From the NCBI GenBank assembly GCA_016927595.1, contig JAFGMI010000026.1, positions 1 through 64,000 on the forward strand: DNA of 64,000 bases, in the 5' to 3' direction. The stretch comes from Melioribacteraceae bacterium. Its GTDB lineage: Bacteria > Bacteroidota > Ignavibacteria > Ignavibacteriales > Melioribacteraceae. This document shows, piece after piece, positions 1 to 64,000 of this stretch. The position numbers and the translations under genes were made by a program. Within the stretch, counting starts at the first letter, position 1; each line of letters starts with the position of its first letter. A model generated the notes under the pieces. It was given only the letters and a program-made list of their open reading frames with translations, was not told the origin of the DNA and did no database searches.

Positions 1-167
1 GCACTTACATCTGCAAGCCATGAGCCTCCGAATCCGTTCTCAGCATTCCCCAAATCTGCTATAGTTGCTGAATAGGTGAAGGATTCTCTCACTGAGTTTT
101 GTCCAAAGATTTGGAATGAAGCAAGTAAGAAGAGAACAATACAAAATATTGTTAATTTTAATCTCAT
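1..167 (-). CDS. Secreted protein, N-terminal fragment (cut by window edge)
   Basis: Only the first 55 codons lie in the window; the rest runs off the left edge. The ATG at 167 is followed by a short basic stretch and a hydrophobic signal peptide ending near FQIFGQ, so the product is exported. The mature start (ESFTYSATIADLGN, then GFGGSW) resembles the opening of secreted LamG/concanavalin-like proteins, which often begin with a 'SFNY..G..L....NGG.GW..W' pattern. That family assignment is inference from a short stretch. No function can be given. Confidence 0.6.
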   Translation of the reverse strand, partial: MRLKLTIFCIVLFLLASFQIFGQNSVRESFTYSATIADLGNAENGFGGSWLADVS

Positions 168-973
168 AATAATTCCCCTATTTTAATTAGTTGTTTTTAA
201 TTAAGAGTAGTCTCACCGTAGATAATTTATAATACTTTTGCAGCTTCAGATTATATCATCGTAATATCAAATGTTGATAAAGACCATATTACAGTAATAC
301 ATGCATTATTCTGTAGATTGCTTATAATTTGCCAGAATTACATTAATCAATGAGCAATATTTGTTGCCTATAAGTAATTAGCATTTATATTCATCACATA
401 TTTTGTCTGTCGTCGGGAAGAATAAGTGTAAATAGTACACTTTTATAATAGAACATAAAAAGTCTTTCTCAGAAAGTCAAGACAGAATTACTGGGAATCT
501 TATGAATATGTTATCCGAAAAAGACAAATCAGGAATGTTAGTGGTGTTATTAAATTTATGTTTTTAAGAATTTTGATTCACGATTATAGAAAATACTGAT
601 AGACGATGCTGGTGTTAAAGATCAAAAAATATCTCAATTACAAAAAATATTTTCTCAATAATTATTAGTTATGCAATGTGAAATAGATCATATTGCTGTT
701 CAAGCGTGAATATATGATTGCAAAAATCAGTCGGTTTTTGTACTATGATTTTATTTGATTATTCTTTATTCAATAATTATTTTATTATAACTATAGAATA
801 ACAATATTAAATAAACAATTATTTATATTTAAAAAACTGCTTGCGGACACACAAAGCTTCAACGGGGAATAAACCGCGCAGTAGATTTTCTGTTGCCATA
901 ATAAGAATATCCTATCTCCTCTCTTATTATTTATTTGCTCGTTTTTTATCAATCAGCAAAATGATGTGCAAAT
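168..973. other. AT-rich intergenic region, about 800 bp, with possible gene remnants
   Basis: No convincing gene is present. Two stop-free stretches on the plus strand (436-567 and 590-661) read like protein but are separated by stops and a frame change and lack a credible start. They may be decayed coding sequence. A slightly GC-richer patch at about 838-890 sits just before the histidine kinase and may belong to its leader. I see no hairpin terminator or tRNA. Confidence 0.4.
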
Positions 974-2671
974 ATGAAAGATAAGATGTCCCATAATTTT
1001 TACAAAAACAATTTAGTACCTCTCAGGATTGCCTCAGCAATTTCTATTGTTGGCGGAACTTGGTCGCTGATATTTGAAGTATACTTTTTTAAAGGTTTTC
1101 AGATTGAGATTTATTTTGCGCGTGTAGCTTTTACAGTCATTGCTTCGATAATTTTCCTATTATCGTACAGGGAGTTTGTTGAAAAACATTCAACGTACCT
1201 AATTCACCTGCTTCTTATTTCGCTCATTTCATCTTTTCTAATAACGATCTATAAAATTCCGAACACTGTATTCATTAATTCGCAGCTTCTGTCTTTGTTA
1301 ATATTTACAAGTGCGATTGTGTTCAGTTGGGAGGTTAAACAGCAGATTATAGTAGCTATTTATTACAATCTTTTGTTTGCGGCTTCAATCTTTTATACAG
1401 ACAGGGCAATCTTCCAATTTCCGAATTTATTTTCGATGGTTCTGTTTGTCTGCTTTATTAGTTTTCTTAGTGTAGCAACGAGTGCGGTCACTTTTAATCT
1501 CCGGAAGAAGTACAGGATGAAATCGGAGGAGATTAATTTTCTTTTCTCCAACGCACCTATCGGAATCTGCAGAATCGATCTGGTAGGGAACGTACTGACA
1601 TCAAACAGGTATTTTGATATGATGATAGATGCCGGCAACGATTCGAAATCAAAAAACTTTTTTAGTTTTTTGAATGATCTTCAGCTAGTAAATATAATTA
1701 AAACGGAGACACTTGAAAATTCTCGGATACAGCAGCTGAATTGTACTGTTGAGAACCAGTCTTTACAGAAATATCTGAAAATAAGCACCAAACTTATTAA
1801 GTCGGAGGGTATGGAAGATTCAATAGAGTGCTTGATTATAGATGAGACTCAGGAAAGAAGGATTGAGAAACTTAAAAATGATGCTTTGAGAAAGCTGTTT
1901 AACGAAACACGCGAGAAAGAAAAACTTACAAAGAAAGCATTAATGGAGAAAAACCAAAAGATTAAACTTCTGGCAAAAATTAACCACGAAGTCAGGACAC
2001 CTATAAATTCAATATTATCGTTCTTTGAACTCATTGAATTAAACATGCTTAAATCAATTGAAGAAGTAAAGGACTTTGCATCTTCAGTGAAACTATCCGC
2101 AGAGAGTTTGCTGCAGACTATCAATAACTTCATCGATTTTACAAAAATTGAAGCCGGTAAACTAACCATCGACAATGAGTTGTTCAATATTAAGGATGTT
2201 CTCGAATCTGTTGTAGTGTTATTAAATCCTTTATGTAAAATGAAAGGCAATAAACTCTCGGTTCGTTTGGATAATCTTGATACAACCATTGTGTACACTG
2301 ATGTAAATAAGTACAGGCAGATATTAATAAACCTGGTTGGAAATTCAAATAAGTTTACAGCCAACGGAGAAATAATTATTTCGGTTAGTACACAGCAGGG
2401 GAATGAGAATAATTATGAAATCGTAACGAAAGTGCGCGATACTGGAGTCGGAATCCCTCAGGATAAAATAAATGAGATTTTCGCACCGTACGAATCGAAA
2501 ATAAGCGGATTGTCAAAGGAGAGCTCAAGTGGTTTAGGATTAACCATCTGTAAAGAATTTCTGGAAATGATGAAGGGAAAGATTAATGTAAGAAGCAAAG
2601 TAAATTTCGGTTCGGAATTTGAATTTATTATTCCATTCAAATATAAATTTCTGGAGCATTCCAGTAAATGA
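974..2671 (+). CDS. Membrane-bound sensor histidine kinase with PAS domain
   Basis: This 565-residue sensor kinase should autophosphorylate on His and pass the phosphate to a response regulator encoded elsewhere. Residues about 15-175 form six or so hydrophobic segments. A PAS-like domain follows at about 185-300 (NAPIGICRIDLVGN), then a helical linker. The HisKA H-box is KINHEVRTPINSI with phospho-acceptor H338. The ATPase domain shows the N-box Asn (N457, LVGNSNKF), the G1 box DTGVG (D489) and the G2 box GLGLTI (G520). No receiver domain is fused and no regulator gene is adjacent, so it is an orphan. It is clearly paralogous to the hybrid kinase at 28781. The start is the first ATG in frame; no strong ribosome binding site is visible. 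Confidence 0.9.
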   Translation: MKDKMSHNFYKNNLVPLRIASAISIVGGTWSLIFEVYFFKGFQIEIYFARVAFTVIASIIFLLSYREFVEKHSTYLIHLLLISLISSFLITIYKIPNTVFINSQLLSLLIFTSAIVFSWEVKQQIIVAIYYNLLFAASIFYTDRAIFQFPNLFSMVLFVCFISFLSVATSAVTFNLRKKYRMKSEEINFLFSNAPIGICRIDLVGNVLTSNRYFDMMIDAGNDSKSKNFFSFLNDLQLVNIIKTETLENSRIQQLNCTVENQSLQKYLKISTKLIKSEGMEDSIECLIIDETQERRIEKLKNDALRKLFNETREKEKLTKKALMEKNQKIKLLAKINHEVRTPINSILSFFELIELNMLKSIEEVKDFASSVKLSAESLLQTINNFIDFTKIEAGKLTIDNELFNIKDVLESVVVLLNPLCKMKGNKLSVRLDNLDTTIVYTDVNKYRQILINLVGNSNKFTANGEIIISVSTQQGNENNYEIVTKVRDTGVGIPQDKINEIFAPYESKISGLSKESSSGLGLTICKEFLEMMKGKINVRSKVNFGSEFEFIIPFKYKFLEHSSK

Positions 2672-2685
2672 AATATGTTCAAAAT

Positions 2686-2716
2686 AAAAAAGGCTCTTTG
2701 TAAAAGAGCCTTTTTT
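2686..2716. terminator. Bidirectional intrinsic terminator
   Basis: A perfect hairpin GGCTCTTT/AAAGAGCC (2692-2699 and 2703-2710) with a 3-nt loop is flanked by an A6 tract on the left and a T6 tract on the right. It can therefore stop transcription from the histidine kinase (plus) and from the convergent cold-shock gene (minus). Confidence 0.9.
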
Positions 2717-2734
2717 AAACAGACTTAACTAAAA

Positions 2735-2947
2735 TTATTTTATAATTTTAACATCATTAGCCTGCGGACCTTTTTGTCCTTGTCCTATGGTAAATTCAAC
2801 TTTCTGACCTTCTTCCAAGGTCTTGTAACCTTCAGCGACAATTGACTGATAATGTACGAATACATCTTCGCCGCCTTCTTGTTGAATAAATCCATAACCT
2901 TTTGAACTGTTAAACCACTTAACGGTTCCGGTGTTGCGCTCTGCCAT
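2735..2947 (-). CDS. Cold-shock protein, CspA family
   Basis: This 70-residue protein is a single cold-shock (OB-fold) domain that binds single-stranded RNA and DNA and acts as an RNA chaperone. The RNP1 motif KGYGFI is at residues 16-21 and RNP2 VFVHY at 29-33. The opening GTVKWFN and the closing [10 protein letters not shown] are typical of the family, as is the length. The gene stands alone, shares a terminator with the convergent kinase, and has an untranslated upstream stretch of about 130 bp before tRNA-Ser, as is common for Csp genes. Whether it is cold-induced cannot be seen. Confidence 0.95.
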
Positions 2948-3083
2948 GATACAGATACTCCTTATTAATTAAATAAATTGATTAAAACGAATTGATCAGA
3001 GCTTTGAAAGATACTGAAAGGACAAAAAACACTTACAAAAGATACTGTCAATTACTGCTTTACTTGTAAGCCCTAAGGCTCGG

Positions 3084-3170
3084 CGGAGAGGGAGGGATTC
3101 GAACCCCCGGACAGCTTGCACCGTCAACGGTTTTCAAGACCGCCGCATTCAACCACTCTGCCACCTCTCC
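3084..3170 (-). tRNA. tRNA-Ser (anticodon TGA)
   Basis: The minus strand folds into a class II tRNA of 87 nt. The acceptor stem GGAGAGG/CCTCTCC is perfect. The anticodon loop CTTGAAA gives TGA. A long variable arm and the T-loop TTCGAAT are present, and the discriminator is G as expected for serine. CCA is not encoded. Confidence 0.97.
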
Positions 3171-3241
3171 AGAAATATAATCAAACAAAAAATAGACATC
3201 AAATATCAAAAAATCTTTCCTAATGTGCAAAATTTTCTTTT

Positions 3242-5635
3242 TTACTCATTTCTCAGGCTTTTAACAGGATTAGCCCTTGCAGCTTTTATTGACTCATATA
3301 ATATCGTCATCAGTGCAATAATCAATGTGCTTATTCCTGCTATGATAAAAGGAATTACGGAAATTGGTGCTCTGTAAACAAATCCGTTCAACCATTCTGA
3401 AATGCCGTAATATGAAGCCGGCCATGCTATAAGGTTGGCTGCAATTACCCATTTTAAAAAATCTTTTGCAAGAATGAATACAATGCCCGCTTCACCTGAA
3501 CCCAGTACCTTTCGTACCGCAATCTCAGCTTTTTTCTGTTCAACAGAATATGAAACAAGTCCTATTAATCCCAAACATGCTATAAAAATTGCAAATCCTG
3601 AAAAGTATGCTATATTCCCGGCGAAATCCCTGTCATTGTTAAATTGCTGATCAAAGAGATCGTCCAGGAATTGATAGTTGAAATTTGCATTGGGATATAT
3701 TTCTGAATAAAGTGATTGAATCTTCTCAATTGTTTCATTAATCTTTCCACCGGCAAGTTTAATTATGAACATAAATGAATTCTGTGTGTTTAATTGAAAG
3801 AATAAAGGTTCAACTTCCTGCCGTGCATTGGTGAAATGGAAATCTTTTACGATCCCTATAACCCTTTTAGTAGTTATGCTTCCGTCAACTTCAACCAGGT
3901 CAAGTCTTTTCCCGATCGGATTGATCCAGCCAGCTTTACGAACCGCGGTTTCATTCAGCAAAATCGAATTGGATGTGTCCGCAGGGAAGTTTCCCGAGAA
4001 ATTCCTGCCGTCACTAATTTTTATTCCCAGCGGATCGATAAAGCTTTCGTCGATGGCTAATTGCATGAACATCTGACTATCGTCACGTTTGCGCCCTTCG
4101 GGTATGACTTCATATCGGATAAAATTGGATCCGAGAATCCCACTTGATCTTCCGACAGATATAACGCCGGGAATTTTCTTTAACCTTTCTTTGTATAAAT
4201 CCCTTGAATTGTTTGGCGCAAATGTTGTCAGGACCTGATCACGGTTATATCCCATATCAAGATTTCTGAGGAATTCAATTTGATCCATAATAATTAGAAC
4301 ACCTGAAATAAGTGCAATAGTAATGCCGAACTGAAAAAATACAAGTACTCTTCGTATTATTACGCCGATACTGCTACGGGAAAAATCTCCTTTGAGTATA
4401 GTAACAGGTTTAAATGATGATAAAACAAGAGCGGGGTATAATCCGGCGATCGAACCTATTAACACAGCCATGAAGAGCATAAGGAAAGATAGCGGGGGAT
4501 TAGTAATAAAATTGACATCAAGCTGTTTGCCCAGAAGGTCATCGAGTGAAGGTAATAATATCTGTATTATTACCATCGATATTATCATGGCAATAATAGT
4601 AAGAAAAACAGATTCACTCAGAAATTGCGCGATTAATTTGCCTTTTGTTGAACCAATTACCTTTCGCATTCCGACTTCTCGTGCACGTTTTGAAGCCCGG
4701 GCAGTAGAAAGATTAATAAAATTAATTGCCGCTACGAGTATTACAAGGAAGCCTATTACTGCAAGAACATAAACAACAGTTTCATCGTTTTTCCCAATAT
4801 TAGATCCATCGTATCTGTTTTGGGCAGAACCGAGATGAACGTCGAGTAACTGCTGCAACTGAGGCTGATAAATTTCCGGCATATTATTCTGTTTTGCAAC
4901 TTCAATAAATTTATTTTCGACCTCGGCCAGACTGGCATTTGGAGTAAGTTTTACGTACGCGCCAAGCATAAGATTCTCCCATGAATCCCACCAGAGAGGA
5001 TTATTCTCTACTCTTAACGGAATTATAAAATCGAACTGAATGTGCGAATTCAATGGAGGCTGTGAAATAATGCCCGCAACATATGCATCCTGGACACCCG
5101 GGATTGTTATACTTTTACCTACAGCATCATCGTTTCCGAAAAGTGCTTCCGCAGCCTGTAATGTCAACAATACAGCATTAGGTTCAAGAAGCGCTTTTTC
5201 CTTATCTCCTTTAATTAAATCAAAGCTGAAGATATTAAAGAAGCTGTTCTCGGTGAGGAAACCTCGTAATCTGACTGAATTATTCTCAGTCATTTCCTGC
5301 GGTGTAATATTTCCTGGTGCAACAAGTGCTCTGCCAATATTAAATGTTCTCGCTCCGACTGTAATTTCAGGTATAGACTCAACGGCGGCTGGTATTAGTG
5401 GTCCGGCTGTAATCGAATATATCATATCACCGGAGCTGCTGTTCTCGATTGTGAGTACTCTGTAAATATTTTCGGCATCTTTATGAAAATTATCAAAAGT
5501 AAGGTCGTCTGTTACATAGAATGCAATTACAAGTGAAATTGTAAGACCGATGGTTAATCCGATAACATTTATGAATGTATATGCTTTTTGCCTGAAAATA
5601 TTTCTGATTGCAATCTTCAGGTAATTATTAAACAT
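3242..5635 (-). CDS. ABC transporter permease with two FtsX domains (MacB-like)
   Basis: This 797-residue inner-membrane protein begins FNNYLKIAIRNIFRQKAYT, typical of large MacB/FtsX permeases common in Bacteroidota. The order is: TM helix (about 20-42), a periplasmic MacB core (about 45-270), three TM helices (about 285-410) preceded by an ARASKRAREVGMRKVIGS motif, a fourth TM near 430, a second periplasmic domain (about 460-670), and three further TM helices. The second FtsX copy carries VEQKKAEIAVRKVLGS. It has no ATPase domain and no ATPase gene beside it, so it must use one encoded elsewhere. Such proteins move lipids, peptides or antibiotics, or act in signalling; the substrate is unknown. 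Confidence 0.9.
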   Translation of the reverse strand: MFNNYLKIAIRNIFRQKAYTFINVIGLTIGLTISLVIAFYVTDDLTFDNFHKDAENIYRVLTIENSSSGDMIYSITAGPLIPAAVESIPEITVGARTFNIGRALVAPGNITPQEMTENNSVRLRGFLTENSFFNIFSFDLIKGDKEKALLEPNAVLLTLQAAEALFGNDDAVGKSITIPGVQDAYVAGIISQPPLNSHIQFDFIIPLRVENNPLWWDSWENLMLGAYVKLTPNASLAEVENKFIEVAKQNNMPEIYQPQLQQLLDVHLGSAQNRYDGSNIGKNDETVVYVLAVIGFLVILVAAINFINLSTARASKRAREVGMRKVIGSTKGKLIAQFLSESVFLTIIAMIISMVIIQILLPSLDDLLGKQLDVNFITNPPLSFLMLFMAVLIGSIAGLYPALVLSSFKPVTILKGDFSRSSIGVIIRRVLVFFQFGITIALISGVLIIMDQIEFLRNLDMGYNRDQVLTTFAPNNSRDLYKERLKKIPGVISVGRSSGILGSNFIRYEVIPEGRKRDDSQMFMQLAIDESFIDPLGIKISDGRNFSGNFPADTSNSILLNETAVRKAGWINPIGKRLDLVEVDGSITTKRVIGIVKDFHFTNARQEVEPLFFQLNTQNSFMFIIKLAGGKINETIEKIQSLYSEIYPNANFNYQFLDDLFDQQFNNDRDFAGNIAYFSGFAIFIACLGLIGLVSYSVEQKKAEIAVRKVLGSGEAGIVFILAKDFLKWVIAANLIAWPASYYGISEWLNGFVYRAPISVIPFIIAGISTLIIALMTILYESIKAARANPVKSLRNE

Positions 5636-5723
5636 GTTCCCCCCTGGAATGTTTAAAATGTGCAGTACTTAAAAGACGTAATAGCAGTAATTTAGTTTCC
5701 TCAATACTCGATTTTAACATTTA

Positions 5724-7412
5724 TTAATAACCAGCGGCTTGTCCGTCTTTCCTGGATTCAGAGGCTCCGTAATAAATACCTCTTTTACCGTCCCGCATTA
5801 TTGCCTGGTAACCCCCGTAGACTCCCTTCATATATTCAATTTTATGACCCAACTTCCTTAATTCATCTATTATTTCGTATCTGATTCCTGATTCTGCATA
5901 AATATACCCGCCGTCTCTCATTATACTTCCTGTTGGTTGTGATGAACCGAAATGTCGGATTCTCGGTGCATCTCCAGCTTCCTGAAAATTCATCCCGAAA
6001 TCAATAATATTTATCAGAGCCTGCACATGTCCCTGGGGCTGCATAGCTCCACCCATTACGCCGAAACTCAGCCAGGGCTCTCCATCTTTTGTCACGAATC
6101 CGGGAATAATAGTATGAAATGGTCTCTTACCGGGTTCATATTGATTGAAGTGTCCTTCTTCAAATGTAAACAATTCTCCCCTGTTCTGAAGTGAAAATCC
6201 CAAACCATCAGGGACCATTCCAGATCCGAAACCCCAGTAGTTACTTTGTATAAGTGAAACCATATTGCCTGCGGAATCTGCAACCGTCAGATAAATTGTA
6301 TCCCCATGTTCAAGCTTACCGGCATCGAAGGTATCAGATGCTTTTAGTTCATCAATGAGTTCTCTTCTTTTGTCAGCGTATTTTTTCGAGATTAATTCAT
6401 TTACCGGGATGTTGTTGAAAGACGGATCGCCGTAAAATTTTGCACGGTCTTCGTAAACGATTTTCTTAGTCTCGATGAGTAAGTGAAGATATTCTGTGCT
6501 GCCGAATCCCATGTTTTTGATATCATATCCTTCGAGTATGTTCAGCATCTGAAGAACAGCTATACCCTGACCATTCGGCGGAAGTTCCCACACATCGTAT
6601 CCGCGGTAGTTTGTTGACTCTGGTTGCACCCACTCCGATTGGTGGCTGGCGAAATCCATTAATGATAAATAACCTCCATGTTCGCTCAAGAATCCGACAA
6701 TTTTTTCTGCAATGCTGTCATTATAAAAAGCCCTTCTCCCGCCTTCTGCAATAAGTCTGTACGAGTTTGCCAGATCGGGATTCGTGAATATTTCCCCCTT
6801 ATCCGGAGCATTACCTCCGGGCAGAAATGTTTTTTCGAAGCCGGGTTGTTCTTTCAGGTATTCAGCACTTTTCCAGCCGCCTGCAATAACTTCTGTAACC
6901 GGAAATCCTTTTTCCGCATAATAGATTGCCGGACTCATTAATTCAGCAAATTTCAAACGACCGAATTTATCATGTAGCTCGAACCACCCGTCAACACACC
7001 CTGGCACCGAGACGGGCAGCGGTCCATGCAATGGAATTTTATCCAGTCCTTTTGATTTTAAAATTTGGAGAGTAAGTGCTCGGGGAGATCGTCCGCTTGC
7101 ATTTAAACCGAATAATTTCTTCGAACTGGCATCCCAGACAATTGCAAATAAATCTCCGCCTATTCCGCAACTCATCGGTTCAACTAATCCCAGCATTGCA
7201 TTTGCCGCAATTGCAGCATCCACCGCCGTGCCTCCTTTTTTTAGAATGTCCAGTGCCACTTGAGTTGCAAGAGGATGACTGGTTGCAGCAATACCGTTTC
7301 GTGCGATGATTTCTGATCTAGTTGCAAATAATTTCCCGGCGGGTCTGTCTTGTGTAATTGTATCAATCATAGCTATAAGAATAAAAACAATTATGAATAA
7401 TTTGTTTAACAT
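5724..7412 (-). CDS. ggt: Gamma-glutamyltransferase (gamma-glutamyltranspeptidase)
   Basis: This Ntn-hydrolase transfers or hydrolyses the gamma-glutamyl group of glutathione and related peptides in the periplasm. The proenzyme cleaves itself before a Thr, here T372 in GDTIYLTVAD, and the small subunit continues with GFGSGMVPDGLGFSLQNRG. The large subunit has RNGIAATSHPLATQVALDIL and SCGIGGDLFAIV. Sequence detail is closer to the YwrD-type branch than to E. coli GGT. I chose the ATG at 7412, which gives a signal peptide and has GGAA upstream; an in-frame TTG at 7439 lacks a ribosome binding site. A structured RNA with a terminator ends about 55 bp upstream and may control it. Confidence 0.93.
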   Translation of the reverse strand: MLNKLFIIVFILIAMIDTITQDRPAGKLFATRSEIIARNGIAATSHPLATQVALDILKKGGTAVDAAIAANAMLGLVEPMSCGIGGDLFAIVWDASSKKLFGLNASGRSPRALTLQILKSKGLDKIPLHGPLPVSVPGCVDGWFELHDKFGRLKFAELMSPAIYYAEKGFPVTEVIAGGWKSAEYLKEQPGFEKTFLPGGNAPDKGEIFTNPDLANSYRLIAEGGRRAFYNDSIAEKIVGFLSEHGGYLSLMDFASHQSEWVQPESTNYRGYDVWELPPNGQGIAVLQMLNILEGYDIKNMGFGSTEYLHLLIETKKIVYEDRAKFYGDPSFNNIPVNELISKKYADKRRELIDELKASDTFDAGKLEHGDTIYLTVADSAGNMVSLIQSNYWGFGSGMVPDGLGFSLQNRGELFTFEEGHFNQYEPGKRPFHTIIPGFVTKDGEPWLSFGVMGGAMQPQGHVQALINIIDFGMNFQEAGDAPRIRHFGSSQPTGSIMRDGGYIYAESGIRYEIIDELRKLGHKIEYMKGVYGGYQAIMRDGKRGIYYGASESRKDGQAAGY

Positions 7413-7465
7413 ATTGTTCCAAATATTTTTTGATTGCAAGGGAAATTAAAAGAAAAGTAATAAAT

Positions 7466-7504
7466 AAAAAACCCCTCGTCCCAGTCTTGGTGAGATGAGG
7501 GGTT
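7466..7504 (-). terminator. Intrinsic terminator at the end of the structured RNA
   Basis: On the minus strand AACCCCTCATC (7504-7494) pairs with GACGAGGGGTT (7480-7470) with one mismatch and is followed by a T-run. It lies upstream of ggt, so it either ends an independent RNA or attenuates ggt. Confidence 0.8.
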
Positions 7505-7646
7505 GCTCAACTCCTCCCGTAATAATTACGGATTTGGTTACTGTGCGAGTGGTTATGCCGACCACTCAGATGATTCACCTCTCTCCATTAAATTGTTCGG
7601 TCTTCAGTGAAACCCTTCTCTTTGGATAAGCTTGGGTTCCTCATCC
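7466..7646 (-). ncRNA. Unidentified structured RNA or riboswitch leader upstream of ggt
   Basis: On the minus strand a stretch of about 180 nt is rich in perfect hairpins in an AT-rich gap: 7609-7615 with 7634-7640 (7 bp), 7547-7553 with 7561-7567 (7 bp, 7-nt loop), 7517-7531 (CCGTAAT/ATTACGG), and a terminator at 7470-7504. A promoter-like TTGACA lies upstream with 17-bp spacing to TACGTT. It could be a free small RNA or a leader that attenuates ggt, whose ATG is about 55 bp past the terminator. I tried known classes (SAM, cobalamin, TPP, 6S, SRP, RNase P, tmRNA) without a match. A few short elements (GAGGAACCCA, AGGTGAATC, CAGTAACC, CGTAA) recall the ydaO c-di-AMP motif, but spacing does not fit. 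Confidence 0.6.
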
Positions 7647-7652
7647 GACTGC

Positions 7653-7681
7653 AACGTAAGAAATGTGATTTGGAATGTCAA
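7653..7681 (-). promoter_or_regulatory. Sigma-70-like promoter for the structured RNA
   Basis: On the minus strand a perfect -35 box TTGACA (7681-7676) is followed after exactly 17 bp by TACGTT (7658-7653), a three-of-six match to the -10 box. The expected start is near 7646, just ahead of the hairpin-rich region. Confidence 0.5.
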
Positions 7682-7682
7682 A

Positions 7683-8239
7683 TTAATTTTATGATCATAA
7701 AATATTATAAGTGTATGACTACTTCTAAATGAAATGGAGTAACTTAAATAAGGTTAAAATTATGCCTGGTAGTCTGAGCAGTATATCGTAATCCGTTTTA
7801 AAAGTATCTGTCTGACAGAAATAATTTTTTTATATCCATGATTTATATCACACCAGAGAATATCTGAATTCTGGGCTTCTGATTTACAAGTCATATTTTG
7901 TAAAAATAAAAGGCGGTAATAATGTTCTAAATATTGCGTTAGATGATTTTAAGAAAAGCAGTATTTCTGAAATAATTGACACATTATATAAAAGAATTAT
8001 AAGATTAAGACTTATATATATTTAATTTATTGTAATATTTTTTAAATCAGGAACTTCGCCTTGAAGGGAAATGTTGCATGAAAGTATAAAGCCAATAAGT
8101 ACTTAGAATATAAATAGTATAAATGGTTGCTTGTTTTTGGAAAATTATTTTTTTAGCTTTTTTACAACACAAATCAATTAGTGAACTTAATCTGAAGAAT
8201 TGCAATTAAAATTAACCAATAGATATATGAGAATGTATA
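7683..8239. other. AT-rich intergenic region before mltF
   Basis: About 550 bp hold no convincing gene. A stop-free stretch of 66 codons on the plus strand (7825-8025) has protein-like content but no Met or RBS at its start, so it is most likely decayed coding sequence or chance. No terminator or known RNA is visible. Confidence 0.4.
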
Positions 8240-9673
8240 GTGTCAAAAATATTAAAACATATCATCCCCTGGTTAATTGCAGCAATATCTCTTCTGAATA
8301 TCTCGTCCTGTAATACCAGTCACGATAAAGAAGTAAATCCTGTAGATCTAGACTTTTCGTTAATTAAAGAGCGGGGCAAAATAATTGCTTTAACCGGTTA
8401 TAATGCATACAGTTACTTTATCTACAGGGGCAGACCAATGGGATTTGAATATGATCTCGTAAAGCGCTTTGCTGATCATCTGGGTGTAGAGCTTGAAATT
8501 AAGGTAGTAAGAAATATAGATTCAATGTTTGAAATGCTCAACAGCGGTAAGGGGGACATTATAGCTTTTAATCTTACTGTTACAAAAGATCGTTCCAAAT
8601 ATGTTACTTTTACTCATCATCATCATACTACCAGGCAGGTACTTGTACAAAGGAGACCTGAAAACTGGCGTCAAATTAAACAGCATCAAATAGAAAGAAA
8701 ATTAATAAGAAATCCGCTTGATCTTGAAGGCAAGACCATACATGTTCGGAACGGCTCTGCTTATTTGCAGCGGTTGCAGAATTTATCGGAAGAAATCGGC
8801 GGCGAAATTAATATTGTTGAAGCCGATCCGGATGTTTCGATTGAAGACTTGATTAAAATGGTTGCGGACGGTGAAATAGATTATACTATCAGTGACGATA
8901 ATATTGCAAGGTTAAATCAGGCTCATTACACTAATATCGATATAGCTACACATATATCATTTCCGCAGCGCATCGCCTGGGCTGTGCGACAGAATGCCGT
9001 TGAGTTGCTTGATAGTATAAACACATGGATTGATTCAATGCGTAAAACTTCAGATTACTATGTTATTTACAACAAGTATTACAGAAATAAAGATGCATAT
9101 GCCAGGAGAGTTAGAAGCGACTATTTCTCGAATACAACGGGTAAGATATCGGAATATGACGATATTATAAAATCATATGCTGAGCAAGTAAAATGGGACT
9201 GGCGCATTATTGCATCAATGATTTACCAGGAATCGCAATTTAAGAATACTGCCAAATCCTGGGCGGGAGCTAAAGGTTTAATGCAATTAATGCCTGAGAC
9301 CGCTTCTATATTTGGAGTTGAGGATTTATCCGATCCCAGAGAGAGTTTAAGAGCTGGAGTAGCATACATCGGGTATCTCGATAAATACTGGTCTGCAATG
9401 GTAACCGATTCTCTGGAAAGAATCAAATTCATTTTAGCATCGTACAACATTGGTCCCGGTCATATACTCGATGCCAGAAATCTTGCTGAGAAATACGGTG
9501 CTGATCCTAATCTGTGGTTCGGAAATGTTGAAAAATTTCTGCTGAACAAGTCCAAAGAAAGATACTTTAACGATGAAATTGTAAAATTAGGTTATGCCAG
9601 GGGGACAGAAACGGTCAAATATGTCAGAGAAGTTTTAAGAAGATACGAACATTACAAAAAATTTATTAGCTGA
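8240..9673 (+). CDS. mltF: Lytic murein transglycosylase, MltF-like lipoprotein
   Basis: This 477-residue envelope enzyme cleaves the MurNAc-GlcNAc bond of peptidoglycan. A signal peptide ends in a lipobox (NISSC, Cys24), so it is a lipoprotein. Residues about 40-275 form a solute-binding (SBP_bac_3) domain with GYNAYSYFIYRGRPMGFEYD. Residues about 310-470 are the SLT domain with the catalytic Glu in YQESQF (E331), then AKGLMQLMPETA and ASYNIGPGHI. The architecture and length match MltF. The start is a GTG at 8240; an ATG at 8227 is in another frame. A polyhistidine patch (THHHHTT) inside the binding domain is curious but probably incidental. Confidence 0.93.
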   Translation: MSKILKHIIPWLIAAISLLNISSCNTSHDKEVNPVDLDFSLIKERGKIIALTGYNAYSYFIYRGRPMGFEYDLVKRFADHLGVELEIKVVRNIDSMFEMLNSGKGDIIAFNLTVTKDRSKYVTFTHHHHTTRQVLVQRRPENWRQIKQHQIERKLIRNPLDLEGKTIHVRNGSAYLQRLQNLSEEIGGEINIVEADPDVSIEDLIKMVADGEIDYTISDDNIARLNQAHYTNIDIATHISFPQRIAWAVRQNAVELLDSINTWIDSMRKTSDYYVIYNKYYRNKDAYARRVRSDYFSNTTGKISEYDDIIKSYAEQVKWDWRIIASMIYQESQFKNTAKSWAGAKGLMQLMPETASIFGVEDLSDPRESLRAGVAYIGYLDKYWSAMVTDSLERIKFILASYNIGPGHILDARNLAEKYGADPNLWFGNVEKFLLNKSKERYFNDEIVKLGYARGTETVKYVREVLRRYEHYKKFIS

Positions 9674-9787
9674 TCACACCATCTTTTACAATAAAATAGG
9701 ACTTTTGTGTTTTTATTTAATATTGGAAGTCTCTATTTTTACCTCATCAAAAAATCATAAAATGCTGCTATTATACAGGGGATCACG

Positions 9788-11134
9788 ATGAAAAACGTAC
9801 TAATCCTTGGTGCAGGTCAGAGCGCACCCTACCTGATTGATTATATGCTGAAAGAAGCTGAAAAAAATGACTGGAAAGTAACATTATGCGACAGAGATTA
9901 TGAACTGGCTAAAAAACGAATTAATAATCATACACGAGGAATAGCTGTTGAATTTGATGTGAATGATGAAGCAAAAAGGGATAATCAAATTAAAAATGCG
10001 GATGTTGTAATCAATTTTCTTGCACCTTTTTTTCAGCCATTAATCGCATTTAATTGTCTTTCAAGAAGCAAACATATGATAACAGCTTCCTATGAAAATG
10101 TAAGGGTAACTGAATTATCAAATGATGCAAAGAAAAAAGGTATACTGATATTAAATGAAATGGGACTGGATCCGGGCATCGATCATATGTCAGCCATGCG
10201 CATTATTCAGAATGTGAGAGACAACGGGGGATTTATCAGAAGTTTTGTTTCTTACGGTAGCGGAATACCGGCTCCGGAAGTTAAATCCAATCCGTTAAAT
10301 TATTGTATAACATGGAATCCCCGAAATGTTGCCCTGGCTGGGGAAGCCGGTGCTCAATACATGGAAAAGGGTAAAATAAAAGTCTTATCCCTCAGTCAGG
10401 TTTTTCAAAGAACGTGGAAGGTAAAGGTTGATGATGTGGGTATACTGGAAGCATATCCCAACAGAGATTCTTTAATTTATCAGGAATTATTTAAACTCCA
10501 CCAGGCTAAAACAATGATAAGGGGAACGCTCAGATATCCCGGCTGGAGCGAAGTCTGGCTTCAGATAGTAAAACTCGGCATGCCGAATTATGTTATACGG
10601 ATACCTGAGCTTGCAAAAAGAAGTTACAGGGAATTTACGGAAATGTTTGTGCCCGTAAATGCCAGCGGCGGTACACTTGAAACAAGAGTGGCTAATTATC
10701 TCGGAATAAATCCTACCGGTAAAATTATGGATATTCTTTCCTGGCTCGGTTTGTTTGATGATGAGATAATAGGAGGAGATGTGAAAACCCCGGTTGAAGT
10801 CTTAACGAAACTTCTCATAAATAAATTACCATTACCGGAAAACGCAAGAGATATGGTAATTCTAGTCCATGAAATCAAAGCATCGTATCCTGAACAGAAC
10901 AATAAGAAAGAAAAAATAACATCGACCTTTATTGAATATGGTGAGCCAAACGGATTTACTGCAATAGCTAAAACTGTCGGTCTTCCGGCGGCAATTGCTG
11001 CAAAGTTATTGTTAAAAGGGGAACTGGAACTGACCGGATGCCATATTCCCACTCATCCGGAAATTTATACAAAGGTGCTGGCAGAACTGGAGGATACAGG
11101 TTTCAGGTTTAATGAAAAGGTTGAAGCAATATAA
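9788..11134 (+). CDS. Saccharopine reductase/dehydrogenase-like NAD(P) oxidoreductase
   Basis: This 448-residue cytosolic oxidoreductase has an N-terminal Rossmann fold with VLILGAGQSAPYLIDYML at residues 4-21 and a typical saccharopine dehydrogenase core (NEMGLDPGIDHMSAMR, about residue 125), followed by the C-terminal substrate domain. Relatives act on lysine-derived intermediates (saccharopine, or lysine 1-dehydrogenase). The full-length match to the saccharopine reductase branch suggests lysine catabolism or biosynthesis, but neighbours give no pathway support, so the exact substrate is open. It stands alone, downstream of mltF. Confidence 0.85.
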   Translation: MKNVLILGAGQSAPYLIDYMLKEAEKNDWKVTLCDRDYELAKKRINNHTRGIAVEFDVNDEAKRDNQIKNADVVINFLAPFFQPLIAFNCLSRSKHMITASYENVRVTELSNDAKKKGILILNEMGLDPGIDHMSAMRIIQNVRDNGGFIRSFVSYGSGIPAPEVKSNPLNYCITWNPRNVALAGEAGAQYMEKGKIKVLSLSQVFQRTWKVKVDDVGILEAYPNRDSLIYQELFKLHQAKTMIRGTLRYPGWSEVWLQIVKLGMPNYVIRIPELAKRSYREFTEMFVPVNASGGTLETRVANYLGINPTGKIMDILSWLGLFDDEIIGGDVKTPVEVLTKLLINKLPLPENARDMVILVHEIKASYPEQNNKKEKITSTFIEYGEPNGFTAIAKTVGLPAAIAAKLLLKGELELTGCHIPTHPEIYTKVLAELEDTGFRFNEKVEAI

Positions 11135-11139
11135 AAAGC

Positions 11140-11169
11140 ATGCATCCTTCGACGAAGCTCAGGATGCAT
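11140..11169. repeat. Single REP-like palindrome, related to the tandem repeat at 41838
   Basis: ATGCATCCT (11140-11148) pairs with AGGATGCAT (11161-11169). The middle, CGACGAAGCTCAGGATG, has the same length and most bases of the 17-base core CGACTTCGCTCAGCATG of the tandem array at 41838. It lies between two convergent genes and may serve as a terminator-like hairpin, although no long T-run follows. Confidence 0.6.
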
Positions 11170-11193
11170 TAGAAGAAAAATTACGATAAATTA

Positions 11194-13119
11194 TCAGAAG
11201 GTGATCTCCAGTCCTCCGTAAAAAGCTCTGCCAAGAGTTCCGTAATAGAGAATTTCTTCGTACCGGCTGTCGAATATATTTTCAACACGGCCTCGTATTT
11301 TCAGATAATCGAAAAGAGTATAGGATGCAGCAAGATCCGTGATACTATAGGAAGCCAGTTTAACTCTTTCCGAAGGATATGCACTGAAATCATTATCTTC
11401 ACGCTCTCCTATATATCTGAAATTCAAGTTTACAGTCAGATCACTTGCAGGGTTAAAATTAATATTTACAACTGCCTTGTGAGCTGGTCTGCGAATCAAC
11501 CTTTCCATAGATTTAGGAACGCCTATAGATTTATCTTTAGCATCTATATAGCTGTAATTGAGTGCAATAGAAAGATTTGATTTATTATCGTATTTTATGC
11601 CTGTTTCAATTCCTCTGGTCTCTGCCTTATCGATGTTAACTGCGGAATAATTTGCATCGAATCCGATAAGATCATCAAACTTTGTACTGAAGTAAGTTAA
11701 TCCGAATGAGATGTTTTCCGAAAACAGGTACTGATCAATACCCAGATCCCATCCCTCGCTTTCTTCCGGTTTAAGGAGAGGATTACCAAAAGCAGGATCG
11801 AACAGGTAAAAAAGAGACGGAGCTTTGAAGCCCGTTCCGTAAGTGAATTTTAATTTGGTATTTGTCGAGGATAAATATAACGCAGGAGCTAATTTAAAAG
11901 TAGTTTTCCCGCCGAACCTTTCGTTATTATCGTGCCTGATTCCGAGCGTAACAAAGAGTGCGTTATTAATGTTTATCTGATCCTGCAGATATATACTGTT
12001 TGTTCGCATGCTTTCCTGCGGGAATATACTTTGAAAAGGACCCCAGGAGCTTTCAGAATTGTAAGAGGTATTTGCAGTTTCATTTTCCGACTCAAGTCCG
12101 ATTATAATTCTGTTAGACTCAAAGACTGTTAATTCGTTCTGCCAATTAAATTTTAACCTTGTTGCATTGCTGAAGTTGGACGAAGAAATACCCTGATGGA
12201 ATTGATCAGGCTCGTCAATTGCGTCCGATATTCTTCTCATCAGACCTGCTGAAAACTGCTGTTTCCATTTTCTGTCCAGTAAATAAATATTACCGGTAAG
12301 TCCCATGACATGCTGTTCAACATCGTAGTTGTAGTTGGGATCATCTCCGTCTGGGGAAGACTGATCGATTTCGGTTTCGGTTGTTGTGAATCTGTAAACA
12401 AAATTAAAGCTTACATAATCTGAGAGCAGATAGCCAAGTTTTGCAGAAGCCGATATATTGGTGTATCCATCTTTTTCATTCGCACCGTATCTGGTTGATA
12501 TTGATGAGATACCGTCTGTTCTAAGTTCCGATAAACTTAATGAGTATTTCAGCTTACCTGTTCTTCCGGAAGAATTAATCTCACCGTTCAAGTAATTATT
12601 CGAACCGATTTCGCTTTTAACATAAAGTGCAGGCGACTCCGTTCCCTCCCTTGTAATTATATTTATTATTCCGGCGACTGCATCTGATCCATAAAGAGTG
12701 CTCTGAGGTCCTCTTACAATTTCTATCCTCTCAATATTATCTACGGGCAGCATTGAAAGATCGTACGCATTGTTTGTTGAACTTGGATCATTCATTTCGA
12801 TCCCGTCGATAAGTACGAGCGTGTGATTCGAATTTGCTCCTCTTATAAAGACCGAAGCGAGTCGACCCGGACCGCCCTGTTGCGTAATCGAAATACCCTC
12901 AATGTCGCGCAGTGCTTCAAGAACAGTGGATTTCTGCAATTTTCTTAAATGTTCTCCGGTGATCACCGAGTAAGAACTAGCAATTTCCACGGCGCTTGTT
13001 GGTGTTTTATTCGCGCTTACAATTACTTCGGATAGTTTCGATTTAATACCGTTTTCCTGTGCCATGACAAAAGTTGCAGAGACAATTATCAGGCAAAAAA
13101 GTGATTTTAATGTTTTCAT
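11194..13119 (-). CDS. btuB: TonB-dependent cobalamin receptor, BtuB-like
   Basis: This 641-residue outer-membrane receptor should import cobalamin or a related corrinoid using TonB energy. A signal peptide ends at VMAQ. The plug domain (about 30-150) shows LSEVIVSANKTP (TonB-box region), VLEALRDIEGISITQQGG and IERIEIVRGPQSTLYGSDA. The remainder is a 22-strand beta-barrel ending in an aromatic (GGLEITF). The cobalamin riboswitch in its leader supports the substrate strongly. The ATG has AGGAG 8 bp upstream. No btuCDF genes are adjacent. Confidence 0.93.
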   Translation of the reverse strand: MKTLKSLFCLIIVSATFVMAQENGIKSKLSEVIVSANKTPTSAVEIASSYSVITGEHLRKLQKSTVLEALRDIEGISITQQGGPGRLASVFIRGANSNHTLVLIDGIEMNDPSSTNNAYDLSMLPVDNIERIEIVRGPQSTLYGSDAVAGIINIITREGTESPALYVKSEIGSNNYLNGEINSSGRTGKLKYSLSLSELRTDGISSISTRYGANEKDGYTNISASAKLGYLLSDYVSFNFVYRFTTTETEIDQSSPDGDDPNYNYDVEQHVMGLTGNIYLLDRKWKQQFSAGLMRRISDAIDEPDQFHQGISSSNFSNATRLKFNWQNELTVFESNRIIIGLESENETANTSYNSESSWGPFQSIFPQESMRTNSIYLQDQININNALFVTLGIRHDNNERFGGKTTFKLAPALYLSSTNTKLKFTYGTGFKAPSLFYLFDPAFGNPLLKPEESEGWDLGIDQYLFSENISFGLTYFSTKFDDLIGFDANYSAVNIDKAETRGIETGIKYDNKSNLSIALNYSYIDAKDKSIGVPKSMERLIRRPAHKAVVNINFNPASDLTVNLNFRYIGEREDNDFSAYPSERVKLASYSITDLAASYTLFDYLKIRGRVENIFDSRYEEILYYGTLGRAFYGGLEITF

Positions 13120-13239
13120 AGAAGTTACTCCTTTTAAGATGTAACTTCGAGGGGTGTTTGGAAATCTGAATTGATTTGAACCTAATTCAAATATTCGTTA
13201 ATCCAACCTATCCCGCGAAGGTTGATTAATTAAAGGTAA

Positions 13240-13395
13240 TTTTACGGCAGGTCTCCTGGCTTCGAACTCCTTCTAACGCCTTCCCGCCCTTAAGTAGATG
13301 GGCAGTGGCAGAATGTTAGAGGATGTTGTTCTTCACAGTTGCGGGGCAGCACCGGATTTTAACCGGTTTCCCTTTTCATCATAAGAACCGTAAAA
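13240..13395 (-). promoter_or_regulatory. Cobalamin (AdoCbl) riboswitch
   Basis: The minus strand carries the family signatures in order: GGGAAACCGGT, AAATCCGGTGCTGCCCCGCAA, CTGT, GCCACTG, GGGAAGGCG and GAAGCCAGGAGACCTGCC. The closing stem P1 is TTTTACGG (13395-13388) with CCGTAAAA (13247-13240). It sits in the leader of the BtuB-like receptor about 120 bp before its start codon. No U-run terminator follows, so control is probably on translation, with B12 lowering expression. A weak stem near 13199-13230 may be part of the switch. Confidence 0.97.
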
Positions 13396-13488
13396 CATTT
13401 GAAAGAACTCATCTCAAAATATTTATAAATAAGAGCTGATGCAATAAAAATAATTGTTGTTTTTTCATTTGTAAATTAATTAGGATTG

Positions 13489-14637
13489 TTAAAAGCTTTT
13501 CAACCAGTAACCCAGAGCGGTGCCAATAAACGTTGCAACCGCGTATCCCAGAGTACCACAGAGAATTGCGGGGATTACTAGTTCTTTCCATCTGCGTGCA
13601 ACAGCCATTGCTGCTGCAGTGGTAGGTCCTCCCATATTAGCGTTAGAGGCTATTACTATTTCTGCTAAATCAAGTTTGAATAATTTACCAGCAGTAAGCA
13701 GGAAAAGGAGATGAACAGCCAGAATAACTGCAGCAAATAAAAACAGGACTGGTCCGTATTCAAGAACAATCAATATATTTGCGCTTGCACCTATTGCAGC
13801 AAAAAAAATCTGCATTAAAAACGTGCCTATTAAATCTGCTCCTTTAATGCTGCCGACGGAATTTGGCAGTATAGATGCCAGTCCGACAACCAAAGCCGTT
13901 ATTATCAATATTCCGCTGCCATTAATTCCTGTAAGATCCTGTAAGAAAAATCCCGCTGCGCAAACAGCTGCAGCAATTGCAAGCGATTTAGATAAATCCG
14001 GTAAAGTAATTACACCCTGCTCCTCAGAGAGAGCAGTACTATCGTTAGATTTCTGAGCATTAAGCTGATGATGGTTGGGAAAATGTTTCTGTAAGAACTT
14101 AACCGATGGTATGGCAAACAAAATCATAAAATAGGCAGCCATAACCAGATTATCTGCAGCCACTCCCGCCGCAAGTAAATCTCCGGATTGTAACTGTACT
14201 GCTTCTGATGCAGCAACATAGTTCATCGATCCGCCTATATAAGTGGATGAAAAAATAGCCGCCAGCTGCCAGCCGTTTTCGCCAAGCGGTATTATCAAAT
14301 AAGAAATTATTGTCCCTATTACTGTCCCAACAGCGCCCAGTCCGAATGCTATAAGAGTCGGACCGGCTTCCTTAATTATCCTCGTTAAATTTGCTTTAAA
14401 TAATAGTAAAGGAATCGCCAGAGGTACTATATAAGACCAGACTATATCATAAGCAGGCGCGCTTGAAGGTACAACATTCAAGTTTGTAAGAATAAGCGTA
14501 ACGAGAATCGAAATTACTACGGCAGAGAGTTTTGATCCCCATTTTGTTTTTTCAGCCCACAAACCAAAGGCTGCCGCTGCTATAAGAATTGCCCAGAGAA
14601 TCCAATCCTGATCAGGAACAATTAATGTATTTTTCAA
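13489..14637 (-). CDS. DUF819 family membrane protein (YjcL-like)
   Basis: This integral membrane protein of 382 residues has about ten to eleven TM helices spread over the whole length. Conserved features include IPLLLFKANLTRI, SSTYIGGSMNYVAA and ASNANMGGPTTAAAMA, which fit DUF819 (YjcL), a putative permease family of unknown substrate. The start is a TTG at 14637, supported by AAGGAG about 10 bp upstream; no ATG is available. It is the last gene of a run with cupin and TPP enzyme (18 bp gap), so it may transport the substrate or product of that enzyme. That role is inference. Confidence 0.85.
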   Translation of the reverse strand: MKNTLIVPDQDWILWAILIAAAAFGLWAEKTKWGSKLSAVVISILVTLILTNLNVVPSSAPAYDIVWSYIVPLAIPLLLFKANLTRIIKEAGPTLIAFGLGAVGTVIGTIISYLIIPLGENGWQLAAIFSSTYIGGSMNYVAASEAVQLQSGDLLAAGVAADNLVMAAYFMILFAIPSVKFLQKHFPNHHQLNAQKSNDSTALSEEQGVITLPDLSKSLAIAAAVCAAGFFLQDLTGINGSGILIITALVVGLASILPNSVGSIKGADLIGTFLMQIFFAAIGASANILIVLEYGPVLFLFAAVILAVHLLFLLTAGKLFKLDLAEIVIASNANMGGPTTAAAMAVARRWKELVIPAILCGTLGYAVATFIGTALGYWLKSF

Positions 14638-14655
14638 TTTAATTTTTCTCCTTTC

Positions 14656-14979
14656 CTACGAATAATAAACTGTAAGCCAGAAGGTCTTGCAAGTATTATC
14701 CGTCGAATCTACACGATGTTTACAGTGTTTGGGTATAATTATATAATCGCCGGGAAGCAATTCAATGTATTCGTTGTTATCGAAGCCCAGTACAGCTTTC
14801 CCTTTAAGCAAAAGAACAAACTCGTTTTCTTCCTGATCATACCAGAAATTTTCAGGTGACTTATGACCTTCGGAAATAATTCTTTCAACTTTGAATTCAT
14901 CTTGTATCAACAAGTTCTCAATTACTTCGCCGGCAGCTAAGTCGTGTGGTTCAGAATATATATTCTTTTTTTCTATCAT
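14656..14979 (-). CDS. Cupin-domain protein
   Basis: This small protein (107 residues) is a single cupin barrel. The motif region NEFVLLLKGKAVLGFD (about 51-66) followed by LLPGDYIIIPKHCKHRVD (about 74-91) gives a metal site with E in the first motif and two His in the second. Such proteins often act on or sense small carboxylates or sugars. It lies between the TPP enzyme (17 bp) and the DUF819 protein (18 bp) in one likely operon. The function is not known. Confidence 0.85.
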   Translation of the reverse strand: MIEKKNIYSEPHDLAAGEVIENLLIQDEFKVERIISEGHKSPENFWYDQEENEFVLLLKGKAVLGFDNNEYIELLPGDYIIIPKHCKHRVDSTDNTCKTFWLTVYYS

Positions 14980-14996
14980 GGAACAGATATTTTTAA

Positions 14997-16151
14997 TTAA
15001 TAATGCACAAGAACAATGCTTAACAGATCAGAGTTAACAGCTTCATCAAGAACCTGACTGATCTCGATCGGATCCATTGGATTGTGAATGTGTTTTATAT
15101 ATTGTTCATAAGCAGCTAAAAGTCGCAGCATAATCTTTTTATCTATCGGTTGTCCGCCCGTTGCGGCTGCTTTTTTATTATAAAATATTACAATTTTTAA
15201 AGGTAGTTCACGATATGCAGCTTCTGTCAAACCGAGATGTCCGGCAGAAATAAAACCGAAATCGCCCGTTAATGCCCATGCATATTTATTACCAGCCATA
15301 TAAGTTCCAATAGCAAGAGGTATGCTTCCGCCGATATATGTTACAATATCGATAGCGTCGTAAGGGGGAAGACAAAAATTGCTTGATGAACTCGTATCGC
15401 CGCAGACTATTCCTTTTTTATATCCTCTAAATACGTTAAAGAAAGGCTGATACATTTTATATGATTCTTTATATCTGTCCGGTAATTCGTCGGGAATCAC
15501 AGGTAGTTTTGGTCTTATAATTGAAATGAGATCACCGTCGAGTTTTCTGGCAGTTAAAATTTTATACTGGTAATCTGCAAAAAACGGATGAACAACGTGA
15601 TTAAGTATATTTCTATTATATGTAAAATCTTTTTTTAAACTTCCGGCTCTATCAAATTCCATTTCATTATTAATCTTAGCTGCATTAATTATAATAACAA
15701 CTGGATGCCTTTTTTGTTCGGATAGTTTGTAGCAGCTGACTATATCCTCGTACAAATTTTTCATAGCTGATTTTACAAACAAAACACCAACACCTTTAAG
15801 GAATGATTCGGTGTCCATAATATTGTCCGAATGTGCACCCGAATAATCATCGAAGACAAATACAACCAATCCTGCAGTAAGTGAAGTATACAATGAATCA
15901 ATTACACTGTTTGCGGCTTTTGCGAGTCCGTGCGCCTTCATTAAACTGGCAGCTCTTTTCCCGGCGATACTTGCGCCGTGACAAATTGAATATGCAACTT
16001 CTTCATGAAACGATAAAGCCATTCTTTTCTGAATCAGGGAACTGTAAGCCATGAATACTTCGGATGCTCCGTAACCAGGCACATGAGTTACAATATTAAC
16101 ACCTAAATCTGCTAAAGCGTATGCCGCAGCATCATATCCGGCAGCTTTCAT
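14997..16151 (-). CDS. Thiamine-pyrophosphate enzyme, IorA-like, without ferredoxin domain
   Basis: This 384-residue protein resembles the core of indolepyruvate ferredoxin oxidoreductase subunit IorA. The N-terminal pyrimidine-binding half has VTHVPGYGASEVF and LSFHEEVAYSICHGASIAGKRAASLMKAHGL-type features (Glu about residue 50). The C-terminal TPP-binding half has LTGDFGFISAGHLGLTEAAY and NKKAAATGGQP. It is much shorter than IorA (about 600 residues), has no Fe-S cluster cysteines, and no IorB gene is near. A decarboxylase such as sulfopyruvate or phosphonopyruvate decarboxylase is another option. A strong RBS (GGAG) precedes the ATG. It is part of the GNAT-MscS-TPP-cupin-DUF819 run. Confidence 0.75.
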   Translation of the reverse strand: MKAAGYDAAAYALADLGVNIVTHVPGYGASEVFMAYSSLIQKRMALSFHEEVAYSICHGASIAGKRAASLMKAHGLAKAANSVIDSLYTSLTAGLVVFVFDDYSGAHSDNIMDTESFLKGVGVLFVKSAMKNLYEDIVSCYKLSEQKRHPVVIIINAAKINNEMEFDRAGSLKKDFTYNRNILNHVVHPFFADYQYKILTARKLDGDLISIIRPKLPVIPDELPDRYKESYKMYQPFFNVFRGYKKGIVCGDTSSSSNFCLPPYDAIDIVTYIGGSIPLAIGTYMAGNKYAWALTGDFGFISAGHLGLTEAAYRELPLKIVIFYNKKAAATGGQPIDKKIMLRLLAAYEQYIKHIHNPMDPIEISQVLDEAVNSDLLSIVLVHY

Positions 16152-16161
16152 TTGATCTCCA

Positions 16162-17388
16162 TTAATCTATATTGTTTATTGCTGAAATACTCTTAACGTC
16201 ATAACCTGACGGCACCTGAAATACTTTCAGATCGAACTGCTGTACAGCTGCGAATAAATGATCAAAAATATCGGATTGAATTTCTTCGTATTCAACCCAG
16301 TTTGTGGTTGTGGTAAATACATAAATTTCGATCGGAATTCCATTTGCTCCCGGTTCTTTCTGACGCACCAGAAATGTAAGATCCTTGCTTATATCATTCC
16401 TGTTTTTAAGATATTCTTTAACATAAGCTCTGAATGTCCCGATGTTTGTAAGTCTTCTTCCGTTAACCGGATGTGACGGATCAGCAGCTATTGTTTTATT
16501 ATACTCATCAATTTCCGATTTCTTTTTGCTAAGATACTCTTTTAATATGGATATCTGGGAAAGTCGCTCGAACAGTTCTCCGGATAAAAACTTAACACTT
16601 GCCAGATCAATATGAATTGCTCTCTTAATCCGTCTTCCCCCGGTTTCCTGCATCCCCCGCCAGTTCTTGAACGAAACTTCAACCAGTTTGTGGGTGGGAA
16701 TAGTTGTTATGGTTTTGTCGAAGTTTCGTACTTTTATTGTATGGAGCGCAATATCCATTACATCGCCGTCTATTCCGAACGAGGGTACTTCGATCCAGTC
16801 ACCGACCTTAACAAGGTCGTAAGAAGTAATTTGAATACTGGCAATAAACGAAAGAATTGTATCGCGGAATACTAGTATTAAAATAGCAGTCAATGCACCA
16901 ATGCCCGCTACAAGTTCATAGATGCTCTGTCCGGTCAAAATGCCTACAATAATTATCGCGCCTAATGCATAAAGGATCAATTTGATAATCTGAATATATC
17001 CCTTAATCGGTCTTTGCTTATGTTTTGCCAGGCTTTCGTATATTTCATTCACGGATGTTAACACACTGCCGATTATTAAAACAATTATCAGTGCAGTTAA
17101 AGCCCCTGATAAATTCGACAGGAAAGTATCGAAATCGGGTATCAGATATGAGAACTGGTTGAGTAAAATAAGCGGGGCAATAAAAGAAATTCTTTTTATC
17201 AGATTACTGTTCAATAATATATCGTCGTATCGTGTTCTGGTTCTTTTTACTATTTTCTCAACAGATTTCAGAAGTAATCGTTTAACGATTATGTATGAAA
17301 GTACTGCCATTATCAGAACACCCAGCAGTTCAATTATTTCTTTTAACAAAGGATATTGATCAAACCAGTTTTTAATATCGTCTATCAT
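16162..17388 (-). CDS. Mechanosensitive channel, MscS family (YbdG-like)
   Basis: This protein of 408 residues has about five TM helices (near 15-35, 65-85, 90-110, 130-150, 155-180), a pore helix region GALTAILILVFRDTILSFIAS, and the beta domain VGDWIEVPSFGIDGDVMDIAL. The last third is a soluble domain. It should release solutes on hypo-osmotic shock. The length and arrangement fit YbdG/MSCS-like channels. I favour the ATG at 17388; an in-frame TTG at 17400 overlaps the stop of the upstream GNAT gene. The gap to the TPP enzyme is 10 bp. Confidence 0.88.
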   Translation of the reverse strand: MIDDIKNWFDQYPLLKEIIELLGVLIMAVLSYIIVKRLLLKSVEKIVKRTRTRYDDILLNSNLIKRISFIAPLILLNQFSYLIPDFDTFLSNLSGALTALIIVLIIGSVLTSVNEIYESLAKHKQRPIKGYIQIIKLILYALGAIIIVGILTGQSIYELVAGIGALTAILILVFRDTILSFIASIQITSYDLVKVGDWIEVPSFGIDGDVMDIALHTIKVRNFDKTITTIPTHKLVEVSFKNWRGMQETGGRRIKRAIHIDLASVKFLSGELFERLSQISILKEYLSKKKSEIDEYNKTIAADPSHPVNGRRLTNIGTFRAYVKEYLKNRNDISKDLTFLVRQKEPGANGIPIEIYVFTTTTNWVEYEEIQSDIFDHLFAAVQQFDLKVFQVPSGYDVKSISAINNID

Positions 17389-17396
17389 CGCAATAC

Positions 17397-17891
17397 TCAA
17401 CCGTTTGAATTAATAATAAAGTCATTAATAGCTTTTTCATCCAGCCGAAAAACAGTCCATTCCTTCATAGCCACGGCACCGATACTTTTATAAAAATCTA
17501 TAGCAGATTTATTCCAGTCGAGTACAGACCATTCAAGACGCCCACAGCCCTCGTCTCTGGCAATGGTCGCGAGCTTCATAAGTATTTGTTTCCCATAACC
17601 CTTTGATCTTTCCTCGGGCAGTACATACAAATCTTCCAGGTAAATTCCAGGCTTCCCAAGAAATGTGGAATAATTATAAAAATATATAGCCACGGCTACC
17701 GCTTTATCGTCTTTGAATCCCAGGAGTGCGCAAGCTTTCGAATTTGGACTAAGTAATGTTTTAACTATTAAATCCTCTGTAGCAGTTACCGAATGGGATA
17801 GTTTCTCGTACTCAGCTAATCCTTTAATAAAACTTAGTACGGTTTTGGAATCTTCTTTTTCTGCTTTCCTTATTAGTAGCTTGTCTTTCAA
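17397..17891 (-). CDS. GNAT family N-acetyltransferase, SSAT-like
   Basis: This cytosolic acetyltransferase of 164 residues has the acetyl-CoA loop in LPEERSKGYGKQIL (about 93-106), preceded by IYLEDLYV and followed by WSVLDWNKSAIDFYKSIGA. The pattern is that of spermidine/spermine N1-acetyltransferase or thialysine acetyltransferase relatives, so a polyamine or lysine-like amine is a plausible substrate; this is inference. The start is a TTG, since no upstream ATG exists in frame. It is the first gene of the run ending in DUF819. Confidence 0.87.
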   Translation of the reverse strand: MKDKLLIRKAEKEDSKTVLSFIKGLAEYEKLSHSVTATEDLIVKTLLSPNSKACALLGFKDDKAVAVAIYFYNYSTFLGKPGIYLEDLYVLPEERSKGYGKQILMKLATIARDEGCGRLEWSVLDWNKSAIDFYKSIGAVAMKEWTVFRLDEKAINDFIINSNG

Positions 17892-18009
17892 TATTAACTA
17901 TTTCCCGTATGATGTGATGAATCGAATCCAAAGTTAAAAAAAAATAATCTTTCATGACTTAATTAAGATCAAATTTTATGATATTTATGTTCTTAATTTA
18001 TTGGACCTT

Positions 18010-18912
18010 ATGTCAGCAGAAAATAATTTTAAAGCTTACCTGGCTTACTCAGCAATATGTGTTGTGTGGGGTACAACATATCTTGCAATCAGGATTGGGG
18101 TAAGCGATTTACCACCGATGCTTTTCGCAGGATTCAGATGGCTGTTAGCCGGTCCCTTACTGGCAATATTCCTGTTGTTTAATAAGTACTCTCTTCCCAA
18201 AATGGAAGAACTGAAATACATTGCAATTATTGGTATAGCTTTGCTGGGAGTGACAAACGGACTAGTCGTCGTGGCTGAACAATGGCTTCCCAGCGGTCTT
18301 ACAGCATTATTGATATCTACATTACCTATTTGGGTTGTAATCATTGAGTCCCTGGTTTTCGGGATCAAGAGAGTGAATATTACAACGATAATCGGTATTG
18401 TGCTTGGGACTACGGGTATAGTAACAATATTTCTGGATGATTTTAAGTATGTTTATAATATAAAAAATCTTATCGGAATAGCCTGTATAATGATCGCAAT
18501 GATCTCATGGGCTGCCGGTTCTTTGTATTCTAAGCAGATTAATTTAAACGTCAGACCATTAATGTCGGCATCTATACAAATGATTTTTGCAGGACTCTTT
18601 CAGACATTGCTGGGATTGGGTACAGGGGAGCTTTCAAGTTTCACGTTTACTGAGAATAGTCTCTTTGCATTTCTATACCTTGCTATAGTAGCTTCGGTAC
18701 TGGGATACGGTTCCTATATCTACGCCATATCAAAACTGCCTGTTTCTTTTGTCACAACCTATGCATATGTGAACCCAGTAATCGCCTTACTGCTCGGCTG
18801 GTTAATATTGAATGAAACTCTGAACAATGCGTTAATCACGGGAGCCATAATTATTCTGGCAGGTGTTTGGTTGGTTCAAAAGGGTAGTATCAGATCACAA
18901 GCTTCTGCATAA
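18010..18912 (+). CDS. EamA/DMT family permease
   Basis: This 300-residue inner-membrane protein has ten TM helices arranged as two EamA repeats. The first starts AICVVWGTTYLAIRIG and ends near residue 140. The second starts GIACIMIAMISWAAGSLYSK and ends VNPVIALLLGWLILNE plus a last helix. Members export metabolites or amino acids. I took the ATG at 18010 rather than the TTG at 18001. The gene stands alone and points toward the small gene at 18924. Confidence 0.9.
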   Translation: MSAENNFKAYLAYSAICVVWGTTYLAIRIGVSDLPPMLFAGFRWLLAGPLLAIFLLFNKYSLPKMEELKYIAIIGIALLGVTNGLVVVAEQWLPSGLTALLISTLPIWVVIIESLVFGIKRVNITTIIGIVLGTTGIVTIFLDDFKYVYNIKNLIGIACIMIAMISWAAGSLYSKQINLNVRPLMSASIQMIFAGLFQTLLGLGTGELSSFTFTENSLFAFLYLAIVASVLGYGSYIYAISKLPVSFVTTYAYVNPVIALLLGWLILNETLNNALITGAIIILAGVWLVQKGSIRSQASA

Positions 18913-18923
18913 TTTAAACAAGC

Positions 18924-19121
18924 TTAACCGAGCCAGTTTTCCGTCGAAACAAATTTTCGATCCTGGATTTTGATCTCGTCCCTTATCTGGATTTTTTTTC
19001 TCTGAAGCTGAACATTTTCTTTGTTCAGTTCATTAAAACTATCAACTTTTCTCAGATCAGCAGAACGCTTGTAACTTATCACCCTGTTTTTTTGTGATGA
19101 AATATTTGATATACTGCTCAT
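18924..19121 (-). CDS. Small hypothetical protein, 65 residues
   Basis: This is a likely small gene. The ATG at 19121 has GGAG six bases upstream and the frame is open for 65 codons. The product is basic and polar, with no membrane segment, and its centre (NELNKENVQLQRKKIQIRDEI) is predicted to be helical, perhaps coiled-coil. It ends STENWLG. I recognise no family. It lies between convergent DMT permease and the Lol-like operon, where it could be the last gene of that operon (80 bp gap). Confidence 0.45.
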   Translation of the reverse strand: MSSISNISSQKNRVISYKRSADLRKVDSFNELNKENVQLQRKKIQIRDEIKIQDRKFVSTENWLG

Positions 19122-19201
19122 TGAAACTCCGTGGTACTTACCCGATTCATGAAACAATATAATAGAATAATTATTAGATGCAAGTGGAATAGAAAGGGAT
19201 G

Positions 19202-20347
19202 CTAAAAATAGCAGTTCAATTGTAAATAATAAGATTGGGGATAATACCAGAATTCAGTAAAAATGCTGCCATAGGGGAGTTGGAAGCCAAAATTTGCGTA
19301 AAAATCCTCTGAAATTGAGTAGTCGGCGGTGAAAGCAAATAACCCGCTTTTATCGTTCAGATTGCTGATATTTGAAATCATGGCTGTTAAAAGCGGTGAA
19401 ATAAGATATGATAAACCCGCATATAAATAATTCCGGCTTAGATTTATTATCTCTCCTCTAATTAATCTTTGAATTTGATAATACAGCTTTTGGGATTTGC
19501 CTTCACCGTTATGGTGAAATTCCATCAGAGCGTATAATTCAGGTGTGAATTGGTAGTCGATTCCAATTATATATTTTAGGTACTCCTCGGCGTGGTCCGA
19601 CTTCAGCGAATAAATTCCTTCCCATCGAATTCCGGAATCAAATAAATTCCCGGCAAGATCGAGTCCGATTTTAACCGTGTTATCAAATCTTCCGCCAATA
19701 AAAGATAAGTCGAACTCATTGTAATTTGTTCTGAATCTGAAACCAAAATTATTGTTTCTCATTTTTTCTGTAGGGTTTAAGACCAGTTCTATATCAGTGA
19801 AATTTGCAATGAAGTAATTAAACGATACAGCATCTGCGCCGTCTTTTTCTGTCTTAGCAAAATTAACAGGATTAATCGGATTGAAAAGATCGGTAGGATT
19901 CCAGATTCTTCCCGAACCCCAGGAAATACGCTGCCTGCCTATAGTTATATTACCTATATCCATGCTGTACCTTATAAAAGCCCTGTCTATGTATTGATTC
20001 GAAGTAAAATTTTTTCCGTCCGCAATCTTCCACGACAAATCCAATAACTGCCTGTTCGTCTGGGTTTGCTGAAGCAAATCGAATTGAAGAGGGGCGTCAT
20101 AATACAATGCATTTGCTTCATACTCTAAATTCAGCCAGAACCTGTCGGAGAAATAAATTTCGGAACGCAGACGCAGTCTGGAAATATCCAAAATAATATT
20201 CTTATCGAAACCAAACAGAGAATGTAATTTATCGTTTGCCTTTTGTAAAACGGGAAGATTAACTACATATCCGGAAAGGTCATAATCGATCTGGGAATAG
20301 GAGAAAGTTGAAGCAAATAATACTATTAACGAAATTATTTTTTTCAT
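19202..20347 (-). CDS. Outer-membrane beta-barrel protein (DUF1302/porin-like)
   Basis: This secreted protein of 381 residues has a signal peptide (ends FSYSQ) and then alternating aromatic-rich strands (RLRSEIYFSDRFWLNLEYEA, IGRQRISWGSGRIWNPTDLF) and ends in YYLQLNCYF, typical of an outer-membrane barrel. The IGRQRISWG...NPTDLFNPINP stretch is like that in DUF1302 and related porins. Its start overlaps the LolD-like stop (TAATG), so it is translated with the ABC genes and is probably the outer-membrane partner of that system. Confidence 0.8.
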   Translation of the reverse strand: MKKIISLIVLFASTFSYSQIDYDLSGYVVNLPVLQKANDKLHSLFGFDKNIILDISRLRLRSEIYFSDRFWLNLEYEANALYYDAPLQFDLLQQTQTNRQLLDLSWKIADGKNFTSNQYIDRAFIRYSMDIGNITIGRQRISWGSGRIWNPTDLFNPINPVNFAKTEKDGADAVSFNYFIANFTDIELVLNPTEKMRNNNFGFRFRTNYNEFDLSFIGGRFDNTVKIGLDLAGNLFDSGIRWEGIYSLKSDHAEEYLKYIIGIDYQFTPELYALMEFHHNGEGKSQKLYYQIQRLIRGEIINLSRNYLYAGLSYLISPLLTAMISNISNLNDKSGLFAFTADYSISEDFYANFGFQLPYGSIFTEFWYYPQSYYLQLNCYF

Positions 20348-21024
20348 TAGTGCGACACGATTTGTCCGTCTTCCAATATAAGAAGTCTTTTTGCACGTTC
20401 AATTACCTTCTGATCATGTGACGAAAAAATGAATGTGATTTTTTTATCCGCATTCATGCGTTCCATTAAGTCGAGCAGTTTGCCCCCGGTTTTGCTGTCC
20501 AGATTAGCTGTCGGTTCATCTGCTAACACGAGCTTTGGATTGTTTACAATTGCGCGGGCAACGGCGACTCTTTGCTGTTGTCCACCGCTCATTTCGCCGG
20601 GGCGTTTATCGGCGAGATCTTCGATCTCCAGCTCTTCCAACAGCTTCATAGAGCGTTCGTGCCGTTCCTTTTCAGGTATTCCGAGAAGCATCATACTAAA
20701 CTCTATGTTTTCCAGGGCGGTTAAAACCGGAATCAGATTATAAGCCTGAAAAATAAAACCGAGATTTTTCAATCTGAATTCCGACAATTCTTTCTTCGTT
20801 TTGCCGGAAAAATCTTTTTCCTCAAAAAATATTTTTCCCCTGGTCGGTTTATCAAGCGCCCCTAAAAGATTAAGCAGCGTTGTTTTCCCGGATCCGGATG
20901 GACCAGCGATCACGACATGTTCTGCCCGGTTAATCGCGAGATTTATTCCCTTAAGTGCTTCAACGGGAACACCGTTATCCTGATATACTTTCTTCAGGTT
21001 TTCTGTTCTGATAATTTCCATCAT
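20347..21024 (-). CDS. ABC transporter ATPase, LolD/MacB type
   Basis: This 225-residue nucleotide-binding protein has Walker A GPSGSGKTTLLN (about 40-51), Q-loop FIFQAYNLIPVLTALENIEF, signature MSGGQQQRVAVARAI, Walker B LVLADEPTANLDSKTG and the His switch SSHD. Length and motifs place it with LolD and MacB ATPases that power FtsX-type permeases. It lies between the two permeases (36 bp after the nearest) and the outer-membrane barrel (1-bp overlap). Confidence 0.95.
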   Translation of the reverse strand: MMEIIRTENLKKVYQDNGVPVEALKGINLAINRAEHVVIAGPSGSGKTTLLNLLGALDKPTRGKIFFEEKDFSGKTKKELSEFRLKNLGFIFQAYNLIPVLTALENIEFSMMLLGIPEKERHERSMKLLEELEIEDLADKRPGEMSGGQQQRVAVARAIVNNPKLVLADEPTANLDSKTGGKLLDLMERMNADKKITFIFSSHDQKVIERAKRLLILEDGQIVSH

Positions 21025-21059
21025 CCGCTTATTGTCTATTAATAATTTTCTCTATGAGA

Positions 21060-22277
21060 TTATCTTACATATCTTATTGCATTTACCGGGTCTAATTTTA
21101 TTGCCTTAAATGCAGGATAAAAGGCTCCTGCGACCGAGATAAATGGAATCAATAATAAGGTCATCACAAAATTCGCCAGTGATAATTGCGGATACAAGAC
21201 TGAGCCAAGGGCAAGTGACTCAAGGCTCTCGGAAAAGAAGCTAAGATCAATACCGTTAATGGATAGTGGTATATTTATTAAATAACCGCTTATTACTCCG
21301 AAAATAGTACCCGCTGTTCCAATCACAAAAGCTTCCATTAATACCATAAGAAATATTTTGTTGTTTTTCATTCCGATAGACATTAAAACACCGAATTCAT
21401 TAATTCTTTCGAATACCGACATAAGCATTGAATTAATTATGCCGAATATCAAAGCCAGTCCGATTATTAAATTTATCACGAACAATGATTCTTTATAAAT
21501 ATCGAGTTGAATTATTACAAATGGGAGAAGATCTTCGTAAGACTGTATTTCATAATCTTCAGTCAGGGTAGATTTTAATTCATTTCTCAAGTTGTTCGAC
21601 AGTTCATAATCATTAGTAATTACAGCAAATTCGTGTACTTTACCGGGAATGTTCAGAAGCTGCTGCGAACTAGTGAGTGTTATAAAAATATTTAGTTTAT
21701 CGAATTCCGAGCTTGGAGTTTTAAAAATCCCTGCTATTCTGAAAACATCTGAACCAATTGATCCGTCGGGTCTGCTTGCCATGGCAACAACTTTATCTCC
21801 TATTCCCACCTTTAATTTCTCGGCAAGCTTCTGCCCGATTACGATATCTCTGTTCGTGTCAGATAAATAACTTCCTTCAATAACCGATTCCTTTATTATG
21901 GAAATTTTATCTTCAATACCCGGGTCAACACCGTAAATATAAACACCGGTAGAATTTGATGCACTACTCAGCAAACCGAATGTGATTACCCGTTTACTGT
22001 ATGATTTGACCAGCTTATTATTATTAAGAGCGTATTCGACCTCGCCAGGATTCTCGATATAATTTTGTACAACCTTGTTATTATTAAATCCCGATTTATG
22101 TACCTGAACATGCGACACGCTAAGGCTTATCTGGTTAAAAAGAATTTGATACAGCATTCCGTTCATTAGGGCATCTATAAGTAATATAGCATTCACTCCA
22201 ACAAGGACGGATAAAACCACTATCAGTGATCTTCTTTTATTTCTCCAAATATTTCGCCAGGCAAGCTTCAGAAGCAT
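21060..22277 (-). CDS. FtsX/LolC-like ABC transporter permease (second copy)
   Basis: This 405-residue permease starts LLKLAWRNIWRNKRRSLIVV and has one N-terminal TM helix, a periplasmic MacB-type domain (about 40-240), then three TM helices around 265-400 with FERINEFGVLMSIGMKNNKIF in between, and it ends VNAIRYVR. It is a paralogue of the gene directly upstream (13 bp gap), so the two probably form a heterodimer like LolC/LolE with the LolD-like ATPase. Confidence 0.92.
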   Translation of the reverse strand: MLLKLAWRNIWRNKRRSLIVVLSVLVGVNAILLIDALMNGMLYQILFNQISLSVSHVQVHKSGFNNNKVVQNYIENPGEVEYALNNNKLVKSYSKRVITFGLLSSASNSTGVYIYGVDPGIEDKISIIKESVIEGSYLSDTNRDIVIGQKLAEKLKVGIGDKVVAMASRPDGSIGSDVFRIAGIFKTPSSEFDKLNIFITLTSSQQLLNIPGKVHEFAVITNDYELSNNLRNELKSTLTEDYEIQSYEDLLPFVIIQLDIYKESLFVINLIIGLALIFGIINSMLMSVFERINEFGVLMSIGMKNNKIFLMVLMEAFVIGTAGTIFGVISGYLINIPLSINGIDLSFFSESLESLALGSVLYPQLSLANFVMTLLLIPFISVAGAFYPAFKAIKLDPVNAIRYVR

Positions 22278-22290
22278 TTAAATTTCCTGT

Positions 22291-23523
22291 TTATGTATAA
22301 CGTATTCCTTTCAAGGGTTCCAGTTTGAAAACTTTGTACAAAGGATATAAACATGAAGCAATTGAAATAGCCAGAATCATTAATGTATTGTTAATGAATA
22401 TCATAGGATCCAGAGATGATTCAATTCGCGGAAGAAATCCGTATTCTTCGTATATATAAGCGTATTCACTGCCGAATTCAATTGGGTTTTGTATGAAGTA
22501 GTAGTTAATTGCCGCACCGATTAAATCGCCGATCAGAATTCCTACTATTGCAATGAAAAACGTTTCTATAAGAATTAAGTATACAAGCTTAAGCTGAGGC
22601 ATCCCGATTGAAAGCGTAACACCGAACTCATTAAATCTTTCAGTTACAGACATAAGCACAGTGTTTAATATGCCGAATGCAACAATTATGATAAGAATCA
22701 GCAGCATTAATATGCCGCTTATATTATCAAGTTCAATTGACTGTTTGAAATCCGGCATCACTTCCTCCCAGGTCAAAACTGCTAAACCAGAACCTGTAAA
22801 CTCCGAACTCAGGACTTCCCGGACTTCAAACATCTTATTAAAGCTTTCAAGCTTTATTGCAATTGAGTGAATTCTGTTTCCGTATAATGATAATAATTCC
22901 TGAGCGGTCGAGATTCCCATAAATACAGCCATCTGATCGAGCTCGGGAGAACCGGTTTTAATTGTACCTGTAACCTTAAATTTCATATTTCCCAGCGAAC
23001 CGTCAAATCCCTGTCCAAGAACAACAACCGTATCGCCAATCTCCATTTCCAAATTATTGAGTAGTTTATCACCAATCACAATGTTTAAAGATGTATCGGC
23101 GCAAAAAAACTCACCGGTCTCCAACTTCTCCATAATTTTAGTTGTGTTCGATTCTGTTCCGGGATCAATACCGAAAATCACTGTACCGAATGAATTATCC
23201 TTGTAGCCGATGAGCCCTGCCGCCTGTATTCTTGGTGAGAATGATATTATTTCATCATTTGCAATAAGCTTAGTCTTCACTTCATCTGTATAGTTGAATG
23301 CAAGGTGAAGCGAAGGATTTTTCTGATAACCTTCTCTCTGTATTTGAATATAACCGTTAAACATTTCGACTGCATTTTTAATATTCACTCCGTATGTTCC
23401 AAGTTGAAAACCGCGCATTGCAACTGCGGCGAATGTTGCGAAAGTAATAGCTGCAAGTGTTAGTATCGACCTCCTCTTATTTCTCCATATATTTCGCCAG
23501 GCTAATTTGATTAAGAGCTTCAC
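22291..23523 (-). CDS. FtsX/LolE-like ABC transporter permease (first copy)
   Basis: This 410-residue permease has the same plan as its neighbour: a TM helix in the N-terminus (WRNIWRNKRRSILTLAAIT), a periplasmic domain with FGIDPGTESNTT, and three TM helices with TERFNEFGVTLSIGMPQLKL. The start is GTG at 23523, one base after the stop of the LolA-like gene, so it is translationally coupled. It probably pairs with the downstream permease. Confidence 0.92.
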   Translation of the reverse strand: MKLLIKLAWRNIWRNKRRSILTLAAITFATFAAVAMRGFQLGTYGVNIKNAVEMFNGYIQIQREGYQKNPSLHLAFNYTDEVKTKLIANDEIISFSPRIQAAGLIGYKDNSFGTVIFGIDPGTESNTTKIMEKLETGEFFCADTSLNIVIGDKLLNNLEMEIGDTVVVLGQGFDGSLGNMKFKVTGTIKTGSPELDQMAVFMGISTAQELLSLYGNRIHSIAIKLESFNKMFEVREVLSSEFTGSGLAVLTWEEVMPDFKQSIELDNISGILMLLILIIIVAFGILNTVLMSVTERFNEFGVTLSIGMPQLKLVYLILIETFFIAIVGILIGDLIGAAINYYFIQNPIEFGSEYAYIYEEYGFLPRIESSLDPMIFINNTLMILAISIASCLYPLYKVFKLEPLKGIRYT

Positions 23524-23524
23524 T

Positions 23525-24268
23525 TTATTTGCCCTGCTCTAATTCCTGAAAAGAAAATATTCTGTCACTTATTTTAATATTGAATTCCATGTCTATCAAC
23601 TTTAATTTCGTCAGATTACCTTCCTTTGTTATATTTACCATTTCCCAGATTGATGGAACAAGTCTGTTACCGAATTTTTTTACATCTGAAAAATTCATAA
23701 AACGCATTAATTTATCTTTTTCATCATAGAATTCAACGCGTGCAGGAATATAACTGTCTTTTCGGACCCAGTAAATTAATTTCCCCCACACAACCGGGGC
23801 GTCAGGTTTTGGTTCAAGTATAATTTTCCAGCAAAGTTCGTCGTTCAGTTTTTCTTCACCCTCAAGGGTTTGAAAATAATCCTCAGAAAGGTTCGACTCT
23901 CTTACCAGATCATCATTTGTGAAGTCGGATCCGTTCCACGATTGCAGCATCATTGACGGGGGAATTTTTATTGTCGTCTCAGTATTTCGCAGGTAGTTCC
24001 ACATTTCGTTGCCGATTTTTAATGTTTTATTTCCTTTCTCCTTGCGAGGAGAGTGGATAACTATCAGCGCTTTTTCATTTCCTTCCCACCAGCTTTCCAT
24101 TCTTAATGTACGTTCATAATCGGGAGTAACAACCGTCATTTCAATTATTCCATGCGCTGTTTTTCCTTTTATAAGATCTTCAGCCCTCTCAATAATTTCA
24201 CCAGCTGTTTGTCCCGCCATCTGACCCGAAATCACCATCAGCGCTGCCAATATTTTCTTAAACACCAT
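23525..24268 (-). CDS. LolA-like outer-membrane lipoprotein-sorting protein
   Basis: This periplasmic protein of 247 residues has a signal peptide (ending about GQMAGQ) followed by a LolA-fold region: IIEMTVVTPDYERTLRMESW, KALIVIHSPRKEKGNKTLK, NEMWNYLRNTETTIKIPPSMMLQSW and DFTNDDLVRESN. These are typical of the LolA-superfamily branch annotated as lipoprotein-sorting proteins and linked to RND or ABC exporters, not housekeeping LolA. It is first in the operon, with a TetR operator 19 bp before its ATG. Confidence 0.88.
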   Translation of the reverse strand: MVFKKILAALMVISGQMAGQTAGEIIERAEDLIKGKTAHGIIEMTVVTPDYERTLRMESWWEGNEKALIVIHSPRKEKGNKTLKIGNEMWNYLRNTETTIKIPPSMMLQSWNGSDFTNDDLVRESNLSEDYFQTLEGEEKLNDELCWKIILEPKPDAPVVWGKLIYWVRKDSYIPARVEFYDEKDKLMRFMNFSDVKKFGNRLVPSIWEMVNITKEGNLTKLKLIDMEFNIKISDRIFSFQELEQGK

Positions 24269-24286
24269 TTTATCTCCGCTTAAGAA

Positions 24287-24304
24287 TGACTAAACGTTCA
24301 GTCA
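24287..24304. promoter_or_regulatory. TetR operator O1 (upstream of the Lol-like operon)
   Basis: The 18-bp near-palindrome TGACTAAACGTTCAGTCA lies 19 bp before the lolA-like ATG. Read on the other strand it differs from O2 (24393) by one base. It directly follows a promoter-like TTGATA, 17 bp, TAGTTT (minus strand, 24334-24306), so a bound repressor would cover the transcription start. Confidence 0.75.
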
Positions 24305-24305
24305 A

Positions 24306-24334
24306 AAACTACATACTTTTGACGATAGTATCAA
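24306..24334 (-). promoter_or_regulatory. Putative promoter of the Lol-like operon
   Basis: On the minus strand TTGATA (24334-24329) and TAGTTT (24311-24306) are separated by 17 bp. The operator O1 starts within the next few bases. The -10 match is only partial. Confidence 0.4.
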
Positions 24335-24392
24335 GAAAATGTTCTGCTAAAAACAGGAAACTTGATTTATTGCCGGCGTTCTTATTATTTTA

Positions 24393-24410
24393 TGACTGAA
24401 CATTTAGTCA
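24393..24410. promoter_or_regulatory. TetR operator O2 (upstream of tetR)
   Basis: TGACTGAACATTTAGTCA ends 12 bp before the tetR ATG. Together with O1, at 106-bp spacing (about ten helical turns), it suggests that the TetR protein represses both itself and the divergent operon. Only one base differs from the inverted O1. Confidence 0.75.
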
Positions 24411-24422
24411 AAGTATAACAAT

Positions 24423-25031
24423 ATGCCCAGAACGTCGAAGCAATACGAAGAAATTCGTCAGATTACAAGGGATAAGATAATCGAATCCGCTTTGGTACTT
24501 TTTGCCCAAAAGGGATTTCACGGAACAAGCATAAGTGATATCGCACAAAACGCCGGTATATCCAAAGGGCTGGCATATAATTATTTTGATAGTAAGCAGC
24601 ACCTGCTGGAAGCCATATTCAGCGATATGATTAAAATGGGGAAGGAAGTACTGGAAGGAATGGAAGATATTTCCGATCCCTACGAGCAGCTCCAACTGAC
24701 CATCAAGAGATCATTTGATTTTGTTGAAAGAGAGATTTTGCAATGGCGCTTATATATAAGCATGGTTTTCCAGGTGGATATATTTCCTTCTTCGCTGAGT
24801 ATAACCAAGGATTTTACCGGATACCTGTTTAAGGTTTTTGAAAAATTGTTTAAAAAAATGGGCTTCAGGAATGCTGCGATGGAAGCCATGTTCTTTTCTG
24901 CAACTGTTGATGGAATGATGTTATACTATTTGATAGACAGTAAAAGTTTTCCTATAAAAAAAGTAAAGCAGGAAATGCTGAAAAGATACAGCAGGGAAGA
25001 GATCAAAAAAAGAAAATCTGTCACTCAATGA
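24423..25031 (+). CDS. TetR/AcrR family transcriptional regulator
   Basis: This 202-residue regulator has the TetR DNA-binding domain at about residues 12-58 (IIESALVLFAQKGFHGTSIS, then AQNAGISKGLAYNYFDSKQHLL) and a variable helical ligand-binding C-terminus. It is divergent from the Lol-like operon and the two 18-bp operators in the 154-bp gap make it the likely local repressor. The ligand is not predictable. Its end overlaps the convergent acetolactate decarboxylase gene by 11 bp. Confidence 0.93.
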   Translation: MPRTSKQYEEIRQITRDKIIESALVLFAQKGFHGTSISDIAQNAGISKGLAYNYFDSKQHLLEAIFSDMIKMGKEVLEGMEDISDPYEQLQLTIKRSFDFVEREILQWRLYISMVFQVDIFPSSLSITKDFTGYLFKVFEKLFKKMGFRNAAMEAMFFSATVDGMMLYYLIDSKSFPIKKVKQEMLKRYSREEIKKRKSVTQ

Positions 25032-25734
25032 TTACTTTATCGGTATAATCAATCTCAACCAGTAGTTTTTCCGCGCTTAGCTCAAGCATGTGACCACCCT
25101 TTTTAAGATCGCTGCTCAGAAAATGGAAATGATAACCCGGGAAATTTACTCCATCCATGTACGAAGGGAAACGGAATCCCATCACCGCTCCGGATATATT
25201 GTTTAAATTGAACACGACCTGATCGGCAACAATTTCATCGAGAGGTTTAAAAGGCTCTGCCTGTCTGTGCACACTTCTGGTCACGGCGCTTGAGAAGCTG
25301 CCTGTTATTTTAATTGCAACCGGTTTCGTTGTATCGCCTAGTAGTAAGTCCAATTCATTTATAAGAGATGAGTAGCTGTTTATATTTTCCAGCGAATAAG
25401 ATTCATCAGTATGAAAAAATTTAACAACCGCAAAAGGAGTCTTCATTGTGTCGTCAATTATACGGGCATCACCGTTGACCGGTATTCTTACAAAGCTGGA
25501 ATTAAGAGCCGCCATTTCGCCGTCTATCAGATTGACCGTACCAAGCCCGAAGTTACCATGATTTTTTAACTCTGCAAACGTCAGGTCTCCGACATAATCT
25601 TTCATCAAAAATGAATTTTTTGTTCCGTATTGATAAATCGCATCATTACTTCCGGTTAAATCGGATTTGTCAGAATTTGTTTTACAGGAAGTAATTACAA
25701 TGCCGAAGACAATCAGAAAAAGAGTCTTGTTCAT
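25021..25734 (-). CDS. budA: Alpha-acetolactate decarboxylase with lipoprotein signal
   Basis: This enzyme converts acetolactate to acetoin. The 237-residue protein matches the family core: IYQYGTKNSFLMKDYVGDLT, GNFGLGTVNLIDGEMAAL, KTPFAVVKFF, GFRFPSYMDGVNFPGYHFHF and LKKGGHMLEL. The three Zn-binding His are H202, H204 and H215. The N-terminus is unusual: a hydrophobic stretch followed by a lipobox (VITSC, Cys17), so the enzyme is probably anchored outside the cytoplasm. No acetolactate synthase or butanediol dehydrogenase is adjacent. Confidence 0.88.
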   Translation of the reverse strand: MNKTLFLIVFGIVITSCKTNSDKSDLTGSNDAIYQYGTKNSFLMKDYVGDLTFAELKNHGNFGLGTVNLIDGEMAALNSSFVRIPVNGDARIIDDTMKTPFAVVKFFHTDESYSLENINSYSSLINELDLLLGDTTKPVAIKITGSFSSAVTRSVHRQAEPFKPLDEIVADQVVFNLNNISGAVMGFRFPSYMDGVNFPGYHFHFLSSDLKKGGHMLELSAEKLLVEIDYTDKVIIE

Positions 25735-26109
25735 AACGTACTCTTGCCAACTTTTTAAATTACAAACGTCAAAATAGCAATATAATCTTACATCCTGAAA
25801 TCCTGATGAATCAATCGGATATAAATTTACTTGATTTGTAATCGATCATTACAATTTGAATTATTGACAAAACCAGTAAATTGGTATACCTGTCTTGTAA
25901 TATTTACCTGCATCGTGAAACTTAATACTTCGTAAATTTAATCCGGTTTTTAAACTGAAAGTTTAATTTGTGCGGATAAATCCCAACGGGATTATTAATA
26001 GATAAATTCTATTGTCTGAGCTTGTTAAATATGGGGCGGAATAGATCAGGCATAAGTTTTGATTATGGTAATATTTAACGCGAAGAAAGTAAATTTTACT
26101 TGGTGAAAC
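25735..26109. other. Intergenic region, about 375 bp, with an inverted repeat
   Basis: No gene is seen. TTGTAATCGATCATTACAA (25836-25854) is a perfect 7-bp inverted repeat with a 5-bp spacer, and another half-site TTGTAAT lies at 25896. They could be operator sites for budA (minus) or for the winged-helix gene (plus). A TTGACA (25865) with TATACC 15 bp later is a weak promoter candidate. Confidence 0.35.
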
Positions 26110-26721
26110 ATGCCGGAAATTGAAGAGATTACACTTGATAAAGAAGAACTGATATTACAGTTCGAAGATCTGGGTAAAAAGGTAAACGATTACATTCAAA
26201 ATCTAAAGAAGCGAAGCTCAGACGAAATTCTGAACGGCTCAGCTAAGAAAGCGCATAATTTGCTTCAAAGAATTCTTCATATGGAGGAGGGAATTAAACA
26301 GGTAAATGCTGCTCATCAAAGTTTTCTGGAGTTGTTAAACAATGAAAAATCTGATCAGGATGAAATTTTTAATTCGAATAATATAGTCGTCAATGACGGA
26401 CAAAAAATTTCATACGAGAAAAAGGGAATATCAAACAATGGGAAATTGAAACTAAGAATACCGTTACTAAAAGCATTAATATATCTGGGGGGCTCGGCTT
26501 CGGAAGAAGGAATTACAGAATACCTGCAAAAAGAAGTCCGAAAATATTTTACCAAGAAAGAACGTGAAAATATAGAAGAAAGTGACGGCAAGTGGTTAAT
26601 AGAACTGGCTCAGGAAAGTGATTCCATGGAAGCTGAAGATCTTATTTTGCGTGATGATTCTTCAGGTAATTGGGACATTACCCAGAAAGGAATTGATTAT
26701 CTTGCAAAGAATGATGAATGA
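26110..26721 (+). CDS. Winged-helix protein with N-terminal coiled coil, orphan
   Basis: This 203-residue protein is acidic and cytoplasmic. Residues about 1-85 are helical, with heptad-like runs suggesting a coiled coil. Residues about 112-200 (RIPLLKALIYLGGSASEEGITEYL, then GNWDITQKGIDYL) resemble the winged-helix domain found at the N-terminus of Mrr-like proteins. No nuclease domain is present. It may be a small DNA-binding regulator. It stands alone between budA and the hypothetical secreted gene. Confidence 0.6.
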   Translation: MPEIEEITLDKEELILQFEDLGKKVNDYIQNLKKRSSDEILNGSAKKAHNLLQRILHMEEGIKQVNAAHQSFLELLNNEKSDQDEIFNSNNIVVNDGQKISYEKKGISNNGKLKLRIPLLKALIYLGGSASEEGITEYLQKEVRKYFTKKERENIEESDGKWLIELAQESDSMEAEDLILRDDSSGNWDITQKGIDYLAKNDE

Positions 26722-26725
26722 TTTT

Positions 26726-27151
26726 TCAATTCAGATCAGACAGCATTAATAATTCGTTAATCTTCACAAATGAAAACTGTGTTTTCAACTGCTGACTTCC
26801 GCTTATAAAAATTACCTGAATACTGGTAATTTGCTTCCCGCCATCGTCCATTGTCTCGTATTCACCAAATTCATATTTGTCCGATAATTTCAGAAAAGCA
26901 TTAATTTTTTTTGCGATTCTTTTTACTTTTTTTGCTTCATTTGAATTATTGAAATCATAAGAATCATTCAGGTACCTGCTTTTATCGTCATCCATATAAG
27001 CGATATAACCAGCAGCTTTTTCGAAATTCCCTGATTTACAAATTTCAAAAAGATTTTCCACTGCAGATTTTACCTCGTCCGCGCTTTCGTTTGTTTGTGA
27101 AAAGGCGATTAAAGGTATAAAAAAGAAAATTAAGTTTTTAATTATTTTCAT
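26726..27151 (-). CDS. Small secreted protein of unknown function
   Basis: This 141-residue protein has a clean signal peptide ending IAFSQ. The mature part has ADEVKSAVENLFEICKSGNFEKAAGYIAYM and later strands ending VKINELLMLSDLN. The pattern of helices then strands is like small NTF2/SnoaL-type or DUF4878-like secreted domains; this is only a fold-level guess. It stops 5 bp from the convergent winged-helix gene. Confidence 0.65.
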   Translation of the reverse strand: MKIIKNLIFFFIPLIAFSQTNESADEVKSAVENLFEICKSGNFEKAAGYIAYMDDDKSRYLNDSYDFNNSNEAKKVKRIAKKINAFLKLSDKYEFGEYETMDDGGKQITSIQVIFISGSQQLKTQFSFVKINELLMLSDLN

Positions 27152-27276
27152 TTTTAACTTCCGTCCATTTTTCTGTCGAAATAGAATAATATTCTATACA
27201 ATTGTTCAATTATTAATTTGTTTTTTCAAATAATTAAGAATCAGTGATTGACATAATACTCAAATAACGTACCAGA

Positions 27277-28050
27277 CTAATAAGTAAAATGTTTTATCTT
27301 TTCACCCTTTTCACCAATCTCTGTCATAGCTTCAATTCCGATCTGCAAGTGCAGATCCACAAATTGAGAAGTAACGTATTTATCGGATTCTTCCGTCTTT
27401 ACACCTTCTGGAATCAATGGGAGATCTGAAACCAGTAATAATGCACCTCGGGCAATCTGGTTTGCATAACCCACAATAAAAATGGTTGCAGTTTCCATAT
27501 CGATAGCAATTGTACCCAGTTTTTTCAGGTACTTCTTAAACTTTTTGTCCCACTCCCAGACTCGTCTGTTAGTCGTATAAATTACACCTGTTCTGTATTC
27601 CAGATCTCTTTCCAGGATTTTATCTGACACGAACTTATGTAATTTGAATGACGGCAGAGCAGGTACTGCACTCGGCATATAATCACGACTAGTACCTTCA
27701 CCTCTTATAGCTGCTGTCGGAAGAATAAAATGCCCGATTTCAGTTGACTGTTTCAATCCGCCGCACTTTCCTAAAAACAATACGCCTTTGGGATTTCTTG
27801 CTACTAGTAAATCCATAATAGTAGCAGCGTTCGCAGAGCCTATCCCAAAATTTATTATTGATAATCCCTGAGGGTTTGTTGTTGCCTGCATCGGGCGCCC
27901 TATTCCGCTCACATCACACTTAAATATGTCGGCGAACTTTTCAACGTAATTAGTAAAATTGGTAATCAGCAGATAGTCCCCGAATTCATCAATTTTCATC
28001 CCAGTGTATCTGGGCAGCCAATTTTTTGCTATATCAAGTTTTGTTTTCAT
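27277..28050 (-). CDS. amn: AMP nucleosidase
   Basis: This 257-residue enzyme hydrolyses AMP to adenine and ribose 5-phosphate and belongs to the short AMP nucleosidase form found in Bacteroidota. The phosphorylase superfamily core is visible: IINFGIGSANAATIMDLL, GVLFLGKCGGL, FILPTAAIRGEGTSRDYMP, and the purine and ribose motif IAIDMETATIFIVGYA. It lacks the N-terminal extension of E. coli Amn. It is followed upstream by PAP2 with a 9-bp gap, which suggests cotranscription. Confidence 0.93.
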   Translation of the reverse strand: MKTKLDIAKNWLPRYTGMKIDEFGDYLLITNFTNYVEKFADIFKCDVSGIGRPMQATTNPQGLSIINFGIGSANAATIMDLLVARNPKGVLFLGKCGGLKQSTEIGHFILPTAAIRGEGTSRDYMPSAVPALPSFKLHKFVSDKILERDLEYRTGVIYTTNRRVWEWDKKFKKYLKKLGTIAIDMETATIFIVGYANQIARGALLLVSDLPLIPEGVKTEESDKYVTSQFVDLHLQIGIEAMTEIGEKGEKIKHFTY

Positions 28051-28059
28051 AGATTTATA

Positions 28060-28626
28060 CTATACTGAAGTTAATTTCTTATCTTGAAAATAGTTGTTAA
28101 TTTTTTCCGCTGCAAGACTGAACAGATATCCAATCACAGAACCTATTATTGCTCCTCCAATGGCGTCTGAAGGATAATGAATTCCGATATAAGGTCTGGA
28201 GATCGCCACTAGCGTCGCAGTAATTAAAAGAATCCATTTATATTTTGGAAAAATTCTACTGAAGAATACAGCTATTGCGAAATTGTTTACTGCATGAGAT
28301 GATGGAAAAGAATATGAATTTTTACAACTTACAAGCAGGTTCACATTATCGAGGACGTGACATGGACGTATTCTCTGGATTGTATTTTTAAGAAGAGCTG
28401 AACTAAACTGATCTGATAATGCGATTAGTACTATTGATGATAAAGAAGCAATTTTTCCAATTCTGCCACCTTTGAAGAAACAGATAAACCAAAGAATTAT
28501 ATAGGCAATGTACCAGTTTTTAACGTCGGTGATTATTAAAAAAAACTTGTCGAAAAGTCTGTTGGATATTGTGTCATTAAGAAAGTGGAAGAGGCTTACG
28601 TCGATTGAATAAATGAACTCTGTCAT
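28060..28626 (-). CDS. PAP2-family membrane phosphatase
   Basis: This 188-residue membrane protein has about five TM helices. The phosphatase signature is complete: KNTIQRIRP, PSSHAVNNF and SRPYIGIHYPSDAIGG, with catalytic His. It should dephosphorylate lipid-linked pyrophosphates or lipid phosphates (for example undecaprenyl pyrophosphate or lipid A). It precedes AMP nucleosidase in one likely operon, and the pairing suggests no clear shared role. Confidence 0.9.
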   Translation of the reverse strand: MTEFIYSIDVSLFHFLNDTISNRLFDKFFLIITDVKNWYIAYIILWFICFFKGGRIGKIASLSSIVLIALSDQFSSALLKNTIQRIRPCHVLDNVNLLVSCKNSYSFPSSHAVNNFAIAVFFSRIFPKYKWILLITATLVAISRPYIGIHYPSDAIGGAIIGSVIGYLFSLAAEKINNYFQDKKLTSV

Positions 28627-28780
28627 ATTGTAAAATACTCGCTTTTTTACTTTATTTAAGAGAAACGTTCAGAAATTTAGTAACTTACAAAGTTAGTATC
28701 AGGATATTAAATATAAATCTAATGATTATATTTATCATTCTAAATTCTAATTAACATATAACGGAAAAAACGCGCCAAAT

Positions 28781-31078
28781 ATGGGAAACGGAGTACAGGA
28801 TAAGCAGTCGACATTAAAGAATCATTCAGCTGAGTCGTTCAGATTGATTTCGGTAGCAGTGATAATCCTCTCTCTGACTTGTTTAGTTTTCGAATACAAG
28901 CAGACTACTTTTCTGATTGCCCGCTCGGCAGCTATAGTTTCCGCACTGTTTGCTGTTTTTATACTGAGTTTATCGTTCGGTAAAAAAAATTCGATTGTTT
29001 TAATCCATCTTTTCTCTGCTTTGATTCAAATTACTTTTGCTTTCGTTCTTTTTCGAATTCAAAACAGATACATGTCCGAAGTTACTGCCGCTTCAGTTTT
29101 TGTTTTATTGATGGGCTTTAACAGAAAATGGGGAGTTATCAATCAATTAACCCTCGTCATTTATTCAACAGTAATTTTATTCATATCGGTTGTGGCAGGG
29201 AATAACCAATTGCTGAATATTGCCGGGCACTTTGATGTTGCTGCATTATTTGCAGGCAGTTCATTAGCTTCGGTACTCATATCAATAATGAACGCAAAAA
29301 TTACTGCACAGCACGATGAAATTATGGTTGATCCAAACATCAATAAAGCTGAACCGGCGAAGGATAGCGGGAATGAGAATACCTACAAAGATATAGTCGA
29401 TTTTTTCCCCGAAGGAATTTTCAGATCTACAATCGAAGGAAAGATTATTTATGCAAACGATTCATTAGTGAAAATTCTGGGATACCGGGATATTGAAGAA
29501 CTGATTAAATTAGATATTTCTAAGAAAATATACGCGGATGAAGAAGAGAGGAAAAAACTTATTAAAATTATTCTGGCTCAGGGTAAAGTTAAAAACTATA
29601 GAATAAGGTTTAAAAGGAAAGATCAATCATCAATTATTGTTAGAGTAAGTTCGCGTATTGTGAAAGATGCTGCTGATAACCCCCTGTATATAGAAGGAAT
29701 AATACAGGATATAACCCAGCAGGTTAAAATCGAAGAGGAGCGTAAAAGGGAAATTGAAGAACTGAGAATAGAGAAAAAGAAAGCCGTTAAGGATGTAAAC
29801 AGTGCAGTTTATACGAGCAACATTAAGGCGCAGTTTCTGGCGAGCATGTCGCACGAAATTAAAACACCTATCAATTCCATTGTTGGTTTTTTGACATTAA
29901 TTGAAAAGGGTATGTTTGAGTCCGAAGGCGAGTTGAAGGATTTTGCTTCGAACGCAAAAACAGCAGCCGATTCTCTGCTCGATATAATAAATAATGTGCT
30001 TGATATTTCGAAAATAGAAGCGGGTAAAATGGAACTGGATGATTCGGAGTTCGAAATAAGAAATGAGATAGAAAAAGCAAAATCAATTATTATTCCTACT
30101 GCGAATGAGAAAAAACTTAATCTTAATTTTATAATAGACGAAGAGATTCCGGAAAAGGTTTTTGGTGATCCAACAAGATACAGACAAATAATATTGAACA
30201 TTCTGAGCAACGCGGTTAAATATACCGACAAAGGGGAGATACGTTTTAAGTTAGATTTAATAAAGCAAACCGAAGCTACTGTTAAACTTAAAGCCACGAT
30301 AATTGATACAGGTAGAGGAATACCAGCAGAAAAACTTCCGCTCCTGTTCAAACCATACACCCAGCTTAAATCAAAAAAATGGACTCAAAAAGACGGAGCA
30401 GGTCTTGGTTTGATGATATCTAAAGAATTTGCACAACTGATGGGCGGTACTATTGTTATCGACAGCGAAGAGGGTATTGGCACTACGGTTGAGTTCACTG
30501 CTATTTTAAAAACCAGGGAAGGTTTTCTGAGCAGGAAAAAAGAAGAAAAAGCAGCACCCCAGGAAGAAAATCCGGTCGAACCGGTTCCCGAGAAAAAACT
30601 GCCGATTAGTTATGGTGATGAGGAATTATTAGAGAAAGTTAATCTTGATGAGATTGAAACCGGGCTTCCGGATGAAGCGATAACAAAACCGGGCAGCAAT
30701 AGGAAACGTATCCTATTGGTAGAGGATAATCCTATAAGTCAGAAAGTTGAGAAGAAACTTTTATCTGACAGCGGTTATGAAGTGGAGGCAGTATCCAGCG
30801 CACTTGATGCCATTGAAGCAGTAAGGACTAATTCTTTTGACCTTGTTCTGATGGACGTTGAAATGCCTGATATGGACGGCTTAACAGCAACTCAAAAGAT
30901 CCGCAGCCTGGATGCACCCGCATCTCAAATACCTGTTATTGCTGTAACCGCACATTCTTCAATGAAGGACAGGGAAAAATGTCTGGCAGCCGGGATGGAT
31001 GATTATATAGCAAAACCCATCAACATTAATTTTATGCGAATGACTATTGAACAATGGTTATACCGGGCAAGTTTTTAA
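28781..31078 (+). CDS. Hybrid sensor histidine kinase/response regulator
   Basis: This 765-residue protein has about five TM helices in residues 20-180, a PAS domain (about 205-320: GIFRSTIEGKIIYANDSLVK), a coiled linker, HisKA with FLASMSHEIKTPINSI (H358), HATPase (NILSNAVKYTD, DTGRGIP, GAGLGLMIS), an acidic linker (about 585-640), and a C-terminal receiver with LVEDNPIS, phospho-acceptor D692 in LMDVEMPDMDG, and AKPI near the end. It is paralogous in HisKA to the kinase at 974, with PINSI and DFAS sharing. No output domain exists, so it should pass phosphate on to other proteins. Start is ATG at 28781. Confidence 0.92.
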   Translation: MGNGVQDKQSTLKNHSAESFRLISVAVIILSLTCLVFEYKQTTFLIARSAAIVSALFAVFILSLSFGKKNSIVLIHLFSALIQITFAFVLFRIQNRYMSEVTAASVFVLLMGFNRKWGVINQLTLVIYSTVILFISVVAGNNQLLNIAGHFDVAALFAGSSLASVLISIMNAKITAQHDEIMVDPNINKAEPAKDSGNENTYKDIVDFFPEGIFRSTIEGKIIYANDSLVKILGYRDIEELIKLDISKKIYADEEERKKLIKIILAQGKVKNYRIRFKRKDQSSIIVRVSSRIVKDAADNPLYIEGIIQDITQQVKIEEERKREIEELRIEKKKAVKDVNSAVYTSNIKAQFLASMSHEIKTPINSIVGFLTLIEKGMFESEGELKDFASNAKTAADSLLDIINNVLDISKIEAGKMELDDSEFEIRNEIEKAKSIIIPTANEKKLNLNFIIDEEIPEKVFGDPTRYRQIILNILSNAVKYTDKGEIRFKLDLIKQTEATVKLKATIIDTGRGIPAEKLPLLFKPYTQLKSKKWTQKDGAGLGLMISKEFAQLMGGTIVIDSEEGIGTTVEFTAILKTREGFLSRKKEEKAAPQEENPVEPVPEKKLPISYGDEELLEKVNLDEIETGLPDEAITKPGSNRKRILLVEDNPISQKVEKKLLSDSGYEVEAVSSALDAIEAVRTNSFDLVLMDVEMPDMDGLTATQKIRSLDAPASQIPVIAVTAHSSMKDREKCLAAGMDDYIAKPININFMRMTIEQWLYRASF

Positions 31079-31092
31079 TATTATCCGAACAT

Positions 31093-31117
31093 GATGAGGT
31101 AATTTATTTACCTCATC
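31093..31117. terminator. Hairpin between convergent genes (possible terminator)
   Basis: A perfect 10-bp stem GATGAGGTAA/TTACCTCATC with a 5-nt loop lies between the hybrid kinase and ornithine aminotransferase, whose genes converge. There is no T-run on either side, so its terminator role is uncertain. Confidence 0.5.
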
Positions 31118-31132
31118 CGTCCGGTCATTTCT

Positions 31133-32368
31133 CTATGCGTTATAGACTTCTTCTATTGACTTTTTGATTATTTCCAGTGCTTCATAAATTTGCTCCCTGG
31201 AAATTACCAGAGGCGGTGCAAATCTAATGATATGCTCATGAGTTGGTTTCGCCAGTAATCCGTTTTCAGCCATTTTAAGACAGACATCCCAGGCTTTCTT
31301 TCCGTTCGTCGGTTTGATTACAATAGCGTTAAGTAATCCTTTACCTCTAACAAGTTCAATCATGGGATTGTCTATTTTCTTTAATTCACTTCTGAAAATG
31401 TCCCCAAGTTCTTCCGCTCTTTCAGCGAGGTTTTCTTCTCTTACGACTTCGAGAGCAGCTACAGCAACAGCACAGGCTAGAGGATTACCTCCGAATGTTG
31501 AACCGTGTTCGCCGGGTTTGATAACAAGCATAATTTCATCGTCAGCAAGTACAGCCGAAACAGGCATAACTCCGCCTGAGAGTGCTTTCCCGAGAATAAG
31601 GATATCAGGTCGCACTCCCTCATGTGCACAAGCCAGCAGCTTTCCTGTTCTTGCAATGCCTGTTTGAACTTCATCGGCGATAAAAAGAACATTTTTTGCT
31701 TTACACAAATCGTATGCTTTTTTAAGGTAACCATCTTCGGGTACATAAACACCTGCTTCGCCCTGTATCGGCTCAACAAGAAAACCAGCAACATTAGGAT
31801 CTTCGAGAGCATTAGACAAGCCGTCAATATCATTGTACGGAACTATTTCAAAACCAGGAGTATATGGTCCGTAACCTTTAAATGAATCAGGATCGGTAGA
31901 CATTGATATAATAGTAATAGTACGCCCGTGGAAGTTGCCTTCACAAACAACAATCTTTGCTTTGTTTTCAGGTATACCTTTTTTATCGTATGCCCAGCGT
32001 CGGCAGAGTTTCAAAGCCGTTTCATCTGCCTCTGCTCCTGAATTCATCGGAAGTACTTTGTCGTATCCGAAATATTCGGTGATATACTTTTCATAAGGCC
32101 CTAACCGGTTGTTGTAAAAAGCGCGCGAAGTAAGTGTAAGCTTCCCAGCCTGCTCTTTAAGAGCACCTATTATTTTTGGATGACAGTGACCCTGATTCAC
32201 TGCAGAATATGCGGAAAGAAAATCGAAATATCTTTTACCTTCAACATCCCACAGGAAAACTCCTTCACCTTTCTCCAACACTACAGGAAGCGGATGATAA
32301 TTATGTGCGCCGTACTTATCTTCCAGTTCAATTAATTCTTGAGATCGAGTTACAATTTGGGTTTCCAT
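31133..32368 (-). CDS. rocD: Ornithine aminotransferase
   Basis: This PLP enzyme (411 residues) converts ornithine and 2-oxoglutarate to glutamate semialdehyde and glutamate. Matches include [82 protein letters not shown] and the PLP Lys in [16 protein letters not shown]. The ATG at 32368 has AGAGGA upstream; the in-frame TTG at 32404 has none. It stands alone, with YjbQ divergent on the other side. Arginine or ornithine catabolism is implied. Confidence 0.95.
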
Positions 32369-32507
32369 AAAAATTTTTCCTCTATTCAATAATTTCTTAT
32401 TCAAAATTTATCGATTTTAAGCCGGACTATGAAACAAAATCATGATGCATTTTTTGAGTTCTCTGATAGTTTATTTAAAATTGTACAATCAAAGACGGGA
32501 CGGAAAT

Positions 32508-32927
32508 ATGGACATTAAAACATTCAATTTTTCGGTCAGGACAGAAGGGTTTACGGATCTTATCGATATCACGAATCAAGTAGCGAATATTATTTCCGGC
32601 TCGGAGTTCAGCGAGGGATCTGCTCTGATTTTTGTTCCTGGCGCAACCTGTGGCGTCACTACAATTGAATACGAACCAGGCTTGTTACAAGACTATCCTG
32701 CTTTTTTTGAAAGGATTATTCCATCGGGAATAAATTATCAACATGACTACACATGGCACGATGGAAACGGTTTCTCGCACGTGCGAGCCTCGCTTCAGGG
32801 AGCTTCGTTTACGGTACCGTTTGCGGCAAAGAAGATGCTTCTGGGGACATGGCAGCAGATTATCATAGTAGACTTCGACAACAGATCGAGGAATAGAAAT
32901 GTTATCGTTCAAGTAACAGGAAAGTAG
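32508..32927 (+). CDS. yjbQ: YjbQ family protein (UPF0047)
   Basis: This is a 139-residue protein with the family motifs GATCGVTTIEYEPG, NYQHDYTWHDGNGFSHVRASLQG-type residues and LGTWQQIIIVDFDNR. The His-rich stretch (H87-like, HDGNGFSHV) forms the expected active site. E. coli YjbQ has thiamine phosphate synthase activity in vitro, but the real role is unclear. ATG at 32508 chosen; the longer frame from 32442 has no RBS. It overlaps the LOG gene start by coupling (1 bp gap). Confidence 0.88.
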   Translation: MDIKTFNFSVRTEGFTDLIDITNQVANIISGSEFSEGSALIFVPGATCGVTTIEYEPGLLQDYPAFFERIIPSGINYQHDYTWHDGNGFSHVRASLQGASFTVPFAAKKMLLGTWQQIIIVDFDNRSRNRNVIVQVTGK

Positions 32928-32928
32928 A

Positions 32929-33453
32929 ATGAAGAAAATTGTCACAGTATTTGGAAGCTCACAGCCCGTTCCTGGCGATGAGGAATATGAAACCGCTTAC
33001 GGATTAGGTTTGCTGCTTGGCGAGGCGGGGTTGTCAGTTTGTACCGGAGGGTATCAGGGGATAATGGATGCTGTCTCAAAGGGGGCTGCGGAGAAAGGGC
33101 AGGAAGCCATTGGAATTACCGTCGATTTATTTAATGCGGTGCCGAGCAGATATTTAACAAAAAATATTGAGTGTCACAGTCTTTTCGAAAGGATTCAAAA
33201 ACTTATTGAATCAGGGGATGCCTATATAATTCTTAGAGGTGGTACCGGCACGCTGGTTGAACTGTCAATTGCATGGGAAATGGTAAACAAAAGGTTAATC
33301 AAGAAAAAACCTGTTGCTTGTCACGGATCAATGTGGGAGCCTTTAATTAATTTGATGGATAAAAGAATGAAGATGGAAAACAGGGAAACCGGATTGGTTG
33401 CATATTTTGAGTCAATTGACAGATGTGTGGAATATATTATAAGTAGTATTTAA
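32929..33453 (+). CDS. LOG family protein (TIGR00725-like)
   Basis: This Rossmann-like protein of 174 residues has the LOG signatures CTGGYQGIMDAVSKGA (about 38-53) and the phosphate motif LRGGTGTLVELSIAWEM (about 103-119). LOG proteins are 5'-monophosphate phosphoribohydrolases, also called lysine-decarboxylase-like. This one could hydrolyse cytokinin nucleotides or other nucleoside monophosphates; specificity cannot be seen. It directly follows yjbQ and converges with the glycosyltransferase at 33437, overlapping it by 17 bp. Confidence 0.88.
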   Translation: MKKIVTVFGSSQPVPGDEEYETAYGLGLLLGEAGLSVCTGGYQGIMDAVSKGAAEKGQEAIGITVDLFNAVPSRYLTKNIECHSLFERIQKLIESGDAYIILRGGTGTLVELSIAWEMVNKRLIKKKPVACHGSMWEPLINLMDKRMKMENRETGLVAYFESIDRCVEYIISSI

Positions 33454-34492
33454 CTTTATTGTATACCTGTTCTGCTTCAAGTTCTTTTATACATTTGAAC
33501 TGAATGTCATTTCTCGAACAGGTTAATGGTTTGGGTGAGTAATAGAAGCAAGGCGAGCATTCTAGATTTAATGATGCTATCTGATAGGCTGTATGCCATG
33601 GTCTTATATAATTAGTATTAGTTGGTCCAATAATTGCCACCACGTTTTTATTAAGCGCCGCAGCAACGTGCATCAAACTGGAATCATTAGTAACGAAAAC
33701 TTTTACCTGGCTCATAATTGCCGCAGATTGTGCAAGATTTAAGCTTTTTACGGACACAGCATTTTTGTTCCCGATTCCTTCGGTGATCGATAATTTAAGA
33801 TTCTCTTCATCAGGTCCTCCAAATATCAGAATCTTTGCATTATTTTCCTTCACGAGAATTTTTCCCAGTTCAATAAATTTTTCAGGAGCCCATCTTCGTT
33901 TAATATGATTCTTGAGTGTAGAACATCCCGCATGGAATCCTATCAGCAGATTGTCTGAATCGAGATTATTGCTGTTAAAGAATTCAGACTGATAATTTAA
34001 ATCTTCCTCAGTTAACGGAAAAAGCATCGGACCAATTTCAGTGTAGATACGATTTGTTAAAATACCAGCAAGCTTTACATTTTCTTCCACATTATGAAAT
34101 GCATCATTTTCATAAATTGGACGGTTATTAAGAAAGCCGAAACTGCTTATATCTTTTCGCAAATATCTAACAGCTATCCTGTTTTCTGCCCCGATAAAAA
34201 AGCTGATTATATTATATTCTCTTCTGTTTGCAGGATAGACAGTAATGGTTGAATCATACTTTTTACGTAACGATAATACAAATTTTAGTGAATTATAATA
34301 ACCTTCGTGCATGAAATTAAAGTAATGTACACGGTTAATTTGAGACAGACGTTCATAAAGGTCTCTTGCCCCTCCATACATTACAAGCGCATCAATCTGA
34401 GCGTCAGGTAAGTCTTTTCTAAGCAGATCAAGAGCGGGGGTAAACATTAACGCATCACCTATGCCGGACAGGGCTATAATAAGAATTTTCAT
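33437..34492 (-). CDS. Glycosyltransferase family 9 (heptosyltransferase-like)
   Basis: This 351-residue GT-B enzyme begins KILIIALSGIGDALMFTPALD, and its C-terminal half has RWAPEKFIELGKIL, NAKILIFGGPDEE and VTNDSSLMHVAAALNKNVVAIIGPT, the ADP-heptose site typical of GT9. It likely adds heptose or a related sugar to lipopolysaccharide core. The C-terminal extension has two CxxC-like Cys (SLNLECSPCFY and CSRNDIQFKC). I chose ATG at 34492 (AGGTG upstream) over GTG at 34498. It is separated from DUF2723 by a terminator. Confidence 0.9.
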   Translation of the reverse strand: MKILIIALSGIGDALMFTPALDLLRKDLPDAQIDALVMYGGARDLYERLSQINRVHYFNFMHEGYYNSLKFVLSLRKKYDSTITVYPANRREYNIISFFIGAENRIAVRYLRKDISSFGFLNNRPIYENDAFHNVEENVKLAGILTNRIYTEIGPMLFPLTEEDLNYQSEFFNSNNLDSDNLLIGFHAGCSTLKNHIKRRWAPEKFIELGKILVKENNAKILIFGGPDEENLKLSITEGIGNKNAVSVKSLNLAQSAAIMSQVKVFVTNDSSLMHVAAALNKNVVAIIGPTNTNYIRPWHTAYQIASLNLECSPCFYYSPKPLTCSRNDIQFKCIKELEAEQVYNKVKYYL

Positions 34493-34511
34493 CTGCACCT
34501 GAAATCTTTAT

Positions 34512-34538
34512 AAAAAAGAACGCTGACAAGCAGCGTTC
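34512..34538 (-). terminator. Intrinsic terminator after the DUF2723 gene
   Basis: On the minus strand GAACGCTG (34538-34531) pairs with CAGCGTTC (34525-34518), loop 5 nt, followed by TTTTTT. It ends the DUF2723 transcript before the GT9 gene begins. Confidence 0.9.
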
Positions 34539-34557
34539 ATATCCACAAAATACTCCC

Positions 34558-37437
34558 TTACCGTCTCATCTCATTTGTATCTCTTTCAGACATTTTTTTA
34601 TATCTTTCAATAAGAGGATCTATGCTTGTGTCTCCCGAAAGAGTTTTCAATCTTGTGAACAGCTCAACGAGTTTATTATAATCACCTCTGTTCTCATATA
34701 TACCAATTAAAATCATATACGGATTGGGCTGCCCGCGAAAATCGTAAGGATCTGCTTCTATTCTGCTTAATGCTTCTTTTTCTGCTTCGACGGAATATTC
34801 TTCAAACTTCTCATAATTGCCGGCAGAATAGTAAATGTCTGCCAGGTTGCTGAGTATCCAGTATTCGATCGGCACTATATCTCTAGGAAGTTTTTCTTCC
34901 ATTTTATCGAGTGTTGCCACAGCCATTTCCTTGTCCTTCTTCTGATAGAGATAATGCAGAGCCAGTCTGATGTAAGAATTCCTGTAATTTGTAAACAGCC
35001 TCTGATGGTTCTCATCCATAAATATAGTGGGGTCGTTCAATCCCCTGTATTTAAACCCGGGCTGATATTCTTTTGAAAACCCTTCGGGTTCGTCGAACAA
35101 TTGTTTTCTGAGTATCTCTTCGTTCACAAAATAGTAATCGTTTTTTCTTTTTTCCGGCACAAGTCTGAATGCCATTCCTTCCATCTGCAAATAGTCTTCC
35201 AGTCCTATTTTGCTGTTGTCCGAACAAGTAACTGCAAAATAAACAGGGCGGTCCCAACCGTTAGCCAAAATGATATCGAGTACGGCAAGGTCCTGTGTCC
35301 GTACTACTTTATATTTGCCGTAAGTTGTTGTGTAGTCCATCTCCCAGTTTATTTCGCCTCTATTCGTTACTGATGTATCGGAAATTCCAAATTCATTATA
35401 TACTTCCTGCGATACGGGTAATCGGAATGTCCTTGATTCCCATTCCTGCGGCTGTAGTCTTTCAATTTGTTTGTCCGATAAATTCATTTTTACGGGTTTA
35501 GCACCATGAGGTGAATTGTTTTTTAATTGTTTTATATACCAGTCGGTATTTAACAGACTTAAATTTGCTATTCTTACATCCTGACGTACTCCCTCCACAT
35601 CCTGCAGATACCACAATGGGAAAGTGTCGTTGTCGCCGTTTGTAAATATTATGGCATCAGTTGCAACGCTTTGCAGCATATTGTAAGAATAATCCCATGG
35701 AACATAATTCCGCGACCTGTCATGTTCGTGATAATTTGTTGTCAGCATCAGCAACGGGACCAGAATAAAGGACAGGACAACTGTACCGCTGAATACTGGT
35801 CTTTGAACAGATGGCTGCTTGATGCGGTTTTTCACTACATCGAGAATACCGCGCACACCGATTGCGATCCAGATGGAGTATACAAAGAATGCCCCCACAT
35901 AGAAATAATCTCTTTCCCTCGGCTGGGGCTGCTGCTGATTCTGATAGAAAGCAGTTAAATAACCAAGGAAGATAAACATTATCAGGAAGATGGAAGCCAT
36001 TTTCCAGTCTCTCTTGAAATGATAAAATATTCCGAATAAACCGATCAGAAGAGGAATGGCATAAAAATCTGTTAAGTCAACTCCTTCATCCTGCACAGTT
36101 GATACCCGCCCTGCATAGTTCCACAACAGGTACCTGTTAAACATATGATTCATCTGATAATTCACAAAGAAATCAAGATCACTTGTATAATTCGTATATA
36201 CTATTCTTTGATGCGGTTCGCTTGAGTATCTTCTTTTGAAGGTAGGAAAATCGCCGTACTGTTCACGGTTTACATAAGAATAGAGTTCATCCATAGTCTG
36301 GGGACTATTGAGATTGATGGGTGTTTCCTGATTTGAACGGATTGGTATCATTGCATAGGATGAGTAACCGATAAAAGCAAACAATATACACATAAAAATT
36401 AAGTGCAGAGTCTGCCTGTTTTTATTGTTCGCCCATAAAGTAAGTGCAATAAGTCCTCCAAGAATCACAAAGACCGTAATTATGTTCATGGTATAATCAT
36501 TACCGCTAACTTCTAGAATTATAAGCGGCACATATTTTACGAAACCCGGATATACGGCAAATAATGCAATGCCACCCAGGAATACGGGCAGGTAGAATGA
36601 ATTCCGCTGAAAGATTTTCCGCCACATTACTCCCATGAATACAATCGATGCAACGCCAACAATCATCAGAAACCTTCTGTCGAACTCCTTATATTCATCC
36701 GGTGAAGGCACGTTTGAACCGGTTTCGCTCGCCCATATAGCCAGGGCTATAAGTATTACAATAGCAGCATGGATTACAAAAAGCACTGCAGTGTTTTTTA
36801 ATACTTCCTCGTCGGTCAAATATTTTCTGAACATAATTGTCATCATTATAGGTACAATCGCAAGTACAGACATAAGATGCACGCCTGTTGAAATACCCAT
36901 TAGATAAGCTATCATTACAAGGTATTTTTCATTATCCGGTTCGTCAGCTTTCTCATTCCATACCATCATCAGCCATGTTACAAATGCAATAAAGAAAGTA
37001 GACATCGCATAAACTTCAGCTTCCACGGCATTGAACCAGAAAGTGTCGGCAAATGCCAGCGATAATGCACCGATTGCAGCGGCAAGGTATGTACCTAAAG
37101 AATCAAGCAGACCATCATGCTTTTTGTTTTTATAAATCTCAATTAATTTTACTGCTATCAGGTAGAGAAATAAAACTGTGAACATACTTGATAAAACAGA
37201 CATTGTATTTACTCTGAACGCAATATTCTCTGCAAAGGGAATCATTGAGAACAGTCTTCCGATAAGCAGGAAGAACGGAGTCCCCGGTGGGTGCGGAACC
37301 TGCAGTAAGAACGAAGACGCTATAAACTCACCGCAGTCCCAGAATGATACCGATGGTTGCACGGTTAAAAAGTAAACTACCCCCGATATCAAAAAGACAA
37401 AAAATCCTATTACCCTGTAAAGAGTTTTCTGATTCAT
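34558..37437 (-). CDS. DUF2723 membrane glycosyltransferase (GT117, protein O-mannosyltransferase-like)
   Basis: This GT-C type membrane protein (959 residues) has a first-loop acidic motif PSVSFWDCGEFIASSF (about 28-43) followed by VPHPPGTPFFLLIGR, the DUF2723 hallmark. About eleven to twelve TM helices extend to residue 555. A periplasmic domain follows with FTNGDNDTFPLWYLQDVEGV (DNDTFPLWY is a family landmark). The last part (about 830-940) looks like helical repeats (TPR-like). It likely attaches sugar to protein or lipid on the periplasmic side using a lipid-linked donor. It lies next to GT9 and close to a GT2. Confidence 0.9.
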   Translation of the reverse strand: MNQKTLYRVIGFFVFLISGVVYFLTVQPSVSFWDCGEFIASSFLLQVPHPPGTPFFLLIGRLFSMIPFAENIAFRVNTMSVLSSMFTVLFLYLIAVKLIEIYKNKKHDGLLDSLGTYLAAAIGALSLAFADTFWFNAVEAEVYAMSTFFIAFVTWLMMVWNEKADEPDNEKYLVMIAYLMGISTGVHLMSVLAIVPIMMTIMFRKYLTDEEVLKNTAVLFVIHAAIVILIALAIWASETGSNVPSPDEYKEFDRRFLMIVGVASIVFMGVMWRKIFQRNSFYLPVFLGGIALFAVYPGFVKYVPLIILEVSGNDYTMNIITVFVILGGLIALTLWANNKNRQTLHLIFMCILFAFIGYSSYAMIPIRSNQETPINLNSPQTMDELYSYVNREQYGDFPTFKRRYSSEPHQRIVYTNYTSDLDFFVNYQMNHMFNRYLLWNYAGRVSTVQDEGVDLTDFYAIPLLIGLFGIFYHFKRDWKMASIFLIMFIFLGYLTAFYQNQQQPQPRERDYFYVGAFFVYSIWIAIGVRGILDVVKNRIKQPSVQRPVFSGTVVLSFILVPLLMLTTNYHEHDRSRNYVPWDYSYNMLQSVATDAIIFTNGDNDTFPLWYLQDVEGVRQDVRIANLSLLNTDWYIKQLKNNSPHGAKPVKMNLSDKQIERLQPQEWESRTFRLPVSQEVYNEFGISDTSVTNRGEINWEMDYTTTYGKYKVVRTQDLAVLDIILANGWDRPVYFAVTCSDNSKIGLEDYLQMEGMAFRLVPEKRKNDYYFVNEEILRKQLFDEPEGFSKEYQPGFKYRGLNDPTIFMDENHQRLFTNYRNSYIRLALHYLYQKKDKEMAVATLDKMEEKLPRDIVPIEYWILSNLADIYYSAGNYEKFEEYSVEAEKEALSRIEADPYDFRGQPNPYMILIGIYENRGDYNKLVELFTRLKTLSGDTSIDPLIERYKKMSERDTNEMRR

Positions 37438-37461
37438 TTATTCCTCAATTATCAAAAATTA

Positions 37462-37680
37462 TTAATCCTTTTTAAAGAAATGATCGAGGTCCCGTTTTAT
37501 TCTGTTAGTATGGTATTTCTCGTACATATTCCGCAACTCATCCATAGAAATTTTGTCGAGGTCCTCGTCATCTTTATGCCTTTTTACGAACATCTTATAA
37601 GTCTCGCGTTCTTTATTATCCATCTTTTTTTCGTATCTTTTTAAGGTATCGATGAATTTAGTTTGATCACGCTGACTCAT
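37462..37680 (-). CDS. Small charged helical protein, 72 residues
   Basis: This gene is upstream of DUF2723 on the same strand. From the ATG at 37680 (AAGGAT about 8 bp upstream) it codes for a highly charged, helical protein with no hydrophobic segment: FIDTLKRYEKKMDNKERETY and later DKISMDELRNMYEKYH. I recognise no family. A 24-bp gap to the DUF2723 start suggests a shared transcript. A longer in-frame start at 37710 has no RBS. Confidence 0.6.
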   Translation of the reverse strand: MSQRDQTKFIDTLKRYEKKMDNKERETYKMFVKRHKDDEDLDKISMDELRNMYEKYHTNRIKRDLDHFFKKD

Positions 37681-37767
37681 TTTGATATCCTTGTTATTAC
37701 AGAATTTCAAAAATATAAAAATTATACTGGTAATTAAAACTTATTTACTAATTAGGCTGATTTGACG

Positions 37768-38406
37768 ATGAATTTATACAAAAACTTTGAACCTGCAGTT
37801 TCAATAATTCTGCCGACATATAACAGGGTAAATCTGCTTAACAGAGCTATAAATTCGATTATAGCTCAAAATTTCAATAATTGGGAGCTTATAATTGTTG
37901 ATGATGGCAGCACTGATTCTACTTTTGACCTTTGTCTTAAATATCAGCAACAATTCGAGAACATCAGGTATCTGAGACATTCAAACAGGAAGCTTCCGCT
38001 TTCATTGAATGCGGGCATCTTAGCATCGGTAGGTCAATACATTACTTTTCTCGGCAGCGATGACGAGATGCAACCAGATCATATAAAACTAAGGGCAGAT
38101 TATCTGTATGCGAATCCCGATGTTGATATGGTCTTCGGGGGAATAGAGATTATCGGAGATCCGTATGTGAAAGACAAAAACAATTTGAACAAAAAAATAC
38201 ATTTGTCCGAGTGCATTATCGGAGGGACATTTTTCGGTAAAAGACTAATGTTTACCGGGTTGAACGGTTTCAGGGATATTAAATACAGCGAAGATTCGGA
38301 ATTTTACGAAAGAGCAATAAAAAAATATTGCCTGAAGAAAGTTACTTACCGGACATATATTTATCACCGAGATACACCGGACAGCATTACCAATACAATC
38401 GCATGA
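37768..38406 (+). CDS. Glycosyltransferase family 2, short
   Basis: This 212-residue GT-A enzyme carries SIILPTYNRVNLLNRAINSI (about 12-31), VDDGSTDS (about 47-54), the DXD-like metal site FLGSDDEMQPDH (about 91-102) and the GT2 ED motif YSEDSEFYERA (about 174). It lacks a membrane anchor and is shorter than many GT2 enzymes but looks complete. It probably makes a cell-surface glycan, divergent from the DUF2723 gene. ATG at 37768 preferred over TTG at 37762. Confidence 0.9.
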   Translation: MNLYKNFEPAVSIILPTYNRVNLLNRAINSIIAQNFNNWELIIVDDGSTDSTFDLCLKYQQQFENIRYLRHSNRKLPLSLNAGILASVGQYITFLGSDDEMQPDHIKLRADYLYANPDVDMVFGGIEIIGDPYVKDKNNLNKKIHLSECIIGGTFFGKRLMFTGLNGFRDIKYSEDSEFYERAIKKYCLKKVTYRTYIYHRDTPDSITNTIA

Positions 38407-38503
38407 AGTTGTAAATTAACTTCAATATAGAAATTACATCGGATTAATAACCGAGAATTTCAGGCGGACAGAAATTTATTGGGAGCCGATGCACTCCTCA
38501 GTA

Positions 38504-38914
38504 TTAATAAGCATTATAATCTGATATTGAACTGAAGGCGAAAAGTCCGAACATAATAAAGAATATAATATACAGCACTAGCAGTGCCAAACCGACAATG
38601 ATCAATATCTTAAGTATGTTAAAGTACTTTTGTTGTTTCTCAAAAGCTCTTTTCAGTGCATTATTATCGCTTATCGATTGGAAAATTGTGTACTCTTCAG
38701 CTGCTTCCCTGAGTCTGAGTCCGGCAATAATCAGAGGGATGCCAATAACCGCTCCGATAATACTCAAACATGATAAAGCTCCGTATATGATAGTGAATAA
38801 TCCCACGAATTTCATATCGGAAACCATTTTAGAAAAAATAAATCCAAATGCACCCAAGGGTTTTGGGGAGGACATTTCTCCTTCATCGATTTGGATACCG
38901 TTAAAGTTTTCCAT
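38504..38914 (-). CDS. Small membrane protein, DUF5362-like
   Basis: This 136-residue protein has three hydrophobic segments: GLFTIIYGALSCLSIIGAVIG (about 38-58), IPLIIAGLRLREAAEEY (about 59-74) and ILIIVGLALLVLYIIFFIMFG (about 105-125). Its pattern LRLREAAEEYTIFQ with YFNILKILIIV is like DUF5362 proteins of unknown role. An acidic N-terminal stretch precedes. Its partner is unknown; it stands between GT2 (converging) and DUF1028. Confidence 0.7.
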   Translation of the reverse strand: MENFNGIQIDEGEMSSPKPLGAFGFIFSKMVSDMKFVGLFTIIYGALSCLSIIGAVIGIPLIIAGLRLREAAEEYTIFQSISDNNALKRAFEKQQKYFNILKILIIVGLALLVLYIIFFIMFGLFAFSSISDYNAY

Positions 38915-39032
38915 CGAATCTCCGGCTTATTTTTAACCTAACTGCAGGCTTCAGCAACACCTGCGATTATTGTGAATCAATATAGAATAAATGTGTTCAA
39001 AAACAAGCGACAGAAATCAAGTAGACCGTTTT

Positions 39033-40013
39033 TTAATCATTCAAAATTATTTTCAAATCTTTTTCCGGGACAGTAAGCAGCCCCACCGCCGGAAGTCTTT
39101 TTAAAAGTATTTTCCAATTTTCGTTTTTATTAAAAATTTCTTTGAATATAGTGATCGACCCATCGATATCACCGTTATTAGCCAGAGTAACAGCATGCCA
39201 GAATTTCATTTCCTCATTACTGGGGAACATAGCTTCGGCAGCCGAGTATTCCTCAAGTGCTTTTTTCATGTCCCCACGTTCCAATGCCAGATCTCCCTTG
39301 TTCATATGCTCGTAAGCCCGGTGTACCTTTAATATTCTCCGGAGTTCTTTTAAAGGTTCAGGGTTGTCATCAATTCTGATGTCTACTAACCTGTCTTCCC
39401 AGACCTTGCCAGTTGATTCGCCTTTTACAACAAGAATTGCGGCTGACTGTTTACCGCGAATATCACCTCCGGCGGACTGAGCAGCTTCCAAAGCGGTTAA
39501 TAATCTCTCAGCCAGCGGACCTGAAGAATTTTTATAAGCATTTGCCATTGCTGTCCACACCCCATCATTCAGCATCATATTGGCTTGGACTGAAAAACCG
39601 CTGCCTATAATCTGTCCTGCTTCAGGTATACAATTTTTTCCTGTATGGGTTGCTATATTGCCTTTGCCATCAATAATTGAAACCTGCCTGTAATCCCGCC
39701 CATCATCTTCAGCCAGCAGCTTAGCCAATACTTCATGAGCTGATAAACCCTGCTTAAGCAATTCCAATCCATTGGGACCGAATGAAGCGTTAACCATTGA
39801 TTGAGTTGCAATAGCACCAACCCCGGCTTCAGCCCAGCTGACAATTGTACCTACAGAATACCAGTGGGATTGTACGGCAACTCCCATTTCACCGGTTTGT
39901 GAATCACGGGCAACGATTGAATATGTATGGGCTAACGGAGTATCGGAAAAAAACATTTGTGCATGTAAATTAGAGGTTACAAAAGCCATCAGTATTATTA
40001 CTATATTCTTCAT
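39033..40013 (-). CDS. DUF1028 secreted protein with TPR-like tail
   Basis: This 326-residue exported protein (signal ends SNLHAQ) is DUF1028, an Ntn-hydrolase-like fold: AHTYSIVARDSQTGEMGVA, ATQSMVNASFGPNGLELL, GSGFSVQANMM and GGDIRGKQSAAILVV. Residues about 235-320 are extra: helices such as GDLALERGDMKKALEEYSAA and MKFWHAVTLANNGDIDGSI look like TPR repeats. Activity is unknown; some relatives are linked to nylon or peptide hydrolysis. The tail could bring a partner. Confidence 0.85.
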   Translation of the reverse strand: MKNIVIILMAFVTSNLHAQMFFSDTPLAHTYSIVARDSQTGEMGVAVQSHWYSVGTIVSWAEAGVGAIATQSMVNASFGPNGLELLKQGLSAHEVLAKLLAEDDGRDYRQVSIIDGKGNIATHTGKNCIPEAGQIIGSGFSVQANMMLNDGVWTAMANAYKNSSGPLAERLLTALEAAQSAGGDIRGKQSAAILVVKGESTGKVWEDRLVDIRIDDNPEPLKELRRILKVHRAYEHMNKGDLALERGDMKKALEEYSAAEAMFPSNEEMKFWHAVTLANNGDIDGSITIFKEIFNKNENWKILLKRLPAVGLLTVPEKDLKIILND

Positions 40014-40112
40014 CCTGGCACCTGATTTTTATTTAAATATTTACAATTGTATCTAATGTTTGTAAGTTTTCTATAATTACTTCCAACATTCCTAAACAAG
40101 GGAAGAAAAATT

Positions 40113-41204
40113 ATGAATTATACATTGCGTGTTCTGACTATAACCTTATTTTTACTTTTTGCATTAAATATTACAGCTCAGCCTAACAATGATGAGCTGC
40201 AAAAACAAATTAAATCTCTGAAAGAATATAATGAAAATCTTGAGCACAGATTAGATGTACTTGAAAAAAGAATTGATGATGTGTTGTGGTATCAGCGACT
40301 GGGTGATGTCGCTTTTGTTGATAAGGTTTATATTACCGGTCCGCCGCTCTGGAAAGAAAAAAATCCCAATGCCATGAGTGCGGGAAATCCCGTAAAGTTC
40401 TGGTCTTATGTATTCATTCCCAGGGATATTGATTATTCAAAAAAATATCCGCTGATAGTTTTACCTCATGGAGGAGTTCACAGCAATTTCTCTACTTATT
40501 ACACACACATAATTAAGGAATTAATGTATCAGAAGTATATTGTTGTTGCGGCTGAATACAGGGGAAGCACCGGATACGGGAAGTCGATGTATCAGAAAAT
40601 CGATTACGGTGGGCTGGAGATTGAAGATGTTGATGCCAGCAGGCAGTATATTATTGATAATTATGAATTTGTCGACGAGGACAGGGTTGGTATAATCGGC
40701 TGGAGTCACGGGGGATTAATTACTCTTATGAATATATTCGAGCATCCGGATAATTACCGGGTCGCTTATGCAGGTGTACCGGTTAGTGATTTAATTGCAC
40801 GTATGGGATATTATACGCAGGATTACCGTGATTTGTATGAGGCTGAATATCATATCGGTGAAAAAGCAAATGACAATGTTGAAGAATATAAACGCCGTTC
40901 ACCGGCATGGCAGACTCATAAATATCAGAACAAACCCCCGCTCCTTATTCATACAAATACAAATGATGACGATGTAAATGTTTTGGAGGTTGAACACCTG
41001 ATTAAAAGTCTAAAAGCCGAAGGTAAAAATTTCGAATACAAAATCTTTGAAGAAATTCCGGGCGGTCATTCATTTAACAGGACGGACACTAAAATTGCTA
41101 AGGAAATAAGAATAGATATTTACGCTTTCCTGTCTGAAGAGCTGAAACCGGAAAGACCAATAAAGTCATTAACAGAAATTATGAAAGCAGCTTACTTTAA
41201 ATAA
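40113..41204 (+). CDS. S9 family peptidase / alpha-beta hydrolase, secreted
   Basis: This 363-residue protein has a signal peptide (ending LNITAQ), a helical coiled stretch (ELQKQIKSLKEYNENLEHRL) and an alpha/beta hydrolase domain. The nucleophile Ser is in GIIGWSHGGLITL, the acid Asp in LLIHTNTNDDDVN and the His in PGGHSFNR. AAEYRGSTGYGKSMY before the nucleophile is typical of prolyl oligopeptidase (S9) relatives. It lacks a beta-propeller, so it may be a single-domain peptidase or esterase. It starts a run with two small genes. Confidence 0.85.
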   Translation: MNYTLRVLTITLFLLFALNITAQPNNDELQKQIKSLKEYNENLEHRLDVLEKRIDDVLWYQRLGDVAFVDKVYITGPPLWKEKNPNAMSAGNPVKFWSYVFIPRDIDYSKKYPLIVLPHGGVHSNFSTYYTHIIKELMYQKYIVVAAEYRGSTGYGKSMYQKIDYGGLEIEDVDASRQYIIDNYEFVDEDRVGIIGWSHGGLITLMNIFEHPDNYRVAYAGVPVSDLIARMGYYTQDYRDLYEAEYHIGEKANDNVEEYKRRSPAWQTHKYQNKPPLLIHTNTNDDDVNVLEVEHLIKSLKAEGKNFEYKIFEEIPGGHSFNRTDTKIAKEIRIDIYAFLSEELKPERPIKSLTEIMKAAYFK

Positions 41205-41217
41205 TCGGGGATTATCG

Positions 41218-41583
41218 ATGAAAAAAAAGTTAATCATTTTGATCTCTTCAGTAATGATCATCACATCCTGTTCGATATTTGAAAAAGAAACCCTTTCAGG
41301 TGAATGGCAATTAAACTTAATCGGGGATTACCAACAGACGTTCAGCTTATTTGTTGATGAAGATTATTCATTTAACCAGAATGCCGTAGTAAATATGAAC
41401 GGCAGAGAGTATGATATTAAAATAACCGGAATGATATCAGAAGATGGTTCAATGATGGGGAAAATTTATGCAATGGGTCAGCAGGTGGGCGAATTAACAG
41501 GGAAAGTAAACTATGAAACAGGTGAAGGTAAATGGGCTGCAGCCGGTTTAGGCGGCATATGGACATCAAGCAAGAAAAGTTGA
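41218..41583 (+). CDS. Small lipoprotein of unknown function
   Basis: This 121-residue protein has a type II signal peptide with lipobox IITSC (Cys18). The mature part (LSGEWQLNLIG, GKVNYETGEGKW) is beta-rich and may form a small calycin-like barrel with the GEW motif seen in lipocalin-like domains; this is weak. It starts 13 bp after the S9 gene, so cotranscription is likely. Confidence 0.65.
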   Translation: MKKKLIILISSVMIITSCSIFEKETLSGEWQLNLIGDYQQTFSLFVDEDYSFNQNAVVNMNGREYDIKITGMISEDGSMMGKIYAMGQQVGELTGKVNYETGEGKWAAAGLGGIWTSSKKS

Positions 41584-41586
41584 ATT

Positions 41587-41802
41587 ATGGCAGAACTGCT
41601 GTTAGTAATATTCCTTGTTGTGATGATTGTCGGTATTGTATATGCGATTAAAAAAGGATTCAGCTCCAACATAACAACAATCTACGGAGCGACAGCGGAA
41701 CTGCATAATAAAGATAAAAAAGCAGCTATGGAAATATTGGTTGAAACGAAAGCCAATAAGAAGATGGAAGAGCAGGAAAACGGAGAACCTGAGGTTAAAT
41801 AA
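41587..41802 (+). CDS. Small single-pass membrane protein, 71 residues
   Basis: The N-terminus (AELLLVIFLVVMIVGIVYAI) is one TM helix, followed by a basic stretch and a charged tail (KAAMEILVETKANKKMEEQE). It starts 3 bp after the lipoprotein stop, so it is a real small gene by context. No family is recognised. Confidence 0.65.
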   Translation: MAELLLVIFLVVMIVGIVYAIKKGFSSNITTIYGATAELHNKDKKAAMEILVETKANKKMEEQENGEPEVK

Positions 41803-41837
41803 GTTTATGCTCGTTCTTTTTACAGTTACTCATGCTT

Positions 41838-41977
41838 CGACTTCGCTCAGCATGATTCGACTTCGCTCAACATGATTCGACTGCGCTCAGCATGATTCGA
41901 CTGCGCTCAGCATGATTCGACTTCGCTCAGCATGATTCGACTTCGCTCAGCATGATTCGACATTGTTCAGAATGATT
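41838..41977. repeat. Tandem array of seven 20-bp repeats
   Basis: The unit CGACTTCGCTCAGCATGATT occurs seven times head to tail without spacers (start at 41838, 41858, 41878, 41898, 41918, 41938, 41958). Units vary by a base or two (TTC/TGC, CAGC/CAAC), and the last is degenerate (CGACATTGTTCAGAATGATT). It lies between the small membrane gene and the convergent M29 aminopeptidase. The same core occurs once as a palindrome at 11140. Confidence 0.95.
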
Positions 41978-42000
41978 TTAATCTGCTAAGCACGCGATAT

Positions 42001-43191
42001 CTAGGGTATCACCCAGATATTATCTTTTATCTCAATTTTTACATTATCTAAATAAACTTCTCTGCCTGCTCCGCCTTCTCTGAAATCTGTTACAATATCA
42101 ACATGTTGAGCTGACCGGTTAAGAATGCCTTTCTTATGCAAGTCATCAAGTATTTTCTTCCCTTCCTCGCTTGAAGCATCATCCACGTAGCAGTTAACAT
42201 AACTTGCCCCGATCGCAATATGTAGAGTGCCGCCCATTTTCTCTACAAAAAGAGGATGCGTTAACGCTTTGCTTATTCCGTTATTCATCCCCAGAGCAAC
42301 CTCTCCAACCTTGTGCGATCCTTTGTCAGTCTCAATAATTTTACTAAGCGTATCTCCGCCTTTTTCAGCACTATACTCTATAATATTTCCTGACTCGAAC
42401 TTAAGATAAATTCCCCGTATTGTAGTACCGCCCTGAAATATCGGAAGATCAACATATATCTCCCCTTCAACAGTATTTGCATCGGGACTCGTATATACTT
42501 CTCCATCGGGAAAATTCCGTTTACCTGTACACTTAATTATATTTTTATCTGCGATATTCATTTTGAGAGTCAGCAATTTCCCTGTTTTAGGATTTTCAGT
42601 AACGATTTTAATCTCCGAACTTTTATCCATTAAATTATAAATATCCTCTTCAACATCTTCAAGAAGTCTCGGATCAACAGTAGAAGCACTCACTATTACA
42701 TTTGTATATTCTTCAAGCGTCATACCTTCTATTTTTGCAAAGCCCGCGGTAGGGAACAGTGTTAAAACCCATGGTTTTGCAAGTCTGATATTCTTAATCT
42801 GTTCGTCTGCCTTCATAATTGCACGTGCAAGTTCCGGATTTGTTCCTTCAAACGCCTGGGGATTTTCGGCACCAAGAATTTCTATATACTTTGTCATGTT
42901 TTCATATCGCTTAATGTACCAGTCAGGGATTCGCTCTATCTGTCTCATACTTCCATTTTTAGCCATTTCGGCTCCCCAGATTTTACCTCTGTCATTATCA
43001 GGAGGCGTAATGTTTATATCTGCGATTGCACCAGCTTTAATTATTTTATCCTGCAGCACCGACATTAACGGCCAGCAGATCTTTTCACCTTTGATCATTA
43101 TGATATCATCATTACTGATTCCATCGAGTGAGTAGTTTAGAAGAAAATCCGCCCATTTTTGCAAATCTTCCGCTGAAATTTTAGGTCCCAT
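42001..43191 (-). CDS. M29 family aminopeptidase
   Basis: This 396-residue protein matches thermophilic aminopeptidases T and AmpS (M29): MGPKISAEDLQKWADFLLNY at the N-terminus and, at the active site, NFPDGEVYTSP (Glu), GEVALGMNNG (Glu), GGTLHIAIGASY (His) and HVDIVTDF (His, Asp), which bind two metals. It releases N-terminal residues from peptides in the cytoplasm. It stands alone with the repeat array just past its stop codon. Confidence 0.93.
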   Translation of the reverse strand: MGPKISAEDLQKWADFLLNYSLDGISNDDIIMIKGEKICWPLMSVLQDKIIKAGAIADINITPPDNDRGKIWGAEMAKNGSMRQIERIPDWYIKRYENMTKYIEILGAENPQAFEGTNPELARAIMKADEQIKNIRLAKPWVLTLFPTAGFAKIEGMTLEEYTNVIVSASTVDPRLLEDVEEDIYNLMDKSSEIKIVTENPKTGKLLTLKMNIADKNIIKCTGKRNFPDGEVYTSPDANTVEGEIYVDLPIFQGGTTIRGIYLKFESGNIIEYSAEKGGDTLSKIIETDKGSHKVGEVALGMNNGISKALTHPLFVEKMGGTLHIAIGASYVNCYVDDASSEEGKKILDDLHKKGILNRSAQHVDIVTDFREGGAGREVYLDNVKIEIKDNIWVIP

Positions 43192-43322
43192 GGTTCACCT
43201 GAAAGTTGTCAAATCCCGACCAAATTTATACAAAATATTATACTTTTACTTTTCAAAAACAATTTTATTACTTTAAAAACCGGATTATAATTAACATACA
43301 AGTATCAAACTCTATTTTGAAG

Positions 43323-44051
43323 ATGAAAGAATTCAGTATGCGCATATTGTATATCTATCCTCACCCGGATGATGAATCCTTCGGCCCCGCTTCCGTTATG
43401 TACAAACAGAGAAAAGAGGGGCACGAAGTTTATCTTTTGACATTAACCAAAGGAGGCGCTACAAAACAAAGGCAGAAATTTGGTTATTCGATTGAAGAGA
43501 TGGGCGATGTAAGGATGAACGAAATGTACGATGTATCAAAAATCCTGAAACTTACCGGGATGACTGTATTGGATTTACCTGACAGCGGGCTGAAGGAAAT
43601 GGATCCTCGTGAAATAGAAGAAATAATTAAGAAAGAAATAATAATGATTGAACCGGATGTTATTGTAACATATCCCGTTCACGGTATAAGCGGGTTTCAG
43701 GATCATCTTGTGACACATGCAGTTGTAAAAAGAGTATTCCTGGAATTGTCGGAAAAAAAATGGTTCCCCAGAAGACTTGCTTTTACAACGGTTACAAAGG
43801 AGATCGCAGAAAAATCTAAACTGATTCCACTTAAATTTTCAGCCATAAACGAAATCGATTGTGTAATAGAAGTAAGTGACGACCATCTGGAAGCTGCCAT
43901 CAAGGCACTTGATTGTTATGCAACTTATAAGAATGTAATAGAAAATTCCGGTATAAAACATTTAAAGACGAATACCGAATACTTTGAATTATACATGGAA
44001 GATTTCAAACCGCCGATCAAAGATTTGTTTGAAAAACTTCCATCGAGTTAA
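43323..44051 (+). CDS. PIG-L family deacetylase
   Basis: This 242-residue enzyme has the metal motif YPHPDDESFGPA (about 11-22) and the late His motif GISGFQDHLVTHAV (about 127-140), as in LmbE/PIG-L deacetylases that remove acetyl groups from N-acetylglucosamine derivatives (for example bacillithiol or mycothiol precursors). The true substrate is not visible. I chose ATG at 43323, since the frame opens upstream (43206) without RBS and with no conserved residues. It is followed by a secreted hypothetical gene with a 17-bp gap. Confidence 0.85.
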   Translation: MKEFSMRILYIYPHPDDESFGPASVMYKQRKEGHEVYLLTLTKGGATKQRQKFGYSIEEMGDVRMNEMYDVSKILKLTGMTVLDLPDSGLKEMDPREIEEIIKKEIIMIEPDVIVTYPVHGISGFQDHLVTHAVVKRVFLELSEKKWFPRRLAFTTVTKEIAEKSKLIPLKFSAINEIDCVIEVSDDHLEAAIKALDCYATYKNVIENSGIKHLKTNTEYFELYMEDFKPPIKDLFEKLPSS

Positions 44052-44068
44052 AAAAACGGAGTTGTTAT

Positions 44069-44581
44069 ATGCAGCAGGCGTTTAGAATATTTTTGGTGAT
44101 TACGGTATTTCTTTCCATAAATGCCTTTTCACAAAATGTTGATGAGTACGAATTGTTTCAGCTTAAAGCCTTAAAAGGAATAAAATCATTCGGTATTTAT
44201 GTCTGGGATATAGACGGTTATCACAAAGACTCTACACTTACTGTAAGAGATGTTGAAAGTTATTTGTATAATGCAATAAAACCGCTGAAGGTAAAAACAT
44301 TATCGTTCAGCGAAGCACGTAAACTCGAAGGTCAGCCTAACCTCGAAGCACAAATAAAAGTCGATCAGAAGAAATCCGAAGACGATTATGTTTATTCCGT
44401 TATTCTAAGGTTTGTTCAGGATGTAAGGATGGAAAGAAATAAACAACCACATTATTCGGGAATAGTGTGGGAGCGGGATGAACTCGGTCATGCACAATTG
44501 AAATACTTGAATCTGGAAATAAAAATTGCGCTTAACAGTCTTGTCGATGAATTTATAGAAGATTATACAAGAGTGAATTAA
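44069..44581 (+). CDS. Secreted protein of unknown function
   Basis: This 170-residue protein has a signal peptide (ending INAFSQ). The mature part begins DEYELFQLKALKGIKSFGIY and later holds DDYVYSVILRFVQDVRM. Its strand/helix order recalls small alpha/beta proteins that occur beside lipoprotein or envelope genes, but I recognise no family. It sits 17 bp after PIG-L and 16 bp before radical SAM, thus likely an operon member. Confidence 0.65.
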   Translation: MQQAFRIFLVITVFLSINAFSQNVDEYELFQLKALKGIKSFGIYVWDIDGYHKDSTLTVRDVESYLYNAIKPLKVKTLSFSEARKLEGQPNLEAQIKVDQKKSEDDYVYSVILRFVQDVRMERNKQPHYSGIVWERDELGHAQLKYLNLEIKIALNSLVDEFIEDYTRVN

Positions 44582-44597
44582 TTACGGCTGTTTAAAG

Positions 44598-45503
44598 ATG
44601 CTTCCCTCGTACCTCGAAAAGTTAACAATAAATGATCTGATAGAAAGGTCTGTATTGTTGAATAACAAACTTGCCTCATGCAATATTTGTCCGAATGAAT
44701 GCAATATAGACAGAAAAAATTCAAACGAGGGCAAATGTCGTTCAGGAACTGATATAATAATATCCGGCTATGGTCCTCATTACGGGGAGGAGCCGCCTCT
44801 TGTTGGTAAATTCGGTTCAGGCACGATATTTTTCACTAACTGTAACATGGCTTGTGTCTTCTGTCAGAATTATGATATCAGTCATCTTGGTCGCGGAAGT
44901 TATTGTTCTGTTGAGCAGCTTGCAGATATAATGATCTTGCTACAGGACGGAGGATGTCATAATATTAATCTTGTCAGCCCCACTCATTTCATAAGTCAAA
45001 TCGTTTCAGCACTTGTGATAGCGGTAGAAAAAGGCTTGGAAATCCCGATCGTATATAATTGCGGTGGGTACGAATCAGTTGAAACATTACAACTTTTAAG
45101 GGATATAGTTGATATCTACATGCCGGATATCAAGTACTCGGATAATGAGTTTGGCGGGAAATTTTCGGAGGTTATAGATTACTGGGATGTTGTAAGGTCA
45201 GCTGTTTCGGAAATGTACTCGCAGGTCGGAGATCTTCATATAAAACCGAACGGAGTAACCGACAGGGGATTACTGATAAGACATCTTGTGCTTCCAAATA
45301 ATTTAGCAGGAACTCAGAAGGTTCTGGAGTTTATAAGGAACGAAATTTCAATAGAAACTTATATCAACATTATGGATCAGTATCGTCCGGCTTTTCAGGC
45401 AGGGAAATATAAGGAACTGAACAGGGCAATCACTAATGATGAATTTATTGCGGCTCTAGACAAAGCAAAAAGCCTCGGCTTACACCGAGGCTTTGAATAT
45501 TAA
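44598..45503 (+). CDS. Radical SAM protein, PflA-like (AmmeMemoRadiSam-related)
   Basis: This 301-residue protein has two Cys sets. An N-terminal set CNICPNECNIDR plus C47 is a zinc or FeS site of the kind seen in PflA-like/YgiQ-like relatives. The radical SAM motif is FFTNCNMACVFCQNYDIS (CxxxCxxC), followed by VSPTHFISQIV and DIYMPDIKYSD. It resembles the radical SAM family often annotated as pyruvate formate-lyase activating enzyme-like. The substrate protein is not known. Its last codons overlap a terminator hairpin (45469-45494). Confidence 0.88.
   Translation: MLPSYLEKLTINDLIERSVLLNNKLASCNICPNECNIDRKNSNEGKCRSGTDIIISGYGPHYGEEPPLVGKFGSGTIFFTNCNMACVFCQNYDISHLGRGSYCSVEQLADIMILLQDGGCHNINLVSPTHFISQIVSALVIAVEKGLEIPIVYNCGGYESVETLQLLRDIVDIYMPDIKYSDNEFGGKFSEVIDYWDVVRSAVSEMYSQVGDLHIKPNGVTDRGLLIRHLVLPNNLAGTQKVLEFIRNEISIETYINIMDQYRPAFQAGKYKELNRAITNDEFIAALDKAKSLGLHRGFEY
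45469..45494 (-). terminator. Terminator of alkaline phosphatase, inside the radical SAM gene end
   Basis: A perfect 10-bp stem AAAGCCTCGG/CCGAGGCTTT with 6-nt loop is followed on the minus strand by TTTTTGC, so it ends the alkaline phosphatase transcript. It lies entirely in the last codons of the convergent radical SAM gene; on the plus strand the T-run is weaker. Confidence 0.8.
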
Positions 45504-45521
45504 ATTTTGTAATTAAGATTT

Positions 45522-46826
45522 TTAATTCAATATTTTCCCGAATAGTGTGGCATACATAATTCTGTAAATATCAGTATTATCTACCTTGCCTTTTACCATT
45601 TCGCTGTTTATTCCGTCGGCTCTTACAACCACTGAACCGTATAAATCGTAATATGAAGACCAGATAATATGGAATGGCAGCCTGTTCCCGAATTGATCCG
45701 GTTGCGAGTAGAACAGTTTTGTCCCGGTTCCTGAAACACCGTCTACCGCTGCTCCGCCGGGCTCATTTGCAGGAGTTGTATAGTTACTGTCAACGCTGTC
45801 GTATTTATATCCCAGAACCTCGGGTCCGCTGGCTTCGCTGTCCGATGCGACAAGAAGTAGTGTGTTCGGATCTTCCTTCAGGTATTCCTGCACCGTACCG
45901 ATTGCATCATCGGCTCTTTTGAGCGCTGTTAAGAAGCCGTTCGCATTGTTATGGTTGGCGAAGTTATCTGTGGCTTCCTCTTCAACAACCAGAAAAAACT
46001 GTTTCTTCGAATTATTCAACACATCAATTGCAGCCTTGGTCATTTCAGACAGACTCGGAGTATCGGGGTTATAATTTTCCAGTCCCAGTTCACGTTGTTC
46101 CTCTTCAGACTGATCATTAAAAGTATGAACCCTGGCAAATACACCAAACAGTTTGGTTGTGCTGTCCGGGATGCTTAATAACTCGTCTCTATTGTATACT
46201 ACCGTATAGCCATGTTCGATCATATAATTTATCAGGTTTTTCCCGTCAGTGCGTCTGCCTTCACCGAACTTTCCCTGCGTTCCTTCCGGCAGCATCCATT
46301 CTTCACCTCCCGACATTATAACTTCAGCGCCGGATTTCATAATTTTTTCAGTGATTGCCTCAGAGTGTTTTCGCTTCGTATCGCTTGCTACAAAAACACC
46401 AGTGCCGGGTTCAATTATGCTACCGGAGTTCACTATTCCTATAGCCATTCCCGCACTTTTTGCTTCCATCATAATACTCATTTTCTTTCCGGACAGTGCC
46501 GTTAGCTCTTCTTCGCCGTCCATTCCGTAGGAGTCATATACTACTTTTTTGCCATAGGCATGCATTGTGGCTCCTGCATTTGATGATGTAGTAAGCGTGT
46601 TTTTAGTATGACTTCTGTATAAGCCGATATTCGGAAGGCTGTCCCAGTTCAGATTACCATCCGGACCTTTATCAAGTATCCTTAATGCATTCCAACCGGC
46701 GAGACCCGTACCGTCGGGATGCAGAAAAATAACATTACCCTTACGAACCTCATTTTCCTCAACAGGTTTAAGACAGCCGCTCAGAAAAAAAGAAAAAATT
46801 ATTAACAGAATTACATGTTTACGCAT
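45522..46826 (-). CDS. Alkaline phosphatase, lipoprotein
   Basis: This 434-residue enzyme of the alkaline phosphatase superfamily has a lipobox (LSGC, Cys18). Metal and active-site features include VIFLHPDGTG, the Ser nucleophile in LTTSSNAGATMHAYG, IGIVNSGSIIEPG, FGVFA, EEEATDNFANHNN and LLVASDSEASGPE. Compared with E. coli PhoA some motifs differ (NFANH for the Asp/His pair), but the set is complete. It should hydrolyse phosphomonoesters at the cell surface. Divergent from the Tricorn-like gene. Confidence 0.88.
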   Translation of the reverse strand: MRKHVILLIIFSFFLSGCLKPVEENEVRKGNVIFLHPDGTGLAGWNALRILDKGPDGNLNWDSLPNIGLYRSHTKNTLTTSSNAGATMHAYGKKVVYDSYGMDGEEELTALSGKKMSIMMEAKSAGMAIGIVNSGSIIEPGTGVFVASDTKRKHSEAITEKIMKSGAEVIMSGGEEWMLPEGTQGKFGEGRRTDGKNLINYMIEHGYTVVYNRDELLSIPDSTTKLFGVFARVHTFNDQSEEEQRELGLENYNPDTPSLSEMTKAAIDVLNNSKKQFFLVVEEEATDNFANHNNANGFLTALKRADDAIGTVQEYLKEDPNTLLLVASDSEASGPEVLGYKYDSVDSNYTTPANEPGGAAVDGVSGTGTKLFYSQPDQFGNRLPFHIIWSSYYDLYGSVVVRADGINSEMVKGKVDNTDIYRIMYATLFGKILN

Positions 46827-46989
46827 AATATTTAATTCCCGGATTTTTTTATAATTAGTATTGCAAAGCTAGGTATATTTCAATAAACTTTATTGGAAAA
46901 AATGCGTCTAACACATATTACAAACTCAATTCTTAATGAGAAAGAAATTCATACCATTTAAAACAAATCAAAATAATAAAGGATTAGTT

Positions 46990-49900
46990 ATGATTAAAAA
47001 AATGATTCTGTTTATAAGTCTATTAATTTCGGTACAGATACTGGGTGCCGAGTCGCCTTTTGTAAGATTTCCGTCTCTGAATAATGACGGCAGTCTGATA
47101 GCATTTTCTTATCAAGGCGATATCTGGACGGTACCTTCGCACGGAGGTAAAGCATACAGGCTTACAATTCACGAGGCTTATGATTCACATCCTGTTTTCA
47201 GTAAGGACGGTAAAAAGATCGCTTTTCAAAGTGAAAGGTTCGGTAATGATGATCTGTTTGTAATGCCATCTTCTGGCGGTACGCCGACAAGGTTAACTTA
47301 TCATTCAACCGGTGACAATCTATATGATTTTACGAATGATGGCGATTTAATTTTTACAACAAACAGAATATTCAGACAGATAGAATGGGATACTGAAATT
47401 CATTCGGTCAATGTGAAAGGAGGAACACCCGAAAGGTTTCTTAACACGACAGGTGATATGCCTGCAGTTTCTCCGAACGGAAACCTGGTTGCTTTTGCCA
47501 GAGGTTGGGGAAGAATTACACGAGAAAAATATCGCGGCTCGGCAAATTATGAAATATGGATCTATAACAGGAAAACCGATAATTACTACCGCATCACAAA
47601 TTATGACGGGAACGATTTCCTGCCTAAATGGGGGAACGATAACACTTTGTATTTTATAAGTCCGCGTTCGGGATTTTATAATATCCACAGGGTAAAGGTT
47701 GATGATGAGGGAAATACAGCCGGCAGCGTTGAACAGGTTACTAGTTTTGAAGATGATGGGATAAGAAATTTTAGCATAAGCGCAGATGGTAAAAAAATAG
47801 TGCTTGAAAGACAGGTGGATTTATATCTTGTTGATTCCAGCGGCGGTTCACCTCAGAAAGTTAATATCGACATTGCTGCTGATTACAGGTTCGATCCGTT
47901 TGAATGGAAAACATATACGAATAATATCTCCGGTTATAAAGTATCGCCCGACGGTAAATATTCGGTTCTCGAAATCAGAGGTGAAATATTTATTACGGAA
48001 AATGATAAGGAAAAAAGTAAAACGGTAAACGTCTCAAACCATCCATTCAGAGATCAGCATGCTCAATGGTTGAGTGATTCAACATTGGTATTCTGTTCGG
48101 ACAGGGAAGGTCAGTTTGATTTATATCTGCTAAAATCAGCCGATGCAAAAAATCCCAATCTTTTTAAAAGTTTCAGACATGAAATAGTGAGACTGACCCG
48201 TTCGGATGAAGATGAATCATGGCCTGTAATTTCACCTGACAAAAAGAAAATTGCATATGAAGTGAATCAGGGGAAATTAGTTGTCGCAGATATATCCCCG
48301 GAAGGCGATTTATCAAATGAAGTGGTATTGCTTGACGGATGGGCGGCTCCGGGCAATGTTTGCTGGAGTCCCGACTCAAAATGGCTGGCATATTCACTCG
48401 AGGACTTAAACTTCAACCAGGAAATATATATTCATTCAGCGGATGGTAGTAAAGAAGCCGTTAATATATCGATGCATCCGCGTGGCGATAGCTCACCGTT
48501 CTGGAGTAAAGACGGGAAAAAACTGGCTTTTGTATCAGACAGAAACAACATGGACGGTGATATTTGGTTTGTATGGCTGAACAAGAATGACTGGGAGAAA
48601 ACAAAATCCGACTGGAAAGAAGGTGATGATGATGAAGGAAAGAAAAAGAACAATAAGAAGGACAAAAAAGACACTGATAGCGTGGCTGTAGAACCGATTG
48701 TAATTGATTTCGATAACATTTACCAGAGGCTGGTTCAGGTAACTTCCCTCCCGGGAAATGAATACTCCCCGTTAGTTTCGAAGGATGGAGAAAAAATATA
48801 TTTCGTTGCAAATAATCCGACCGAAAAAGGTAACGATTTATATAGCATTAAGTGGGACGGTACAGATATTAAACTCGTAACAAAGGGAGGGTCAAATCCT
48901 GCAGGTTTATCATTCGACTCCGGCTACAAATATCTCTACATGCTCAAAAGGCAAAAATTATCAAGACTTAACCTCAGCAATGATAAAGAAGAAAATATTG
49001 CCTTTGAAGCAAAAATAAAGGTTGATTATGTAAAAGAAAGAGAGCAAATATTTGAAGAAGCCTGGCGGGCTCTCGACATTGGTTTTTATGATCCCGATTT
49101 TCATGGCAACGATTGGAAAGAACTGAAAGAAAAATATAAACCATGGTGCCTGATGGCTTCCACTTCGCAGGATTTTTCCGATTTGTTTAACTATATGCTC
49201 GGTGAAGTAAATGCAAGCCATATGGGTTTCAGAAACAGTGATAATCCTGAAAAGACTCAAAACGAGAAATCGGGGTTGTTAGGTGTTGAAGTGGAACCAT
49301 TATCCGAGGGCGTAAAAGTAATTCATGTTGTTATGGACAGCCCTGCAGATAAAGAGCAGAGTAAAATTAATGAAGGTGATGTAATAGTATCGGTTAACGG
49401 TACAGCAATTAATTCAAAGATTAATTTTTACTCGGCCCTTATAAATACTGCAGATGAGAAAGTGCTGCTCGAAGTGAAAGATTCAAAAGGTAAATTAAGA
49501 GAGGTAATTATACGTCCCGTTTCAAGTTTAAGTAATGAACTCTACGACGAGTGGGTAAACGGAAAAAAAGAACTGGTGGATAAATATTCGAAAGGTCGTT
49601 TGGGGTATCTGCACATTCGGGGAATGAGTATGCCGAGTTTCGAACGATTCGAAAGAGAATTGACTGCGAGAGGATTAGGCAAGGATGGAATTGTTATTGA
49701 CGTAAGATACAACGGTGGAGGATGGACCACAGATTATCTGATGACAATTCTGAATTATAAACAGCACGCATATACCGTCCCGCGCGGAGCAGCTGCAAAC
49801 CTGGAAAAAGAGCATAAAAAATTCCGTCAGTATTACCCTCTGGGTGAAAGACTGCCTTTCGCTGCATGGACAAAACCGTCAATAGCTTTGTGTAACCAGA

Positions 49901-50199
49901 ACAGTTATTCCAATGCGGAAATATTTTCACACGCATATAAAAACCTCGGCATTGGTACACTCGTAGGAGTGCCTACCTTTGGCGCAGTAATATCAACCGG
50001 TGCCCGTTTGTTGATCGATGGTTCGTTCGTAAGGATGCCCGGACGGGGATGGTATGCAAAAGCTACCGATGCTAATATGGACTTCTATCCTGCTGTTCCT
50101 GATATAATTGTATACGAATTACCCGCTGATAAATCGAAGGGTGAAGATCCACAGTTAAAAAAAGCTGTTGAAGAATTATTGAAACAGTTAGATCAGTAA
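46990..50199 (+). CDS. Tricorn-like S41 peptidase with PD40 propeller and PDZ
   Basis: This 1069-residue exported protease has a signal peptide (ending ILGAES) followed by WD40-like PD40 repeats (about 25-580: SPNGNLVAFARG, SRDRNNMDGDIW). A charged low-complexity linker (WKEGDDDEGKKKNNKKDKKD) follows, then a core, PDZ (about 770-850: GLLGVEVEPLSEGVKVIHV) and an S41 domain with the catalytic Ser in NQNSYSNAEIFSHAY, plus ELPADKSKG near the end. It matches Tricorn family peptidases that degrade oligopeptides. ATG at 46990 chosen (AAGGA upstream). Confidence 0.92.
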   Translation: MIKKMILFISLLISVQILGAESPFVRFPSLNNDGSLIAFSYQGDIWTVPSHGGKAYRLTIHEAYDSHPVFSKDGKKIAFQSERFGNDDLFVMPSSGGTPTRLTYHSTGDNLYDFTNDGDLIFTTNRIFRQIEWDTEIHSVNVKGGTPERFLNTTGDMPAVSPNGNLVAFARGWGRITREKYRGSANYEIWIYNRKTDNYYRITNYDGNDFLPKWGNDNTLYFISPRSGFYNIHRVKVDDEGNTAGSVEQVTSFEDDGIRNFSISADGKKIVLERQVDLYLVDSSGGSPQKVNIDIAADYRFDPFEWKTYTNNISGYKVSPDGKYSVLEIRGEIFITENDKEKSKTVNVSNHPFRDQHAQWLSDSTLVFCSDREGQFDLYLLKSADAKNPNLFKSFRHEIVRLTRSDEDESWPVISPDKKKIAYEVNQGKLVVADISPEGDLSNEVVLLDGWAAPGNVCWSPDSKWLAYSLEDLNFNQEIYIHSADGSKEAVNISMHPRGDSSPFWSKDGKKLAFVSDRNNMDGDIWFVWLNKNDWEKTKSDWKEGDDDEGKKKNNKKDKKDTDSVAVEPIVIDFDNIYQRLVQVTSLPGNEYSPLVSKDGEKIYFVANNPTEKGNDLYSIKWDGTDIKLVTKGGSNPAGLSFDSGYKYLYMLKRQKLSRLNLSNDKEENIAFEAKIKVDYVKEREQIFEEAWRALDIGFYDPDFHGNDWKELKEKYKPWCLMASTSQDFSDLFNYMLGEVNASHMGFRNSDNPEKTQNEKSGLLGVEVEPLSEGVKVIHVVMDSPADKEQSKINEGDVIVSVNGTAINSKINFYSALINTADEKVLLEVKDSKGKLREVIIRPVSSLSNELYDEWVNGKKELVDKYSKGRLGYLHIRGMSMPSFERFERELTARGLGKDGIVIDVRYNGGGWTTDYLMTILNYKQHAYTVPRGAAANLEKEHKKFRQYYPLGERLPFAAWTKPSIALCNQNSYSNAEIFSHAYKNLGIGTLVGVPTFGAVISTGARLLIDGSFVRMPGRGWYAKATDANMDFYPAVPDIIVYELPADKSKGEDPQLKKAVEELLKQLDQ

Positions 50200-50201
50200 A
50201 G

Positions 50202-50227
50202 AAGAGGAGGGGAACACCCTCCTCTTT
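50202..50227. terminator. Bidirectional intrinsic terminator
   Basis: AAGAGGAGGG (50202-50211) pairs with CCCTCCTCTT (50217-50226), loop 5 nt, between the convergent Tricorn-like protease and DPP IV genes. The T-run is short but present on the plus strand (TTTCATTTT). Confidence 0.85.
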
Positions 50228-50231
50228 CATT

Positions 50232-52433
50232 TTAATCATTGTTTATGTTCAGGTTTCTGCTCAGAAGATGTTTGAACCAGAACTGAACGGTTTCTCTGGT
50301 TGAATGGTATCTTTTCGGTGGACCCCAGCCGTGTCTGCCGTTCGGATAAAACATCATTTCAAAGTCTTTATCAAGGTCCTGTAATTTATCTATCAACTGA
50401 ATACTGTTCTGAGGGTGAACATTATCATCCATAGTACCGTGCGTGATCAGCATATAGCCATTATATTTATCTGCGTGATTCATAACAGAACCGGATTTAT
50501 AACCATCGGGGTTCTCTTCGGGCTTGTCCATATACCGTTCTGTATAAACGTTATCATACAGATGCCAGTCGGTAACCGAAAGTTCAGCTAAAGCGTAGTC
50601 AAAAACATCAGCGCCGCGTGTTATACACATTAATGAAGCATAACCCCCATAACTTCCGCCCGTTATTCCTATCTTGCCGCTGTCTATAAACGGGAGATTT
50701 TCTGCCCACTTTGCCACTTCTATAAAATCGTCAATTTCCACTCTGCCGAGATTTCTATGAAGTTCAGCTTCACCTTTTTTACCGAAATGCCCCGACCCTC
50801 TGTTGTCCATCTTCGCAAAAATTATCCCCTCCTGCGCGTAGTAAAACTGACTGAGAAAACGGCTCCATGAATTTGAAACACTTGCACTGGAGGGTCCGCC
50901 GTAAATTGAAAAGATTATCGGATACTTTTTTGATTCATTAAAATCGGGAGGCAGAGTCCACTGCACAGGAAGCTCATATCCGTCTTTAACTTTCACCCGG
51001 AAGAGTTCGGTTTTACCCAAATTATATTCATCCATTACCGGGGTTTTCGAATCATCAAGAACTCTGAGTCTCTTGCCCTCACTGTTGAGCAGTAATAATA
51101 TATTTGGAGTAGTAATATTACTGAACTCATCAATTATAAAACTTCCCCCGGCTGAAACATTACAGTTATGTGTACCGTTTTCTTTTGTAATGCGTACAGG
51201 CTTATCACCACTGAGACTAACTTTAAAGAGGTGATTTTCGGTTGATTCACCTTCGTTTCCCTGGAAATATATTGCGTCATTCTTTTCATCAACCAGGACG
51301 ATCTTCTTTACATTCCAGTTCCCAGAAGTCAACCGAGCTATTAATTCGCCTGTCAGACTATAATGATATAAATGTTCGAATCCGTTTTTATCCGATCTTA
51401 TTATCATTCCAGAATTGTCTTTCAGTAAATAAAGATCTTCAAGCCATTCGACCCACGAGTTTTGTTTTTCATCGTAAATCTCTTTCTTCGAACCATCATC
51501 CGGATTTATTTCATACAGTTTAATATTATCCATTCCGCGGTTCATCCATTGAACAATTAATTTGCTGCCGTCATTGTACCAGAATGGCCAGGCTATCATA
51601 TGGTCTGCTTTCTCATCGAAATCTGCCCATGTTACATTACCGGAACCGATATCAACTATTCCAAACTTTATGTAAGGAAGCGGATCACCCGATTTCGGAT
51701 ACCGTGCTTTTTCCCATTCACCGTGTACTCCGTCAGCCTTGTAAAGCATATAGAGCGGTACATTAGTATCATCAAATCTTAGAAAGCACAACTTGTCGCC
51801 GGCCGGTGACCACCAGAATGCTTTATACCTGCTTCTTCTTCCCAGTATCTCTTCATAATATACCCAAGAGGCAAATCCGTTATATACTACATCAGAAGCA
51901 TCATTAGTAATTCTTTTTTCTGTATTATTTTCAATATCGATTACATACAAATCTCCTGCGGAAGTATATGCTGCATATTTACCATCGGGTGAAAGTGTCG
52001 GATTCATTTTAATTTTACTGTAATCCGCTATTCTTTTAAACTGATTATCTTTTAAAGAATAATAAAAAAGCTCGTTTCCTTTTGAGAAAAGATATGTATT
52101 GAGGTCATCGGTTTTGTCAATATTTCCTGATATATTAAATCCTTCAGGAAGGTTTTTATTCACCTCCTGGTAATCAATTAAGATTTCCTCGTCACCTGTT
52201 GCAGCATTAACCTTTACTAATGAAACACTTTTGGAATCGCCGTGTGTTTTTTCCTGGAGATAATTTTTATCGTCCAGCCATTTATCGATTGAAAAAATCC
52301 GGCTTGTTAATCTTGGTCCGTTATATCTGAATACCTGCTGAAAAGTCAACTTTTTATTTTGTGCCTGAAAAACTGAAGAACAAATAAAAAAGATAATAAT
52401 TATTATTAAGCCGAGATGTGAAAATTTTTTCAT
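50232..52433 (-). CDS. Dipeptidyl peptidase IV (S9B)
   Basis: This 733-residue exported serine peptidase removes X-Pro dipeptides from peptide N-termini. A signal peptide ends FQAQ. A beta-propeller N-terminal domain (about 40-480) contains WVYYEEILGRRSRYKAFWWS (the Glu pair for binding the N-terminus is in YYEEILGR). The catalytic Ser is in GITGGSYGGYASLM, Asp in LLITHGTMDDNVHP and His in PNGRHGWGPP. ATG at 52433 chosen for the signal peptide; a GTG at 52496 is less likely. Confidence 0.93.
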   Translation of the reverse strand: MKKFSHLGLIIIIIFFICSSVFQAQNKKLTFQQVFRYNGPRLTSRIFSIDKWLDDKNYLQEKTHGDSKSVSLVKVNAATGDEEILIDYQEVNKNLPEGFNISGNIDKTDDLNTYLFSKGNELFYYSLKDNQFKRIADYSKIKMNPTLSPDGKYAAYTSAGDLYVIDIENNTEKRITNDASDVVYNGFASWVYYEEILGRRSRYKAFWWSPAGDKLCFLRFDDTNVPLYMLYKADGVHGEWEKARYPKSGDPLPYIKFGIVDIGSGNVTWADFDEKADHMIAWPFWYNDGSKLIVQWMNRGMDNIKLYEINPDDGSKKEIYDEKQNSWVEWLEDLYLLKDNSGMIIRSDKNGFEHLYHYSLTGELIARLTSGNWNVKKIVLVDEKNDAIYFQGNEGESTENHLFKVSLSGDKPVRITKENGTHNCNVSAGGSFIIDEFSNITTPNILLLLNSEGKRLRVLDDSKTPVMDEYNLGKTELFRVKVKDGYELPVQWTLPPDFNESKKYPIIFSIYGGPSSASVSNSWSRFLSQFYYAQEGIIFAKMDNRGSGHFGKKGEAELHRNLGRVEIDDFIEVAKWAENLPFIDSGKIGITGGSYGGYASLMCITRGADVFDYALAELSVTDWHLYDNVYTERYMDKPEENPDGYKSGSVMNHADKYNGYMLITHGTMDDNVHPQNSIQLIDKLQDLDKDFEMMFYPNGRHGWGPPKRYHSTRETVQFWFKHLLSRNLNINND

Positions 52434-52576
52434 ACCTGTTTGCCCTATTTTTTTAATATTATATTTTAAAATAAAAATACTTGTAACAGAATTCACGAGA
52501 ATTTTAATTGTTCATAATTGTCATAAGAAAATGTAGTTTTAATAAACTTAAATAAGAATTCATTGCAGGGATCTTT

Positions 52577-54349
52577 ATGAAAGATTTCTTGAAAGTATTG
52601 TTAGCCTCACTACTTGGCACGTTCATTGCGATTTTCATAGTAGTAATAGGATTCTTCTTATTTGTTTCGATTATGATTTCCGTATTCAGTGCCGAAGAAA
52701 CGGTCTCAATATCACCCAAGACCGTACTCGAACTGGAGTTTAATTACCAGTTGCCCGAACGAACATCCTACAAACCGGCTGATAATTTCGGATTTATGCT
52801 TCCGGCACTTGTCAAACAATTGGGATTGAATGATGTAGTTAAAAATATTGAGAAAGCGAAAACGGATAATGATATTGCCGGAATTTATCTTAAACTGAAT
52901 AATTTAATGCTGGGAAGCTATGCCGATGTTAAAGTTGTAAGGGATGCTTTAGAAGGATTTAAAGATTCCGGTAAATTTATAATTGCCGGTGGTGATAGGA
53001 TCTCTATGAAAGCCTACTACCTTGCTTCAGTTGCCGATTCGATCTATTTAATACCAACCGGTGAACTGGACCTTAGGGGAATGTTGATGGAATTAACATT
53101 TTTCAAAAATACTCTGGATAAACTGGATATTGAAGCACAGGTTTTCAAATCCGGAAAGTATAAAAGTGCAGTCGAAATGTTCTCGTCTGAAGAAATGAGC
53201 AGGGAAAACAGGGAGCAACTTGATGAATTTCTGAACTCCGTATTTGAGGATGTACTAGGCGAAATATCGAGGTCGCGCAATATTGATTTTAATGATTTGA
53301 AGTCACTTGTTGAGAATTATGAATCTAGAAATACAAACAGCCTGGTTCCGGATAAGTTAATAGACGGATTAGAATATCATGATGAGATTATTAAAGTATT
53401 GAAAAGTCTTTGCAGTGTGAACGAGGATAAGGACCTCAAAAAGGTTACTCTACAAAAGTATTCAAAAGTACCGGGCGAATCAGATGAATACACAAGTAAC
53501 AGAATTGCAGTTATATATGCTTTAGGCGAAATACATGAAGGTAAAGGTGATGAGGAATCGATTGGTTATGAAAATATCAGCAGGGAACTATCAAGAGTAA
53601 GAAAGAACGACAAGATAAGAGCAGTGGTACTCAGAATAAATTCGCCTGGTGGTTCGCCGTTAACCTCCGAACAGGTGCTTAGAGAAGTAAAATTAACTTC
53701 AGAAAAGAAACCGGTTGTGGCTTCTTTCGGCAGTGTAGCTGCTTCGGGAGGATACTATATCGCAGCAGAAAGCGAATTAATATTTGCCGAACCGTACAGT
53801 ATTACAGGATCCATTGGAGCATTTGGAATTGTACCGAACCTTAAAGGCTTTTTTAACAATAAACTCGGAATCACATTCGACAGTATAGAAAAAGGTAAAT
53901 TTTCAGGCATGTTTTCATTAACGGCTCCCTTATCATCGGAAGAAAAAGAAATATTGATGGAAAGAATAAATGATATATACATTACGTTCAAAAGCAGGGT
54001 GGCTGAAGGAAGAAAAATGTCTGAACAATATATTGATGAAATAGCACAGGGCAGAGTATGGTCCGGTCTGCAGGCTAAAGAAATAGGATTGGTGGACAAA
54101 CTCGGCGGTTTGAACGATGCAATAAGAGAGGCAGCCCGTCTGGCGGGAATAGATGAATACCGTGTGGTTGAATATCCTTCTCTGAAAGATCCCTTTGAGA
54201 AGATTCTGAATTTACTGTATGCAAAGATCGGAAGTACAAACAGCATAATTGAGGTAGATGATATAAATACTACATTAAGAAAGACGAATGAATTCTTTCT
54301 TAAATATAAATTCACCACCAGGATACCATATGATATAATCATTAATTAA
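52577..54349 (+). CDS. sppA: Signal peptide peptidase SppA, 67K type
   Basis: This 590-residue inner-membrane peptidase has one N-terminal TM helix (about 8-36), then two SppA-type domains. The catalytic Lys is in KSGKYKSAVEMFSS (first half) and Ser in GSVAASGGYYIAAES (second half), the pair as in E. coli SppA. It cleaves remnant signal peptides in the membrane. It stands upstream of an ATP-grasp gene on the same strand (35 bp gap). Confidence 0.95.
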   Translation: MKDFLKVLLASLLGTFIAIFIVVIGFFLFVSIMISVFSAEETVSISPKTVLELEFNYQLPERTSYKPADNFGFMLPALVKQLGLNDVVKNIEKAKTDNDIAGIYLKLNNLMLGSYADVKVVRDALEGFKDSGKFIIAGGDRISMKAYYLASVADSIYLIPTGELDLRGMLMELTFFKNTLDKLDIEAQVFKSGKYKSAVEMFSSEEMSRENREQLDEFLNSVFEDVLGEISRSRNIDFNDLKSLVENYESRNTNSLVPDKLIDGLEYHDEIIKVLKSLCSVNEDKDLKKVTLQKYSKVPGESDEYTSNRIAVIYALGEIHEGKGDEESIGYENISRELSRVRKNDKIRAVVLRINSPGGSPLTSEQVLREVKLTSEKKPVVASFGSVAASGGYYIAAESELIFAEPYSITGSIGAFGIVPNLKGFFNNKLGITFDSIEKGKFSGMFSLTAPLSSEEKEILMERINDIYITFKSRVAEGRKMSEQYIDEIAQGRVWSGLQAKEIGLVDKLGGLNDAIREAARLAGIDEYRVVEYPSLKDPFEKILNLLYAKIGSTNSIIEVDDINTTLRKTNEFFLKYKFTTRIPYDIIIN

Positions 54350-54384
54350 CAAATAATTTTCCAACTTAAGAAGGAATTAATCTT

Positions 54385-55596
54385 ATGGCATCCGATATTA
54401 AGACTATTCTATGTATCTCTAGTTATGAAAAGGGTCAGGAATTTATGAGGCAGTGCAAAAAGAACGGATGGCGTGTGTTGCTTCTTACTGTTGAAAGATT
54501 GCGGGATGCGGGCTGGCCGCATGATAGTCTGGAAAACATATTTTACCTTCCCGAGAAGGAAGGAGAAATGAATCTTAAAGATATAATATATGGTGTAAGC
54601 TATCTGGCCCGTTCAGAACAAATAGACAGAATCGTAGCTCTTGATGATTATGATGTTGAGAAAGCAGCCGGACTTAGAGAGCACTTACGTGTACCTGGTA
54701 TGGGAGATACAACAGCAAGGTATTTCAGGGACAAACTTGCTATGCGAGCCAGGGCAAAAGATGTGGGGATAAAAGTTCCGGACTTTATTCATGTCCTGAA
54801 TTACAATAAAATCAACAAATTCATCGGACAGAATTCTTTCCCTTTAATATTAAAACCGCGTCTTCATGCAGGCTCCATTGGTGTTAATAAGCTCAGCAGC
54901 ACTGATGAACTTTGGGAAGCGATAAACAATTTGGGCGATGAACAATCGTTTTATCTGATCGAACAGTTTATTGAGGGCGATGTTTTTCATGTCGATACAA
55001 TTGTCCATAATTATGAAATTAAATTTGCTGTTGCACATGAATATGGTAAACCTCCTATGGAAGTTGCGCACGAAGGGAGAGTTTTTACAAGCAAAACAAT
55101 GTTGAGGCAAAGTGAGGATGAAAAGAAACTTAATGCAATGAACGAACTGGTCATTAAAGCTATGGGTCTTAAGCAGGGAATTAGTCATACTGAATTTATT
55201 AAATACAATAAAAACGGTGAGTTTTATTTTCTTGAAACTTCTGCAAGAGTCGGAGGTGCCAATATCGCAGAGCTGATCGAAGCTGCAACCGGAATTAACT
55301 ATTGGACGGAATGGGCAAAGATCGAAACAATGTCCGACATTGATGAATATATTTTACCAGAAATAAAAAATGAATATGCGGGAATTATCATTTCACTCGC
55401 GAGGCAGGAATATCCCGACTTATCATCCTATACTGATAATGAAATATACTGGCGGTTAAATAAAAAGCATCATGCCGGACTTATAGTTAAATCTGAAAAT
55501 AAAAACAGAGTTGATGAATTGATAGATTTATACACACAAAAGTTTTACAACGATTTTTTCACCTCGCAGCCGATGCGGGATAAACCTGCAAGCTAG
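54385..55596 (+). CDS. ATP-grasp domain protein of unknown specificity
   Basis: This 403-residue cytosolic protein has a preATP-grasp Rossmann start (DIKTILCISSYEKGQEFM), followed by an ATP-grasp fold with FPLILKPRLHAGSIGVNKLSS, SFYLIEQFIEGDVFHVDTIV, SHTEFIKYNKNGEFYFLETSARVGGA. It should form an amide or thioester bond (ligase class); the closest general relatives are carboxylate-amine ligases. The substrate is unknown. It is downstream of SppA and converges with hemL. Confidence 0.88.
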   Translation: MASDIKTILCISSYEKGQEFMRQCKKNGWRVLLLTVERLRDAGWPHDSLENIFYLPEKEGEMNLKDIIYGVSYLARSEQIDRIVALDDYDVEKAAGLREHLRVPGMGDTTARYFRDKLAMRARAKDVGIKVPDFIHVLNYNKINKFIGQNSFPLILKPRLHAGSIGVNKLSSTDELWEAINNLGDEQSFYLIEQFIEGDVFHVDTIVHNYEIKFAVAHEYGKPPMEVAHEGRVFTSKTMLRQSEDEKKLNAMNELVIKAMGLKQGISHTEFIKYNKNGEFYFLETSARVGGANIAELIEAATGINYWTEWAKIETMSDIDEYILPEIKNEYAGIIISLARQEYPDLSSYTDNEIYWRLNKKHHAGLIVKSENKNRVDELIDLYTQKFYNDFFTSQPMRDKPAS

Positions 55597-55611
55597 TGCT
55601 TCAATAATTTA

Positions 55612-56901
55612 TTACTGTATATTTTTTATTGAATTATAATGAGCCTCTATTGTTTTATCGAGATCGGCTTTAGTATGTGCTGTAGAAATGAACATCGCTT
55701 CAAACTGTGCCGGCGCGAGATATATCCCTTGATTCAGCATCTCATGAAAATATTTTCCATACAAAACCGTATCTGATTTTACCGCAGAGTTAAAGTCAAT
55801 TACTTCCTTTTCCGTAAAAAACATGCATGACATCGAACCGACGCGATTTATCCAGAACATTTTACCCAGCTTCGAAAGATTATTCCTGAATCCGCTTTCA
55901 AGGTAATCAGCTTTCTCCTCAAGATCATCATAGAATGAGGGATTTTCATATATATATTTTAACGCTGCATATCCGGCTGCCATTGCCAGCGGATTGCCGC
56001 TTAATGTTCCTGCCTGATATACAGGACCGACGGGTGCAATCTGTTCCATAATTTCTTTTTTCCCACCGAATGCCCCGACAGGCAGACCGCCACCGATTAT
56101 TTTACCGAAAGTTGAGAGGTCGGGCTTTATATTAACAATTTCCTGCGCACCACCTCTGGATACTCTGAATCCCGTCATAACTTCGTCGAATATTAATACA
56201 ATTCCTTCTTCATCACATATATCCCGAAGTTCTTTTATAAAACTGTTTTTTACTTTCATCACACCCATATTACCCGCAACAGGTTCAATAATAATAGCAG
56301 CAATCTCATCTTTATTAGCATACACCAGTTTTTTTACCGAATCGATGTTGTTGTAATCTGCCAGCAGAGTATCTGCAGCATTTCCTCTGGTAACACCGGG
56401 ACTTGTCGGTACTCCGAGTGTTAATGCGCCGGAACCTGCTTTAATCAAAAAGCAGTCTGCATGACCATGATAACATCCTTCGAATTTTATAAATTTTTCT
56501 CTTCCGGTGTAACCGCGTGCTACCCTAACGGCACTCATAGTAGCTTCAGTACCGCTGTTTACCATACGGACCATTTTCATCGAAGGAATTAATTCTGTTA
56601 ACAGCTTAGCCATCTCTATTTCAATCGCAGTAGGTGCACCGAAACTGGTTCCATCATCAATGGCTTTCAGCAAGGCGTCCTTTATAAATTGCGGATTATG
56701 ACCAAAGAGGTGAGGTCCCCAGCTTCCTATGTAATCGATGTATTCATTTCCGTCAACATCAATCATTTTTGAACCTTCGCCGCGTTTGATAAATAAAGGA
56801 TTGCCTCCCACCGACTTAAATGCTCTGACAGGTGAGTTAACACCCCCGGGTATATATTTTTTTGCTTCTTCAAAAAGACTTTTACTTCTATCGATATTCA
56901 T
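55612..56901 (-). CDS. hemL: Glutamate-1-semialdehyde 2,1-aminomutase
   Basis: This PLP enzyme (429 residues) turns glutamate-1-semialdehyde into 5-aminolevulinate, the first committed C5-pathway product. Motifs include [48 protein letters not shown] and the PLP Lys in [16 protein letters not shown] chose the inner ATG at 56901 because AGGAG is at the right distance; the outer ATG at 56916 has none. It is the last of the heme genes here, separated from hemB by the MFS gene. Confidence 0.96.
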
Positions 56902-57001
56902 TACTTCTCCTGTCATAAAAATAATTAGTCAGAAATATGTGCACCAAAATAAATATATTTTGAATCAGTGCAAACTTCGAAGCCGTTGAATATTATGGTT
57001 T

Positions 57002-58312
57002 CTACCTGATTCCGGAAATTTTCGGAAAGCGTATTCTTAGTAATATGAAAATCATAAGAAGTAATACAGAACTAAAAAGTACTGCATCGGGAGTACTTAG
57101 CACATCTGCCATCAGACCGATAATCAGTGACCCGATTGGCATGAATGCAAGGAATGTAAAACTGTAAATTCCCATAATTCTTCCGCGGTATTTTTCATCT
57201 ACAATAGTTTGAATAAGTCCGTTACTGAGGTTATAGATACTAATCATAAATCCGCCGACAAGGATCAACAATGCAAGTGAAATTACGAGTGAAGAGTTCA
57301 TGGAAAATATTATAAGAACAACAGGAAGACCGAATATGCTGTAGAATAATAACTTACCGCGCAGAAAGTATTTGTTTATGGTTGCTATGATAAGAGCGAA
57401 TATTACGGCTCCGATTCCGCGTGCCGATTGTAAAAACCCGTTTGTCGTTGAATCACCACCGAGTACATCAACAGCCCAGGAGGGAATTAACGTAATCAGT
57501 CCGGTTGCAAATAAACTTGTTGTAGTTGTTATTAAGACGAGTGTTAAAATATCTTTTTCGGTTATCAGATACCTGAAGCCGTCTTTAATTTCAGATGTGA
57601 GCCGATTATTATTTTTTGATGATTCAGAATGACGGATATCCATTTTCTTTAATGAGAATATTACCGCCAGATAAGAAACTGCATTTATGCTGAAACAGAG
57701 TGCAGGTCCGAAAAGTGCGTATATAATACCTCCTATAGCCGGACCGATGGATGTAGCCGTATGGAACATTGTTGAGTTAAGAGCAATAGCATTAACAAGA
57801 TCATCCTTGCTTACGAGTTCATTAACAAACGCATGTCTTGAGGGAGCATCAAATGCATTCATTGTACCCAGAAGCATCGAAAAAATTATGAGCTGCCAGG
57901 GTGTGATAATGTCAAGAAATGTAAGCGCAGCAAGAGCTAATGAAAGGACCATCATCCCGGTTTGTGTATAAACCAGAATCTTCTCTCTGTGGAATTTATC
58001 TGCAACGGCACCGGCATAAAATGTTAACAGCCACGCTGGTATGCCGCTTGCAAATCCAATGTATCCCAGAAAAACTGTGGATTTTGTAAGCTCAAAAATA
58101 AAATATGCCAGAGCGGTTGCCTGCATCCAGGACCCGAAAAGGGATATCATCTGTCCCCAAAACCATAGTCTGTAGTTCGGATGCCGCAGCGCGGCGAATG
58201 TGTCTTTAAATGAATACTTTCTTTTTAATCCGGGAAGAAACCTTTTTATACTTCCGTCCTCAGGGGGCAGGACTATCTGTTGCACTTGCGGATCTTCAGT
58301 AGGTCTGTCCAT
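57002..58312 (-). CDS. MFS transporter, MFS_3 type
   Basis: This 436-residue membrane protein has 12 TM helices. It begins after a cytoplasmic N-tail (about 45 residues) with TFAALRHPNYRLWFWGQMISLFGSWMQ, then ASGIPAWLLTFYAGAVADKF, a typical enterobactin/drug exporter (EntS-like, MFS_3) profile. It lies between hemB and hemL on the same strand, so it could export a heme intermediate or toxic porphyrin, but this is inference. A terminator lies between it and hemB. Confidence 0.88.
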   Translation of the reverse strand: MDRPTEDPQVQQIVLPPEDGSIKRFLPGLKRKYSFKDTFAALRHPNYRLWFWGQMISLFGSWMQATALAYFIFELTKSTVFLGYIGFASGIPAWLLTFYAGAVADKFHREKILVYTQTGMMVLSLALAALTFLDIITPWQLIIFSMLLGTMNAFDAPSRHAFVNELVSKDDLVNAIALNSTMFHTATSIGPAIGGIIYALFGPALCFSINAVSYLAVIFSLKKMDIRHSESSKNNNRLTSEIKDGFRYLITEKDILTLVLITTTTSLFATGLITLIPSWAVDVLGGDSTTNGFLQSARGIGAVIFALIIATINKYFLRGKLLFYSIFGLPVVLIIFSMNSSLVISLALLILVGGFMISIYNLSNGLIQTIVDEKYRGRIMGIYSFTFLAFMPIGSLIIGLMADVLSTPDAVLFSSVLLLMIFILLRIRFPKISGIR

Positions 58313-58325
58313 ATATAATAAACTT

Positions 58326-58356
58326 TAATAAAATCCCGCCTGCATAATAAGCGGGA
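58326..58356 (-). terminator. Intrinsic terminator after hemB
   Basis: On the minus strand TCCCGC (58356-58351) pairs with GCGGGA (58339-58334) over an 11-nt loop, followed by TTTTATT. It separates hemB from the MFS gene; whether it is strong is uncertain as the stem is only 6 bp. Confidence 0.65.
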
Positions 58357-58362
58357 GGATTG

Positions 58363-59346
58363 TTATTTATTCGAATCGATAATTCTGGCTGCATCTTTTG
58401 CAAAATATGTCAGTATCATATCGGCACCGGCTCTTTTAATTGACACTAAAGATTCCATCATTACCCTTTCTTCATCAATCCAGCCGAGTTTTCCTGCTGC
58501 TTTTATCATCGCGTATTCACCGCTTACCTGGTACGCCGCTGTTGGCATATTTAAACTATCTTTAACTCTCCTTATTATATCCAGGTATGCTCCAGCAGGT
58601 TTTACCATAATAATGTCGGCACCTTCCTCCACATCAGATTTAGCTTCGCGCAGTGCTTCATCAGTATTAGCAATATCCATCTGATGTGATCTGCGATCTC
58701 CGAATGCGGGTGTAGATTCAGCGGCATCTCTGAAAGGACCGTAATAACCTGAAGCATATTTAACCGCATAACTCATAATCGGAATATGAGTATATCCCTT
58801 ATAATCAAGCGCTTTTCTTATAGCCGAAACCCGTCCGTCCATCATATCAGAAGGAGCAACCATATCGGCGCCTGCCTGGCAATGCGACACGGCTTCTTTA
58901 GCCAGCAGGGACACAGTTTCATCATTAAGTATATTATCGCCGTCCAGCACTCCGCAGTGACCATGCGAAGTATACTCGCACAGGCATACGTCCGTAATTA
59001 TCAGTAAGTCCTTCACTTCGGTTTTTATTGCTCTGATAGCTCTTTGGATAATTCCGTTTTCGTTATACGCATCCGATCCCACTTCATCTTTGTGTTCCGG
59101 AATACCGAAAAGAATAACTGCGGGGACTCCCATTTTTTCAACTTCTTTACATTCCTCTACGAGAATATTAATCGACATCTGATAAACCCCGGGCATCGAT
59201 TTAACCTCGTTCTTTACATCTTCGCCGGGGACGACGAATAGAGGGTAAATCAAATCGTTCTTAGTGATTTCTGTCTCACGAATCAGATCTCTTACTTTCG
59301 GATTATATCTGAGTCGCCTTAATCTCTGTATGGGATAATTTGCCAT
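58363..59346 (-). CDS. hemB: Delta-aminolevulinic acid dehydratase (porphobilinogen synthase)
   Basis: This 327-residue enzyme condenses two 5-aminolevulinate to porphobilinogen. The cysteine-rich metal motif [16 protein letters not shown] is the zinc-dependent type. Active-site Lys are in [18 protein letters not shown] and [14 protein letters not shown]. It is full length and in the heme gene run, 41 bp after hemG. Confidence 0.97.
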
Positions 59347-59387
59347 GTTTTTATCTCCCGATTATTACTCATAACAAGAAAGACTTA

Positions 59388-60749
59388 TTAAGAAACAAAG
59401 TTTTTTATTTTATTGAATACTATTTCCGAATTCTTTATACAATCTCCAACCGATATTCCTCCACGGAAGTTGCCGCTTACAAAAAATCCCGGATAATTTT
59501 TTTCGAACTTTTCGAAGTATCGTTCATGTTCGATGTATCCAAGATTATACTGCGGTATGGCTTTGCCCCAGTGTTTATGTTTTAGAATAACCGGATCGCC
59601 GTCTATCTCCATAATATTTTTAAATTCCGACATAACACTTTCTACAAGTGAATCTGTTTCCGTATTAAATATGCCGGGTGTTCTGGCTCCGCCGATAAAG
59701 ATGGTGAAAGATGCATGATCGTTCTCGGCTCTGTTGGGAAAAATAGTCGAACTCCAGATTGCACCCAGAAAATTTTTCCTTTCCTTTGATGGAATCAAAT
59801 ATCCGAATCCGTCCAAAGGCAAACCGATTTGGGATTTCTTAAATCCCGCGTACAATACAGATACCGGCGGATAATAAACCGAATTAAGATGTTCAGCCAT
59901 TTGCGAGTCAATTTCTGTTATCAACGACGATAAAACATATGCTGGAATCGTGGTCAGAACTATATCGGTAATTAATTCATCTCCGTCAGCAGTGTTAATA
60001 ATGTAACCGTTTTTATTTTTTGTAATTTTTTCAACCGGCGAGTTGTATTTAATATTATTTAGTTTGGATGCTATTGCAGAAGGAAATGTCTGCATGCCAT
60101 CGATAAAAGAAAACATCTTCGCACTCTGTTTCGATTCCTCATTACGGGCTTTTCTTTCTTTCGCTCCTCTTATCATTCCTTTGATCAGCCCGCCGTACAC
60201 TTCTTCGAGGCGGTATAATTTAGGGAATGCAGATTTTACACTTAACTTATTGGGATCGCCGGCGAATACTCCGGATACAAAAGGATCAATTGCATAGTCG
60301 AGAAATTCTCTGCCGAGTCTCCGTTCAACGAATTCAGCGATGCTTTGATAATACCCGTCATCAGACTTCGGGACAAACGGTTCTTTCATTATTCTTAACT
60401 TTGCCTTTGTGCTGAAGAGATTTGTCTTTAAGAATGATGGCGGACTCATCGGCAGCGCATGCAGTTTGTCGTTCTTTAATATATATCTTTTATTCGATGA
60501 CTCATTAGCGTAAACCATCTTGTCTTTTATGCCGACTTCTTCAGCGATCTGACTTATTAGAGGAGTTGTTTCAAGTCCGCTGTTCGGTCCGTAATCGATA
60601 AGAAAACCTGCTTCGTAACCGGTCTGCATTGCACCTCCCGGTTTTGAAGCTGATTCCAAAACCGTAACTTTAAAATCGTTCTTTTGCAGCCAGTAAGCCG
60701 TTGATAATCCGGAAATACCGGCACCGATAACAATAATATTTTTCTTCAT
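59388..60749 (-). CDS. hemG: Protoporphyrinogen oxidase, HemY-type
   Basis: This FAD enzyme of 453 residues oxidises protoporphyrinogen IX (or coproporphyrinogen III in some lineages). The N-terminal dinucleotide fold is NIIVIGAGISGLSTAYWLQ, with GGAMQTGYEAGFLIDYGPNS next. SVLYAGFKKSQIGLPLDGFGYLIP and the C-terminal GNFRGGISVGDCI region match HemY. It lacks any membrane anchor. Whether the route is by protoporphyrin or coproheme depends on HemH and HemQ; no HemQ gene is here. It is placed 17 bp after hemH. Confidence 0.95.
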   Translation of the reverse strand: MKKNIIVIGAGISGLSTAYWLQKNDFKVTVLESASKPGGAMQTGYEAGFLIDYGPNSGLETTPLISQIAEEVGIKDKMVYANESSNKRYILKNDKLHALPMSPPSFLKTNLFSTKAKLRIMKEPFVPKSDDGYYQSIAEFVERRLGREFLDYAIDPFVSGVFAGDPNKLSVKSAFPKLYRLEEVYGGLIKGMIRGAKERKARNEESKQSAKMFSFIDGMQTFPSAIASKLNNIKYNSPVEKITKNKNGYIINTADGDELITDIVLTTIPAYVLSSLITEIDSQMAEHLNSVYYPPVSVLYAGFKKSQIGLPLDGFGYLIPSKERKNFLGAIWSSTIFPNRAENDHASFTIFIGGARTPGIFNTETDSLVESVMSEFKNIMEIDGDPVILKHKHWGKAIPQYNLGYIEHERYFEKFEKNYPGFFVSGNFRGGISVGDCIKNSEIVFNKIKNFVS

Positions 60750-60766
60750 AAAGGAATTAGAATTAA

Positions 60767-61720
60767 TTACAAATGTTTAACTGTTAGTTCTTTTAATGCT
60801 TTAATGAATAACGGACTGTCGTTCAAGCCCTCCATAACAATATAATTTTCAATGTTTACTTCATCTGCCACATGTCTGTACTCAATGTCCAGTTCAAAAG
60901 AAGTTTCCACATGATCGGATACAAAACTTATCGGGACAATAAGCAGGTGTTTTTTACCTCTTGCCGCAAGCTCTTTTATCATATCGTCCGTAGCCGGCTC
61001 AAGCCATTTAACTGGTCCGACTTTACTCTGATAGCAAAGATGGTGCTCGTGAGAATAATTCCTTGCCTTCATAACAGCTTCCACGGTCTGCTTGATTTGT
61101 GCGCTGTACGGATCTCCCTTTCGGACAAGACTCAACGGTGTGCCGTGAGCACTGAATACAATCTGGATTTCATTCCTGACGGCTTCATTGAACCTTTGTA
61201 TGGTTTTGTCGATTCTCTCATTCAAGGCTTCAATATATGCAGGAAGTTCCGGGTAATCATTTATAAAAACCAATTTATCATCATCTCCTCTATAATGTCT
61301 TTTCCATTCATTGAAAGATGAGCCTGTAGTTGAAATGGAATAATGCGGGTATAGAGGCAGAAGAATAATTTTTTCGTACTTCTCTTTTTTTATACAATCA
61401 ATCGTATCTTCGGTTAATGGTTTCCAGTAGCGCATTGCTACCATTACATTTACCTCGTGCCCGTCTTCGCGAAGACTTTTCTCGAGCATCGAACGCTGCT
61501 TCTCCGTCCAATCATTTATAGGAGATTTACCGCCTATCAACTTATATTCTTCAGCAACTCTGGGTGCCCGACGCCTGGATATAATGCTTGCTATGAATTT
61601 TTGTCCTACGGGAATTTTAAAAATATCCGGATCACGAAAGAGATTGTATAAAAAAGGTTGAATTGCTTCAATGGAATCCGGTCCACCAAGATTCAACAAC
61701 ACCACAGCTGTTTTACTCAT
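60767..61720 (-). CDS. hemH: Ferrochelatase
   Basis: This 317-residue enzyme inserts Fe2+ into the porphyrin. The chelatase features are AVVLLNLGGPDS at the N-terminus, IVFSAHGTPLSLVRKGDPY with the active His, and VKWLEPATDD and VPISFVSDHVETSFELD in the C-terminal half (Glu/His). It has no membrane tail or 2Fe-2S cysteines. It follows hemN by 23 bp in the same run. Confidence 0.96.
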   Translation of the reverse strand: MSKTAVVLLNLGGPDSIEAIQPFLYNLFRDPDIFKIPVGQKFIASIISRRRAPRVAEEYKLIGGKSPINDWTEKQRSMLEKSLREDGHEVNVMVAMRYWKPLTEDTIDCIKKEKYEKIILLPLYPHYSISTTGSSFNEWKRHYRGDDDKLVFINDYPELPAYIEALNERIDKTIQRFNEAVRNEIQIVFSAHGTPLSLVRKGDPYSAQIKQTVEAVMKARNYSHEHHLCYQSKVGPVKWLEPATDDMIKELAARGKKHLLIVPISFVSDHVETSFELDIEYRHVADEVNIENYIVMEGLNDSPLFIKALKELTVKHL

Positions 61721-61743
61721 TACTACTCCTTTCCGGTACCTGA

Positions 61744-63120
61744 TTACACTGTTCTTGAATACTTGGCGGTATCCACTTTCCGTTCGAGGAAACCGTCGAA
61801 ATTCATTGCAACATTTCTGATTAACAGTCTGCCCATTTCATTAACCGTAAGCTTCCTGTTTTTTATACTTATCAATCCGTCGTCCTCGAGTTCTTTAATG
61901 TTCTCGATACCCCAGGCGAAATAATCTTCGAATCTGATATCGAACTTATTTTCAACCTCAGTAAAATCAAGTTCAAAATCACACATCACTTTCATAATAA
62001 CTTGTTTCCTGAGAACATCATCAGCATTCATCAGGTAGCCTTTTACTACGGGAATTTGACCCGCATCTATTGCTTCGTAATATTCTTTTTCATTTTTCAT
62101 ATTCTGGGCATATGCGTTACCTATCTGACTTATGCTGGTAATTCCCATAGCATATAGGTCGGTACCGGCGTTGGTACTGTATCCCTGAAAATTCCTGTAA
62201 AGCCTTTTCTCTTTCAAGGCTTTCGACAGATCATCCCCGGGTTTTGCAAAATGATCCATTCCTATAAAAGTATAACCTGCCGCTGTAAGTTTTGCAACGG
62301 ACATTTTGAGTATCTCTAGTTTAACCTCCGGTACGGGTATATCATCGGGATTAATCAGCGACATATGTTTTTTCATCCAGGGGACATGTGCATAGTTGAA
62401 AAGCGCAATTCGGTCGGGAGATATTTCAATTATCTTATCTACAGTTTTTTCGAATTCCTCAACAGTTTGAAAGGGAAGACCATAAATCAAGTCAAGATTA
62501 ATACTGTCGAATCCAAGTTCTCTTACCCAGTCAACTACCTGTATTGTTAATTCTTCGGGTTGAATCCGGTTAACCGCTTTTTGAACTTTTTCATTAAAAT
62601 CCTGTACACCCATACTGATTCTGTTGAAACCCGATTCCCTGAGTGCGACCAGATGTTCTTTGGATAGTTCGCGCGGATCTATTTCACAACCATTCTCGGA
62701 AGCCCCCGAAAAAATAAACTTCTCAGAAATATATGAACTCAGTTCACGAATTTCTTCCGGTTTCAAATGGGTTGGTGTACCTCCTCCCCAATGCAGCTGG
62801 GAAACTTTTCGTCCGGCTTTAATGAAACCGCTTATGAGGTCAATTTCTTTTTTAACATAGTCGATATATTTATGAATTCTTTCACGGTTGCGCGATATTA
62901 TCATGTTGCAGCCGCAGAAATAACATAAAGTATCGCAGAAGGGGATATGAAAATAGAGCGATAAGTCGGGCGGATTTGCAGCATCGTTGGTTCTTTTGAT
63001 TTCGGAAATATAGTCAGCCCCGGTAAAATTATCGTGGAATTGCGGAGCTGTTGGGTAACTGGTATAACGCGGACCCGGTCTGTCGTATTTTTTAACTAAC
63101 TCTATATTAATATTAAACAT
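61744..63120 (-). CDS. hemN: Oxygen-independent coproporphyrinogen III dehydrogenase
   Basis: This radical SAM enzyme of 458 residues converts coproporphyrinogen III to protoporphyrinogen IX without oxygen. YDRPGPRYTSYPTAPQF and the cluster motif FHIPFCDTLCYFCGCN (CxxxCxxCxC) are the true HemN type, not the HemW type, which lacks the fourth Cys. RISMGVQDFNEKVQKAVNRIQ and the C-terminal winged domain are present. It suggests protoporphyrin synthesis under low oxygen, matching hemG/hemH. Confidence 0.96.
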   Translation of the reverse strand: MFNINIELVKKYDRPGPRYTSYPTAPQFHDNFTGADYISEIKRTNDAANPPDLSLYFHIPFCDTLCYFCGCNMIISRNRERIHKYIDYVKKEIDLISGFIKAGRKVSQLHWGGGTPTHLKPEEIRELSSYISEKFIFSGASENGCEIDPRELSKEHLVALRESGFNRISMGVQDFNEKVQKAVNRIQPEELTIQVVDWVRELGFDSINLDLIYGLPFQTVEEFEKTVDKIIEISPDRIALFNYAHVPWMKKHMSLINPDDIPVPEVKLEILKMSVAKLTAAGYTFIGMDHFAKPGDDLSKALKEKRLYRNFQGYSTNAGTDLYAMGITSISQIGNAYAQNMKNEKEYYEAIDAGQIPVVKGYLMNADDVLRKQVIMKVMCDFELDFTEVENKFDIRFEDYFAWGIENIKELEDDGLISIKNRKLTVNEMGRLLIRNVAMNFDGFLERKVDTAKYSRTV

Positions 63121-63162
63121 AACTTCCTCTTAACTGTCCTGTAATTTACGGACAAATGTTAG

Positions 63163-64000
63163 TTATTTATGAAACTCATAACTTGCTTCTTTAATGAAGT
63201 CAACTAAAAACTTTGCGTTTTCCGGGGGTACATCGGGCAGAATACCGTGACCCAGATTGAATATATGTCCGTTGCCCTGTCCGTACGACTGCATTATTTC
63301 GAGTGCCTTTTCAGCAATGACGTTTTTATGTGCGTAAAGAATTGTGGGATCGAGATTACCTTGTAACGCAACTTTATCGTTTACCCTTGTCCGCACACGA
63401 CCGATATCCATGGTCCAATCCAGTCCGAGCACATCGCAGCCGCATTTTATTTGTCTTTTGAATTTATAATAAACGCCCTTGGCAAATACAATTACGGGCT
63501 CATTTTTTCTTTTCAGGCCGGACACAATTTTAGTGATATACTCGTGTGAGAACTCGAAGAATTCATCCTGAGTAAGAATACCTCCCCAGGTGTCGAATAT
63601 TTGTATTGCGTCACAGCCGGCTTCAATTTTTGCGTTTAAATAATCCGTTACGGCATCTGCAATTTTATCGAGCAGAGAGTGGGCGAGTTCCGGATTGTTA
63701 TAAATCATTTTTTTTACTTCGCTGAAGTTCTTACTACCCTTGCCTTCAACCATATACGTAAGAAGCGTCCAAGGCGAACCGCTGAAACCGATAAGAGGAA
63801 CTCTGTTGTTAAGTTCCTGTTTTGTTAATCTGACAGCATCAAGTACATATTTCAGATCCTTTTCAACCTCGATTTTCTTCAAAGCTTTTGCATCACCGGA
63901 AGTTCTTATAGGTTTATGAAATACAGGACCTTTCGATTCAATCATTTCCAGATGCATTCCCATAGCCATCGGTATAACAAGTATATCTGAAAAAAGAATT
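63163..64000 (-). CDS. hemE: Uroporphyrinogen decarboxylase (5' end cut by window edge)
   Basis: The gene enters from the right edge on the minus strand; the N-terminus is missing. Reading through to 64000, the frame continues upstream as ILFSDILVIPMAMGM, which is the conserved family motif ahead of the substrate site. Further motifs are GFSGSPWTLLTYMVEG, AIQIFDTWGG, ALQGNLDPTIL and NLGHGILPDVPPENAK. It decarboxylates uroporphyrinogen III to coproporphyrinogen III, feeding hemN just downstream (42 bp gap). It is probably full length if the next contig is included. Confidence 0.96.
   Translation of the reverse strand, partial: ILFSDILVIPMAMGMHLEMIESKGPVFHKPIRTSGDAKALKKIEVEKDLKYVLDAVRLTKQELNNRVPLIGFSGSPWTLLTYMVEGKGSKNFSEVKKMIYNNPELAHSLLDKIADAVTDYLNAKIEAGCDAIQIFDTWGGILTQDEFFEFSHEYITKIVSGLKRKNEPVIVFAKGVYYKFKRQIKCGCDVLGLDWTMDIGRVRTRVNDKVALQGNLDPTILYAHKNVIAEKALEIMQSYGQGNGHIFNLGHGILPDVPPENAKFLVDFIKEASYEFHK

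Follow-up and report, generated by a model that had tools for sequence, protein, structure and literature searches.

A minus-strand stretch of about 181 nucleotides (positions 7466-7646) in the genome of a Melioribacteraceae bacterium is most probably a stand-alone small RNA gene of this family, predicted to act in trans and not to control ggt, the gene next to it. The window, meaning the whole stretch of DNA that was analysed, comprises 64,000 nucleotides, and positions given without a locus name refer to it. The limits of the RNA are based on the promoter spacing, the covariance model matches and the terminator, with the start inferred at 7646. Since the promoter and the terminator are conserved, the RNA occurs as a single copy and its neighbours change, we argue for a trans-acting RNA; its transcription, its action in trans, the binding of a protein and the regulation of targets are all predictions from sequence. 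As judged by comparative analysis, it is a new, lineage-specific and patchily distributed sRNA family, sRNA genes as a kind being already known. A structurally supported RNA family is in this way added to the Ignavibacteria/Melioribacteraceae, with an alignment, a promoter and a model ready for tests. The literature searches made, which covered few subscription journals, found no sRNA work on Ignavibacteria or Melioribacteraceae.

Homologues, promoter and terminator

A DNA search of 97 genomes gave a match in 10, the bacterium's own genome included. The covariance model R1 was built from those 10 sequences, all of which are among its later matches, and across 57 genomes of the family Melioribacteraceae it matched 16 (12 of 38 in a first set and 4 of 19 in a second), with one copy each and scores of 51-101 bits. 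The remaining R1 matches in family genomes did not exceed 30.5 bits. Scanning named genomes with a pattern yielded 17 matches, 11 of them confirmed by R1; one of these (L050) lies outside the 16 and brings the collection to 17 homologues in all. Six of the 17 pattern matches (L044 and L052-L056), as well as L144 on a viral contig, had no R1 match and were taken as chance, and the weak R1 matches L016 (30.5 bits), L079, L080, L024, L031, L032 and L025 were judged to be chance on inspection. R1 also gave matches of 17-20 bits, and matches below 20 bits elsewhere in the window.

With 105 or 108 candidates scored per genome, no real match was found in 41 of the 57 family genomes, and absence occurs also within genera that carry the RNA (G006, G019, G042). 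This patchiness may mean that the RNA was often lost, that it diverged beyond the reach of R1 or that the search missed it. Of 35 genomes screened for the MltF-like neighbour gene, 13 negative ones were also searched beside it, where nothing scored above 19.2 bits. In 20 genomes from outside the family but within the same order, the highest R1 score was 22.6 bits. Nothing convincing was found outside the family in a scan of 395 genomes of the phylum with strict filters and 10 candidates per genome, a scan of low power that is not evidence of absence.

The unit lies between ggt (5724-7439, minus strand, identified by PF01019), which is downstream of it on the same strand, and a MltF-like gene with SBP_bac_3 and SLT domains (8240-9673, plus strand). 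From 7681 down to 7466 on the minus strand it comprises TTGACA, 17 bp, TACGTT, several hairpins and a T-tailed terminator. The −35 element TTGACA (7676-7681) is preceded by a conserved A/T-rich AAAATTAAT. With the register set by the first base of the covariance model, TTG was found at −35/−36 of the inferred start in 17/17 homologues, and the TA of the −10 box, conserved in 16 of the 17, at −12/−11 or −13/−12. This −10/−7 element, TACGTT (7653-7658), is of the Bacteroidota type TAnnTT, and the spacer between the two boxes is mostly variable. The consensus of Bacteroidota sigma-ABfr promoters is given as −33 TTTG and −7 TAnnTTTG (PMC7366714). Since the boxes fit this consensus, we placed the start at the purine that precedes GATGAGG in the homologues, which is 7646 in the window. 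A generic scan for sigma-70 promoters and terminators flagged neither the promoter nor the terminator of the RNA, because the criteria of the scan do not cover a Bacteroidota-type −10 box or a terminator loop of this length; it flagged only the inverted repeat of hairpin P4, read on the plus strand.

The intrinsic terminator, AACCCCTC...GAGGGGTT followed by a T-run (7466-7504, minus strand), was present by eye in 15/15 readable homologues, a count that leaves out L064 (masked) and L069 (contig end). An antiterminator formed by the 5' end and the terminator was considered and rejected: GATGAGG/CCTCATC is perfect in the window and is lost, by eye, in L068, L072 and L073, whose 5' ends have changed. 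The conservation of promoter, start and terminator in relatives bears out the sequence-only reading on one point, namely a structured minus-strand RNA of about 180 nucleotides with its own promoter and terminator. A pairing that the same reading had proposed, between CGTAA and an upstream TTACG, fell away, as TTACG lies within the −10 element and upstream of the inferred RNA start.

Conserved structure of the RNA

All features of the RNA are on the minus strand. The 5' domain (7569-7645) is closed by helix P1, GAUGA/UCAUC (7645-7641 with 7573-7569), in which 98.8% of cells were paired and 2 of 5 pairs changed on both sides. P1 is followed by a 3x3 purine loop, GGA/GAA (7640-7638 and 7576-7574), and then by P1a (7637-7634 with 7580-7577; 89.7% of cells paired, 3 of 4 pairs changed on both sides), a helix first proposed by RNAalifold from 10 of the 17 sequences. 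P2 is a variable helix (7581-7630), here formed by 7630-7623 with 7587-7581 and one bulged A, that encloses the apical part. There, a hairpin GGUUU/AAACC, whose 3' strand reads AGACC in the window, and a flanking GAACAA strand (7592-7618) are among the most conserved columns of the 17 homologues, GAACAA being near-invariant. None of the five pairs of the apical hairpin changed on both sides among the 17 homologues, meaning that it is without covariation support. Downstream of the 5' domain, the P3 hairpin GAGUGGU/ACCACUC (7547-7567) had 95.7% of cells paired and 4 of 7 pairs changed on both sides. The P4 hairpin, CCGUAAUUAUUACGG (7516-7532), varies in sequence and was present by eye in 17/17 homologues; the automatic stem finder chose a different stem at this place in L065, L070 and L071. 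Between P4 and the terminator lies a purine-rich linker (7505-7515) with AGGAG in 8/17 homologues, GGAGG in two more and neither word in the remaining seven.

The named helices (P1, P1a, the apical hairpin and P3) were scored for covariation on an alignment of the 17 homologues made from their letters only. Paired cells amounted to 94.9% of 354 (compare with 86.9% in shuffles), 9 of 21 pairs changed on both sides (4.5 in shuffles), and the covariation score was 0.309 (0.158 in shuffles, and at most 0.135 when the partner was slid); these shuffles ignore the relatedness of the sequences. There was no excess of further pair types among the 17 homologues (19, compare with 18.5 in shuffles). For P2, the energy of the own halves of the 17 sequences was −65.4 kcal/mol, compared with a mean of −32.4 kcal/mol for swapped halves, and 1 of 20000 permutations was as good; on a reduced set of 12 sequences, from which five close relatives had been dropped, 106 of 20000 were. 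P2 is weak in four of the 17 (L069, L045, L070 and L071). Compensatory changes in the alignment, a check that the sequence-only reading had itself proposed, support pairing in P1, P1a and P3; for P2 the support is less even and comes from the test with swapped halves.

Folded alone, nucleotides 1-181 of the RNA gave an energy z of −2.58, and none of 200 shuffles was as stable. With flanks (7460-7665) the z was −2.13 and 7 of 200 shuffles were equal or better, so that taken by itself the fold energy is moderate evidence only. The earlier description of hairpins with perfect stems of at least 7 bp was confirmed as to the presence of hairpins, and not as to the first of them. That hairpin, GGATGAG/CTTATCC (nucleotides 1-7 with 17-23), forms when the minimum-energy fold is computed from the window sequence by itself, and reaches 7 bp in only 3/17 homologues; the conserved partner of nucleotides 2-6 is UCAUC at nucleotides 74-78, in helix P1.

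Neighbouring genes and alternative readings

We compared up to five upstream and six downstream ORFs for each homologue. Downstream ORFs were readable in 14 of the 17, the window counted; L061, L069 and L070 end 427, 68 and 278 bases past P3 and have no readable downstream ORF. No neighbour listed for the other 16 RNAs (a downstream ORF is readable for 13 of them) is a homologue of the ggt protein. In a congener (L060 in genome G001) the next listed ORF is an FtsX-like permease, without ggt, and in the window this permease follows ggt. It is one of two families found downstream in two homologues (window and L060, same genus); the other, shared by the window and L072, is a farther ORF on the opposite strand, and its cluster includes an upstream ORF of L071 as well. 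Three further ORF clusters combine upstream and downstream members, and no gene family was found downstream in more than two homologues (14 readable of 17). Among the genes closest downstream are ggt in the window, a RecD2-like helicase in L045, a CheB-like response regulator in L073 and genes on the opposite strand. Functionally related downstream genes, as would mark a riboswitch, were not found; the downstream genes differ, and in several homologues they are on the opposite strand. A tRNA-Ser(TGA), at 3082-3170 (minus strand) in the window, follows the RNA on the same strand in 7/17 homologues (the window and six others). The distance is 300 nt or less in five of these and about 2.8 and 4.4 kb in the remaining two, and the place upstream of this tRNA may be the ancestral location of the RNA. 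On the upstream side, the MltF-like gene recurs in four homologues, a gene that we take to be ispG-like in four and a DUF1028 gene in three. The last of these precedes the RNA in L062, L065 and L045 (PF06267 was tested for L065), and the downstream sides of these three loci differ.

The unrelated downstream genes, and the permease without ggt in L060, lead us to conclude that the RNA is not a ggt leader. A riboswitch or attenuator acting on gamma-glutamyltransferase, possibly of a diverged ydaO type, had been offered by the sequence-only reading beside a new small RNA, and what can be said for it is that ggt follows the RNA on the same strand in the window and that the RNA has the words GAGGAAC and GGTGAATC in common with ydaO. 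Against this stand the lack of a ggt homologue among the neighbours listed for the other homologues, the finding by eye that no alternative pairing of the terminator to the 5' end is conserved, and the absence of ydaO from the Rfam matches (E<=10 at the locus, E<=5 in 10 further loci), and we regard it as extremely improbable. Reading a riboswitch from the neighbouring ggt would mislead, given that the same RNA precedes unrelated genes. The other half of the earlier proposal, a new small RNA, fits the conserved promoter and start, the compensatory structure, the terminator and the changing neighbours.

Three other readings find something in their favour in the genome or in the 5' end. A CsrB-like sponge for CsrA would suit the presence of csrA, the GGA words of the RNA and the AGGAG found in some of the linkers, and yet GGA counts stay close to expectation: the 15 homologues tested have 3-6 each, and their shuffles gave 3.0-6.7 (of the 17, L064 and L069 were omitted as their 3' ends are missing, and some others were cut at the T-run before the terminator end). 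The largest surplus was in L073 (6 against 3.9), while the window had 6 against 6.7, and one ANGGA against 1.9. Genomes with and without the RNA have csrA at much the same rate (13/16 with it, 31/41 without; Fisher p 0.74), and fliW (PF02623), which encodes the CsrA antagonist FliW, directly precedes csrA in the window's genome. The sponge is very improbable. The fliW-csrA pair is at L101 1106-1761, and csrA was found in 44/57 family genomes. Hardly any likelihood attaches to a short leaderless message starting with ATGAGGAAC... at the 5' end: a start codon is indeed present at nucleotides 3-5 in 17/17 homologues (ATG in 16, GTG in one), with an 18-codon frame in 5/17, but the frame ends after 3-33 codons, the peptides diverge past their first residues and P1 pairing is kept through changes on both sides. 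That the RNA is the diverged 6S RNA of the lineage is scarcely credible. It is of similar length and has its own promoter, and Rfam 6S exceeded its cut-off in 0/38 family genomes and had no match in the bacterium's own genome; against that, a second sequence of the lineage folds as a 6S-like rod (z −6.4) and scores 29.1 bits in G008, and in G004, one of the carriers of the RNA, 6S matches a different place with 38.9 bits. All these 6S-like matches fall below the Rfam 6S cut-off of 46.4 bits. The rod had DNA matches in 38/55 genomes, the bacterium's own included (G000:C23:8066-8249, L091), and none in G027 and G028, which carry the RNA. L091 and 5 of 6 other loci tested had no 6S match at E<=1, so that it is by similarity to the G008 sequence that the own copy is called 6S. 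The 6S-like loci of Ignavibacteriales noted were L091, L057 1501-1707 and L097 1471-1676.

We then consider how a stand-alone RNA might work. RNA polymerase would start at purine 7646 from the Bacteroidota-type promoter and transcription would stop at the terminator near 7466, giving an RNA of about 180 nt that would act in trans and not on ggt. The compact 5' domain (P1, the GGA/GAA loop, P1a, the variable P2 and the apical hairpin with GAACAA) would offer a protein a place to dock, and P3, P4 and the terminator, on the 3' side, would add stability. The most conserved letters among the 17 homologues are in the loops and purine strands of this domain, and therefore suit a putative binding site. 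Given a stand-alone sRNA, protein docking is the mechanism we prefer, with a little less than even confidence, because it is the folded 5' domain that holds most of the conservation, and not an open 5' seed of the GibS kind. A close rival, tentative in turn, is an Hfq-independent, GibS-like sRNA whose GAACAA strand or AGGAG linker would pair with the translation starts of a few mRNAs. An intergenic RNA with its own promoter, an intrinsic end and a near-invariant purine-rich strand would fit such a role, and so would the lack of an Hfq match (PF17209) in the 99.79% complete genome, the control search having matched in 5/14 genomes. In the GibS report, Bacteroides is described as lacking obvious homologues of Hfq and ProQ, and GibS as pairing with two mRNAs (PMC7366714). 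What speaks against pairing is that the 5' seed of GibS is given there as conserved and unpaired, while P1 takes up the 5' end of this RNA, and that AGGAG is present in only 8/17 homologues. It is unlikely, although conceivable, that the RNA is a new abundant housekeeping RNA of the lineage, whose rigid 5' domain, with its stacked GGA/GAA purine loop and near-invariant apical hairpin, would bind one global protein or small signal molecule in trans; if so, it would be comparable in rank to 6S or SRP RNA, with a fold not yet described.

Comparison with known RNA classes

At gathering scores, Rfam 15 had no match at the RNA locus and only two in the window, a cobalamin riboswitch (13229-13407) and the tRNA, matched at 3084-3170. 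At E<=10, seven matches were found in 7380-7760, all far below their cut-offs; these weak overlaps (PyrR, 23S-methyl, anti-hemB and others) were mostly on the 3' hairpins of the RNA. Ten further homologue loci gave no convincing Rfam family either. The view that known riboswitch classes do not fit held up in this Rfam run, which the sequence-only reading had suggested. The cobalamin riboswitch (minus strand, 114 bits) is an ordinary one before the gene 11194-13119, presumably one resembling a TonB-dependent receptor. The single match of the genome to bacterial SRP RNA (RF00169) is elsewhere, at G000:C29:137564-137661.

The ydaO/yuaA c-di-AMP riboswitch has the words GAGGAAC and GGUGAAUC. These ydaO-like words had been noticed before and are indeed present, though within a different structure, made of P1, the GGA/GAA loop and ACY/RGU: GAGGAAC and GGUGAAUC form the two strands of the GGA/GAA loop beside ACY/RGU. 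A GGA/GAA internal loop next to ACY/RGU is a recurrent RNA element, and the likeness in words is due to it and not to membership of the class. No covariance match to RF00379 was found at E<=10 at the locus, nor at E<=5 in the 10 further loci, and this RNA differs from ydaO in having no Rfam match, no fixed downstream gene and one such element only. With 6S RNA (RF00013) it has length and an own promoter in common; it is not a rod with a central bubble, the same genome has a separate 6S-like sequence, and RF00013 had no match in that genome, nor among the E<=10 matches at the locus. Chlorobi-1 and other motifs of the 2010 survey are likewise candidate structured RNAs from a related phylum, and Chlorobi-1 is given in that work as RF01696 (PMC2864571); in contrast, no Rfam family convincingly matches this RNA.

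The nearest likeness in kind is to GibS and other intergenic sRNAs of Bacteroides, which are intergenic, end at an intrinsic terminator and belong to the Bacteroidota in the wide sense (PMC7366714). GibS is 145 nt long and this RNA about 180 nt, and neither host has an obvious Hfq. Compared by description and not by sequence, the 5' seed of GibS is unpaired and its promoter non-canonical according to the same account, whereas the 5' end of this RNA is held in a conserved helix.
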